Source: Gudongella sp. (GTDB lineage Bacteria; Bacillota; Clostridia; Tissierellales; Tissierellaceae). Taken from it: a DNA stretch of 33,130 bases. This document shows positions 1 to 33,130 of this stretch, one piece after another. Within the stretch, counting starts at the first letter, position 1, and each line of letters starts with the position of its first letter. A model generated the notes under the pieces. The model was not told the origin of the DNA. It searched no databases and saw only the letters and a program-made list of their open reading frames with translations. The translations under genes were made by a program, and so were the position numbers. Location: assembly GCA_024649995.1 (NCBI GenBank), contig JANKMX010000023.1:1-33130 (forward strand), written 5' to 3'.

Positions 1-803
1 TGAGAGAGGCCGTCAAGGCTGGAAGCCAATACGAAAGAGAAATTCAAGAGACAATGGAATATAGCCTTTTTACAGGTGGCAAAAGGCTGAGACCACTTAT
101 GACTTTAAAGGCATATGAGATGTACGACAGCTATATACACAATGCCATGCCATACGCCCTGGCAATTGAAATGATACATACATACTCACTTATCCATGAT
201 GATTTGCCGGCTATGGATGATGATGATATAAGGCGGGGCAAGCCAACAAGCCACAAAAGGTTTGGTGAGGCCATGGCTATCCTCACTGGAGATGCACTAT
301 TGAACCTGGCCTTTCAGACCCTGTTCAAGGCTGCACTTTCATGCAAGGATAATAGGGCTATTTTGGCAGGCTATGAGATTGCAAAGGCATCAGGTCATTC
401 TGGAATGATAGGAGGTCAGGTACTGGATATCTTAGGCGAGGAGAAGAAGATTTCAGAGGAAGACCTGTTCCAAATGTACAGGGGAAAGACCGCAGCCCTA
501 ATTCAGGCAAGCATCCTTTCGGGTGCAATTGCAGGTGGAGCAGGCAAGGAAGACATTGAAGCCTTAAGAGTCTATGGAGAGAAACTGGGAATAGCATATC
601 AGCTTCAGGATGATCTTCTGGATTCCCTAGAGGATAGTGAGATTGAGAAGAGTACATACCTGAGCTTCCATGGTCAGGAGGAAACCAGGGAGATGATCCA
701 AACCTTAAGTGATGAAGCAATTTCAATACTAAGGGGACTTAAGCATCTGGAGACTCAATTCTTCCATGACCTAACCATGGAACTCATACACAGGGAAGTC
801 TAG
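1..803 (+). CDS. ispA: Polyprenyl (farnesyl/geranylgeranyl) diphosphate synthase, 5'-truncated
   Basis: This trans-prenyltransferase condenses isopentenyl diphosphate with allylic diphosphates to make C15/C20 chains for quinone, undecaprenyl and other isoprenoid synthesis in the cytoplasm. The frame is open from the first bases of the window (codons from base 3), so the true start lies upstream; the ATG at 54 is internal, because the family motif GGKRLRP needs about 40 residues before it. Visible motifs are GGKRLRP, the first Asp-rich motif DDLPAMDDDD, the Lys-Thr pair GKTAALI and the second Asp-rich motif QLQDDLLD, all intact. About 266 residues are present of a usual 290. The non-coding RNA unit downstream starts within 40 bases of the stop, which is the classical ispA-OLE arrangement. 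Farnesyl versus geranylgeranyl specificity cannot be told from what is visible. Confidence 0.95.
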   Translation, partial: REAVKAGSQYEREIQETMEYSLFTGGKRLRPLMTLKAYEMYDSYIHNAMPYALAIEMIHTYSLIHDDLPAMDDDDIRRGKPTSHKRFGEAMAILTGDALLNLAFQTLFKAALSCKDNRAILAGYEIAKASGHSGMIGGQVLDILGEEKKISEEDLFQMYRGKTAALIQASILSGAIAGGAGKEDIEALRVYGEKLGIAYQLQDDLLDSLEDSEIEKSTYLSFHGQEETREMIQTLSDEAISILRGLKHLETQFFHDLTMELIHREV

Positions 804-808
804 AAATA

Positions 809-837
809 TTGATATTTTAAGAAAAACATGATATAAT
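809..837 (+). promoter_or_regulatory. Sigma-A promoter of the OLE RNA
   Basis: TTGATA at 809-814 is followed after exactly 17 bases by a perfect TATAAT at 832-837. Transcription would begin about seven bases later, near 844, just beyond the ispA stop. It gives the RNA its own promoter even though it sits in a row of co-directional genes. Confidence 0.8.
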
Positions 838-843
838 CAGCTT

Positions 844-1460
844 GATTGATAGTGGTACAGTATTCTAGTCAGCACAACTATTCTTGAAGGCGGGGCTAAA
901 AATCCGTCAAAGGGCATATCGATGAAGTTCTTTATGTTTGGCTTGCGACGCCCAGTCGTGGGTCTTCATAAGGAGTAAGAAGGATGGGGCGATCTGCAAT
1001 GGCATGCAGGCGTGGACCCTACCTTCGTGGAGACATTGCAGGGTGATAAATAGTACCCTGTAGTGATAAACCTGCAAGACATAAATTTTTAATTAAAAGT
1101 GCAGAGTAGCCTGCCTTGAGTGGAGTAGCGCGGATGGTAAGTTCGACTTGGCATAACCAGGGCCCGGTTTTGCCAGGTTTTGTTATCGAAACCTAATCTG
1201 CAAAAGAGGCTAGGGAATAGAATGGCTGTTGAGGAAAACTCCTAGACTGTTCATAATGAGGTAATCGGAGGATTACAGTGCGGACTAAGTGGTAATCCAG
1301 TTCTACTTTTGGCAACAGGGTAGTGGAGCGATTAAAGGGAAACCGCTGAGCTGGCGACAGGCAGTTCTTTCCAGGGAAATCCTGCTGGACCTAAAGCCGT
1401 AAGATTTACTCAGATTACTACCACATTATTGGGCTGATAGCTTAGCTATCAGCTTTTTTA
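844..1460 (+). ncRNA. ole: OLE RNA (ornate, large, extremophilic RNA)
   Basis: This is a large structured non-coding RNA of about 617 nt, bounded by a consensus promoter and an intrinsic terminator. Seen in the sequence: no plausible reading frame, a base composition richer in G than the flanking spacers, and many local helices. Examples are ATGAAG 923-928 with CTTCAT 964-969, CTGCAATG 994-1001 with CATTGCAG 1034-1041, CAGGGT 1039-1044 with ACCCTG 1055-1060, GTAATC 1261-1266 with GATTAC 1271-1276, and CTAGG near 1210 with CCTAG near 1242. From known biology: OLE is about 600 nt, lies downstream of isoprenoid genes such as ispA and immediately upstream of oapA, localises to the membrane with OapA, and is linked to tolerance of cold, short-chain alcohols and Mg2+ stress. 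Length, position and both neighbours match. I did not run a covariance model, so the class call rests on context and overall character. RNase P RNA and tmRNA do not fit. Confidence 0.9.
1433..1460 (+). terminator. Intrinsic terminator of the OLE RNA
   Basis: A perfect 9-bp stem, GCTGATAGC (1433-1441) with GCTATCAGC (1445-1453), has a TTA loop and is followed by six T (1454-1459). It sets the 3' end of the RNA. Read-through would be needed if oapA has no promoter of its own. Confidence 0.9.
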
Positions 1461-1561
1461 TTACGAATAGCAATTTTATCTAATTTTAGATAAAAATGCG
1501 TATATGATTATCATAAAAAGCTACATTAATTGATTTCAGACACTTTTTTTTATTACGAATA
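1454..1561 (+). repeat. 16-bp direct repeat flanking an AT-rich hairpin
   Basis: The 16-mer TTTTTTATTACGAATA occurs exactly at 1454-1469, running out of the OLE terminator, and again at 1546-1561. The 76 bases between hold a near-perfect 14-bp hairpin: GCAATTTTATCTAA at 1470-1483 pairs with TTAGATAAAAATGC at 1486-1499 with one mismatch. I see no gene and no convincing promoter in 1461-1648. Confidence 0.75.
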
Positions 1562-1562
1562 T

Positions 1563-1618
1563 GAAACTTCTCCATTTCAAATCATGAATTTTCGCAAATG
1601 AATTCAAGGAGAAGCTTC
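1563..1618 (+). promoter_or_regulatory. Long hairpin in the oapA leader
   Basis: GAAACTTCTCC at 1563-1573 pairs with GGAGAAGCTTC at 1608-1618 (10 of 11 positions). An inner helix, TGAATT 1585-1590 with AATTCA 1601-1606, closes a 10-base loop, leaving an 11-base bulge on one side. There is no T tract, so it is not a terminator. It lies 30 bases upstream of the oapA ribosome site and could act on oapA mRNA stability, processing or translation; that role is inferred. Confidence 0.45.
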
Positions 1619-1665
1619 TAGAGGATATATCCATAGGCTTTTCTTATCAACATAGGGGGATAGAG

Positions 1666-2289
1666 ATGGCAAAGAAGGAAGATGAGAGCTTTTACATAAA
1701 ATACAATATGAAATGGGTTCTGTTTATAACCTTTTGGACGTTTGTTCTTGCCATTGGAATTTCAGTGATTGCTGAAAACCTGGTGCAGAATCTCGATGTC
1801 CTTTTTGCATTTATAATACTATTGATAATAATATTTATAGGAATTTTGTTTGATGTCATAGGAATAGCGGTCACCGCTGCAAGCGAAAAGCCATTTCACG
1901 CCATGGCTGCCAATAAAATCGATGAAGCAAGAATTGCAATCAAGCTTGTGAGGAATTCCAGCCAGGTGAGCAATTTCTGCAATGATGTGATTGGAGATAT
2001 AAGTGGAATTATTTCTGGTGCCGTTGCAACCAGTATAGTCTTTCGTCTGATTCTGATTGTGGGAATTGCAGACGGTACAATCCTTACAATACTACTTACA
2101 GCATTTACTGCATCGCTTACCGTAGGAGGAAAGGGTGTAGGTAAATCCGTAGCAGAATACCATCACGAACAGATCATATTTCAGGTTGCCAAGGTGGTTA
2201 ATTTCGCCGAGAAGGTATTCAATGTTGAAATATTTGCAAACAAGAAGAAGGCAAAGGAAAAGAAGGATAAGAAGGGCAAGGAGAAATAG
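1666..2289 (+). CDS. oapA: OLE-associated membrane protein OapA
   Basis: OapA is the integral membrane partner of OLE RNA and anchors the ribonucleoprotein in the cytoplasmic membrane. The 207-residue protein shows about four hydrophobic segments (roughly 17-38, 45-70, 105-132 and 133-155). The third contains the acidic-glycine sequence NDVIGDISG (106-114). In Bacillus halodurans OapA, Asp104 and Gly107 in a comparable DxxG are the residues changed in the known dominant-negative mutant, and Asp107/Gly110 here look equivalent. The C terminus (193-207) is a Lys-rich tail suited to phosphate or RNA contact. The start is ATG 1666 behind AGGGGGA. It lies right after the OLE terminator and just before tlyA, with a two-base step. 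Family assignment is from topology, motif and context rather than a database search. Confidence 0.88.
   Translation: MAKKEDESFYIKYNMKWVLFITFWTFVLAIGISVIAENLVQNLDVLFAFIILLIIIFIGILFDVIGIAVTAASEKPFHAMAANKIDEARIAIKLVRNSSQVSNFCNDVIGDISGIISGAVATSIVFRLILIVGIADGTILTILLTAFTASLTVGGKGVGKSVAEYHHEQIIFQVAKVVNFAEKVFNVEIFANKKKAKEKKDKKGKEK
2278..2283 (+). promoter_or_regulatory. Ribosome binding site fixing the tlyA start
   Basis: AAGGAG lies seven bases before ATG 2291, inside the last codons of oapA. It favours 2291 over the in-frame upstream codon at 2186, which would overlap oapA by 100 bases. Confidence 0.8.
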
Positions 2290-2290
2290 G

Positions 2291-3088
2291 ATGGAAAAGA
2301 AAAGAGCAGATGTGATTCTATTTGAAAAGGGTCTTGTGGAATCGAGGGAAAAGGGAAAGAGGATCATAATGGAAGGTTCTGTTTTCATTGGAGATACAAG
2401 GGTGGACAAGCCTGGTGAAAAGTATTCCGTGGATGTGGACATGCGGATTAGAAGCAACCCTTTGAAGTATGTCAGCCGTGGGGGACTGAAGCTTGAAAAG
2501 GCAATGGAAGCATTCAATGTAGGACTTAAGGACACCGTATGCATGGATATGGGAGCATCCACAGGAGGTTTTACGGACTGTATGCTTCAATCCGGCGCAA
2601 GCAAGGTCTATTCTGTCGATGTTGGCTACGGTCAGCTTGACTGGAAGCTCAGAAGCGACTCACGCGTGGTTGTCCATGAAAGAACCAACATAAGGCATAT
2701 GGATACGGATACAATTCCTGATCGGATGGATTTCATATCAATTGACGTAAGCTTCATAAGCCTTAGGCTTATCCTACCTATCGCATATAGGCTTCTTAAG
2801 GAGGATGGGGCCCTGGTTGCCCTTGTAAAGCCACAATTCGAGGCTGGAAGGGACAAGGTTGGCAAGAAGGGAATTGTAAGGGAAAAGTCCACACACAGGG
2901 AAGTGGTGGAGAATGTATTGGATTTCAGCAATAACATTGGATTTTATCCCCATGGCCTGACATTTTCACCTATAACAGGGACAACAGGAAACATAGAGTT
3001 TCTGCTTCTGCTTAAGAAGGAAGTAGCTCATCTGGATGACAAAAAGATAGACCAGGTTATTGAAGAGGCACATGAAAACCTTAAATAA
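2291..3088 (+). CDS. tlyA: TlyA-family rRNA 2'-O-methyltransferase (hemolysin A family)
   Basis: The 265-residue protein has an N-terminal S4 RNA-binding domain (about 4-63) joined to an FtsJ-like Rossmann methyltransferase. The SAM-binding loop DMGASTGGFTD is at 86-96, followed by VDVGYGQLDW near 109-118 and VKPQFEAG further on, giving the Lys and Asp residues of the 2'-O-methyltransferase set. Mycobacterial TlyA methylates 16S and 23S rRNA at the subunit interface; that role is assumed here by homology. I chose ATG 2291 because it has AAGGAG seven bases upstream and gives the normal TlyA N terminus (a short basic stretch, then R-A-D-V-I-L). In related genomes dxs usually precedes and nadK/argR often follow this gene; here oapA and recN are the direct neighbours. 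Haemolytic activity is a historical name only. Confidence 0.93.
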   Translation: MEKKRADVILFEKGLVESREKGKRIIMEGSVFIGDTRVDKPGEKYSVDVDMRIRSNPLKYVSRGGLKLEKAMEAFNVGLKDTVCMDMGASTGGFTDCMLQSGASKVYSVDVGYGQLDWKLRSDSRVVVHERTNIRHMDTDTIPDRMDFISIDVSFISLRLILPIAYRLLKEDGALVALVKPQFEAGRDKVGKKGIVREKSTHREVVENVLDFSNNIGFYPHGLTFSPITGTTGNIEFLLLLKKEVAHLDDKKIDQVIEEAHENLK

Positions 3089-3102
3089 ATGGAGGTAGGC
3101 TT

Positions 3103-4782
3103 ATGCTCAAGGAGCTTAGGATTAAGAACTTCGCAATTATTGATAATCTGACAATTGATTTTACAGAAGGGTTGAATCTGCTAACTGGTGAAACCGGTTC
3201 AGGTAAATCCATTATCATTGAAGCATTGGAGATGGTCCTGGGTGGAAGGGCAAGCCGTGATATGATCCGTTCTGGAGAAGAGAAGGCGGTTATTGAGGCA
3301 TTGTTTTTCCTGAATGAAGGGCTTCAGGATAAAATGGAGGCCTTAGGCTACGAAAGGACCGAGATCCTTGTTCTCACAAAGGAGATCTGGGAGGACTATC
3401 CCAGCGTTTCCAGAATCAATGGAAGGCCTGTGACCCTGAATGTACTAAAGACCCTAACAAGTAGCCTTGTTGACATCTTCGGCCAGCACGAGCACCAGTC
3501 CCTGCTGGATACAGGAAACCATATACGAATCATTGACTCATTGATGCCCCAAAATGGAAAAGCCTTGCTTGATGAGATTGTGAAATCCCACAGGGATTAC
3601 AAAGACCTTAAAAAGAAGCATCAAGAGCTTACATTGACCTCCCAGGAAAGGGAAAGAGAGCTGGATCTACTGAAATTCCAGATAGAGGAGATAGACGACG
3701 CACAGCTATCCCAGGAAGATGATGAAAATATTGAGCAGGAGTTTAGAAGACTTGATAATTTAAAGGAGACAATAGCTGAAGCATACCAGGCCTTATCCCT
3801 CCTTGGGGATGATTTTGAAGGACCTGGTGCCATACAGCTCATTGAAAAGGCAATCAATATGATTTTCCATTCAGGAAGGTATGACCAGTTCATAAAGGAC
3901 AAGGGGGAAGGCCTTCAGGCTCTACTATATGAGCTTCAAGAGCTTTACAGGGAAACCAGTAGCTACATAGAGAATCTAGACATTGATCAGGAGAGGCTCT
4001 TTGAACTGAGGGAAAGACTTGACCTTATAAATTCCCTCAAGAAGAAGTATGGTAACAGGGTCCTTGAGATCCTATCATATCGGGATGAAATTGGAGAAAG
4101 ATACGACAGACTCCTAAATATTGACAAGGAGCTTGAAAAGGTTGATGGAGAACTCTTGAAGCATAGAGAGAATCTCTTAGGGAAATCACTTGAACTGAGA
4201 CATATAAGAAAAGAAGTTTCCACGGCTCTTTTCAAGGATATGGAGAGGGAGCTGAGGGCTCTCAACATGGATAATGTAAGGTTCAAGGTGGACTTTAGGG
4301 ACCATGAGGAGCCTGGTGAAAAGGGAATGGACAAGATTGAGTTTCTGATCTCAACAAATCAGGGTGAGGAGCTGAAGCCTTTGTCCAAAATAATTTCAGG
4401 TGGTGAGATGTCAAGGATAATGCTTGCCTTCAAGGGAATACTTGCGGATATGGACAATATGCCTACCCTTGTATTTGATGAGATTGACACCGGTATCAGT
4501 GGAAGAACGGCCCAGGTTGTTGGCGAAAAGATCAGAAGGATTTCAGGTGGGCATCAGGTGATTTCAATTTCTCATCTACCACAGATTGCAGCTCTTGCCG
4601 ATACTCACTTTGCCATAAGGAAGTCATCGGATAAAAAGGGAACAATAACAAGTGTTGAGCGGCTCAAGGAGAATGAAAGGATCCAGGAGCTTGCCAGACT
4701 ACTTGGTGGTGTGGAGGTAACTGAAACCACAAGAAAACACGCAAAAGAAATGCTTCAAATGTCAAATAAGATGAAGAAATAG
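3103..4782 (+). CDS. recN: DNA repair protein RecN (SMC-like ATPase)
   Basis: RecN is an SMC-like ATPase that holds and organises broken DNA ends during double-strand break repair by recombination. At 559 residues it is full length for the family. Walker A GETGSGKS is at 29-36, long coiled-coil arms run from about 155-220 and 285-380 (rich in Glu, Lys and Leu heptads), the ABC signature SGGEMSR follows, and Walker B/D-loop VFDEIDTGISG and the HLPQIAA switch lie near the C terminus. The start ATG 3103 has GGAGG about seven bases upstream. Only 14 bases separate it from tlyA, so they are probably co-transcribed. In many spore-forming Clostridia recN is followed by spoIVB and spo0A; here an extended -10 promoter and a Nudix gene follow instead. 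Confidence 0.97.
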   Translation: MLKELRIKNFAIIDNLTIDFTEGLNLLTGETGSGKSIIIEALEMVLGGRASRDMIRSGEEKAVIEALFFLNEGLQDKMEALGYERTEILVLTKEIWEDYPSVSRINGRPVTLNVLKTLTSSLVDIFGQHEHQSLLDTGNHIRIIDSLMPQNGKALLDEIVKSHRDYKDLKKKHQELTLTSQERERELDLLKFQIEEIDDAQLSQEDDENIEQEFRRLDNLKETIAEAYQALSLLGDDFEGPGAIQLIEKAINMIFHSGRYDQFIKDKGEGLQALLYELQELYRETSSYIENLDIDQERLFELRERLDLINSLKKKYGNRVLEILSYRDEIGERYDRLLNIDKELEKVDGELLKHRENLLGKSLELRHIRKEVSTALFKDMERELRALNMDNVRFKVDFRDHEEPGEKGMDKIEFLISTNQGEELKPLSKIISGGEMSRIMLAFKGILADMDNMPTLVFDEIDTGISGRTAQVVGEKIRRISGGHQVISISHLPQIAALADTHFAIRKSSDKKGTITSVERLKENERIQELARLLGGVEVTETTRKHAKEMLQMSNKMKK

Positions 4783-4790
4783 AGCTTTTA

Positions 4791-4799
4791 TGCTATAAT
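4791..4799 (+). promoter_or_regulatory. Extended -10 promoter before the Nudix gene
   Basis: TGCTATAAT (TGnTATAAT) lies 8 bases after the recN stop with no good -35 at 16-18 bases. Initiation would fall near 4806, giving a leader of about 37 bases before ATG 4843. It could start a sub-operon reading the Nudix, XerD and deoA genes. Confidence 0.6.
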
Positions 4800-4842
4800 A
4801 TTTGTATAAAAAGGACCAGCAATAATAATTAGGGGGATCTGT

Positions 4843-5379
4843 ATGACTTACGAAGAGAAAACCATGAAGTGTGACAGGATATACGAGGGCAAGATTTTAA
4901 ATCTTAGGATTGACACCGTGGAGCTTCCTGACAAGAAGTATTCAAAGAGGGAAATTGTTGAACATCCAGGTGGCGTTGGTATTGTTGCACTGACAAAGGA
5001 AAACAGGGTACTATTGGTAAGGCAATACAGAAAGGCAACCGACAAGGTACTTCTTGAACTTCCCGCGGGAAAGCTGGAGGTCAACGAGGAGCCCAAGGAA
5101 ACTGCCCTTAGGGAGCTGAAGGAAGAGACCGGATATACCGCAGAGAAGCTGGAATACCTACTTGAATGCTACACATCCCCAGGATTTTCCAGTGAAAAGA
5201 TATACCTGTTCTATGGAGAGAACGTGGAACCAGGTGAACAGGAGCTTGAATCAGGAGAGTTCATAGATGTTGAGAGCTATACAATCGAAGAGCTGAAAAA
5301 GCTTATTGACAGGGGAGAAATCATGGATGCCAAGACCATAATCGGAATACAGCTTTTGGTTACCCGTATGGCAAAATAG
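4843..5379 (+). CDS. nudF: Nudix hydrolase, ADP-ribose pyrophosphatase type
   Basis: This enzyme hydrolyses ADP-ribose to AMP and ribose 5-phosphate, limiting toxic ADP-ribose; related sugar nucleotides may also be substrates. The 178-residue protein has a complete Nudix box at 76-98: Gly76, Glu82, Arg90-Glu91 and the metal-binding pair Glu94-Glu95, then Gly97-Tyr98. Downstream CYTSPGFSSE is typical of the ADP-ribose subgroup (the proline lies about 16 residues after the box). The start ATG 4843 has AGGGGG at the usual distance and an extended -10 promoter in the short upstream spacer. In Clostridia this gene usually sits between the recN region and xerD, as here, but the spoIIM gene often found beside it is missing. 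Confidence 0.92.
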   Translation: MTYEEKTMKCDRIYEGKILNLRIDTVELPDKKYSKREIVEHPGGVGIVALTKENRVLLVRQYRKATDKVLLELPAGKLEVNEEPKETALRELKEETGYTAEKLEYLLECYTSPGFSSEKIYLFYGENVEPGEQELESGEFIDVESYTIEELKKLIDRGEIMDAKTIIGIQLLVTRMAK

Positions 5380-5408
5380 CACAAATAAATGTATAAAGGG
5401 GATATAAC

Positions 5409-6290
5409 ATGTTAAGGGGAATAATGGATGAGTATACCAGGTATATAGAGAAGCAAAAAAAGCTTAGCAAGAACACAGTTGAAGCCTATACAAGTGACAT
5501 TGAAAAATTTAGAGATTTTATGGATGAGGCGGGGATTAACAATGTGGATATGGTCAACAACACCCATGTGATCCGTTATCTGCTCCAGCTTCAACGTGAA
5601 GGCAAATCCACATCCACCATTTCCAGGCATCTTGCAAGCATAAGATGCCTATTTGAGTATCTGATCAATAATGGTAAGGTCAAGGAAGACCCCACCTTGA
5701 ACCTAAAGCCACCAAAGAAGGAAAAGAAGATGCCTCAGATTCTAACGGAAGAGGAGATAACTAAGCTTATGAGCCTCCCTGACCCCACCACCCAAAAGGG
5801 TGCAAGGGACAGAGCCTTGCTTGAACTTCTTTATTCCTCTGGATTGAGGGTATCTGAGATTAACTCCCTAAAAATCGGGGATGTATTGCTCTCCAAGGGT
5901 ACAATAGTACTGTCAACCGAAGATGGAATCAGAAAGGTACCTGTGGGTTCAAAGGCAATTGGCTGCATCTCCTACTACATCAAGAATCATAGGGATGAAA
6001 ACAACAAGGATGAACCCCTGTTTGTAAATTATAGCGGTAAGAAGCTTACAAGACAGGGACTCTGGAAAATAATAAGGACCTATGCTGACAAGGTGTCCGG
6101 AAGAAATAATGTCACTCCTCAAATACTTAGAAATTCATTTGCAGCCCATATCCTGAGTCATGGTGCTGATATAAGGACCGTTCAGGAGATTATGGGTCAC
6201 ACCGATATTGCATCTACTCAGGTATATACAATGACCGAGAGAAATGAAAACACTGATGAGGTTTATAAGAGGGCTCACCCCAGAGCTTAG
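5409..6290 (+). CDS. xerD: XerD-like tyrosine recombinase with a substituted catalytic His
   Basis: Tyrosine recombinases of this family resolve chromosome dimers at dif with a XerC partner. The 293-residue protein has a core-binding SAM-like domain (about 1-90) and a catalytic domain (about 110-293). Catalytic positions are Arg147 (SSGLR), Lys176 (RKVPVG), Arg241, His264 (MGH) and nucleophile Tyr273 (TQVYT). The HxxR motif reads Q238-I-L-R241 (codon CAA), so the first catalytic His is Gln, and the following residue, usually His, is Asn242. Spacing otherwise matches E. coli XerD (HxxR to H 23, H to Y 9). ATG 5409 is preferred: AAAGGGG lies seven bases upstream, while ATG 5424 has its site only four bases away. 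Family is sure; full XerD activity is not. Confidence 0.9.
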   Translation: MLRGIMDEYTRYIEKQKKLSKNTVEAYTSDIEKFRDFMDEAGINNVDMVNNTHVIRYLLQLQREGKSTSTISRHLASIRCLFEYLINNGKVKEDPTLNLKPPKKEKKMPQILTEEEITKLMSLPDPTTQKGARDRALLELLYSSGLRVSEINSLKIGDVLLSKGTIVLSTEDGIRKVPVGSKAIGCISYYIKNHRDENNKDEPLFVNYSGKKLTRQGLWKIIRTYADKVSGRNNVTPQILRNSFAAHILSHGADIRTVQEIMGHTDIASTQVYTMTERNENTDEVYKRAHPRA

Positions 6291-6301
6291 GAGGATCGAA
6301 A

Positions 6302-7603
6302 ATGAGAGCAGTTGATATAATTGAAAAGAAAAAGCATGGAGAACATTTAAGCAGGGAAGAAATTGACTTTATGGTCCAGGGATACACCAGGGATGAAATT
6401 CCTGATTATCAGATGTCAGCTTTCCTGATGACAATATACTTCAATGGAATGGGCAAGGATGAAATTGCCCACTTGACTGAAAGCTTTGTCAATTCAGGGG
6501 AACAGGTTGATCTTTCTCCGATAGAGGGAATCAAGGTTGACAAGCATTCAACAGGTGGAGTGGGAGACAAGATCAGTCTGATTGTCATACCCCTTGTTGC
6601 AAGTGCTGGAGTACCTGTTGCCAAGATGAGCGGAAGGGGCCTAGGCCACACAGGAGGAACCATTGACAAGCTTGAATCAATAGAGGGATTCAGGATTGAA
6701 CTGTCATCAAAGGAATTCATAGACAATGTGAACAGGCATAAGATGGCCATAGTTGGTCAAACTGCAAACCTTACACCTGCTGACAAGAAAATCTATGCCC
6801 TGAGGGATGTCACCTCCACAATTGACAGTATCCCACTGATCGCCAGCTCCATCATGAGCAAGAAGATAGCCTCTGGTGCAGATGCCATTGTTCTTGATGT
6901 CAAGGTTGGGTCTGGAGCATTTATGAAGACCATCAAGGAAGCAGAGAAGCTTGCAGAAACAATGGTTGGAATAGGAAAGAGTCTCAATAGAGATACGGTT
7001 GCAGTTATTACCAACATGGATCAACCCCTTGGAAACCAGGTTGGAAACAGCAATGAGGTGAAGGAGGCTATCAAAGTCCTTTCAGGCCATGGAGCAGAGG
7101 ATGAAACAACCATTGCCCTGACAATAGCCTCTCATATGTGTGTTCTTGGTGGAGCCTTTGGGGATTTCGATTCTGCTTACTCAAAGCTTCAGGAGACAAT
7201 TAAATCCGGAAAGGCCATTAAAAAGCTCAAGGAGCTCATATCCATCCAGGGGGGAAATCCTGAGGTTGTTGAAAATACTGATCTCTTGCCTGGAGCTAGG
7301 AATTCCATTGACATAAAATCGGAAAAGGATGGATTTGTCTACCAAATAGATGCAGAGAGCGTTGGAATAAGTGCCATGCTCCTTGGAGCAGGAAGAAGAA
7401 CCAAGGAGGATAAGATCGACTATGGTGCAGGAATAACACTCAGGAAGAAAATAGGGGATACAGTCAAGAAGGGTGAGGTTCTCTATACACTTATGACAAA
7501 TCTTGACGATTACCAGGATGCAGTTGAAAGAATGAAGGAAGCTTATGTGATTTCCAATGAAAAACCGGAGACAAAACCTTACATTTATAATATAATAAAA
7601 TAG
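6302..7603 (+). CDS. pdp: Pyrimidine-nucleoside phosphorylase
   Basis: The enzyme splits thymidine, deoxyuridine or uridine with phosphate into base and (deoxy)ribose 1-phosphate, feeding nucleoside salvage. It is 433 residues, the normal length. The N-terminal helical domain begins MRAVDIIEKK; the phosphate-binding motif KHSTGGVGDK is near 81-90 and the hallmark SGRGLGHTGGTIDKLE near 109-124; a C-terminal alpha/beta domain ends the protein. AGGAGG lies eight bases before ATG 6302 and only 11 bases separate it from xerD. The Clostridia usually place it in an xerD-deoB-punA-pdp run; deoB and punA are not here. Thymidine-only (deoA) and broad pyrimidine specificity are hard to separate by eye; the Gram-positive context favours pdp. 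Confidence 0.94.
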   Translation: MRAVDIIEKKKHGEHLSREEIDFMVQGYTRDEIPDYQMSAFLMTIYFNGMGKDEIAHLTESFVNSGEQVDLSPIEGIKVDKHSTGGVGDKISLIVIPLVASAGVPVAKMSGRGLGHTGGTIDKLESIEGFRIELSSKEFIDNVNRHKMAIVGQTANLTPADKKIYALRDVTSTIDSIPLIASSIMSKKIASGADAIVLDVKVGSGAFMKTIKEAEKLAETMVGIGKSLNRDTVAVITNMDQPLGNQVGNSNEVKEAIKVLSGHGAEDETTIALTIASHMCVLGGAFGDFDSAYSKLQETIKSGKAIKKLKELISIQGGNPEVVENTDLLPGARNSIDIKSEKDGFVYQIDAESVGISAMLLGAGRRTKEDKIDYGAGITLRKKIGDTVKKGEVLYTLMTNLDDYQDAVERMKEAYVISNEKPETKPYIYNIIK

Positions 7604-7616
7604 TGAGAATATGATG

Positions 7617-7645
7617 CCTCGACAATTCATGGTCGGGGTTCATTA
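7617..7645 (+). terminator. Weak terminator-like hairpin after pdp
   Basis: CCTCGAC (7617-7623) pairs with GTCGGGG (7632-7638), including one G-T pair, over an 8-base loop, then TTCATTATT. The T tract is interrupted, so termination would be partial at best. Confidence 0.35.
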
Positions 7646-7701
7646 TTATGGTTTGGAAGTTATAGTCAATGAATACTTGATATTGAAAGCAGAGGTAGTA
7701 T

Positions 7702-8289
7702 ATGGAATATATAATCAGTCTACCCGGACTGTTGATTGCAATAATTTTTCATGAGCTGGCACATGGTCTGACTGCCTATTGGCTGGGAGACCCAACAGCA
7801 AAAAATGCAGGAAGATTGACCTTAAATCCCATCAAGCATATTGATCCTGTGGGATTTCTGTTTATGCTGATTTTCAGATTTGGATGGGCAAAGGCGGTAC
7901 CCATCAATCCCAGCTATTTCAAGAATAGAAAGCGGGACACTATCCTTGTATCAATTGCAGGGGTAACTACCAACTTCATAATTGCGATAATTACTGGAGC
8001 AGTATTGGTGTATGCACCAATAGGAAATGAAATTCTGGCTCAGATGCTGGTAATAACACTTTGGTACAATATAATGCTCGGTGTGTTCAACCTTATGCCC
8101 TTTCCACCCTTGGATGGCTCCAAGGTTGTGGCAAGCCTCCTGCCTGTGAAGATGGAGTATTATTTCTACAGGTATGAGAAGTATTTCTATCTGATCCTAA
8201 TATTCCTGATTGCAACAAGGGGAATCAGCAGAATACTTGGACCATTGGTTGATTTTGTGTACCGTTTGATTATAAATCTGCTTATTTAG
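7702..8289 (+). CDS. Site-2 protease family (M50) membrane metalloprotease
   Basis: This is a small intramembrane zinc protease of family M50B, a family that cleaves membrane-bound regulators. The 195-residue protein has the zinc motif HELAH (17-21) inside the first hydrophobic segment, further membrane segments at about 50-62, 82-104, 112-132 and 160-190, and the third metal ligand in NLMPFPPLDG (Asp138, Gly139). It lacks PDZ and CBS domains, so it belongs to the minimal group often found beside scpA in Clostridia. The target is unknown. AGAGGT precedes ATG 7702. Its stop is nine bases before the scpA start, suggesting co-transcription with scpA-scpB, though a functional link to chromosome segregation is not established. 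Confidence 0.9.
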   Translation: MEYIISLPGLLIAIIFHELAHGLTAYWLGDPTAKNAGRLTLNPIKHIDPVGFLFMLIFRFGWAKAVPINPSYFKNRKRDTILVSIAGVTTNFIIAIITGAVLVYAPIGNEILAQMLVITLWYNIMLGVFNLMPFPPLDGSKVVASLLPVKMEYYFYRYEKYFYLILIFLIATRGISRILGPLVDFVYRLIINLLI

Positions 8290-8298
8290 GAGTATGCC

Positions 8299-9030
8299 AT
8301 GAGCTATAATATAAGCGTTGAGGTTTTTGAAGGACCACTGGACCTTCTTTTGAAACTTATTGATAAAAACGAAATAGATATCTATGACATTCCCATAAAC
8401 ACTGTTACGGAGCAATTTATTGAGCAGTTGAAGATGTGGGAGGAAATGAACCTGGAGGTGGCCAGTGACTTTATTATAATGGCATCGACCCTTATTGAAA
8501 TAAAGTCAAGACTCCTTCTACCCAAGGAAACAGTTTTTGTTGATGGTGAGGAGGTCCAGGTAGACCCAAGGGAAGAGCTTGTTAAGAGACTTATGGAATA
8601 CAAGCTATACAAGGAGATTTCCGAGAACCTGAAATCCTCAGAGGAGGTATACAGCAAGGTTTACTACAAGCCTCAGGAGGATGTCAGTGACTTCAGGGAC
8701 CCCTTTGAGGAGCTCAGTGCCGTGGAGCTTAGAGATCTTGTGGATACTCTTGAAAACATACTGCAAAGACATCGATACAACAATCCGCAGGGGGAGTTCT
8801 TCGAAATAAGAAGAGAGGAAGTAAGCCTTGAGGAATGTACAAGAGACATCGAAAGCAAGGTCAAGGCTTGGCACAAAATAAGATTTAGCGATATAATAAG
8901 TGCTCAATCCTCCAGATCAAGGATAATTGCGTACTTTTTATCCCTGCTGGAGCTTATGAGAACAAGACTCATATCAGTAAGACAGGATGGCAGCTTTTCT
9001 GATCTTATCATTGAGAAGAGAGGTATTTGA
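8299..9030 (+). CDS. scpA: Segregation and condensation protein A
   Basis: ScpA is the kleisin of the bacterial Smc-ScpAB condensin complex; it bridges the Smc heads and binds a ScpB dimer to organise the newly replicated chromosome. The 243-residue protein opens with the family hallmark VFEGPLDLLLKLIDKNEIDIYDIPI (given here by its key run FEGPLDLLL at 10-18) and has the helical N-terminal domain, an acidic middle and a C-terminal winged-helix (about 165-243). The start ATG 8299 follows TAGGAG. The stop is three bases before scpB, whose ribosome site lies in the last scpA codons, so the two proteins are translationally linked. Confidence 0.96.
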   Translation: MSYNISVEVFEGPLDLLLKLIDKNEIDIYDIPINTVTEQFIEQLKMWEEMNLEVASDFIIMASTLIEIKSRLLLPKETVFVDGEEVQVDPREELVKRLMEYKLYKEISENLKSSEEVYSKVYYKPQEDVSDFRDPFEELSAVELRDLVDTLENILQRHRYNNPQGEFFEIRREEVSLEECTRDIESKVKAWHKIRFSDIISAQSSRSRIIAYFLSLLELMRTRLISVRQDGSFSDLIIEKRGI

Positions 9031-9033
9031 TAT

Positions 9034-9564
9034 ATGGAAAATCGCGAGATAAAGTCAATAATTGAAGGACTGCTCTTTACCTTTGGTGAGCCAATTGAGA
9101 GCAATGAAATTGCAAAGGTCTTGGATTTGCCAACAAAGGAGGTTCATTCAATTCTGCTGGAAATGAAGGATGAATTTGACTTCAACAGACGTGGCATCAG
9201 AATCATCAGGTTCAATAAATCATTTCAGTTGGGAACAAGACCGGAGCATCACGAATGGATAAAACAGGTTGTACATGGCAGAAATACCAGGTCTCTTTCA
9301 AACGCAGCATTGGAAACCCTGTCAATAGTTGCCTACAAGCAGCCAGTTACAAAGGCGGATATAGACCACATAAGGGGAGTGAAGAGTGACAGGAGCCTTG
9401 AGACCCTTATTGGAAGAAGGCTGGTTAAGGAAGTGGGGAAGCTTGAAAAGCCGGGAAGACCGAATCTATATGGAACAACTGATGAGTTTTTAAGATATTT
9501 TGGGTTGGAATCCCTTGATGAACTACCACCGGTGGATGATTTTACTATAGAAAACGAGGAGTAG
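9034..9564 (+). CDS. scpB: Segregation and condensation protein B
   Basis: ScpB dimerises through paired winged-helix domains and clasps the central part of ScpA in the Smc complex. The 176-residue protein shows the two winged helices (about 1-80 and 88-160) and the family hallmark SIVAYKQPVTKADIDHIRGV region (key residues Ala105-Tyr-Lys-Gln-Pro and Ile-Arg-Gly-Val). The ribosome site GAGAGG is within the end of scpA. It is followed after 12 bases by rluB, a neighbour seen in most Bacillota. The spore maturation genes spmA/spmB and dacF, often found around this point in spore-formers, are not present. Confidence 0.95.
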   Translation: MENREIKSIIEGLLFTFGEPIESNEIAKVLDLPTKEVHSILLEMKDEFDFNRRGIRIIRFNKSFQLGTRPEHHEWIKQVVHGRNTRSLSNAALETLSIVAYKQPVTKADIDHIRGVKSDRSLETLIGRRLVKEVGKLEKPGRPNLYGTTDEFLRYFGLESLDELPPVDDFTIENEE

Positions 9565-9576
9565 AGGAGTTTTGTT

Positions 9577-10299
9577 ATGAAGGATAAGAGTGTAAGACTG
9601 CAGAAGTATATGGCAATGAGTGGAGTGGCCTCCAGGAGGGCTTCAGAGGATCTCATAAAGGAAGGCAGAGTACAGGTCAACGGGAAGGTTGTCACTGAGA
9701 TGGGGGTTACTGTGGTACCTGGAAAGGACAAGGTAAAGGTTGACGGGATAAATATAAGACCTGAGAGCAACAAGGTCTATGTTGTACTTAACAAACCAGT
9801 TGGTATTGTAACCAGCGTTAAGGATGAAAAGGGAAGAGCTGTGGTGACCGATCTGATCGAAGAGATTGAAGAGAGAATCTATCCAGTGGGAAGGCTTGAT
9901 GCGGACACAAGTGGACTGGTTCTGCTTACAAACGATGGAGAGCTTGCCTTTAAGCTGACCCATCCGAGCAAAATGGTCTACAAGAGGTATATTGCCATAG
10001 TTGAAGGAGTTCCAAACAAGGGAGAGCTTGAAAGGTTCAGGAAGGGAATTAGACTTGAGGGAAGGATGACTGCACCTGCCAAGGTAAAGATTCTCAAGAA
10101 TTTCGATGAAGACTCAATATTGGATATACAGATATATGAAGGCCGTAACAGGCAGGTAAAGAAGATGTGCGAAAAAATCAACCATCCTGTAAAAAAGCTT
10201 AAGAGAATATCATTTGGCGAAATTGAACTGGGTGGACTGGAACCGGGGAACTGGAGATATCTTAATGATGAGGAACTTGATTATATCAAATCTCTTTAG
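9577..10299 (+). CDS. rluB: RsuA/RluB-family rRNA pseudouridine synthase
   Basis: The enzyme isomerises a uridine of rRNA to pseudouridine; in Bacillus the scpB-linked member is RluB, acting on 23S rRNA. The 240-residue protein has an N-terminal S4 domain (about 5-60), then the catalytic domain with the motif GRLDADTSGL at 105-114, where Asp108 is the catalytic Asp, and the C-terminal GRNRQVKKM motif. ATG 9577 follows GAGGAG within the end of scpB. RluB is inferred from position; S4-domain relatives (RsuA, RluE, RluF) share the motifs, so the target nucleotide is unproven. Confidence 0.92.
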   Translation: MKDKSVRLQKYMAMSGVASRRASEDLIKEGRVQVNGKVVTEMGVTVVPGKDKVKVDGINIRPESNKVYVVLNKPVGIVTSVKDEKGRAVVTDLIEEIEERIYPVGRLDADTSGLVLLTNDGELAFKLTHPSKMVYKRYIAIVEGVPNKGELERFRKGIRLEGRMTAPAKVKILKNFDEDSILDIQIYEGRNRQVKKMCEKINHPVKKLKRISFGEIELGGLEPGNWRYLNDEELDYIKSL

Positions 10300-10338
10300 G
10301 CTTGATATCGTCCCAAGAAATCATTATTTAATTTGCGA

Positions 10339-10345
10339 AGAGGTG
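10339..10345 (+). promoter_or_regulatory. Ribosome binding site fixing the GNAT start
   Basis: AGAGGTG ends five bases before ATG 10351. It supports that codon rather than the in-frame TTG at 10333, which lies upstream of this site. Confidence 0.65.
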
Positions 10346-10350
10346 AAGGT

Positions 10351-10749
10351 ATGCTTAGCTTTAAGGATGTATCAGATATAGATATGATCAAGAGGTTTCT
10401 CAACAAGAACAGCATATGGGAAAGATTTAGTCCCAAAGGGTTGTTTTTTGGTGCATTTGACGATGGAAAGCTATTTGGAACGACTCAAATAGTACTGGAG
10501 GATGGAAAGGCCTACATCCAGTTCGTGTTCATAGATAAGGAATATAGGGGTCAGGGTTTGGGCAATGCTATGGTCAGGTCCCTCTTTAACAAGCTGGAAA
10601 TGAACGGCTTCAATATGGTCTATTCAAAGATAGAAGATGAATATCTAGAGAAAATAGGTTTTTCAATGGACCAAGGTGAATATTACTGTAATCTTGAAGA
10701 CCTGTTTTCTGGAGGATGTTCCTGCTGCATAGGAGATCATCATGATTGA
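10351..10749 (+). CDS. Small GNAT N-acetyltransferase with Cys-rich tail
   Basis: The 132-residue protein has the GNAT fold: the acetyl-CoA phosphate loop YRGQGLG near 72-78, preceded by a beta strand (AYIQFVFIDKEY) and followed by the usual amphipathic helix. The substrate is unknown. Unusual features are a C-terminal tail with Gly-Gly-Cys-Ser-Cys-Cys followed by an Asp-His-His-Asp end, which looks able to bind a metal. The stop overlaps the next start by eight bases (ATG 10742), so it is translationally coupled to mnmM. I chose ATG 10351 for its ribosome site. Transfer to a small molecule, a protein N terminus or tRNA cannot be decided. Confidence 0.82.
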   Translation: MLSFKDVSDIDMIKRFLNKNSIWERFSPKGLFFGAFDDGKLFGTTQIVLEDGKAYIQFVFIDKEYRGQGLGNAMVRSLFNKLEMNGFNMVYSKIEDEYLEKIGFSMDQGEYYCNLEDLFSGGCSCCIGDHHD

Positions 10750-11329
10750 AAAGCTTAACAATGCCACACAATTTACAGAGATTCTTATGGAGAGATTTGT
10801 ATCAGAGGGTAAGGTGTGTGTTGATGGAACTGTAGGTAATGGGCATGATGCCTGTAAGCTTGCTGGCCTTGTAGGGGAATCAGGCTTTGTATACGGATTT
10901 GATATTCAAGCCGAGGCCATTGTGAGTTCACAGACGCTTATTGAAAGCAGGGGCCTGGAAAATAGAGTGAGGCTAATCCAGGACACACATGAGAACATGG
11001 AAATCCATGTACCAGATCAGATTGATTTTATAATTTACAATTTAGGGTATCTACCTGGTGGGGACAAGACCATAAGGACAGAATCAAATGCTATAATCAA
11101 GAGTATGGAAAAGTCTTTGAGGATAATGAAGCCTGGGGCCGTCATGTTGGTTACTGCATACAGAGGACACCAGGGAGGACTTGATGAATACATTGCAGTG
11201 AAGAAGTATTTAAGGAGTCTTCCGCAACGCAGCTACAATGTATTTGAATTTTCATTCATAAATCAGAAGAACAACCCCCCAATTACAATTGGGCTGGAAG
11301 TCAGAGGAGGTAGAACATGCCAAAGGTAA
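10742..11329 (+). CDS. mnmM: tRNA 5-aminomethyl-2-thiouridine methyltransferase MnmM (YtqB family)
   Basis: MnmM is the Gram-positive enzyme that methylates nm5s2U34 of tRNA to mnm5s2U34, replacing the MnmC methylase domain. The 195-residue protein has the SAM-binding loop DGTVGNGHD (about 28-36), then GFDIQ, the diagnostic YNLGYLPGGDK (about 99-109), YRGHQGGLDE and, near the end, FINQKNNPP, all characteristic of the YtqB family. It overlaps the GNAT gene by eight bases and the following carboxyltransferase gene by 13 bases. The family was long annotated as a putative rRNA methylase; the present call follows the later assignment of B. subtilis YtqB. Confidence 0.88.
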   Translation: MIEKLNNATQFTEILMERFVSEGKVCVDGTVGNGHDACKLAGLVGESGFVYGFDIQAEAIVSSQTLIESRGLENRVRLIQDTHENMEIHVPDQIDFIIYNLGYLPGGDKTIRTESNAIIKSMEKSLRIMKPGAVMLVTAYRGHQGGLDEYIAVKKYLRSLPQRSYNVFEFSFINQKNNPPITIGLEVRGGRTCQR

Positions 11330-12714
11330 AAATTATGGAAACAGCTTTAAGGGATGCACATCAGTCACTAATTGCCACTAGAATGAGTACGGAGGATATG
11401 ATTCCCATAGCTGAAAAGATGGATAAGGTTGGATATCATGCTATGGAGGTATGGGGAGGAGCTACGTTTGACTCATGCCTGAGGTTTTTAAATGAGGATC
11501 CATGGGAGAGATTGAGAGCCCTTAGAAAGGCATTCAAGAACACCAAGCTTCAGATGCTCCTAAGGGGACAGAACATTTTGGGATACAAGCATTATCCCGA
11601 TGATGTTGTTGAAGAGTTTGTAAAGAAGGCAATAGAGAACGGAATAGATATTGTCAGGATATTTGATGCCCTGAATGATCTGAGGAATCTGGAGACGTCC
11701 ATCAAGGCTGTCAAGAAGTACGGTGGACATGCTCAGGGAGCAATATCCTACACAGTGAGTCCGGTTCACAACAACGAGTACTATGTCAACCTTGCAAAGG
11801 ATATGGTCCAAATGGGCGTGGATTCAATCTGCATCAAGGATATGTCAGGCATACTTCTTCCATATGTTGCCTATGACCTTGTGAAGGACCTTAAATCGGC
11901 CGTGGATGTGCCAATAGAGGTTCACTCACACTTTACCAGTGGTATAGCAAACCAGACCTATCTTAAGGCAATAGAGGCGGGAGCGGATATTGTTGACACT
12001 GCAATTTCACCTCTTGGAAATGGTACAAGTCAGCCTGCCACAGAGCCTATGATAGCATCTCTGGAGGGAACTGAGTACTATCCTGATATTGACTTTGATT
12101 TGCTTCTTGAGGTATCTGAGTATTTCAAAGGTCTGAGGGACAAATACATGAAGGCTGGTCTTCTAGATACAAAGGTGCTTAATGTGGATGTGAATACCCT
12201 GAAATACCAGGTTCCAGGAGGCATGCTGTCCAACCTTGTGTCCCAGCTTAAGGCACAGGGAAAGGAGGACCTGTACGATGATGTCCTCAAGGAGATTCCA
12301 AGAGTTCGGGAGGAACTGGGATATCCTCCATTGGTAACCCCAATGAGTCAGATGGTGGGTACCACAGCGCTTTTCAATGTAATAACTGGAGAAAGGTACA
12401 AAATGGTTCCTACAGAGACCAAGAACTATGTAAAGGGACTTTACGGAAGACCGCCTGCACCAATCTCGGATGAGATAAGGAAAAAGATAATTGGGGATGA
12501 CCAGGTGTTTGAAGGCAGACCTGCCGATATGCTGGAGCCACAGCTTGACAACTACAGAAAAGAAATCAGTGAATATATTGAACAGGATGAGGATGTACTT
12601 AGCTATGCCCTGTTCCCACAGGTTGCAATTCCATTCTTTAAGCAAAGGCTTGCAGCCAAGTACAAAATAGAAACAGATTTGCTGGATCAGGAAAACCAGA
12701 CACATCCAGTCTAG
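11317..12714 (+). CDS. oadA: Biotin-dependent carboxyltransferase subunit (oxaloacetate decarboxylase alpha / PycB type), no biotin domain
   Basis: This is a carboxyltransferase TIM barrel that moves CO2 between biotin and a 2-oxo acid such as oxaloacetate or pyruvate. The 465-residue protein has RDAHQS at 12-17, QMLLRGQN near 79-86, the carboxylated lysine Lys174 in IKDMSG, and metal ligands His203 and His205 in EVHSHF; the conserved PYC_OADA domain fills the C-terminal part. It ends without the AMKM biotin-carrier domain, so a separate biotin protein is required and none is encoded in this window. It overlaps mnmM by 13 bases and ends a long operon at the terminator that follows. Methylmalonyl-CoA carboxyltransferase 5S and oxaloacetate decarboxylase alpha are both possible; the substrate is not decided. 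Confidence 0.88.
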   Translation: MPKVKIMETALRDAHQSLIATRMSTEDMIPIAEKMDKVGYHAMEVWGGATFDSCLRFLNEDPWERLRALRKAFKNTKLQMLLRGQNILGYKHYPDDVVEEFVKKAIENGIDIVRIFDALNDLRNLETSIKAVKKYGGHAQGAISYTVSPVHNNEYYVNLAKDMVQMGVDSICIKDMSGILLPYVAYDLVKDLKSAVDVPIEVHSHFTSGIANQTYLKAIEAGADIVDTAISPLGNGTSQPATEPMIASLEGTEYYPDIDFDLLLEVSEYFKGLRDKYMKAGLLDTKVLNVDVNTLKYQVPGGMLSNLVSQLKAQGKEDLYDDVLKEIPRVREELGYPPLVTPMSQMVGTTALFNVITGERYKMVPTETKNYVKGLYGRPPAPISDEIRKKIIGDDQVFEGRPADMLEPQLDNYRKEISEYIEQDEDVLSYALFPQVAIPFFKQRLAAKYKIETDLLDQENQTHPV

Positions 12715-12740
12715 GAAATGAGTTGGAAATGGATATGGTG

Positions 12741-12768
12741 AAAAACAAGCCTCAGGGCTTGTTTTTTT
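12741..12768 (+). terminator. Intrinsic terminator after oadA
   Basis: ACAAGCC (12745-12751) pairs perfectly with GGCTTGT (12756-12762) around a 4-base loop, extended by A runs on the left and T (12762-12768) on the right. It closes the long run of genes from tlyA onward. Confidence 0.9.
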
Positions 12769-12881
12769 GCTCAAATATGATTGAATCTGTAAATAATTTT
12801 CTTGATCAATGTCCATATATTCAATCGTTTGAAAGCAAACTTGCAAAAACCTATTAAAATGGGTAAATTATGAAATAAATC

Positions 12882-12910
12882 TTGCAAAAGCAAATATACT
12901 TTGTTATTAT
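12882..12910 (+). promoter_or_regulatory. Sigma-A promoter of the kor operon
   Basis: TTGCAA (12882-12887) and TATTAT (12905-12910) are separated by exactly 17 bases, placing the start near 12917. A second CTTGCAAAA occurs 41 bases upstream (12840-12848), possibly a second -35 with the weak -10 TAAATT at 12864. Confidence 0.65.
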
Positions 12911-12912
12911 TT

Positions 12913-12968
12913 AGGTAAGAAATCAAGTTACCTATTTGTAGTTATTTGGGTAAGTGACCAAGTTACCT
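12913..12968 (+). promoter_or_regulatory. Two tandem 21-bp inverted repeats, probable operators of korDABC
   Basis: Copy 1 (12913-12933) reads AGGTAA-N9-TTACCT. Copy 2 (12948-12968) reads GGGTAA-N9-TTACCT. Both have G at the first spacer base and CAAG before the second half, and both are preceded by TTATTT. Repeat period is 35 bp. Copy 1 covers the predicted start of transcription and copy 2 lies just before the ribosome site at 12971, an arrangement fitting a repressor. As RNA each could also form a short hairpin. The cognate protein is not known; the RpiR-type regulator at the operon end is a candidate. Confidence 0.6.
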
Positions 12969-12970
12969 TT

Positions 12971-12976
12971 AGGAGG
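12971..12976 (+). promoter_or_regulatory. Ribosome binding site of korD
   Basis: A perfect AGGAGG sits seven bases before ATG 12984 and three bases after the second operator-like repeat, so a bound protein or an RNA hairpin at 12948-12968 could affect access to it. Confidence 0.8.
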
Positions 12977-12983
12977 GAAAACG

Positions 12984-13184
12984 ATGCCAGATAAGAAGGA
13001 AAAAATTGTTACCGTTGAGAAGGAATGGTGCAAGGGCTGTGGCATTTGCGTAGCATATTGTCCAAAGAGCGTTCTTGCTTTGCAGGATGGTAAGGTAGAG
13101 ATTGTGGATCTTGAAGCGTGCATACAGTGTGGTCAATGTGAATTGCGTTGTCCTGATTATGCAATTTACTTAAGGGAGGAATAA
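12984..13184 (+). CDS. korD: 2-oxoacid:ferredoxin oxidoreductase delta subunit (2[4Fe-4S] ferredoxin)
   Basis: This small subunit carries electrons from the TPP centre of the oxidoreductase to an external ferredoxin. The 66-residue protein has two CxxCxxCxxxC clusters, Cys16/19/22/26 and Cys46/49/52/56, in the typical bacterial ferredoxin arrangement. The start is ATG 12984, with AGGAGG at 12971-12976; the in-frame GTG at 12954 lies inside the second operator copy and has no ribosome site. It is the first gene of korDABC, two bases before korA. Confidence 0.93.
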   Translation: MPDKKEKIVTVEKEWCKGCGICVAYCPKSVLALQDGKVEIVDLEACIQCGQCELRCPDYAIYLREE

Positions 13185-13186
13185 AG

Positions 13187-14323
13187 ATGACTGTAAAATT
13201 AATGCAGGGTAATGAAGCCTGCGTCGCCGGAGCACTTAGGGCGGGGATGAAGTTTTATGCTGGTTATCCTATTACACCTTCAACTGAAATAGCTGAACTG
13301 TCGGCTGAGGCTTTGCCTAAGGTGGGAGGAAAATTCATACAGATGGAGGATGAAATCGGTGGAATTGCTGCAACCTTGGGAGGCTCACTAACCGGCTTAA
13401 AGTCAATGACTGCAACATCAGGTCCAGGTTTCAGCCTTAAGCAGGAGAATATAGGCTATGGGATAATAACTGAAACACCATGTGTCATAGTAAACGTTCA
13501 GAGAAGCGGTCCAAGTACGGGTCTTCCAACCTCACCTGCACAGGGAGACATCATGCAGTCACGTTGGGGAACTCACGGTGACCACTCAATAATCACACTT
13601 TATCCATCTTCAGTTAAGGAAATATACTATACAACCATTAGAGCATTCAATCTGGCTGAAAAATATAGAACACCTGTAATACTGTTATTGGATGAAATAA
13701 TCGGTCATATGAGGGAGAAAATTGAGATACCCGAAAACGATGACGTTGAAATAATAGACAGAAAAAAACCTACATGTGATCCTTCTGAATACAAGGCCTT
13801 CAAGGTTAAGGATGGAGACATAGTACCAGAGATGGCAGCCTTTGGACAAGGCTACAGATATCACGTCACAGGACTTGTACATGATGAGACAGGATTTCCT
13901 TCAGGAAATGAGCATGTTGCAGATAAACTGCTAAATAGACTTATAGATAAGATAGAGAACAACAAGGATGATATAGTTACTTATGAGGAGTATTTGCTTG
14001 ATGATGCTGACATTGCAATTGTGTCCTTTGGATCGATAGCCAGGTCATCAAAAACAGCTGTGGATACACTTAGGAGCCAAGGCTATAAGGTAGGACTTTT
14101 CAGACCAATAACCATCTGGCCTTCTCCAGAGGAACAGCTTGTGGAGCTTGCCAGTAAGGTTAAGAAAATCTACGTAGTTGAGCTTAATGCCGGACAGTAT
14201 TTCCTTGAGGTTGAAAGGATTGCTGGTAGGCATACACAGGTAGGCAAATATGGGAAAATCAATGGAGATATAATCACTCCTGAAGAAATAGTTGCAGTTG
14301 TGAAGGAGGATCAAAATGCCTAG
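13187..14323 (+). CDS. korA: 2-oxoacid:ferredoxin oxidoreductase alpha subunit
   Basis: This subunit carries the pyrimidine-binding and transketolase C-terminal-like domains of the enzyme that oxidatively decarboxylates a 2-oxo acid to its acyl-CoA, reducing ferredoxin. The 378-residue protein has the substrate-side motif YPITPST (27-33), a TSGPGFSL loop near 80-88 and the RSGPSTGLPT region near 106-115. It lies between korD and korB (overlap eight bases with korB). 2-Oxoglutarate is the likely substrate from sequence type and subunit order D-A-B-C, but branched-chain 2-oxo acid enzymes (Vor) share this layout, so specificity is open. Confidence 0.92.
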   Translation: MTVKLMQGNEACVAGALRAGMKFYAGYPITPSTEIAELSAEALPKVGGKFIQMEDEIGGIAATLGGSLTGLKSMTATSGPGFSLKQENIGYGIITETPCVIVNVQRSGPSTGLPTSPAQGDIMQSRWGTHGDHSIITLYPSSVKEIYYTTIRAFNLAEKYRTPVILLLDEIIGHMREKIEIPENDDVEIIDRKKPTCDPSEYKAFKVKDGDIVPEMAAFGQGYRYHVTGLVHDETGFPSGNEHVADKLLNRLIDKIENNKDDIVTYEEYLLDDADIAIVSFGSIARSSKTAVDTLRSQGYKVGLFRPITIWPSPEEQLVELASKVKKIYVVELNAGQYFLEVERIAGRHTQVGKYGKINGDIITPEEIVAVVKEDQNA

Positions 14324-15137
14324 TGAATTAGTAAAAAATTATTTTAGAACTCAGAACTTACCTCATATTTGGTGTCCGGGCTGTGGAAACGGCATAGTTA
14401 CAAGGGCATTGGTCAAGGCTGTTGATTCACTGGGTCTTGATAAGGACAAGGTATGTGTTGTATCAGGCATAGGCTGTTCATCTAGAGCACCTGGATACCT
14501 TGACTTCAATACACTTCACACCACTCATGGAAGGGCCCTGGCATTTGCTACCGGAGTTAAGATGGCCAACCCGGAATTGAAGGTAATTGTAATAACCGGA
14601 GATGGAGATTCATCAGCAATCGGAGGTAACCACCTAATACATGCTTGTAGAAGAAACATAGACATAACAACAGTAGTATTCAACAATAACACCTATGGAA
14701 TGACAGGAGGACAGTTCTCACCAACAACACCTACTGGCGACAAGGGTACTACAGCACCCTATGGAAATGTTGACCCTAACTTTGATCTATGTAATCTTGC
14801 TACGGCTGCTGGTGCATCCTATGTTGCCAGAGGAACTGTGTTTGCTGCAAATCAGCTTGAAAAGAATATCATTGCAGGAATCCAAAACAAGGGATTCTCT
14901 TTTATAGAAGCCATGTCAACATGCCCAACATATTATGGTAGAAAGAACAGAAAGGGCAATGCTGTTGATATGACAACATATCTTAAGGAAAATGCCATAA
15001 ACAAGGTTGCCTGGGACAAGCTTCCTGAAGAGAAGAAGGAAGGCAAATTTGTAATTGGTGAGCTGCATAGCATTGAAAGACCTGAGTACACAGAACAGTA
15101 CGACAAGCTTATAGCATCACTTAGGAAGGAGGGCTAA
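14316..15137 (+). CDS. korB: 2-oxoacid:ferredoxin oxidoreductase beta subunit (TPP-binding)
   Basis: The beta subunit binds thiamine diphosphate. In the 273-residue protein the CPGCGNG motif (20-26) and the TPP/Mg2+ motif GDGD (95-98), followed by Asn123-Asn124-Asn125 and TYGMTGGQ, are intact; Cys54 in GIGCSSR adds a likely cluster ligand. The start ATG 14316 lies in the end of korA behind AGGAGGAT, so synthesis of A and B is coupled. It forms the catalytic core with KorA and passes electrons to the ferredoxin KorD. Confidence 0.94.
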   Translation: MPSELVKNYFRTQNLPHIWCPGCGNGIVTRALVKAVDSLGLDKDKVCVVSGIGCSSRAPGYLDFNTLHTTHGRALAFATGVKMANPELKVIVITGDGDSSAIGGNHLIHACRRNIDITTVVFNNNTYGMTGGQFSPTTPTGDKGTTAPYGNVDPNFDLCNLATAAGASYVARGTVFAANQLEKNIIAGIQNKGFSFIEAMSTCPTYYGRKNRKGNAVDMTTYLKENAINKVAWDKLPEEKKEGKFVIGELHSIERPEYTEQYDKLIASLRKEG

Positions 15138-15138
15138 T

Positions 15139-15666
15139 ATGAAACGTTGGGAATTGAGATTTTCAGGATCAGGTGGACAAGGTTTGATTACAGGGGGAAT
15201 AATTCTTGCAGAAGCGGCAATACTGGACGGTAAGAATGCCCTCCAATCACAGTCATACGGACCTGAAGCCAGAGGTGGAGCAAGTAAGGCCGAGGTAATC
15301 ATTAGTGATGAAGAGATATCATTTCCAAAGGTTGAGCATTGTGACCTTCTGTTGTCACTGACTCAGCTGTCATGCGACAAGTATCTTAGCTCACTTAAAC
15401 CGGGAGGAATTCTTGTAATTGACGACTCTGTTGAAAATCCGGACAGGGATGACATAAACATCTATAGAATCCCTATTCTCTCAACAGCCAAGGAGAAGCT
15501 GGGTAAGCCTATGGTGGCCAACATAGTTGCACTTGGAGCAATCCATAGCATAACTGAGATAGTTTCACAGGAATCACTCCAAAAAGCTGTTCTTTCCAGA
15601 GTCCCAAAGGGTACGGAGGAATTGAACAAGTCTGCCCTTAAAGAGGGATATGGATTAGTCAAGTAG
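15139..15666 (+). CDS. korC: 2-oxoacid:ferredoxin oxidoreductase gamma subunit
   Basis: The 175-residue gamma domain helps bind CoA and completes the heterotetramer. It starts with the family signature RFSGSGGQGLITGG (GSGGQG at 10-15) and has QSYGPEARGG near 38-48. AAGGAGG lies before ATG 15139, at the end of korB, with one base between the genes. Together korD-A-B-C form one transcript from the promoter at 12882. Confidence 0.93.
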   Translation: MKRWELRFSGSGGQGLITGGIILAEAAILDGKNALQSQSYGPEARGGASKAEVIISDEEISFPKVEHCDLLLSLTQLSCDKYLSSLKPGGILVIDDSVENPDRDDINIYRIPILSTAKEKLGKPMVANIVALGAIHSITEIVSQESLQKAVLSRVPKGTEELNKSALKEGYGLVK

Positions 15667-15681
15667 AAAGGTTGTTGCCGG

Positions 15682-16548
15682 ATGGTATCAAATCAGAATG
15701 TAATCAAGAATATCCAGGACAATTATTCAAGACTCAGCAAGGGTCAGAAAATAATTGCCGAGTATATGATAAATCAATATGATAAGGCAGCGTTCATGAC
15801 CGCTGCCAATCTCGGTAGGAATTTGAACATAAGTGAGTCAACGGTTGTAAGGTTTGCAAATGCCCTTGGATATTCAGGCTACAAGGAGTTGCAGCGAGAG
15901 CTACAAGAGTTGATAAGAAACAAGCTTACTACTGTTCAAAGGCTAAATCTTTCTGAGGATTATTCAAAAAACGAGCATTCAATTGCCAAGGTAATGGAAA
16001 AGGATGTTGAAAATCTTAGAAAAACCTTGTCTGAGGTTGATTTCGAAAAGTTTTACAATGCGGTGGAAATGACCCTAAAGGCAAAAAACATATATATTAT
16101 GGGATTGAGGAGCTCATCCTTTCTTTCAGGGTATATGGCTTTTTACATGAATTTCATATTCGATAACATTAAGCTTGTGCAACCAGGTGCAAATGACATA
16201 TTCGAGCAGCTTACAAAGGCAACCAAGGAAGACATAATAATATGTCTCACATATCCAAGGTATTCCAAGAGGACATTGGAGGCACTTTATTATACCAAAG
16301 GCAAGGGCTGCAGAATAGTGAGTTTCACAGACAGCCTTATTTCACCAGCATCTGACAAATCAGACATAACAATCATTGCCAGAAGTGACATGCTGTCCTT
16401 TGTGGATTCACTTGTGGCACCAATGAGCCTGATCAACGCCTTTATCATAGCTCTTGGAAGTGAGAAGAAGGAGGACATAACTCCATACTTTGAGGAATTG
16501 GAGCAGGTTTGGAAGAAGTACAGCATCTATGATGAGAACAGTCTGTAG
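15682..16548 (+). CDS. RpiR/MurR-family transcriptional regulator
   Basis: RpiR-family proteins join an N-terminal helix-turn-helix domain to a SIS sugar-phosphate-binding domain and usually repress carbohydrate genes. In this 288-residue protein the HTH covers about 36-62 (TAANLGRNLNISESTVVRFA, key residues Ser51-Thr54-Val55-Arg57) and the SIS domain about 110-255. The gene lies 15 bases after korC, before a strong terminator, so it appears to belong to the kor operon. This pairing with an energy-metabolism operon is less usual than sugar loci. The ligand is not known. The ribosome site is modest (AAAGG ten bases before ATG). Confidence 0.88.
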   Translation: MVSNQNVIKNIQDNYSRLSKGQKIIAEYMINQYDKAAFMTAANLGRNLNISESTVVRFANALGYSGYKELQRELQELIRNKLTTVQRLNLSEDYSKNEHSIAKVMEKDVENLRKTLSEVDFEKFYNAVEMTLKAKNIYIMGLRSSSFLSGYMAFYMNFIFDNIKLVQPGANDIFEQLTKATKEDIIICLTYPRYSKRTLEALYYTKGKGCRIVSFTDSLISPASDKSDITIIARSDMLSFVDSLVAPMSLINAFIIALGSEKKEDITPYFEELEQVWKKYSIYDENSL

Positions 16549-16571
16549 GAAATTATTTATAGCAGCTTGAG

Positions 16572-16602
16572 TCCGTTGTGGTAAAACGCAGCGGATTTTT
16601 TT
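16572..16602 (+). terminator. Intrinsic terminator of the kor operon
   Basis: TCCGTTGTG (16572-16580) pairs with CGCAGCGGA (16587-16595), two G-T pairs included, over a 6-base loop, followed by seven T. Confidence 0.88.
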
Positions 16603-16716
16603 ATGTAATATATATAAGGGAAGTTAAATATCATAGTAAATAATATCATAAATGATAAGAAAATCTACTACGTTTGTGTTATTATTCATATAGGGCAGAT
16701 TTGAGGAGAGGATTAA

Positions 16717-17937
16717 ATGAAATCAAGAGTTGGAGTTATAGGTGGAGGACCTGCAGGAATTATGGCAGCGGGAGAAGCCTCAAAAAGAGGGCATGATGTT
16801 GTATTGTTGGAGAAGAATAATCAGTTGGGAAAGAAGCTGTTTATCACCGGCAAGGGGAGATGTAACATTACAAATGCGGCACCAATCGAGGAATTTTTTG
16901 ACAATATTGTAACAAACAAAAATTTTCTCTACAGTAGCTTATATACGTTCGACAACAATGGGATCATAGATCTCTTGAACAAATACGGTTTAAGTACAAA
17001 GGTGGAAAGGGGTAACAGGGTTTTTCCTGAAAGCGATAAATCAAGTGATGTAATTAAGGCCTTTAAAAGATACCTGGCTCAGTGGGGTGTTGACATAAGG
17101 CTTAATTCTGATGTTTCCCACATCAAATACGATGGAGAGAGCTTCACAGTGTATTTGAGGGACGGGAATGAGCATCAGTTTGACAAACTCATCCTGACAA
17201 CTGGAGGGAAAAGCTATCCTGCAACTGGATCCACAGGAGATGGGTATTCATTTGCCAAGTCATTGGGGCATACAGTCACTGACCTGAGACCCAGTCTCGT
17301 TCCCATTGAACTGAATGATGAATGGGTTAAGGATCTCATGGGTTTATCACTTAGAAATGTGGCCTTGACCGCATATAAAGGGAAAAAGGAGGTCCACAGT
17401 GAATTTGGGGAGATGGTGTTTACCCACTATGGAATTTCAGGGCCTATTGTCCTCTCCATGAGCAACTATGTGAACAGCATTAAGTCAAACCTTGCCCTGA
17501 CATTGGATCTAAAGCCTGCATTGGATGTTGAGAAGCTGGATGCTCGAATTGTACGGGATTTCAACCAATTTAGCAACAAACAGTTGAAAAATGCCTTGAA
17601 TGATCTTTTACCACAAAGACTTATACCATGGATCATAGAGGCCTCCGGAATATACCCGGATAAGGTTGTGCACCAGATCACCAAAGATGAAAGGGAGAGC
17701 CTTGTGCATTCACTTAAGAACTTCTCTCTTCATTTTAAAGGCTTCAGACCATTAGAGGAAGGGATTGTAACATCAGGAGGAATAAACGTAAAGGAGATAA
17801 ATCCATCAACAATGGAGTCAAAAATTATACCAGGGCTATTCTTCGCAGGTGAGATAATTGATGTGGATGCACTTACAGGAGGATATAATCTCCAAATAGC
17901 CTATTCAACCGGATATTTGGCCGGAATAAATGTATAA
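16717..17937 (+). CDS. NAD(P)/FAD-dependent oxidoreductase, HI0933/YhiN family
   Basis: This flavoprotein belongs to the HI0933-like (BaiN/YhiN) family, whose physiological reaction is mostly unknown. The 406-residue protein has the N-terminal dinucleotide loop GGGPAG (9-14) followed by Glu at the ribose position, the family motif ITGKGRCN near 48-55, a middle TTGGKSYPATGSTGDGY region and the C-terminal FAD-binding GGYNLQIAYSTGYLAG. GAGGAGAGG precedes ATG 16717. In Clostridia this gene commonly lies just before cmk, as here. BaiN in gut Clostridia acts in bile acid dehydroxylation, but the name should not be carried over without support. Confidence 0.9.
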   Translation: MKSRVGVIGGGPAGIMAAGEASKRGHDVVLLEKNNQLGKKLFITGKGRCNITNAAPIEEFFDNIVTNKNFLYSSLYTFDNNGIIDLLNKYGLSTKVERGNRVFPESDKSSDVIKAFKRYLAQWGVDIRLNSDVSHIKYDGESFTVYLRDGNEHQFDKLILTTGGKSYPATGSTGDGYSFAKSLGHTVTDLRPSLVPIELNDEWVKDLMGLSLRNVALTAYKGKKEVHSEFGEMVFTHYGISGPIVLSMSNYVNSIKSNLALTLDLKPALDVEKLDARIVRDFNQFSNKQLKNALNDLLPQRLIPWIIEASGIYPDKVVHQITKDERESLVHSLKNFSLHFKGFRPLEEGIVTSGGINVKEINPSTMESKIIPGLFFAGEIIDVDALTGGYNLQIAYSTGYLAGINV

Positions 17938-17942
17938 ATTGC

Positions 17943-17971
17943 TTGTTTATGTTACGTGTTTATTATATAAT
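17943..17971 (+). promoter_or_regulatory. Promoter of the cmk leader
   Basis: TTGTTT (17943-17948), 17 bases, then a perfect TATAAT (17966-17971) put the start of transcription near 17978, six bases after the flavoprotein stop to the -35. Its RNA would run through about 255 bases of leader to a terminator placed directly before cmk. Confidence 0.65.
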
Positions 17972-17977
17972 TATATA

Positions 17978-18203
17978 GGAGAGTTTGTTAACCTGTAGTA
18001 TTATAAGAGGGCTATTACTGTAGATATGAATCCATTGTTTCTAAACTATGGATCAAGAGGAAGATTGAAGACGGAAACCATCTAAAATAGATAAGGTTAT
18101 CAGCATGATTTTTTCTGCTACAATACATCCGGACCGAGCCTACTTTTGGGATTCATTTCCAGGGGATGTCAATAGTCTTTGGCCTGAAACACTACTGTAT
18201 GCA
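17978..18203 (+). ncRNA. Candidate structured leader RNA of cmk (unknown class)
   Basis: This stretch lies between a promoter and an intrinsic terminator and has no gene I can support. A helix TAACCT (17989-17994) with AGGTTA (18094-18099) closes a 111-nt domain holding three hairpins: GTAGTA 17995-18000 with TATTAC 18013-18018; ATCCAT 18030-18035 with ATGGAT 18048-18053; ATCTA 18080-18084 with TAGAT 18088-18092. A second domain is closed by ACATCC (18125-18130) and GGATGT (18164-18169). The layout, promoter, folded leader, terminator, ribosome site and gene, is that of a transcription attenuator or riboswitch, or of a small RNA ahead of cmk. It matches no riboswitch consensus I know. Helices were found by eye. 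Confidence 0.5.
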
Positions 18204-18232
18204 AACCACCAATGGGTGGTTATTCTTTTTTT
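18204..18232 (+). terminator. Terminator/attenuator immediately before cmk
   Basis: AACCACC (18204-18210) pairs perfectly with GGTGGTT (18215-18221) over AATG, followed by ATTC and seven T (18226-18232). The cmk ribosome site begins two bases further on. So most transcripts from the leader promoter should stop here unless the hairpin is prevented. Confidence 0.8.
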
Positions 18233-18233
18233 C

Positions 18234-18239
18234 GGAGGG
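18234..18239 (+). promoter_or_regulatory. Ribosome binding site fixing the cmk start
   Basis: GGAGGG lies six bases before ATG 18246. The frame is open upstream to 18105, but only 18246 gives a normal cytidylate kinase N terminus. Confidence 0.85.
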
Positions 18240-18245
18240 CAGATT

Positions 18246-18908
18246 ATGACCAGAAGTTATTCAGTTGCAATAGATGGGCCTGCTGGAGCCGGAAAGAGCA
18301 CAGTAGCAAAAATTGTAGCAAATAAATTAAATTTTGAATACATCGATACAGGTGCCATGTACAGGGCTTACACCCTTAAGGTACTACAAAACAATCTCGA
18401 TCCAAAGAATCAGGATGAGGTAAATTCTCTTCTTGATTCCACTGATATAGGTTTTACCAATAATCATATCTATCTTGATGACAGGCTGGTGGATGATGAG
18501 ATCAGGGATAACCGCATTAGCGATAATGTCTCTTACATTGCAAGCAGCAAGAAGGTACGGGAGAGAATGGTGTCGCTTCAACAGGAAATGGCATCAAGAA
18601 AATCAGTGGTAATGGATGGCCGGGATATAACAACTGTAGTTCTGCCAAATGCAGATTTCAAGTTTTATGTAACGGCTTCGGTTGAGGAAAGAGGTAGAAG
18701 AAGGTATCTGGAATTGCTTAACAAGGGTGTTGAAAATATCACTCTAGATGGAATCATTGAGGACATCCGAAAACGTGATAAGATTGACAGCACCAGAGAA
18801 GAATCGCCTCTTACCAGGACTGAGGATTCAATCCTCGTGGACACAACCGATCTCAGCATTGAAGAAACTGTTGACCTAATTATCAACCTTGTAAAGGGGG
18901 GAAAATAG
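18246..18908 (+). CDS. cmk: Cytidylate kinase
   Basis: Cmk phosphorylates CMP and dCMP with ATP, feeding CDP/dCDP pools for RNA, DNA and phospholipid (CDP-alcohol) synthesis. The 220-residue protein starts with the usual Ser-Val-Ala-Ile-Asp strand and Walker A GPAGAGKS (11-18), then DTGAMYRA, the CMP-binding DGRDITTVVLP and the RRRYLEL and RDKIDSTREESPL lid/catalytic region, all conserved. The in-frame extension back to 18105 (47 residues) is rejected because it lacks a ribosome site and homology. The gene is preceded by a terminator-bearing leader and followed after two bases by plsC. Confidence 0.96.
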   Translation: MTRSYSVAIDGPAGAGKSTVAKIVANKLNFEYIDTGAMYRAYTLKVLQNNLDPKNQDEVNSLLDSTDIGFTNNHIYLDDRLVDDEIRDNRISDNVSYIASSKKVRERMVSLQQEMASRKSVVMDGRDITTVVLPNADFKFYVTASVEERGRRRYLELLNKGVENITLDGIIEDIRKRDKIDSTREESPLTRTEDSILVDTTDLSIEETVDLIINLVKGGK

Positions 18909-18910
18909 GA

Positions 18911-19489
18911 TTGTTTTATTCATTGATAAAGGCTATTGCCTTTGTGGTCTTCAACATCGTATTCAGAATAAAGATTGAAGGCAAACAAAACATTCCAGGT
19001 GATGGTAGACTTGTGCTGTGCTCAAATCACAAAAGCAATTGGGATCCCATGATTATTGCAGCCATGTTTCCAAGAAAAATATCCTGGATGGGGAAGAAGG
19101 AACTCTTCCAAAGTAAATTTCTTAGAGTACCACTCAAATGGTTGGGTGTATTTCCTGTAGATCGACAGGTTGCCGATTTATCGGCTGTTAAGACAGCCTT
19201 GAGGATTTTAAAATCGGAGAAGGTATTGGGGATTTTCCCCGAAGGTACTAGAGTTAAGGAATACAACCCTGAAAATGCAAAGGCAGGTGTGGCTTTACTT
19301 GCAATGAAATCAAAAGCACCCGTTCTACCGGTTTACATCGAGGGTACTTATAAATTGTTCAGCAGACTTGATATCATAATAGGTGAACCTACTGAATATC
19401 ACAAAAAATATACTGGCAGGCTGGGCAACGAAGATTATGGCAATATTAGCCAGGAAATTCTGGCAAAGATATATAGGTTGGGAGGCTAG
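18911..19489 (+). CDS. plsC: 1-acyl-sn-glycerol-3-phosphate acyltransferase
   Basis: PlsC adds the second acyl chain to lysophosphatidic acid, making phosphatidic acid at the inner membrane face. The 192-residue protein has an N-terminal hydrophobic anchor (about 5-20), the catalytic HX4D motif at His40-Asp45 (NHKSNWDP) and the glycerophosphate-binding FPEGTR (109-114). The start is TTG 18911, with AAGGGGGG overlapping the end of cmk; the next in-frame Met is far inside the catalytic region. The cmk-plsC-ispH/rpsA order is typical for Clostridia and joins CTP supply with phosphatidate synthesis. Confidence 0.93.
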   Translation: MFYSLIKAIAFVVFNIVFRIKIEGKQNIPGDGRLVLCSNHKSNWDPMIIAAMFPRKISWMGKKELFQSKFLRVPLKWLGVFPVDRQVADLSAVKTALRILKSEKVLGIFPEGTRVKEYNPENAKAGVALLAMKSKAPVLPVYIEGTYKLFSRLDIIIGEPTEYHKKYTGRLGNEDYGNISQEILAKIYRLGG

Positions 19490-19492
19490 AAG

Positions 19493-21484
19493 TTGGAGAT
19501 TATATTGGCTGAAAACGCAGGATTCTGTTTCGGTGTTGACAGAGCAGTCAAAATGACTGAGGATGAACTGTCACAAAGCGACAGCAGGGTTTACTCCTAC
19601 GGGCCGTTGATTCACAATCCACAGGCTGTCAAGGCTCTTGAAGATAAAGGACTAAAGACAGTTGATGGTTTTGGGGATATAAGTGACGGAAGAATAATAG
19701 TAAGGTCTCATGGCGTACCCCAAAATATAATCAATGAGATTGAAGAGTCAGGCTTGCACCTTGTCGACTGCACATGTCCCTATGTAAAGGCTGTCCATAG
19801 GAAGGTCCAGGAATATAATTCAAATGGCTACAGTATTGTTATCATAGGGGATAGGAAGCATCCAGAAGTGATTGGTATAAATGGCTGGTGTGGAAACAGT
19901 GCATTTATCATAAATGACCTGGATGAGGCCAAGGAGCTGCCGGATATGGAAAAGGCCTGCGTTGTGTCACAAACCACAAACAGACTTGATAAATTTCTGG
20001 AACTCAGCAGGATTGTTGAGGAAAAATCAAAAGAGACTATTCTCTTCAACACAATCTGCAATGCTACGAAGCTTAGACAGGAAGCTGCTGAGAAAGTGGC
20101 AAAAAAGGTCGATGCAATGATTGTTATTGGTGGAAAACACAGCTCCAATACGATTAAATTGGCCGAAATAAGCAGTAGACACTGCAAAAATGTGTTTCAT
20201 ATAGAAACTATTGAAGAATTAGCTTTACAAAGGCTACAAAATTTTAATACAATAGGAATAACCGCAGGTGCTTCAACACCTGATTGGATAATTAAGGAGG
20301 CTGTTAAGGTAATGGAGAATTATAACAAAGATGAAATGATGGAAGCGATTGAGAGTTCCTTTAAAAGGATCAACAGAGGTGACGTTCTTAAGGGAACAGT
20401 GCTTTATGTAACAAACAACGAAGTAATGGTAAACATCAACTACAAAAGTGATGGAATAATCGACAAAAGCGAGATTTCCAAAGAGCAGGATGCAGATCCA
20501 AAGGAACTGTTCAAAGTAGGAGATGAAATTGACGTATATGTAATGAAGCTTGATGACGGTGAAGGCAATGTTGTACTTTCAGCAAAAAGAGTTGACTTCA
20601 TTAAAGACTGGGAAGTACTTGAAGAGTCCTATAAAAATGAAGAAATTCTAGAGGTTAAAGTTCTTAATGCAGTTAAGGGAGGACTTACAGTACTTGTCAA
20701 TGGTGTAAATGGATTTATGCCTGCATCACAAATTTCAATGAACTACGTATCAGACCTAAACCAGTTCAAGGGACAAACACTTAATGCAAAAATAATAGAT
20801 TTTGATATTCAAAAAAGAAGAATGATCCTTTCAAGAAAAGCTGTTGAAAAGGTAGAGGTAGAGAAGCAGAGAGCTGAGCTTTGGGAGACAATTGAAGAAG
20901 GAAAAATGCTTACAGGAGTTGTACAAAGACTTACTGATTTCGGTGCATTTGTTGACCTTGGAGGAATTGACGGTCTAATTCACATATCAGATCTTGCATG
21001 GTTCAGGGTAAAGCATCCTTCAGAGGTGTTGAAGGAAGGCGACAATGTTGAAGTTAAGGTTCTTGCCTTTGACAAGGAAAAGAACAGGATTTCACTTGGT
21101 CTTAAGCAAACCACGGAAGAGCCTTGGGAGGTATTCCTTAAGGAATACAAGGTTGGAGACATCATAGATGGAGAGGTTGTCAACATTCTTGACTTTGGAG
21201 CATTTGTAAGGGTTATTAAGGGTGTGGATGGACTTCTACACGTTTCACAAATTTCTAAGGATCATGTTGAGAAGCCTTCAGACGTCCTAAAGGTAGGCGA
21301 TAAGGTAACTGTTAAGATTACTGAGATCAATGAAGCTGACAAGAAAATCAGCCTAAGCGCAAAGGATGCAGTTGAGTCTGATGAACCAGCTGAAGAGGTA
21401 CCTGCTGTTGAGGAAGAAGCTGAAGAGGCTTATGAACAATCTGATTTCAATACAAGCGTTGAAGAGCTAACAAAAGAAGACTAA
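19493..21484 (+). CDS. ispH: Fusion of 4-hydroxy-3-methylbut-2-enyl diphosphate reductase and ribosomal-protein-S1-like domains
   Basis: The N-terminal 280 residues are IspH (LytB), the last enzyme of the MEP isoprenoid pathway, reducing HMBPP to IPP and DMAPP. Its [4Fe-4S] ligands Cys12, Cys95 and Cys189, His41, His73, His123 and Glu125 are present. The C-terminal part holds four S1 RNA-binding repeats at about 295-367, 383-451, 469-539 and 554-627, then an acidic tail. The last two show the standard DFGAFV core, the first two are more divergent. Start is TTG 19493 with GGGAGG upstream. This gene fusion is known in Clostridia; whether the two parts are functionally linked is unknown. It ends at a strong terminator. 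Together with ispA it shows a MEP-type isoprenoid route. Confidence 0.95.
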   Translation: MEIILAENAGFCFGVDRAVKMTEDELSQSDSRVYSYGPLIHNPQAVKALEDKGLKTVDGFGDISDGRIIVRSHGVPQNIINEIEESGLHLVDCTCPYVKAVHRKVQEYNSNGYSIVIIGDRKHPEVIGINGWCGNSAFIINDLDEAKELPDMEKACVVSQTTNRLDKFLELSRIVEEKSKETILFNTICNATKLRQEAAEKVAKKVDAMIVIGGKHSSNTIKLAEISSRHCKNVFHIETIEELALQRLQNFNTIGITAGASTPDWIIKEAVKVMENYNKDEMMEAIESSFKRINRGDVLKGTVLYVTNNEVMVNINYKSDGIIDKSEISKEQDADPKELFKVGDEIDVYVMKLDDGEGNVVLSAKRVDFIKDWEVLEESYKNEEILEVKVLNAVKGGLTVLVNGVNGFMPASQISMNYVSDLNQFKGQTLNAKIIDFDIQKRRMILSRKAVEKVEVEKQRAELWETIEEGKMLTGVVQRLTDFGAFVDLGGIDGLIHISDLAWFRVKHPSEVLKEGDNVEVKVLAFDKEKNRISLGLKQTTEEPWEVFLKEYKVGDIIDGEVVNILDFGAFVRVIKGVDGLLHVSQISKDHVEKPSDVLKVGDKVTVKITEINEADKKISLSAKDAVESDEPAEEVPAVEEEAEEAYEQSDFNTSVEELTKED

Positions 21485-21505
21485 TATCAAAAATTGAAGA
21501 GACTA

Positions 21506-21537
21506 AATGGGTTAAATTTAATTTAACCCATTTTTTT
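21506..21537 (+). terminator. Intrinsic terminator after ispH-rpsA
   Basis: AATGGGTTAAAT (21506-21517) pairs perfectly with ATTTAACCCATT (21521-21532) around TTA and runs into T 21531-21537. The A run on the left makes it possibly two-way. Confidence 0.92.
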
Positions 21538-21562
21538 GAATAAAATACGGGGAGGTTAATCC

Positions 21563-22615
21563 ATGGAAACCAAGGATCTGCTGGAGATACTGTCAAATGG
21601 GAATGGTGTCTCAGGCTTTGAATTTAACCTTAAGAACGAAATAATTGATGCATTTGGGAAGTACACTGATTCAGTCCGGTTGGATAGATTGGGAAATATA
21701 ATTGCACATAAGAAAGGCTCCGGTAATGGTGCTGTTAAAATACTGATGGCTGCCCACATGGACGAGATAGGTTTCATGGTTACGGATATAGATAAAAAGG
21801 GCTTTATACATTTCACAAACATAGGTGGCATTGATCCAAGAACAATATTGGCTCAAGAGGTGACCATACATGGCAAAGAGGATATCCTTGGATTGATAGG
21901 GTCCAAGCCTCCACATTTGCAGGACCAATCCGAACAGGAGAAATCAATCAAAATGGAAGACATGATAATTGATACAGGCTTTGACAAGGAAGCATTGTCA
22001 GAGCTTATATCAATTGGGGATTCCATTACCGTCAACAGAAAGATGATCAGTCTTCTCAATAATCGCGTATCAGGTAAAGCGATGGATGACAGGGCGGGTG
22101 TTGCAGCTCTTTTTGAGACCATGAAGGAGCTTGAGAAGATCAACCACCATGCTGATGTCTATTTTGTTGCAACAATCCAGGAAGAGGTTACCATGGCAGG
22201 TGCCTTAACCGCAACCTATGGTATAAATCCCGACATTGGAATCGCAGTCGATGTTGGTTTTGGGAGGACGCCTGAGCTGAATAATTCAAATTCAATCGAG
22301 ATGGGCAAAGGCCCAGGGGTGTTGCTAGGAGGTAACATTCATCCAGGCTTGAGAAAAAGACTTGTTGCCGTTGCGGGTGATTACAATGTCCCTGTTCAGA
22401 CTAATGTTTGGCCTGGCCCAAGTGGTACCGATGCAAGAGCGATCCAGATCACAAGGGAGGGTGTACCAGCATTGGTACTTTCCATTCCACTTAGATACAT
22501 GCATACATCTGTGGAGGTTCTGGATCTTAAGGATGTGTCACACACTGCTAAACTATTGGCATTTTTCAGCGCTTCCATCGAAGAAAACGAAATGGAGGGA
22601 TTATTATGCTTCTAA
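21563..22615 (+). CDS. M42 family metallo-aminopeptidase, paralog 1
   Basis: M42 enzymes are large tetrahedral aminopeptidases (TET, also called FrvX/YsdC/deblocking type) that trim peptides in the cytosol. Two-metal ligands are visible: His65 in AAHMDE, the Asp175-Asp176-Arg motif, the catalytic/ligand pair Glu207-Glu208, Asp230 in AVDVG and His314 in RYMHTS. The 350-residue length is normal. GGGGAGG lies before ATG 21563. It overlaps the next M42 gene by 10 bases, and shares only core motifs with it, so this is an old duplication and not a recent one. The peptide preference (acidic, hydrophobic or basic N termini) cannot be read. Confidence 0.92.
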   Translation: METKDLLEILSNGNGVSGFEFNLKNEIIDAFGKYTDSVRLDRLGNIIAHKKGSGNGAVKILMAAHMDEIGFMVTDIDKKGFIHFTNIGGIDPRTILAQEVTIHGKEDILGLIGSKPPHLQDQSEQEKSIKMEDMIIDTGFDKEALSELISIGDSITVNRKMISLLNNRVSGKAMDDRAGVAALFETMKELEKINHHADVYFVATIQEEVTMAGALTATYGINPDIGIAVDVGFGRTPELNNSNSIEMGKGPGVLLGGNIHPGLRKRLVAVAGDYNVPVQTNVWPGPSGTDARAIQITREGVPALVLSIPLRYMHTSVEVLDLKDVSHTAKLLAFFSASIEENEMEGLLCF

Positions 22616-23628
22616 AGAAATTAACTGAGGCCTCCGGTGTATCAGGAAACGAAAAGGAAGTAAGGGATCTGATTAAGCATACTCTTGAAGGCTATGTTGA
22701 CGAGATAAAGACAGATAGGATTGGCAACCTGATTGTTCACAAGAAGGAATCAAACCCAGGTGGAAAAAGACTTATGATTGCTGCACATATGGATGAGGTT
22801 GGTCTTCTCGTAAAGGATATAGATTCATCAGGCTTGCTTAAATTCATGCCCGTTGGAGGCATTGATAAGCGGGTATTGGTATCAAAGACCGTAAGTATTG
22901 GTGAAAAGAAGCTTCCAGGGGTAATCGGAGCCAAACCAATTCATCTTCAAAAAAGAAATGAATGGTCCAAGGTACTGGATATGGATGATTTGTATATTGA
23001 TATTGGGGCCACCTCCAAGGAGGAGGCTGAAAAACATGTGTCTATCGGGGATTATGTTGCTTTTGACACTTCCTACATGGAAATGGGTAATGCTACTATC
23101 AAGGCCAAAGCTCTGGATGACAGGGTAGGCTGCTCCTTACTCATAGATATCTTGAAATCAGACATAGATGCTGAAATATATGGAGCATTCACTGTTATGG
23201 AAGAGGTTGGACTTGTGGGTGCAGGACCTGCTGCCTATCAGATCAAGCCTGACATGGCAATTGTTTTGGAGGGTACGCTGTGCTATGAGATTGAAGAGTT
23301 GGATTCCCATCAAATGCCTACCCTGCTGGGCAAGGGTCCAGCCATATCATTGATTGACAGAACCACAGTGTATGACAGAGCCTTGAGGGATCAGGTTGTA
23401 AAGATTGCAGAGAAGAATGACATCCCTTATCAGTACAGAAAAACCTCCATGGGAGGAAATGATTCTGGAAAAATACACATTACAGGTACAGGCTGTACAA
23501 CAACTGGAATCTCTGTTCCCACGAGATACATCCACAGTCCCTTGTCCCTGATTAGTAAATCAGATTATGATAATACCTATAAGCTTGTAGAAGCCATAGT
23601 TAAAGAATTCGAGAAGGGGGCCATATAG
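22606..23628 (+). CDS. M42 family metallo-aminopeptidase, paralog 2
   Basis: Second of three tandem M42 peptidases, 340 residues. His61 (AAHMDEVG), the Asp171-Asp172-Arg motif, Glu199-Glu200 (MEEVGLVGA) and the late His in RYIHSP are present. The fourth metal ligand is Glu222 in VLEGTL, where paralogs 1 and 3 have Asp; Glu is also common in the FrvX group, so this marks a different subgroup. The start ATG 22606 overlaps the end of paralog 1 by ten bases, and its ribosome site GGAGG is in the end of that gene, so the proteins are likely made in fixed ratio. A mixed oligomer is possible but not shown. Confidence 0.92.
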   Translation: MLLKKLTEASGVSGNEKEVRDLIKHTLEGYVDEIKTDRIGNLIVHKKESNPGGKRLMIAAHMDEVGLLVKDIDSSGLLKFMPVGGIDKRVLVSKTVSIGEKKLPGVIGAKPIHLQKRNEWSKVLDMDDLYIDIGATSKEEAEKHVSIGDYVAFDTSYMEMGNATIKAKALDDRVGCSLLIDILKSDIDAEIYGAFTVMEEVGLVGAGPAAYQIKPDMAIVLEGTLCYEIEELDSHQMPTLLGKGPAISLIDRTTVYDRALRDQVVKIAEKNDIPYQYRKTSMGGNDSGKIHITGTGCTTTGISVPTRYIHSPLSLISKSDYDNTYKLVEAIVKEFEKGAI

Positions 23629-24621
23629 ATGGGTTTTAATGTTGAACTACTGGAAAAGTTGGTGTCCGTATACGGACCTTCAGGGGATGAATCCTTGATT
23701 AGCGCAACAATTCGCAAGGAGATTAGTGAGTATGTGGATGAAATAACCACTGACTCTCTTGGAAATCTAATAGCAAGGAAAAAGGGTGAAGGCAAGAAAA
23801 TTATGGTTTCTGCCCACATGGATCAGATAGGTTTTATCATTACTGACATTGATAAGGAAGGATTCTTGAGATTTGGTAATGTGGGTGGAATATCTCCCGA
23901 TATCAGCCTAAGCCAGAGGGTTGTTTTCAAGAATGGTACCGTGGGAGCCATTTTTTCAGAACCAATGGAAAAATCATCCGAAAGAAAGCTTGAGAACATG
24001 TATATAGACATTGGAGCGAAGGACAAGGAAGAAGCGGAAAAAATGGTTGCCATAGGAGACATGTGCATCTACTACAGCTCCTTTGCCCATAACGATAATG
24101 TTGTATTCACACCATATCTGGACGATAGGGTTGGGTGTTTCGTTGCCATTGAGGCCCTTAAGAGACTTTCCAATACTGATAATGACCTGTATTTTGTCTT
24201 CTCCGTTCAGGAGGAGGTTGGACTTAGGGGAGCAAGGACAGCAGCTTATGGCATAGAACCTGATTTCGGAATCGCTGTTGATGTCACTGCCCATGGGGAT
24301 ACTCCCAAGGCAAAGAGGTTTGCAGTGGGTCTACACAAGGGAGTGGCAATCAAGGTTAAGGACAACTCAATCATAACTCATCCTTCAGTGAGGAATTCAT
24401 TGATAGATATCGCCAAGGCTGAGAATATTACCTATCAGCTGGAGGTACTTGAATTTGGAGGAACGGACTCAGGTGCAATACACCTGACAAAAACAGGAGT
24501 GCCTTCAGGAGTGATTTCAATTCCAACAAGGTATGTTCACTCAACGGTTGAAATGGCATCAAAAGATGATATTGAAAGCAGCATAGCACTTTTGGAAGGA
24601 TATCTATCCAAAAAGCAATAA
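23629..24621 (+). CDS. M42 family metallo-aminopeptidase, paralog 3
   Basis: Third tandem M42 peptidase, 330 residues, starting at the base after the stop of paralog 2 with GGGGG in its last codons. Metal-site motifs are complete: His63 in SAHMDQ (Gln replaces the usual Glu after Asp), the DDRVGC motif, QEEVGLRGA, AVDVTAHGD and RYVHST. The Gln after Asp66 is a small change near the first metal site. A terminator is not obvious after it; the miaB promoter comes 77 bases later. Confidence 0.92.
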   Translation: MGFNVELLEKLVSVYGPSGDESLISATIRKEISEYVDEITTDSLGNLIARKKGEGKKIMVSAHMDQIGFIITDIDKEGFLRFGNVGGISPDISLSQRVVFKNGTVGAIFSEPMEKSSERKLENMYIDIGAKDKEEAEKMVAIGDMCIYYSSFAHNDNVVFTPYLDDRVGCFVAIEALKRLSNTDNDLYFVFSVQEEVGLRGARTAAYGIEPDFGIAVDVTAHGDTPKAKRFAVGLHKGVAIKVKDNSIITHPSVRNSLIDIAKAENITYQLEVLEFGGTDSGAIHLTKTGVPSGVISIPTRYVHSTVEMASKDDIESSIALLEGYLSKKQ

Positions 24622-24697
24622 TGTTTGGAACAATAAAAGTCTGTTCTGGAAGTCGGTGGGTATAACTACTTTCAGCAGGCTTTTTATTGCGAAAATG

Positions 24698-24706
24698 TGT
24701 TATAAT
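24698..24706 (+). promoter_or_regulatory. Extended -10 promoter of miaB
   Basis: TGTTATAAT (TGnTATAAT) ends 39 bases before the miaB ATG. No clear -35 is present. Initiation near 24713 is predicted and would drive miaB-mutS-mutL-miaA-hfq. Confidence 0.6.
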
Positions 24707-24731
24707 TTAGCTGTAGCAATTAGTGGTAGGC

Positions 24732-24737
24732 AAGGAG
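24732..24737 (+). promoter_or_regulatory. Ribosome binding site fixing the miaB start
   Basis: AAGGAG stands eight bases before ATG 24746. The in-frame upstream codon at 24656 lies before the promoter and would add 30 residues with no family match. Confidence 0.85.
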
Positions 24738-24745
24738 AAGAGAAA

Positions 24746-26068
24746 ATGAAAAAATATCTTATAAATACATCCGGATGTCAGGCAAATGAGCTGGATTCGG
24801 AAAAAATTTCCTGGGTATTGGATACAATGAGCTATGAATCAACCCAAGACAAGGAAGAGGCAGATATAATCCTGTTCAACACCTGCGCTGTCAGGAAAAG
24901 TGCAGAGGACAAGGTATTTGGACAGCTAGGTGAACTCAAGGAGCTTAAGCGAAGAAAGCCGGAGGTTATTCTCGGAATATGCGGCTGCATGATGCAAAGG
25001 GAGGATATAAGAGAGTTCTTTTTATCCAAGCACAAGCATATTGATCTAGTATTTGGAACCAACAATATCCATAAGCTACCTCAGCTGGTATCGAGACATC
25101 TTGAGACAGGAAAAACAATAGTTGATATCATCGAGGACACAAGAGAAATAGATGAAAATATAGATGCTCACAGAAGGTATTCATACAAGGCCTTTGTGGA
25201 CATCATGTATGGCTGTGACAACTTTTGCACCTATTGCATAGTTCCCTATACAAGAGGAAGGGAACGTAGCAGGGAGCCGGGAACCATACTTCAGGAGATA
25301 CGTAAGCTTGTGGAATCAGGAATCAAGGAAGTTACCCTGCTGGGGCAAAACGTTAATTCCTATGGTAAAACCCTGGCCATGGATTACTCATTTCCAGACC
25401 TGTTAAAGGACATAAATGATATTGAAGGACTGGAGCGTATTCGTTTCATGACCTCACATCCAAAGGACTTCACAGAACGCCTTGTGGAGGCCTATGCTGA
25501 ACTGGACAAGCTTAGCCCTCACCTTCACCTTCCTGTGCAGTCAGGGAGCAACAGGGTGCTTAGGATGATGAATAGAAAGTACACGCGAGAAGAGTATCTT
25601 GAGAAAATAGATGCTATCAAGAAAAGGATACCAAACCTGGCAATCACAACAGATATAATTGTGGGATTCCCAGGAGAAACTGATGAAGACTTTCAGGAAA
25701 CAATAGATTTGGTTGAAAAGGTTGAATTTGATTCTGCTTTTACCTTTCTCTATTCCATTAGAGAGGGTACAACTGCCGCAAAAATAAAGGAACAGGTTCC
25801 TGATCAGATTAAGCATGAAAGATTTCAAAGGCTGCTGGATACCCTTAATCCAATAGGTCTAAGGATTAATCAAAAGCTTTTGGGCACGGTTCAAAGGGTT
25901 TTGGTTGAAGAGGTAAGTAAGAATGACAATCAAGTAATGAGTGGCAGGACTGAAAGCGCCAAGCTGGTTCACTTCCCCGGAGGAGAGGAATTGATTGGCA
26001 AAATCGTAGACGTAAGAATTAATAATGTTAAGACATTTACCCTTGAAGGAGAAATGATGACTGACTAG
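24746..26068 (+). CDS. miaB: tRNA-2-methylthio-N6-dimethylallyladenosine synthase
   Basis: MiaB is a radical-SAM methylthiotransferase that adds the 2-methylthio group to i6A37 of tRNAs reading UNN codons; the isopentenyl group comes from MiaA, encoded in the same block. The 440-residue protein has the N-terminal UPF0004 cluster cysteines Cys11, Cys47 and Cys81, the radical-SAM motif Cys157, Cys161, Cys164 in GCDNFCTYC, a TRGRERSR motif and a C-terminal TRAM domain (about 375-438). Start chosen at ATG 24746 because of AAGGAG and the typical beginning up to SGCQANELDSEK. Nine bases separate it from mutS. Confidence 0.95.
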   Translation: MKKYLINTSGCQANELDSEKISWVLDTMSYESTQDKEEADIILFNTCAVRKSAEDKVFGQLGELKELKRRKPEVILGICGCMMQREDIREFFLSKHKHIDLVFGTNNIHKLPQLVSRHLETGKTIVDIIEDTREIDENIDAHRRYSYKAFVDIMYGCDNFCTYCIVPYTRGRERSREPGTILQEIRKLVESGIKEVTLLGQNVNSYGKTLAMDYSFPDLLKDINDIEGLERIRFMTSHPKDFTERLVEAYAELDKLSPHLHLPVQSGSNRVLRMMNRKYTREEYLEKIDAIKKRIPNLAITTDIIVGFPGETDEDFQETIDLVEKVEFDSAFTFLYSIREGTTAAKIKEQVPDQIKHERFQRLLDTLNPIGLRINQKLLGTVQRVLVEEVSKNDNQVMSGRTESAKLVHFPGGEELIGKIVDVRINNVKTFTLEGEMMTD

Positions 26069-26077
26069 GAGGACCAA

Positions 26078-28690
26078 ATGGGAACACTAACTCCAATGAT
26101 GCAACAGTATGTTGATACAAAGGAAAAATACCAGGATGCACTTCTGTTTTTTAGGCTTGGAGATTTTTATGAGATGTTCTTCGAGGATGCAAAGATTGCA
26201 TCCAGGGAGCTTGAAATCGCCTTGACCAGCAGGGACTGCGGTCTGGATGAAAAGGCTCCCATGTGCGGGGTACCTCATCATGTGGCTGAAACATACATTT
26301 CCAGGCTTGTTGACAAGGGGTACAAGGTAGCCATTTGTGAGCAAGTGGAGGATCCAGCCTTGGCCAAGGGTTTGGTCAAAAGGGATGTTGTAAGAATTGT
26401 AACTCCAGGAACTATACTGGATGGGAATATACTGGATGAAAAATCAAATAATTTCCTGGCGAGTATTTACCTGGATGAATATGGAGTCGGCCTTTCCTAT
26501 GTTGATAATTCAACTGGAGAAATGTTCACCACTGAATTTATTGGCGAAGAGGAAAATAGTCAAAGATTTGTACTTGATGAGCTGGGAAAGATCATGCCTT
26601 CAGAAATAGTCTGCAACAAGGGCTTTGTAAGAGATAAGAAGCTAATTGCAATTTTAAGGGATAAGATCAATCCCTATATCAATGTTCAGGATGATACCTC
26701 CAATGATGTTGAAAGCAGCAAGGAGTCCATACTTGGGTTTTTGGATGAGAAAAGCTTTGAAAATAACAACCTTAAGGAAAAAATATACTCAATACTTTCC
26801 CTGGGAAAGCTTGTGGATTACCTTAGAGATACCCAATTTACAGCCATTGACCATATTAAGGAGCTTCAGTATTACGAACCTGACCATTTTATGTTGATGG
26901 ACATAAATACCAGAGCCAACCTGGAGATCCATGAGACCATGAGATCCAAGGAAAAAAGGGGAGCCCTAATTGGAATACTTGACAAGACTCAAACTGCAAT
27001 GGGAGGCAGACTACTGAGAAAATGGCTGGAGCAGCCATTGCTGGATAGAAAGCAGATAGAATCAAGACTGGATATGGTTGAGTTTCTTTCAAACAATCCA
27101 TTTCAGCTTGAGGAAATAAAGGATATACTAAAGACAATATATGATATTGAGAGACTGATCAGCAAAATATCAAACGGGAATTCCAGTGGTCGTGATATGC
27201 TTGCATTAAGCCAATCCATACAGAATATTCCTCAGCTGAAGGGCATTCTTCTGGAGACTGGACTTAAGCAATTCCATAGACTGCAGGAAGAAATGGACGA
27301 TTTAAGGGAGATTCACCAGCTATTGACCAGCGCCCTGGATGAGAGTCCGCCACTTTCTGTAAAGGAAGGTGGAATCATAAGAGAGGGATATGATGAGCAG
27401 CTTGATGAACTGAGGGAAAGCAAAACCAAGGGGAAGGAATGGTTGGCGAGACTGGAGTCTGAGGAAAAGAACCGAACAGGGATTAGAACTCTCAAGGTTG
27501 GCTATAACCGAGTTATGGGCTATTATATAGACATAAGAAAAACTAGCATTGACCAGGTCCCCGATAATTACATCAGAAAACAGACTCTTGCAAATTCGGA
27601 AAGGTATTATACAACGGAGCTTAAGAGTATTGAGGACAAGATCCTTGGAGCAGATGAAAAGGCCATCAATCTTGAGTACGAGCTTTTCCAGGAGATTAGA
27701 AATCAAATTAAGGGTGAAATTCAAAGGCTTCAAAAAACAAGCAAGCTAATTGCGGTGCTGGATGTTGTGATGAGTCTTGCAATCGTCGCAAATGCCAATG
27801 GCTTTACCAGACCAAGTCTTAATACCAATGGAACAATAAATATTGATGAAGGAAGACATCCGGTTGTTGAAGCAACCATAAAGCATCAGCTATTCGTACC
27901 GAATGATGCCTATATGGATACAAGAGACCAGATGGTCCATATCATTACAGGACCAAATATGGCCGGGAAATCAACGTTTATGAGGCAGATTGCCATAATC
28001 GTTCTACTTGCTCAGATTGGCTCATTTGTTCCGGCCAAAAGTGCCGATGTTGGGATTGTGGACAGGATATTTACAAGAATTGGGGCATCGGATAATCTAT
28101 CTCAGGGAGAAAGTACATTTATGGTGGAGATGAATGAGGTTTCCAACATATTAAGGTTTGCAACATCCAAGAGCCTTGTTATTCTTGATGAGGTAGGAAG
28201 GGGAACCAGCACATTCGATGGATTGAGCATTGCATGGGCTGTTGTTGAGTACATTGCCAACAGTATTAAGGCAAAAACCCTATTCGCAACCCACTATCAC
28301 GAACTGACCCAGCTAGAGGAGAAGCTAAAGGGAGTTAAAAACTATACAATAACCGCCGAAGAACAAGGTGATGATATTATATTTCTTAGAAAAATTGTAA
28401 AGGGTAGTACTAATCAGAGCTTCGGTATACAGGTGGCAAGACTTGCCGGTATAAGGAAGGAAGTTATCCAAAGGGCCAGTGATGTTTTGGCTACAATAGA
28501 GGGATCCCATAATATTAATATGGATCAGCCTCCACAGCAAAAGAATCTAAAGCAAATGAACCTGGTTGATTATAGAAAGGATTTCTTCATAGATAGAATA
28601 CGAAATATTGATATAAACGGGCTCACGCCCATGGAAGCCTTAAATACGCTCAATAATCTAGTAGAGGATGCCAAGAAGCTTAAGGAGTGA
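26078..28690 (+). CDS. mutS: DNA mismatch repair protein MutS
   Basis: MutS recognises base mismatches and small loops and recruits MutL. The 870-residue protein is full length: mismatch-binding GDFYEMFFEDA near 26-36 (Phe-Tyr-Glu contacts the mispair), connector, lever and clamp domains, Walker A GPNMAGKS near 626-633, DEVGRGTSTFDG (Walker B and D-loop), ATHYHEL, and a C-terminal helix-turn-helix with ARLAGI. AGGAGG precedes ATG 26078. Gene order miaB-mutS-mutL-miaA-hfq is conserved in Clostridia. Spore genes such as spoVS or cotE, which can sit before mutS in spore-formers, are not seen. Confidence 0.98.
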   Translation: MGTLTPMMQQYVDTKEKYQDALLFFRLGDFYEMFFEDAKIASRELEIALTSRDCGLDEKAPMCGVPHHVAETYISRLVDKGYKVAICEQVEDPALAKGLVKRDVVRIVTPGTILDGNILDEKSNNFLASIYLDEYGVGLSYVDNSTGEMFTTEFIGEEENSQRFVLDELGKIMPSEIVCNKGFVRDKKLIAILRDKINPYINVQDDTSNDVESSKESILGFLDEKSFENNNLKEKIYSILSLGKLVDYLRDTQFTAIDHIKELQYYEPDHFMLMDINTRANLEIHETMRSKEKRGALIGILDKTQTAMGGRLLRKWLEQPLLDRKQIESRLDMVEFLSNNPFQLEEIKDILKTIYDIERLISKISNGNSSGRDMLALSQSIQNIPQLKGILLETGLKQFHRLQEEMDDLREIHQLLTSALDESPPLSVKEGGIIREGYDEQLDELRESKTKGKEWLARLESEEKNRTGIRTLKVGYNRVMGYYIDIRKTSIDQVPDNYIRKQTLANSERYYTTELKSIEDKILGADEKAINLEYELFQEIRNQIKGEIQRLQKTSKLIAVLDVVMSLAIVANANGFTRPSLNTNGTINIDEGRHPVVEATIKHQLFVPNDAYMDTRDQMVHIITGPNMAGKSTFMRQIAIIVLLAQIGSFVPAKSADVGIVDRIFTRIGASDNLSQGESTFMVEMNEVSNILRFATSKSLVILDEVGRGTSTFDGLSIAWAVVEYIANSIKAKTLFATHYHELTQLEEKLKGVKNYTITAEEQGDDIIFLRKIVKGSTNQSFGIQVARLAGIRKEVIQRASDVLATIEGSHNINMDQPPQQKNLKQMNLVDYRKDFFIDRIRNIDINGLTPMEALNTLNNLVEDAKKLKE
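28682..28687 (+). promoter_or_regulatory. Ribosome binding site fixing the mutL start
   Basis: AAGGAG overlaps the last codons of mutS and lies seven bases before ATG 28695. It rejects the upstream in-frame codon 28668. Confidence 0.85.
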
Positions 28691-28694
28691 CCCT

Positions 28695-30524
28695 ATGAGT
28701 AAAATAAAAGTGTTGGATAATCTAACAATACAAAAAATAGCCGCAGGAGAAGTCATTGAAAGACCTGCCTCAATAGTCAAGGAGCTTGTGGAAAACTCAA
28801 TAGATGCAGGTGGCAAGCAGATTATTGTAGAAATTTCTGATGCAGGGAGAGATTTTATTAGGGTTACAGACAATGGCGAAGGAATGGATGAGAATGACCT
28901 GAGACTTGCCTTTGCAAGACATACTACCTCAAAGCTCCACTCAGTTGAGGATCTTAACAGGATATTGACCATGGGATTTAGGGGTGAGGCCCTATCAAGC
29001 ATATGTGCAGTTTCGAAGATAGAGGTTCTCACCAGACGCGATGAAATGGATGCAGGTCTGATGGGATTCGTTGAGGACGGTATCTTGAAATCCATCTCAC
29101 CAACCGGTTCACCAATTGGTACCACCATGATCATACGAAAGCTTTTCTACAATCTACCTGTCAGAAAAAGATTCATGAAAAGCAAGAATTGGGAGGAACA
29201 CGCCATAACTGAAACTGTGACAAGACTCGCTGTCGGCAACCCTGATATTTCGTTTAAATATATCAAGGACAACAAGGTTGTGTTCAATACCACAGGAACT
29301 GGAGATGTGAAGAACACTGTGTTTCAGCTTTTGGGTAAGGACCTTGCTTCTGGTCTAAAAAGACTTAACATAAAAACAGAGGATTTCCATATAGAAGGAT
29401 ATGTGTCGGATAATACACTATATAGAAGCAACAGGCACCATCAGTACCTATATGTAAATGGAAGGTATGTTGTTGATTACAGGTTGTCCAGGATTCTTGA
29501 AAAACAGTATCAAACATTGATACCTATAAACAGACATCCTGTTTTTATATTGTTTGTCAATATTGACCCATCAGATGTGGATGTAAACATACATCCGACC
29601 AAGCAGGAAATAAAGTTCACCAATGACACAAATATCTATCAGAAGCTTGAGGCTTCAATCAGAAACAATATTGATACAATTTTTCGAGTTCCAAGGGTTG
29701 ACCTGGAACCGAAGACAAAAAAAACCAGGGGAGAATACCCAACAGTATGGGATATTGAAAAGGACGGGACATCAGGTCCATTGGAGGGTATTACTGCTAG
29801 TGGTAATATTGATGAGAAAAGCATTGTTTTTGTGGATTATTCAGACGATGAAATAGACTTCACAAGTAACGAAGCCTATGAAGATCAGGAATCCTATGAT
29901 GGTAATGCATCAATTGAAGAAGATGGAAAGGCCAAGGTCAGCTTCAGCTCCTTGCGAGTAGTGGGAACAGCTTTTAGGACATATATATTTGCTGAAAATG
30001 TTCTAAATTCAACATTATATATAATAGATCAACACGCTGCCCATGAAAGGATCATGTATGAGAAGCTTCTAAATGAATTCAAGAATGAAAACATTCATGT
30101 ACAGCAGCTCCTTCAGCCTGTTGTTATGGACCTTAGCCAGACCGACTATAGCGTAGCCAATGATAATTTGGAGCACTTTGAGCGCCTGGGATTCCTGCTT
30201 GAGCCATTTGGAGATAAGAGCATGATACTTAGGGGTGTGCCATTTGTTTTCGGAGCTCCAGACAGTCAGAGATTATTCCTCGACATACTGGATCAGCTTG
30301 AGGAGACAACACCATCAAGCTATGAGACAAGATTGGATAAAATAATGAAATTGGCATGTACAAGCGCAATAAAGGCAGGGGACAGAGTGGCAGAAATAGA
30401 AGCCCAGGCACTTCTGATACAGTTGGAGGAATGCGATAATCCATTTACCTGTCCCCATGGCAGACCAACGATAATCGAAATGACCAGGAAGGAACTTGAA
30501 AAGAAGTTTCTCCGATTAATATAG
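28695..30524 (+). CDS. mutL: DNA mismatch repair protein MutL (endonuclease type)
   Basis: MutL couples mismatch recognition to strand incision. The 609-residue protein has the GHKL ATPase motifs (ELVENSIDAG, DNGEGM, TMGFRGEALSSI), a transducer domain to about 330, an acidic linker with many Asp/Glu and Ser (about 355-415), and a C-terminal dimerisation domain with the endonuclease motif DQHAAHERIMYE starting at Asp445. It also has ACTSAIKAG and CPHGRPT metal-binding residues. This predicts a nicking MutL as in bacteria without MutH. The stop is directly at the miaA start region. Confidence 0.97.
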   Translation: MSKIKVLDNLTIQKIAAGEVIERPASIVKELVENSIDAGGKQIIVEISDAGRDFIRVTDNGEGMDENDLRLAFARHTTSKLHSVEDLNRILTMGFRGEALSSICAVSKIEVLTRRDEMDAGLMGFVEDGILKSISPTGSPIGTTMIIRKLFYNLPVRKRFMKSKNWEEHAITETVTRLAVGNPDISFKYIKDNKVVFNTTGTGDVKNTVFQLLGKDLASGLKRLNIKTEDFHIEGYVSDNTLYRSNRHHQYLYVNGRYVVDYRLSRILEKQYQTLIPINRHPVFILFVNIDPSDVDVNIHPTKQEIKFTNDTNIYQKLEASIRNNIDTIFRVPRVDLEPKTKKTRGEYPTVWDIEKDGTSGPLEGITASGNIDEKSIVFVDYSDDEIDFTSNEAYEDQESYDGNASIEEDGKAKVSFSSLRVVGTAFRTYIFAENVLNSTLYIIDQHAAHERIMYEKLLNEFKNENIHVQQLLQPVVMDLSQTDYSVANDNLEHFERLGFLLEPFGDKSMILRGVPFVFGAPDSQRLFLDILDQLEETTPSSYETRLDKIMKLACTSAIKAGDRVAEIEAQALLIQLEECDNPFTCPHGRPTIIEMTRKELEKKFLRLI

Positions 30525-30527
30525 GTG
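30523..30527 (+). promoter_or_regulatory. Ribosome binding site favouring miaA ATG 30534
   Basis: AGGTG, within the mutL stop, lies six bases before ATG 30534. GTG 30525 and ATG 30528 are in the same frame but are too near to or inside this site. Confidence 0.55.
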
Positions 30528-30533
30528 ATGAAT

Positions 30534-31472
30534 ATGAAGGAAAAACTAATTGTTATAACAGGACCAACAGCAGTTGGAAAGACATCCATATCAATTTCCC
30601 TTGCAAAAAGGTTGGACGGAGAAATAATCTCAGCTGATTCAATGCAGATATATAAGTATATGGATATTGGTACTGCAAAGGTCACAGAGGCTGAAATGGA
30701 TGGTATCAGACATCATATGGTTGATTTTATTAAGCCTGATCAACAATTTACAGTGGCTGATTATAAAGAAAATGCAACAAAAATAATACATTCTCTTAAT
30801 AAACAAGGTAAATTGCCTATTATTGCAGGTGGTACAGGGCTATATATTAACTCACTCGCATATGAATTGAATTTTGTGGACGTACCTCCAAATCAGAAAT
30901 TGAGGGATGAGCTTGAAGCCTATGCAGAAGATTTTGGTAATCTGGCACTTCTTGACAAGCTTCAGGGAATTGACCCCGTAGCAGCAAGTAAATACACTGA
31001 GAATGATATACAAAGGATTGTTAGAGCAATAGAGATAACAACTATCTCAGGGAAGACATACGATGAATATGGAAGCAATTTTAGAGCACCCAACCATAGT
31101 TATGATCTATTGATGTACTGCTTGAACATGGATAGGCAGAAGCTGTATGAGAGAATTAACCATAGGGTGGATATCATGCTTCAGCAGGGATTGGTTCAAG
31201 AGGTACAAAGCCTTATGGATATGGGTTATGGAAAAGATCTGGTGTCCATGAAGGCAATTGGGTATAAAGAGATTATGGAGTACCTTGAAGGGAATGAGAG
31301 CTACCCGGATACAGTAGAGAAAATAAAAAAACTTTCAAGAAATTATGCGAAGAGACAGCTGACCTGGTTCAGAAGGGATGATAGAGTAAACTGGATAGAT
31401 GTTGAGGACTATGATAGCATGAATGCCATTGTTGATCATTTGGAGAGAGATATCAGGAAAAAGATCTATTAA
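30534..31472 (+). CDS. miaA: tRNA dimethylallyltransferase
   Basis: MiaA transfers the dimethylallyl group of DMAPP to N6 of A37 in tRNA, the step before MiaB. The 312-residue protein has P-loop GPTAVGKT (10-17), DSMQIYKYMDIGTAK (substrate-binding DSxQ), GGTGLYI, and the C-terminal KRQLTWFRR motif, all typical. DMAPP would come from IspH in this same window. The start is uncertain by nine bases (GTG 30525, ATG 30528 or ATG 30534); 30534 gives the best ribosome-site spacing and the normal N terminus. It is followed after 14 bases by hfq. Confidence 0.96.
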   Translation: MKEKLIVITGPTAVGKTSISISLAKRLDGEIISADSMQIYKYMDIGTAKVTEAEMDGIRHHMVDFIKPDQQFTVADYKENATKIIHSLNKQGKLPIIAGGTGLYINSLAYELNFVDVPPNQKLRDELEAYAEDFGNLALLDKLQGIDPVAASKYTENDIQRIVRAIEITTISGKTYDEYGSNFRAPNHSYDLLMYCLNMDRQKLYERINHRVDIMLQQGLVQEVQSLMDMGYGKDLVSMKAIGYKEIMEYLEGNESYPDTVEKIKKLSRNYAKRQLTWFRRDDRVNWIDVEDYDSMNAIVDHLERDIRKKIY

Positions 31473-31486
31473 AGGGGGATTTTTAG

Positions 31487-31708
31487 ATGAAACAAGGAGT
31501 AAATCTACAGGACCAGTTCCTTAACACTGCAAGAAGGGAAGGGGTATTGATTACGGTCTTTCTTGTTAATGGATATCAGATAAAGGGCTATGTCAAAGGA
31601 TTTGACAGCTATACACTTGTACTGGACGCAGACGATAAACAGCAGTTGGTATATAAGCATGCCATATCAACCATAATTCCAAGCAGTGTAATCGATTTCG
31701 ATTACTAG
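31487..31708 (+). CDS. hfq: RNA chaperone Hfq
   Basis: Hfq forms a hexameric Sm-like ring that binds A-rich and U-rich RNA and matches small RNAs to targets; its role is milder in most Bacillota. The 73-residue protein has Sm1 (about 11-45, [22 protein letters not shown]) and the Sm2 motif YKHAISTI (about 56-63), including the Tyr-Lys-His residues of the proximal uridine site. AAGGGGG precedes ATG 31487. In position after miaA it matches the common order. Confidence 0.96.
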
Positions 31709-31746
31709 ATAGCTAATCCATTGATTATTTCGAAAAGCATCAATCC

Positions 31747-31774
31747 AGTCTCTGGTGACAGAGACTATTCTTTT
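31747..31774 (+). terminator. Terminator after hfq
   Basis: AGTCTCTG (31747-31754) pairs perfectly with CAGAGACT (31759-31766) over GTGA, then ATTCTTTT. Just before it ATTGAT (31720-31725) and ATCAAT (31739-31744) can form a second hairpin. The T tract is imperfect, so some read-through into the next gene is likely. Confidence 0.7.
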
Positions 31775-31801
31775 GCAAAATTTGAAAACTAAGGAGAAAA
31801 T

Positions 31802-33094
31802 ATGAACGAGTTAACGGTAAATTATTTATGTAAACAATATAAGCTTAATAGTGATGTTGTAGAATATGTAAGCAGGATGGAAGAGCTTGTTGAGGAAAGA
31901 TTCAAAAATCTTGATGAAATCAGAGAGTATAACCAATACAAGGTGATAGGTGCCATGCAGGATAACAGGCTTGGATCCACAGATTTCCACTGGACTACAG
32001 GCTACGGCTATGGAGATATCGGAAGAGAGAAGGTCGAATCAATATTCGCTGACATTTTCAAGGCGGAGGCCGCATTGGTAAGGCCTGCAATCGCTTCTGG
32101 GACCCATGCCCTAAATCTTGCTCTTTCAGGTATATTGAGGCCTGGGGATCAGCTCTTGTACATTACAGGCGCCCCATATGACACCCTTCAGAAGGTAATT
32201 GGAATAAAGGGGAATGCAGAGGGAAGCCTTCTTGATTATGGAGTGCTATATAATGATGTCCCACTGAAAAACAACAGTATTGACCTGGAGGGAGCATTGG
32301 ATACAATCAACGAAAAAACGAGAATCGTTGCCATTCAACGTTCCACTGGCTATAGCGATAGAAGAGCCATCACCATTGATGAAATAGAAGAGGTTATTAT
32401 GAGAATAAAGGAAACACATCCTCATGTTCTTGTAATGGTGGACAATTGCTACGGTGAATTTCTTGACACCAGGGAGCCCATTGAGGTGGGAGCGGATATT
32501 ATTGCTGGGTCTTTAATAAAGAATCCTGGAGGAGGAATAGCCCTTTCAGGAGGCTATGTGGCCGGTAAAGAAGAACTGATCAGCATGGTTTCAAACAGGC
32601 TAACTGCTCCCGGTCTTGGAAAGGATACAGGATTGACCTTTGGTACAAGCAGAACAACCCTTCAGGGCCTTTTTCTGGCTCCTCATGTGGTATCTGAAGC
32701 TGTCAAGGGAGCCCTGCTTGTGGCCATGACCTACAAGACCCTTGGTTTCAAGATAGTACCTGAGCTGGATGACAAGAGAAGCGACATCATTCAAGGGGTT
32801 GAGCTTCTTACAGAAGAAAGGGTCAGTGAGTTCTGTAAGGGAATCCAGGCGGCCTCCACAGTTGACTCCTATGTAGTTCCAGAGGCCTGGGACATGCCAG
32901 GCTATGCCGATAGGATAATAATGGCTGCCGGGGGCTTTATTGAGGGCTCATCCATAGAGCTGAGTGCAGACGGACCCATGAGAGAACCCTATTATGCATA
33001 TTATCAGGGAGGACTTACCTATGACCATTGCAAGCTAGGAGTTATGAAGTCCCTTGATAACCTTTACAGAAAGAACTTGGTAAGTTTAAGATAA
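31802..33094 (+). CDS. Methionine gamma-lyase-like PLP enzyme (aluminium resistance/YnbB family)
   Basis: This is a fold-type-I pyridoxal-phosphate enzyme of the family annotated as methionine gamma-lyase-like or aluminium-resistance protein; the real substrate is not firmly known. The 430-residue protein has the cofactor-ring region SGTHALNLAL (99-108), Asp214 in VMVDNCYGEF and the Schiff-base lysine Lys240 in SLIKNPGGG. AAGGAG lies before ATG 31802. The position near miaA-hfq recalls the B. subtilis order hfq ... ynbA-ynbB. It is followed by a perfect hairpin at the end of the window. Confidence 0.9.
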   Translation: MNELTVNYLCKQYKLNSDVVEYVSRMEELVEERFKNLDEIREYNQYKVIGAMQDNRLGSTDFHWTTGYGYGDIGREKVESIFADIFKAEAALVRPAIASGTHALNLALSGILRPGDQLLYITGAPYDTLQKVIGIKGNAEGSLLDYGVLYNDVPLKNNSIDLEGALDTINEKTRIVAIQRSTGYSDRRAITIDEIEEVIMRIKETHPHVLVMVDNCYGEFLDTREPIEVGADIIAGSLIKNPGGGIALSGGYVAGKEELISMVSNRLTAPGLGKDTGLTFGTSRTTLQGLFLAPHVVSEAVKGALLVAMTYKTLGFKIVPELDDKRSDIIQGVELLTEERVSEFCKGIQAASTVDSYVVPEAWDMPGYADRIIMAAGGFIEGSSIELSADGPMREPYYAYYQGGLTYDHCKLGVMKSLDNLYRKNLVSLR

Positions 33095-33107
33095 TAATAG
33101 GAAAAAG

Positions 33108-33130
33108 TCATTGGCTAATGCAGCCAATGA
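33108..33130 (+). terminator. Probable terminator stem, cut by window end
   Basis: TCATTGGCT (33108-33116) and AGCCAATGA (33122-33130) pair perfectly over a 5-base loop. An A run precedes it. The expected T tract lies beyond the window. Confidence 0.7.

Follow-up and report, generated by a model that had tools for sequence, protein, structure and literature searches.

The 33,130-nt stretch of DNA analysed here (the window) almost certainly carries the complete OLE RNA/OapA pair of a Tissierellaceae bacterium, and we consider it very probable that the identity of the pair and its architecture, with its own promoter, its own terminator and a repeat insertion, are both as described below. Among the structured RNAs of bacteria that lack a known biochemical function, OLE is one of the largest. 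OLE and OapA are already known as a class; what is new at this locus is a conserved hairpin at the 3′ end of the RNA and a terminator-associated dispersed repeat, and these two features give the locus its moderate interest. The features of the locus, apart from the repeat copies, are as follows.

54..803, + strand: ispA-type polyprenyl (farnesyl) diphosphate synthase gene, upstream neighbour (PF00348, E 8.7e-50; NF045485 FPPsyn, 267.9 bits)
809..837, + strand: sigma-70-type OLE promoter, TTGATA-17-TATAAT, its -10 element preceded by TG (11/12 matches)
836..1440, + strand: OLE RNA (RF01071), covariance match over the full model; transcript about 844-1460
1431..1460, + strand: OLE intrinsic terminator, GGGCTGATAGC-TTA-GCTATCAGCTT followed by a T run (11-pair stem at 1431-1455)
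1666..2289, + strand: oapA, 207 aa, OLE-associated membrane protein A (homology to Halalkalibacterium halodurans OapA)
2291..3088, + strand: tlyA-family rRNA methyltransferase gene, downstream neighbour (TIGR00478, 260.6 bits)
3103..4782, + strand: recN-like SMC-type ATPase gene, next neighbour (PF02463, E 1.6e-18)

OLE RNA and its transcription unit

A preliminary description of this DNA had placed an OLE-class RNA in a gene-free stretch between ispA and a membrane-protein gene, and had proposed a covariance search as a check. The Rfam scan returned an overwhelming score for OLE (RF01071) at 836-1440, covering model positions 1-616 of 616 with 476.5 bits and E 5.2e-137 (gathering score 50), and this was the sole Rfam family that reached its cut-off in the 33-kb window; a genome-wide search found one copy of OLE. 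No gene was found between the ispA-type gene, in whose 5′ region the contig starts, and the open reading frame at 1666-2289. The previously proposed RNA bounds of about 844-1460 also held, being framed by the strong promoter and by the 11-pair terminator with its T run. Promoter-like sites are frequent by chance in the scanned sequence (7 found versus 3.1 expected), and most relatives have a promoter of similar type at the equivalent position upstream of OLE.

The full-length form of OLE contains P7, P8 and the P13 OapB site, as opposed to the reduced variants 1 or 2. The window RNA keeps the GGCGAC loop near its 3′ end, and one internal stem is shorter by about 13 nt, with stems taken from the Rfam alignment and not from the published numbering. 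The P3/P3.1 helix is absent from the Rfam structure line, and its covariation was tested separately. The helix covaries strongly across relatives: 321 of 336 core cells were paired (95.5%) over 48 distinct sequences, compared with a mean of 261.5 and a maximum of 274 after shuffling, and the strands of the window RNA pair at 7/7 core positions. This helix has been proposed to span the membrane (PMC12265935).

Two loops of the Clostridium acetobutylicum OLE dimer resolved by cryo-EM (PMC12286853), the A-rich P4 loop and the self-complementary P9.3 loop, also occur in the window RNA, where the P4 loop reads CUAAAAAU. In the Rfam alignment the P9.3 loop of the window RNA reads AGGGCCC and contains the six-base palindrome GGGCCC, whereas GGCC, GAUC and AGCU are the palindromes named for the Clostridium acetobutylicum dimer (PMC12286853). 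Automatic picking of kissing loops from single-strand folds proved unreliable, choosing the wrong loops and passing over 38 loci, and its results were taken up for the window only.

OapA, the other partner proteins and their distribution

An OapA protein would bind OLE RNA as a dimer. Comparison with H. halodurans OapA, also proposed beforehand, showed that the window protein aligns over its length (41% identity, 206 columns, E 3e-52), and both proteins carry the DxxxD motif, which in the window consists of D107 and D111 in NDVIGD and is invariant in 29 relatives. The DxxG motif highlighted in the preliminary description is real (D63..G66) and equally invariant in 29 relatives; the motif reported to mark OapA is, however, DxxxD, which CNNM domains lack (PMC11332333). 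An AlphaFold model (pLDDT 82, pTM 0.72) contains four long hydrophobic helices, at residues 15-41, 45-71, 98-132 and 134-165, in agreement with the four-helix membrane protein described earlier.

Foldseek searches with this model returned archaeal CorB/CNNM proteins as all four best PDB matches, with probability 1.00 and TM 0.41-0.50 but E-values of only 0.009-0.08, and a search of the PDB by sequence profile gave no match for OapA. A CNNM-like fold has likewise been reported for H. halodurans OapA (PMC11332333). The window protein is thus similar in its transmembrane fold, and weakly similar in sequence, to the CNNM/CorB and MpfA Mg2+ transporters (PF01595). We nevertheless rejected its assignment as an MpfA/CNNM transporter, as it scored 20.2 bits against PF01595, below the cut-off of 28.4, matched no other Pfam domain, has only 207 aa with no CBS or CorC domain, and carries DxxxD.

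The genome also encodes OapB, a KOW protein located between adk and infA that matches PDB entry 7k9b, 'OLE-associated protein B' (E 2.1e-15), as well as bS21 and a single L7Ae protein lying between rpoC and rpsL, which is the YbxF/OapC position. Judged by sequence, every known OLE component is present and constrained. Among the 15 family genomes that carry OLE, 4 yielded no L7Ae protein (G001, G003, G011 and G012), and one of these is only 55% complete; because of these four genomes OapC may be dispensable, or it may have been missed in incomplete assemblies.

The source genome encodes, besides OLE/OapA, a CNNM-family protein of full length (G000:C64:5074-5646, open frame of 469 aa), so that MpfA and OLE/OapA do not simply replace one another here. 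Mutual exclusion of OLE and MpfA was not strict in the family either, a strong CNNM-family match being present in 11/15 OLE-positive and 13/13 OLE-negative genomes.

A scan of genome contigs yielded 168 OapA relatives. The nearest named one, at 89%, is from Soehngenia sp. LH_M25, which identifies the organism as a Tissierellaceae relative of Soehngenia. OLE lay directly upstream of oapA in all 40 OapA loci scanned, among them that of H. halodurans, where OLE is also full-length (538.6 bits), and the linkage asserted in the preliminary description is thereby borne out. Its statement that only a limited set of Bacillota carry this rare RNA was overstated: OLE was present in 15 of 28 Tissierellaceae genomes, and one survey found it in 2,822 Bacillota assemblies (PMC11332333). 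The Tissierellaceae include cultured members (Tissierella, Soehngenia), in which OLE is open to experiment. A seemingly 5′-truncated OLE in Clostridium sp. Cult1 was discarded as a variant, its upstream half being interrupted by 30 N, an assembly gap.

With its score of 476.5 bits, somewhat under that of H. halodurans, and with two repeat copies directly behind it that could cut its coupling to oapA, this OLE might be taken for a decayed relic kept beside oapA; the full-length match, the intact promoter and terminator, the fully paired P3, the open and conserved oapA, the presence of all partner genes and the scores of family relatives (446-509 bits) make such decay extremely improbable. 

The best-supported view of OLE function is the published one, in which OLE would form a membrane-bound dimeric ribonucleoprotein with OapA, serving stress and divalent-ion homeostasis. 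By analogy with published work in other species, two OLE RNAs would dimerise through their conserved loops, OapA would anchor them in the membrane, which P3 would cross or follow, and OapB and OapC, an L7Ae-type k-turn binder, would shape the RNA. The complex may then aid survival under energy stress and on exposure to Mg2+, cold or alcohol, perhaps via regulated divalent-ion transport through the CNNM-like OapA. For this ion-transport and stress mechanism we regard the case as about evenly balanced.

The terminator hairpin that ends OLE

The stem of the OLE terminator, GCUGAUAGC/GCUAUCAGC, is almost invariant in the clade and lies beyond the Rfam model, so constructs that stop at the Rfam boundary would omit it. 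In a scan of 71 OLE loci that required a hairpin and a T run but no particular stem sequence, we found 29 terminators, of which 28 had the stem GCTGATAGC/GCTATCAGC with varying loops and linkers. This stem ends OLE in Tissierellales and some related Clostridia; in H. halodurans and the other Bacilli checked, no OLE terminator was found except a short unrelated hairpin in Paenibacillus. We found no mention of the conserved hairpin in the running text of part of the OLE literature.

The terminator arms were 95-99% identical, a range biased upward by picking arms with a mismatch limit, compared with 37-39% for the flanks of the same loci and 52% for the P3 strand; the sequence-blind scan is the fairer evidence. 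Terminators normally drift with compensatory changes. A terminator so constant in sequence is unusual, which suggests that the hairpin has a further role, for example in setting the 3′ end of the RNA or in protein binding. Constraint on termination alone might also have kept the stem, which is terminator-shaped and followed by T runs, and we give this simpler account slightly less than an even chance, given the contrast between arms and surroundings and the 28 of 29 terminators that share the stem.

The hairpin also bears on how oapA is expressed. In H. halodurans OLE abuts oapA with no terminator found, an arrangement that fits the published polycistronic transcript (PMC12265935), whereas in the window the two are separated by the terminator and a 225-nt gap. 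OLE would here be transcribed from its own promoter and end at its own terminator, and in this lineage oapA would be set apart from the RNA by a sequence-conserved terminator. Since the terminator and the repeat copies behind it separate oapA from OLE, we infer that its transcription depends either on read-through or on a separate oapA promoter.

A dispersed repeat between OLE and oapA

The 225-nt gap between OLE and oapA is the longest among 40 loci tabulated. Its extra portion, at about 1461-1650, consists of a dispersed repeat of about 95 nt that occurs twice in tandem and had not been included in the preliminary description.

1454..1550, + strand: repeat copy 1 (model R1, 83.4 bits), starting inside the OLE terminator's T run
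1546..1645, + strand: repeat copy 2, degenerate (model R1, 56.3 bits), with the direct repeat TTTTTTATTACGAATA common to copy 1

The gap segment matched 11 other places in the genome. Searches with model R1 found 18 copies in the source genome and 22 in one from a different genus; among congeners, one had 10 copies and two others had none. A pattern for the left end of the repeat turned up in 13 of the 28 family genomes, with a maximum of 37 occurrences per genome, while the reversed control pattern gave two matches. Three congeners have no repeat at the orthologous OLE-oapA site, one of them (G003) having an empty site at one other locus as well, and a search of 52 OLE loci from other species found no repeat there.

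Could the extra bases, about 190 in number, instead simply be the promoter region or 5′ leader that oapA would ordinarily have? The segment does contain a weak promoter-like site (TTTAGA-18-TATCAT, 1485-1514), and an inserted repeat may double as a leader. As the sole account of the segment, however, a leader or promoter is refuted by the empty sites in congeners; the copies elsewhere in the genome and the fact that both halves of the segment are copies of each other also weigh against it, and we rate this reading as very unlikely.

The placement of the repeat is strongly biased. In three genomes 25 of 41 copies start directly behind an intrinsic terminator hairpin, compared with 3-5% for control TTTT sites. 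Two copies lie where T-box leaders terminate, within the terminator's T run (L173, G000:C37:7959, and L176, G000:C48:21749), and one of these precedes a gene assigned by eye from its sequence as isoleucyl-tRNA-synthetase-like (ileS-like). The repeat's own terminator-like hairpin, standing between a T-box riboswitch and the downstream sequence, could interfere with control.

Like REP/REPIN, BOX/RUP and MITEs, the repeat is short (about 95-115 nt), palindromic, intergenic, multicopy and patchy among close species. Unlike them, it is strongly placed right behind intrinsic terminators, each copy has its own terminator-like hairpin at the end, and no transposase was clearly linked to it. No Rfam family for the repeat emerged from the 3 + 20 loci scanned, in which only the two T-box leaders matched; searches of phage and plasmid records gave no match, and a shallow literature search found no published description.

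We propose, as a reading with an even chance of being right, that the repeat represents a family of miniature mobile elements not described before, which target the T runs of intrinsic terminators. As each element carries a terminator-like hairpin with it, one could insert behind another, or behind a regulated terminator (T-boxes, OLE), altering what follows, in this case oapA. The two copies at the OLE terminator, inserted in its T run, widen the separation of OLE from oapA in this genome, and such a terminator-seeking repeat would offer a natural case of OLE RNA and its partner gene set apart.

An IS200/IS605 or RAYT parent for the repeat was considered and, on the loci sampled, not favoured: the source genome and many related genomes do carry Y1 transposase genes (about 250-300 aa), but 25 such loci had no flanking repeat. 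A degenerate left end of the repeat occurs upstream of a 256-aa Y1-transposase-like gene in another genome (G027:C1:2552742 and 2552893; L266), the only such link seen. At one further locus in the source genome (L167/L048, G000:C38:11181-11475), three tandem copies with a 96-nt period directly follow a stop codon and not a terminator.

Follow-up and report, generated by a model that had tools for sequence, protein, structure and literature searches.

In the 33,130-nt window of Gudongella sp. DNA that was analysed, the stretch between an FAD oxidoreductase gene and the cytidylate kinase gene cmk (positions 17943-18245) is, with high probability, a dead aroH (chorismate mutase) gene flanked by its own promoter and by the intrinsic terminator that parted aroH from cmk. 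Homology, lesions in common, missing pathway genes and conserved promoter and terminator sequences show, at the level of sequence, that it is an aroH relic. This decayed protein gene had escaped the sequence-only reading, which took the leader for a candidate novel class of riboswitch or attenuator. The leader is ordinary in origin: a decayed aroH between a seemingly live promoter and a seemingly live terminator.

The window genome (G000) was compared with its nearest relative (G001) and two other members of the genus (G002 and G003), making four genus members, and with a family survey of 28 genomes searched with the profiles PF07736, PF01817 and PF01264. The features of the leader and its flanking genes are listed in Table 1. 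Elsewhere, the window encodes an OLE RNA (RF01071, 476.5 bits; 836-1440) that closely follows the first gene and precedes a 207-aa frame; it matches its G001 counterpart at 96% identity (581/604). The alignment also showed a short frame at 12984-13186 that is well conserved and has ferredoxin-like cysteines; it lies between oadA and the gene that follows, and is too short for the cut-off of the ORF list.

Table 1. Features of the cmk leader and the genes on either side of it
Feature	Position	Strand	Basis or remark
HI0933-like FAD-dependent oxidoreductase (preceding gene)	16717..17937	+	PF03486, E 2.4e-87
Promoter TTGTTT-17 nt-TATAAT of the aroH-cmk unit	17943-17971	+	sequence
Former aroH ribosome site and spacer (AGGAGAGTTTGT)	17977..17988	+	identical in 4/4 genus members
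aroH (chorismate mutase) relic	17989..18195	+	DNA alignment to G002 and G003; tblastn of intact AroH
Local hairpin ATCCAT/ATGGAT	18030..18053	+	present in the G000 fold and in the G001 fold
Best conserved block	18090..18126	+	36/37 identical to G001
Second domain, helix 18125-18130/18164-18169	18125..18169	+	G001 has a compensatory change and a wobble change
Intrinsic terminator	18204-18232	+	stem 18204-18221, T-rich tail to 18232; carried over from the junction of aroH and cmk
cmk ribosome binding site GGAGGG	18234-18239	+	sequence
cmk, cytidylate kinase	18246..18908	+	PF02224, E 9.7e-74; ATG at 18246

In many relatives the space between the FAD oxidoreductase gene and cmk is occupied by an open reading frame that encodes an AroH-type chorismate mutase (PF07736); the HI0933-like oxidoreductase gene is likewise the immediate upstream neighbour in family leaders. 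Of the 28 family genomes, 16 have PF07736, and in every one of these the coordinates place its gene on the cmk strand, at a distance of 24-81 nt from the cmk match. The G002 protein, encoded by such a frame, matches PF07736 with an E value of 1.9e-42; its best-scoring solved relative is 1xho. Profile searches of G000 and G001 found neither PF07736 nor PF01817 (the other chorismate mutase family) nor PF01264 (chorismate synthase). Across the family, PF01817 occurs in eight of 28 genomes, never together with PF07736, and four of 28 have neither mutase type, including G007, which is only 55% complete. Chorismate synthase is absent from four of 28 genomes (G000, G001, G008 and G009); G009 keeps an AroQ-type (PF01817) protein without it, and thus the correlation with pathway loss is not perfect. 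G000 and G001 each encode one PF00275 protein, presumably MurA; PF00275 alone cannot separate AroA from MurA. PF01761 was dropped as a pathway marker because it was found in none of six genomes, pathway-positive ones included. The missing mutases and chorismate synthase fit a loss of aromatic amino-acid synthesis in G000 and G001.

One family member, G005, encodes AroH and Cmk in a single open frame of 346 codons from TTG, with no stop between them (L136:1123-2160); PF07736 matches residues 4-118 and PF02224 residues 131-340. This frame may encode a natural fusion of chorismate mutase with CMP kinase; it was observed in a single genome.

In a DNA search of 60 relatives, convincing matches to the leader were confined to the genus: 82% identity to G001 over the whole length, and partial matches of 72-73% to G002 and G003. 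The codon that follows AGGAGAGTTTGT is ATG in G002 and G003, TAA in G000 and GGA in G001. Relative to G002 and G003, the relic has lost its start codon, carries small indels in its first codons and a 10-nt deletion near 18029, lacks a base near codon 38, and is missing most of its second half through a large deletion after about 18146; its 3' piece (about 18147-18199) can be aligned only loosely. These lesions lie at the same places in G000 and G001, so aroH most likely died before the split of these two species. No AroH frame exists in either leader. A tblastn search of intact AroH against the window hit DKVISMIFSATIHPDRAY at 18090-18143 and, in another frame, a stretch at 18058-18114 (weak, E 0.004), and an AroH protein search of the window's own genome gave nothing at E 1. 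The relic case rests on the DNA alignment and on position. Like the intact aroH of G002 and G003 (PF07736, type I), the relic sits before cmk, and its promoter, ribosome site and N-terminal half align to theirs, but without an open frame or start codon, and with its large deletion, it cannot make the enzyme.

Changes between G000 and G001 fall about equally on the former codon positions 1, 2 and 3 (7/49, 8/52 and 8/52), which indicates that the relic evolves as non-coding sequence; the functional pair in G002 and G003 differs at 14/57, 6/57 and 28/57. A conserved leader peptide was ruled out by a by-eye reading of the alignments, in which the short frames of G000 are lost in G001. A distant blastn search of the leader against a plasmid collection gave two short matches, attributable to chance only.

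Several elements named by the sequence-only reading were borne out: a good promoter directly after the preceding gene, just past its stop codon, a terminator before cmk, and a cmk ribosome site two bases beyond it. CTTGTTTA and ATTATATAATTA of the promoter are kept in all four genus members, the last base of the second block being no exception. This promoter was missing from the promoter scan because the scan rule demands four of six matches in the first hexamer. A minus-strand promoter at 17991-17962 was rejected, its first hexamer being lost in G001 according to the alignment.

Terminator-like sites number eight in a 4-kb stretch, compared with 2.5 in shuffles. A GC hairpin with a T-rich tail precedes cmk in 13 of the 16 intact aroH-cmk loci (G005, G010 and G012 are without it). 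Judged by its sequence, the terminator predates the loss of aroH and is the old aroH-cmk terminator. Among relatives that lack aroH and have a readable leader, G016 and G022 have a promoter and a terminator separated by next to nothing, a similar hairpin precedes cmk in G023, and the remainder have a plain short spacer. Since the hairpin occurs in intact aroH loci and in some aroH-less leaders, the terminator most likely trims the expression of cmk and of its downstream genes, whether or not aroH is there. RNA polymerase would start near 17978 and make an RNA of roughly 255 nt that is presumably no longer translated; transcription would mostly stop at the terminator near 18232, and the read-through fraction would express cmk, plsC and ispH-S1, presumably likewise in relatives with an intact aroH. 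The earlier proposal that a putative RNA ends at this terminator, with some transcription continuing into cmk, holds up. Two further complementarities were seen, either of which may be due to chance: TTTGTAT in the aroH start region of G002 and G003 can pair with ATACAAA just before the terminator, and TTGT/GCAA (17984-17988 versus 18200-18204) remains pairable in G000 and G001.

Decay at a neutral rate is typical of a pseudogene, though not strictly defining, and it was not found here. The relic body differs between G000 and G001 at 36 of 208 sites, whereas 1120 of 2027 fourfold sites differ in 20 neighbouring genes (Fisher p 6e-27) and 22 of 48 in the nearest codons flanking the relic (11/26 and 11/22; Fisher p 8e-5). 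A plain pseudogene would be expected to have diverged far more. With gaps counted, identity of the relic and leader is about 0.79-0.80, compared with 0.45-0.54 in four other long syntenic spacers (7601-7698, 0.475; 12712-12806, 0.453; 24619-24742, 0.479; L195 4531-4780, 0.541). This baseline is small (13 stretches including the leader, with those that overlap genes or the OLE region, or whose flank identity of at most 40% makes orthology doubtful, dropped), and three short spacers match or approach the relic in conservation: 21482-21562 (0.80), C56 21089-21168 (0.86) and, nearly so, 4783-4842 (0.71). The stretch 16546-16788 reaches 0.70 but takes in coding sequence. The relic decays too slowly for dead DNA and may therefore later have gained a role as RNA or DNA; the comparison, of two sequences only, suggests constraint.

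One such role would come from exaptation: the roughly 200 nt left after the death of aroH would have been retained as a working RNA, be it a small RNA that ends at the terminator or a structured leader that adjusts how much transcription continues into cmk. Exaptation extends the aroH-relic reading rather than opposing it, and we regard it as a real possibility, though one that more probably does not apply. A version in which deletions reshaped the remnant into a structured leader or small RNA under purifying selection, setting cmk output or acting elsewhere, is offered a shade more tentatively still. Bacterial small RNAs reportedly do arise by exaptation (Jose, Gardner and Barquist are said to have treated this in 2019), and the relic would resemble them as a probably transcribed remnant with a possible RNA role.

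Slow decay and high spacer identity favour exaptation, and so do several structural results. RNAalifold on G000 and G001 gave a consensus that none of 200 column shuffles equalled (two of 200 without the terminator), with z values of -3.6 and -2.4, respectively, compared with -5.8 for the OLE RNA, a known structured RNA in the same window; these shuffles ignore dinucleotides. Three helices of at least 6 bp with double changes are common to G000 and G001, against 0.6 expected (six of 300 shuffles reach three), although the covariation tests were chosen after looking at the data. A second domain closed by 6 bp was proposed from the sequence; its helix ACATCC/GGATGT is perfect in G000 and is kept in G001 through one double (compensatory) and one wobble change, which is suggestive in a comparison of two sequences. 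The larger 111-nt domain stood only in part, as its closing helix (TAACCT 17989-17994/AGGTTA 18094-18099) is perfect in G000 but broken in G001, where GGAACT lies opposite AGGTTA. Against exaptation, the relic is carried by two sequences only, most aroH-less relatives have just a short spacer, predicted pairs common to G000 and G001 are nearly all invariant, and the single-sequence fold of G000 is ordinary (z -1.15, or -0.43 without the terminator; about -2.1 in G001). The whole-region fold is no better than chance (z = -0.84; 25 of 100 shuffles fold as well). A predicted invariant 7-bp helix in G000 and G001 (18171-18177/18218-18224) overlaps the 3' arm of the terminator.

Two other explanations are improbable. 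The conserved core at 18090-18126 could be a second promoter born inside the relic: a TTATCA-16-TGCTACAAT-like site (TTATCA-16-TACAAT with TG, 18097-18124) lies in this block. However, 16 such sites occur in 4 kb where 11 are expected, the block is mostly aroH coding sequence that is also found in G003, and the terminator still lies downstream. The relic could also look young only through recombination, a short stretch having been exchanged between the two lineages, and fourfold sites do differ somewhat less often in cmk (36/82) than in the gene before it (69/117). This is equally unlikely, because the nearest codons on both sides have diverged and the exchanged tract would have to end at the relic borders.

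Transcription attenuators and riboswitch leaders consist of a promoter, a leader, an intrinsic terminator and then the gene; the leader here is gene debris, and no conserved antiterminator or ligand domain was found in it. A novel metabolite riboswitch or attenuator whose 111-nt three-hairpin domain controls cmk would suit the terminator directly before cmk and the slow decay, but it is very unlikely: the leader derives from aroH coding sequence, the helix that closes the main domain is broken in G001, the number of perfect 6-bp helices in 17943-18245 does not exceed chance (12, where shuffles average 14.9 and 363 of 500 have at least 12), the rival pairing of GGTT with AACC proposed in the sequence-only reading is 4 bp only, and the Rfam search of the leader gave no match at the gathering threshold and only chance-level matches at a loose one. 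6S RNA was separately ruled out; RF00013 has no match in the window, and 6S lies elsewhere in all four genus genomes (on contig C72 in G000).

Literature searches found no paper describing an aroH-cmk unit or a cmk leader RNA. PMC1173090 describes aroF-cmk-rpsA linkage groups, in which an aromatic-pathway gene is followed by cmk, lytB (ispH) and a gene with an S1 domain. The arrangement here is alike, with an aromatic gene ahead of cmk, ispH and an S1-domain gene, but the gene is aroH rather than aroF or aroQ-pheA, and aroH of Bacillus sits in another operon (PMC1173090).

The aroH relic indicates that a clean picture of promoter, folded leader, terminator and gene can be what a dead upstream gene leaves behind, and so can mislead the search for riboswitches. 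Within one family, aroH occurs intact, as a wreck or not at all. If the slow decay reflects real selection, the family would document how an enzyme gene became a bacterial regulatory RNA, with both the earlier and the later state on view.
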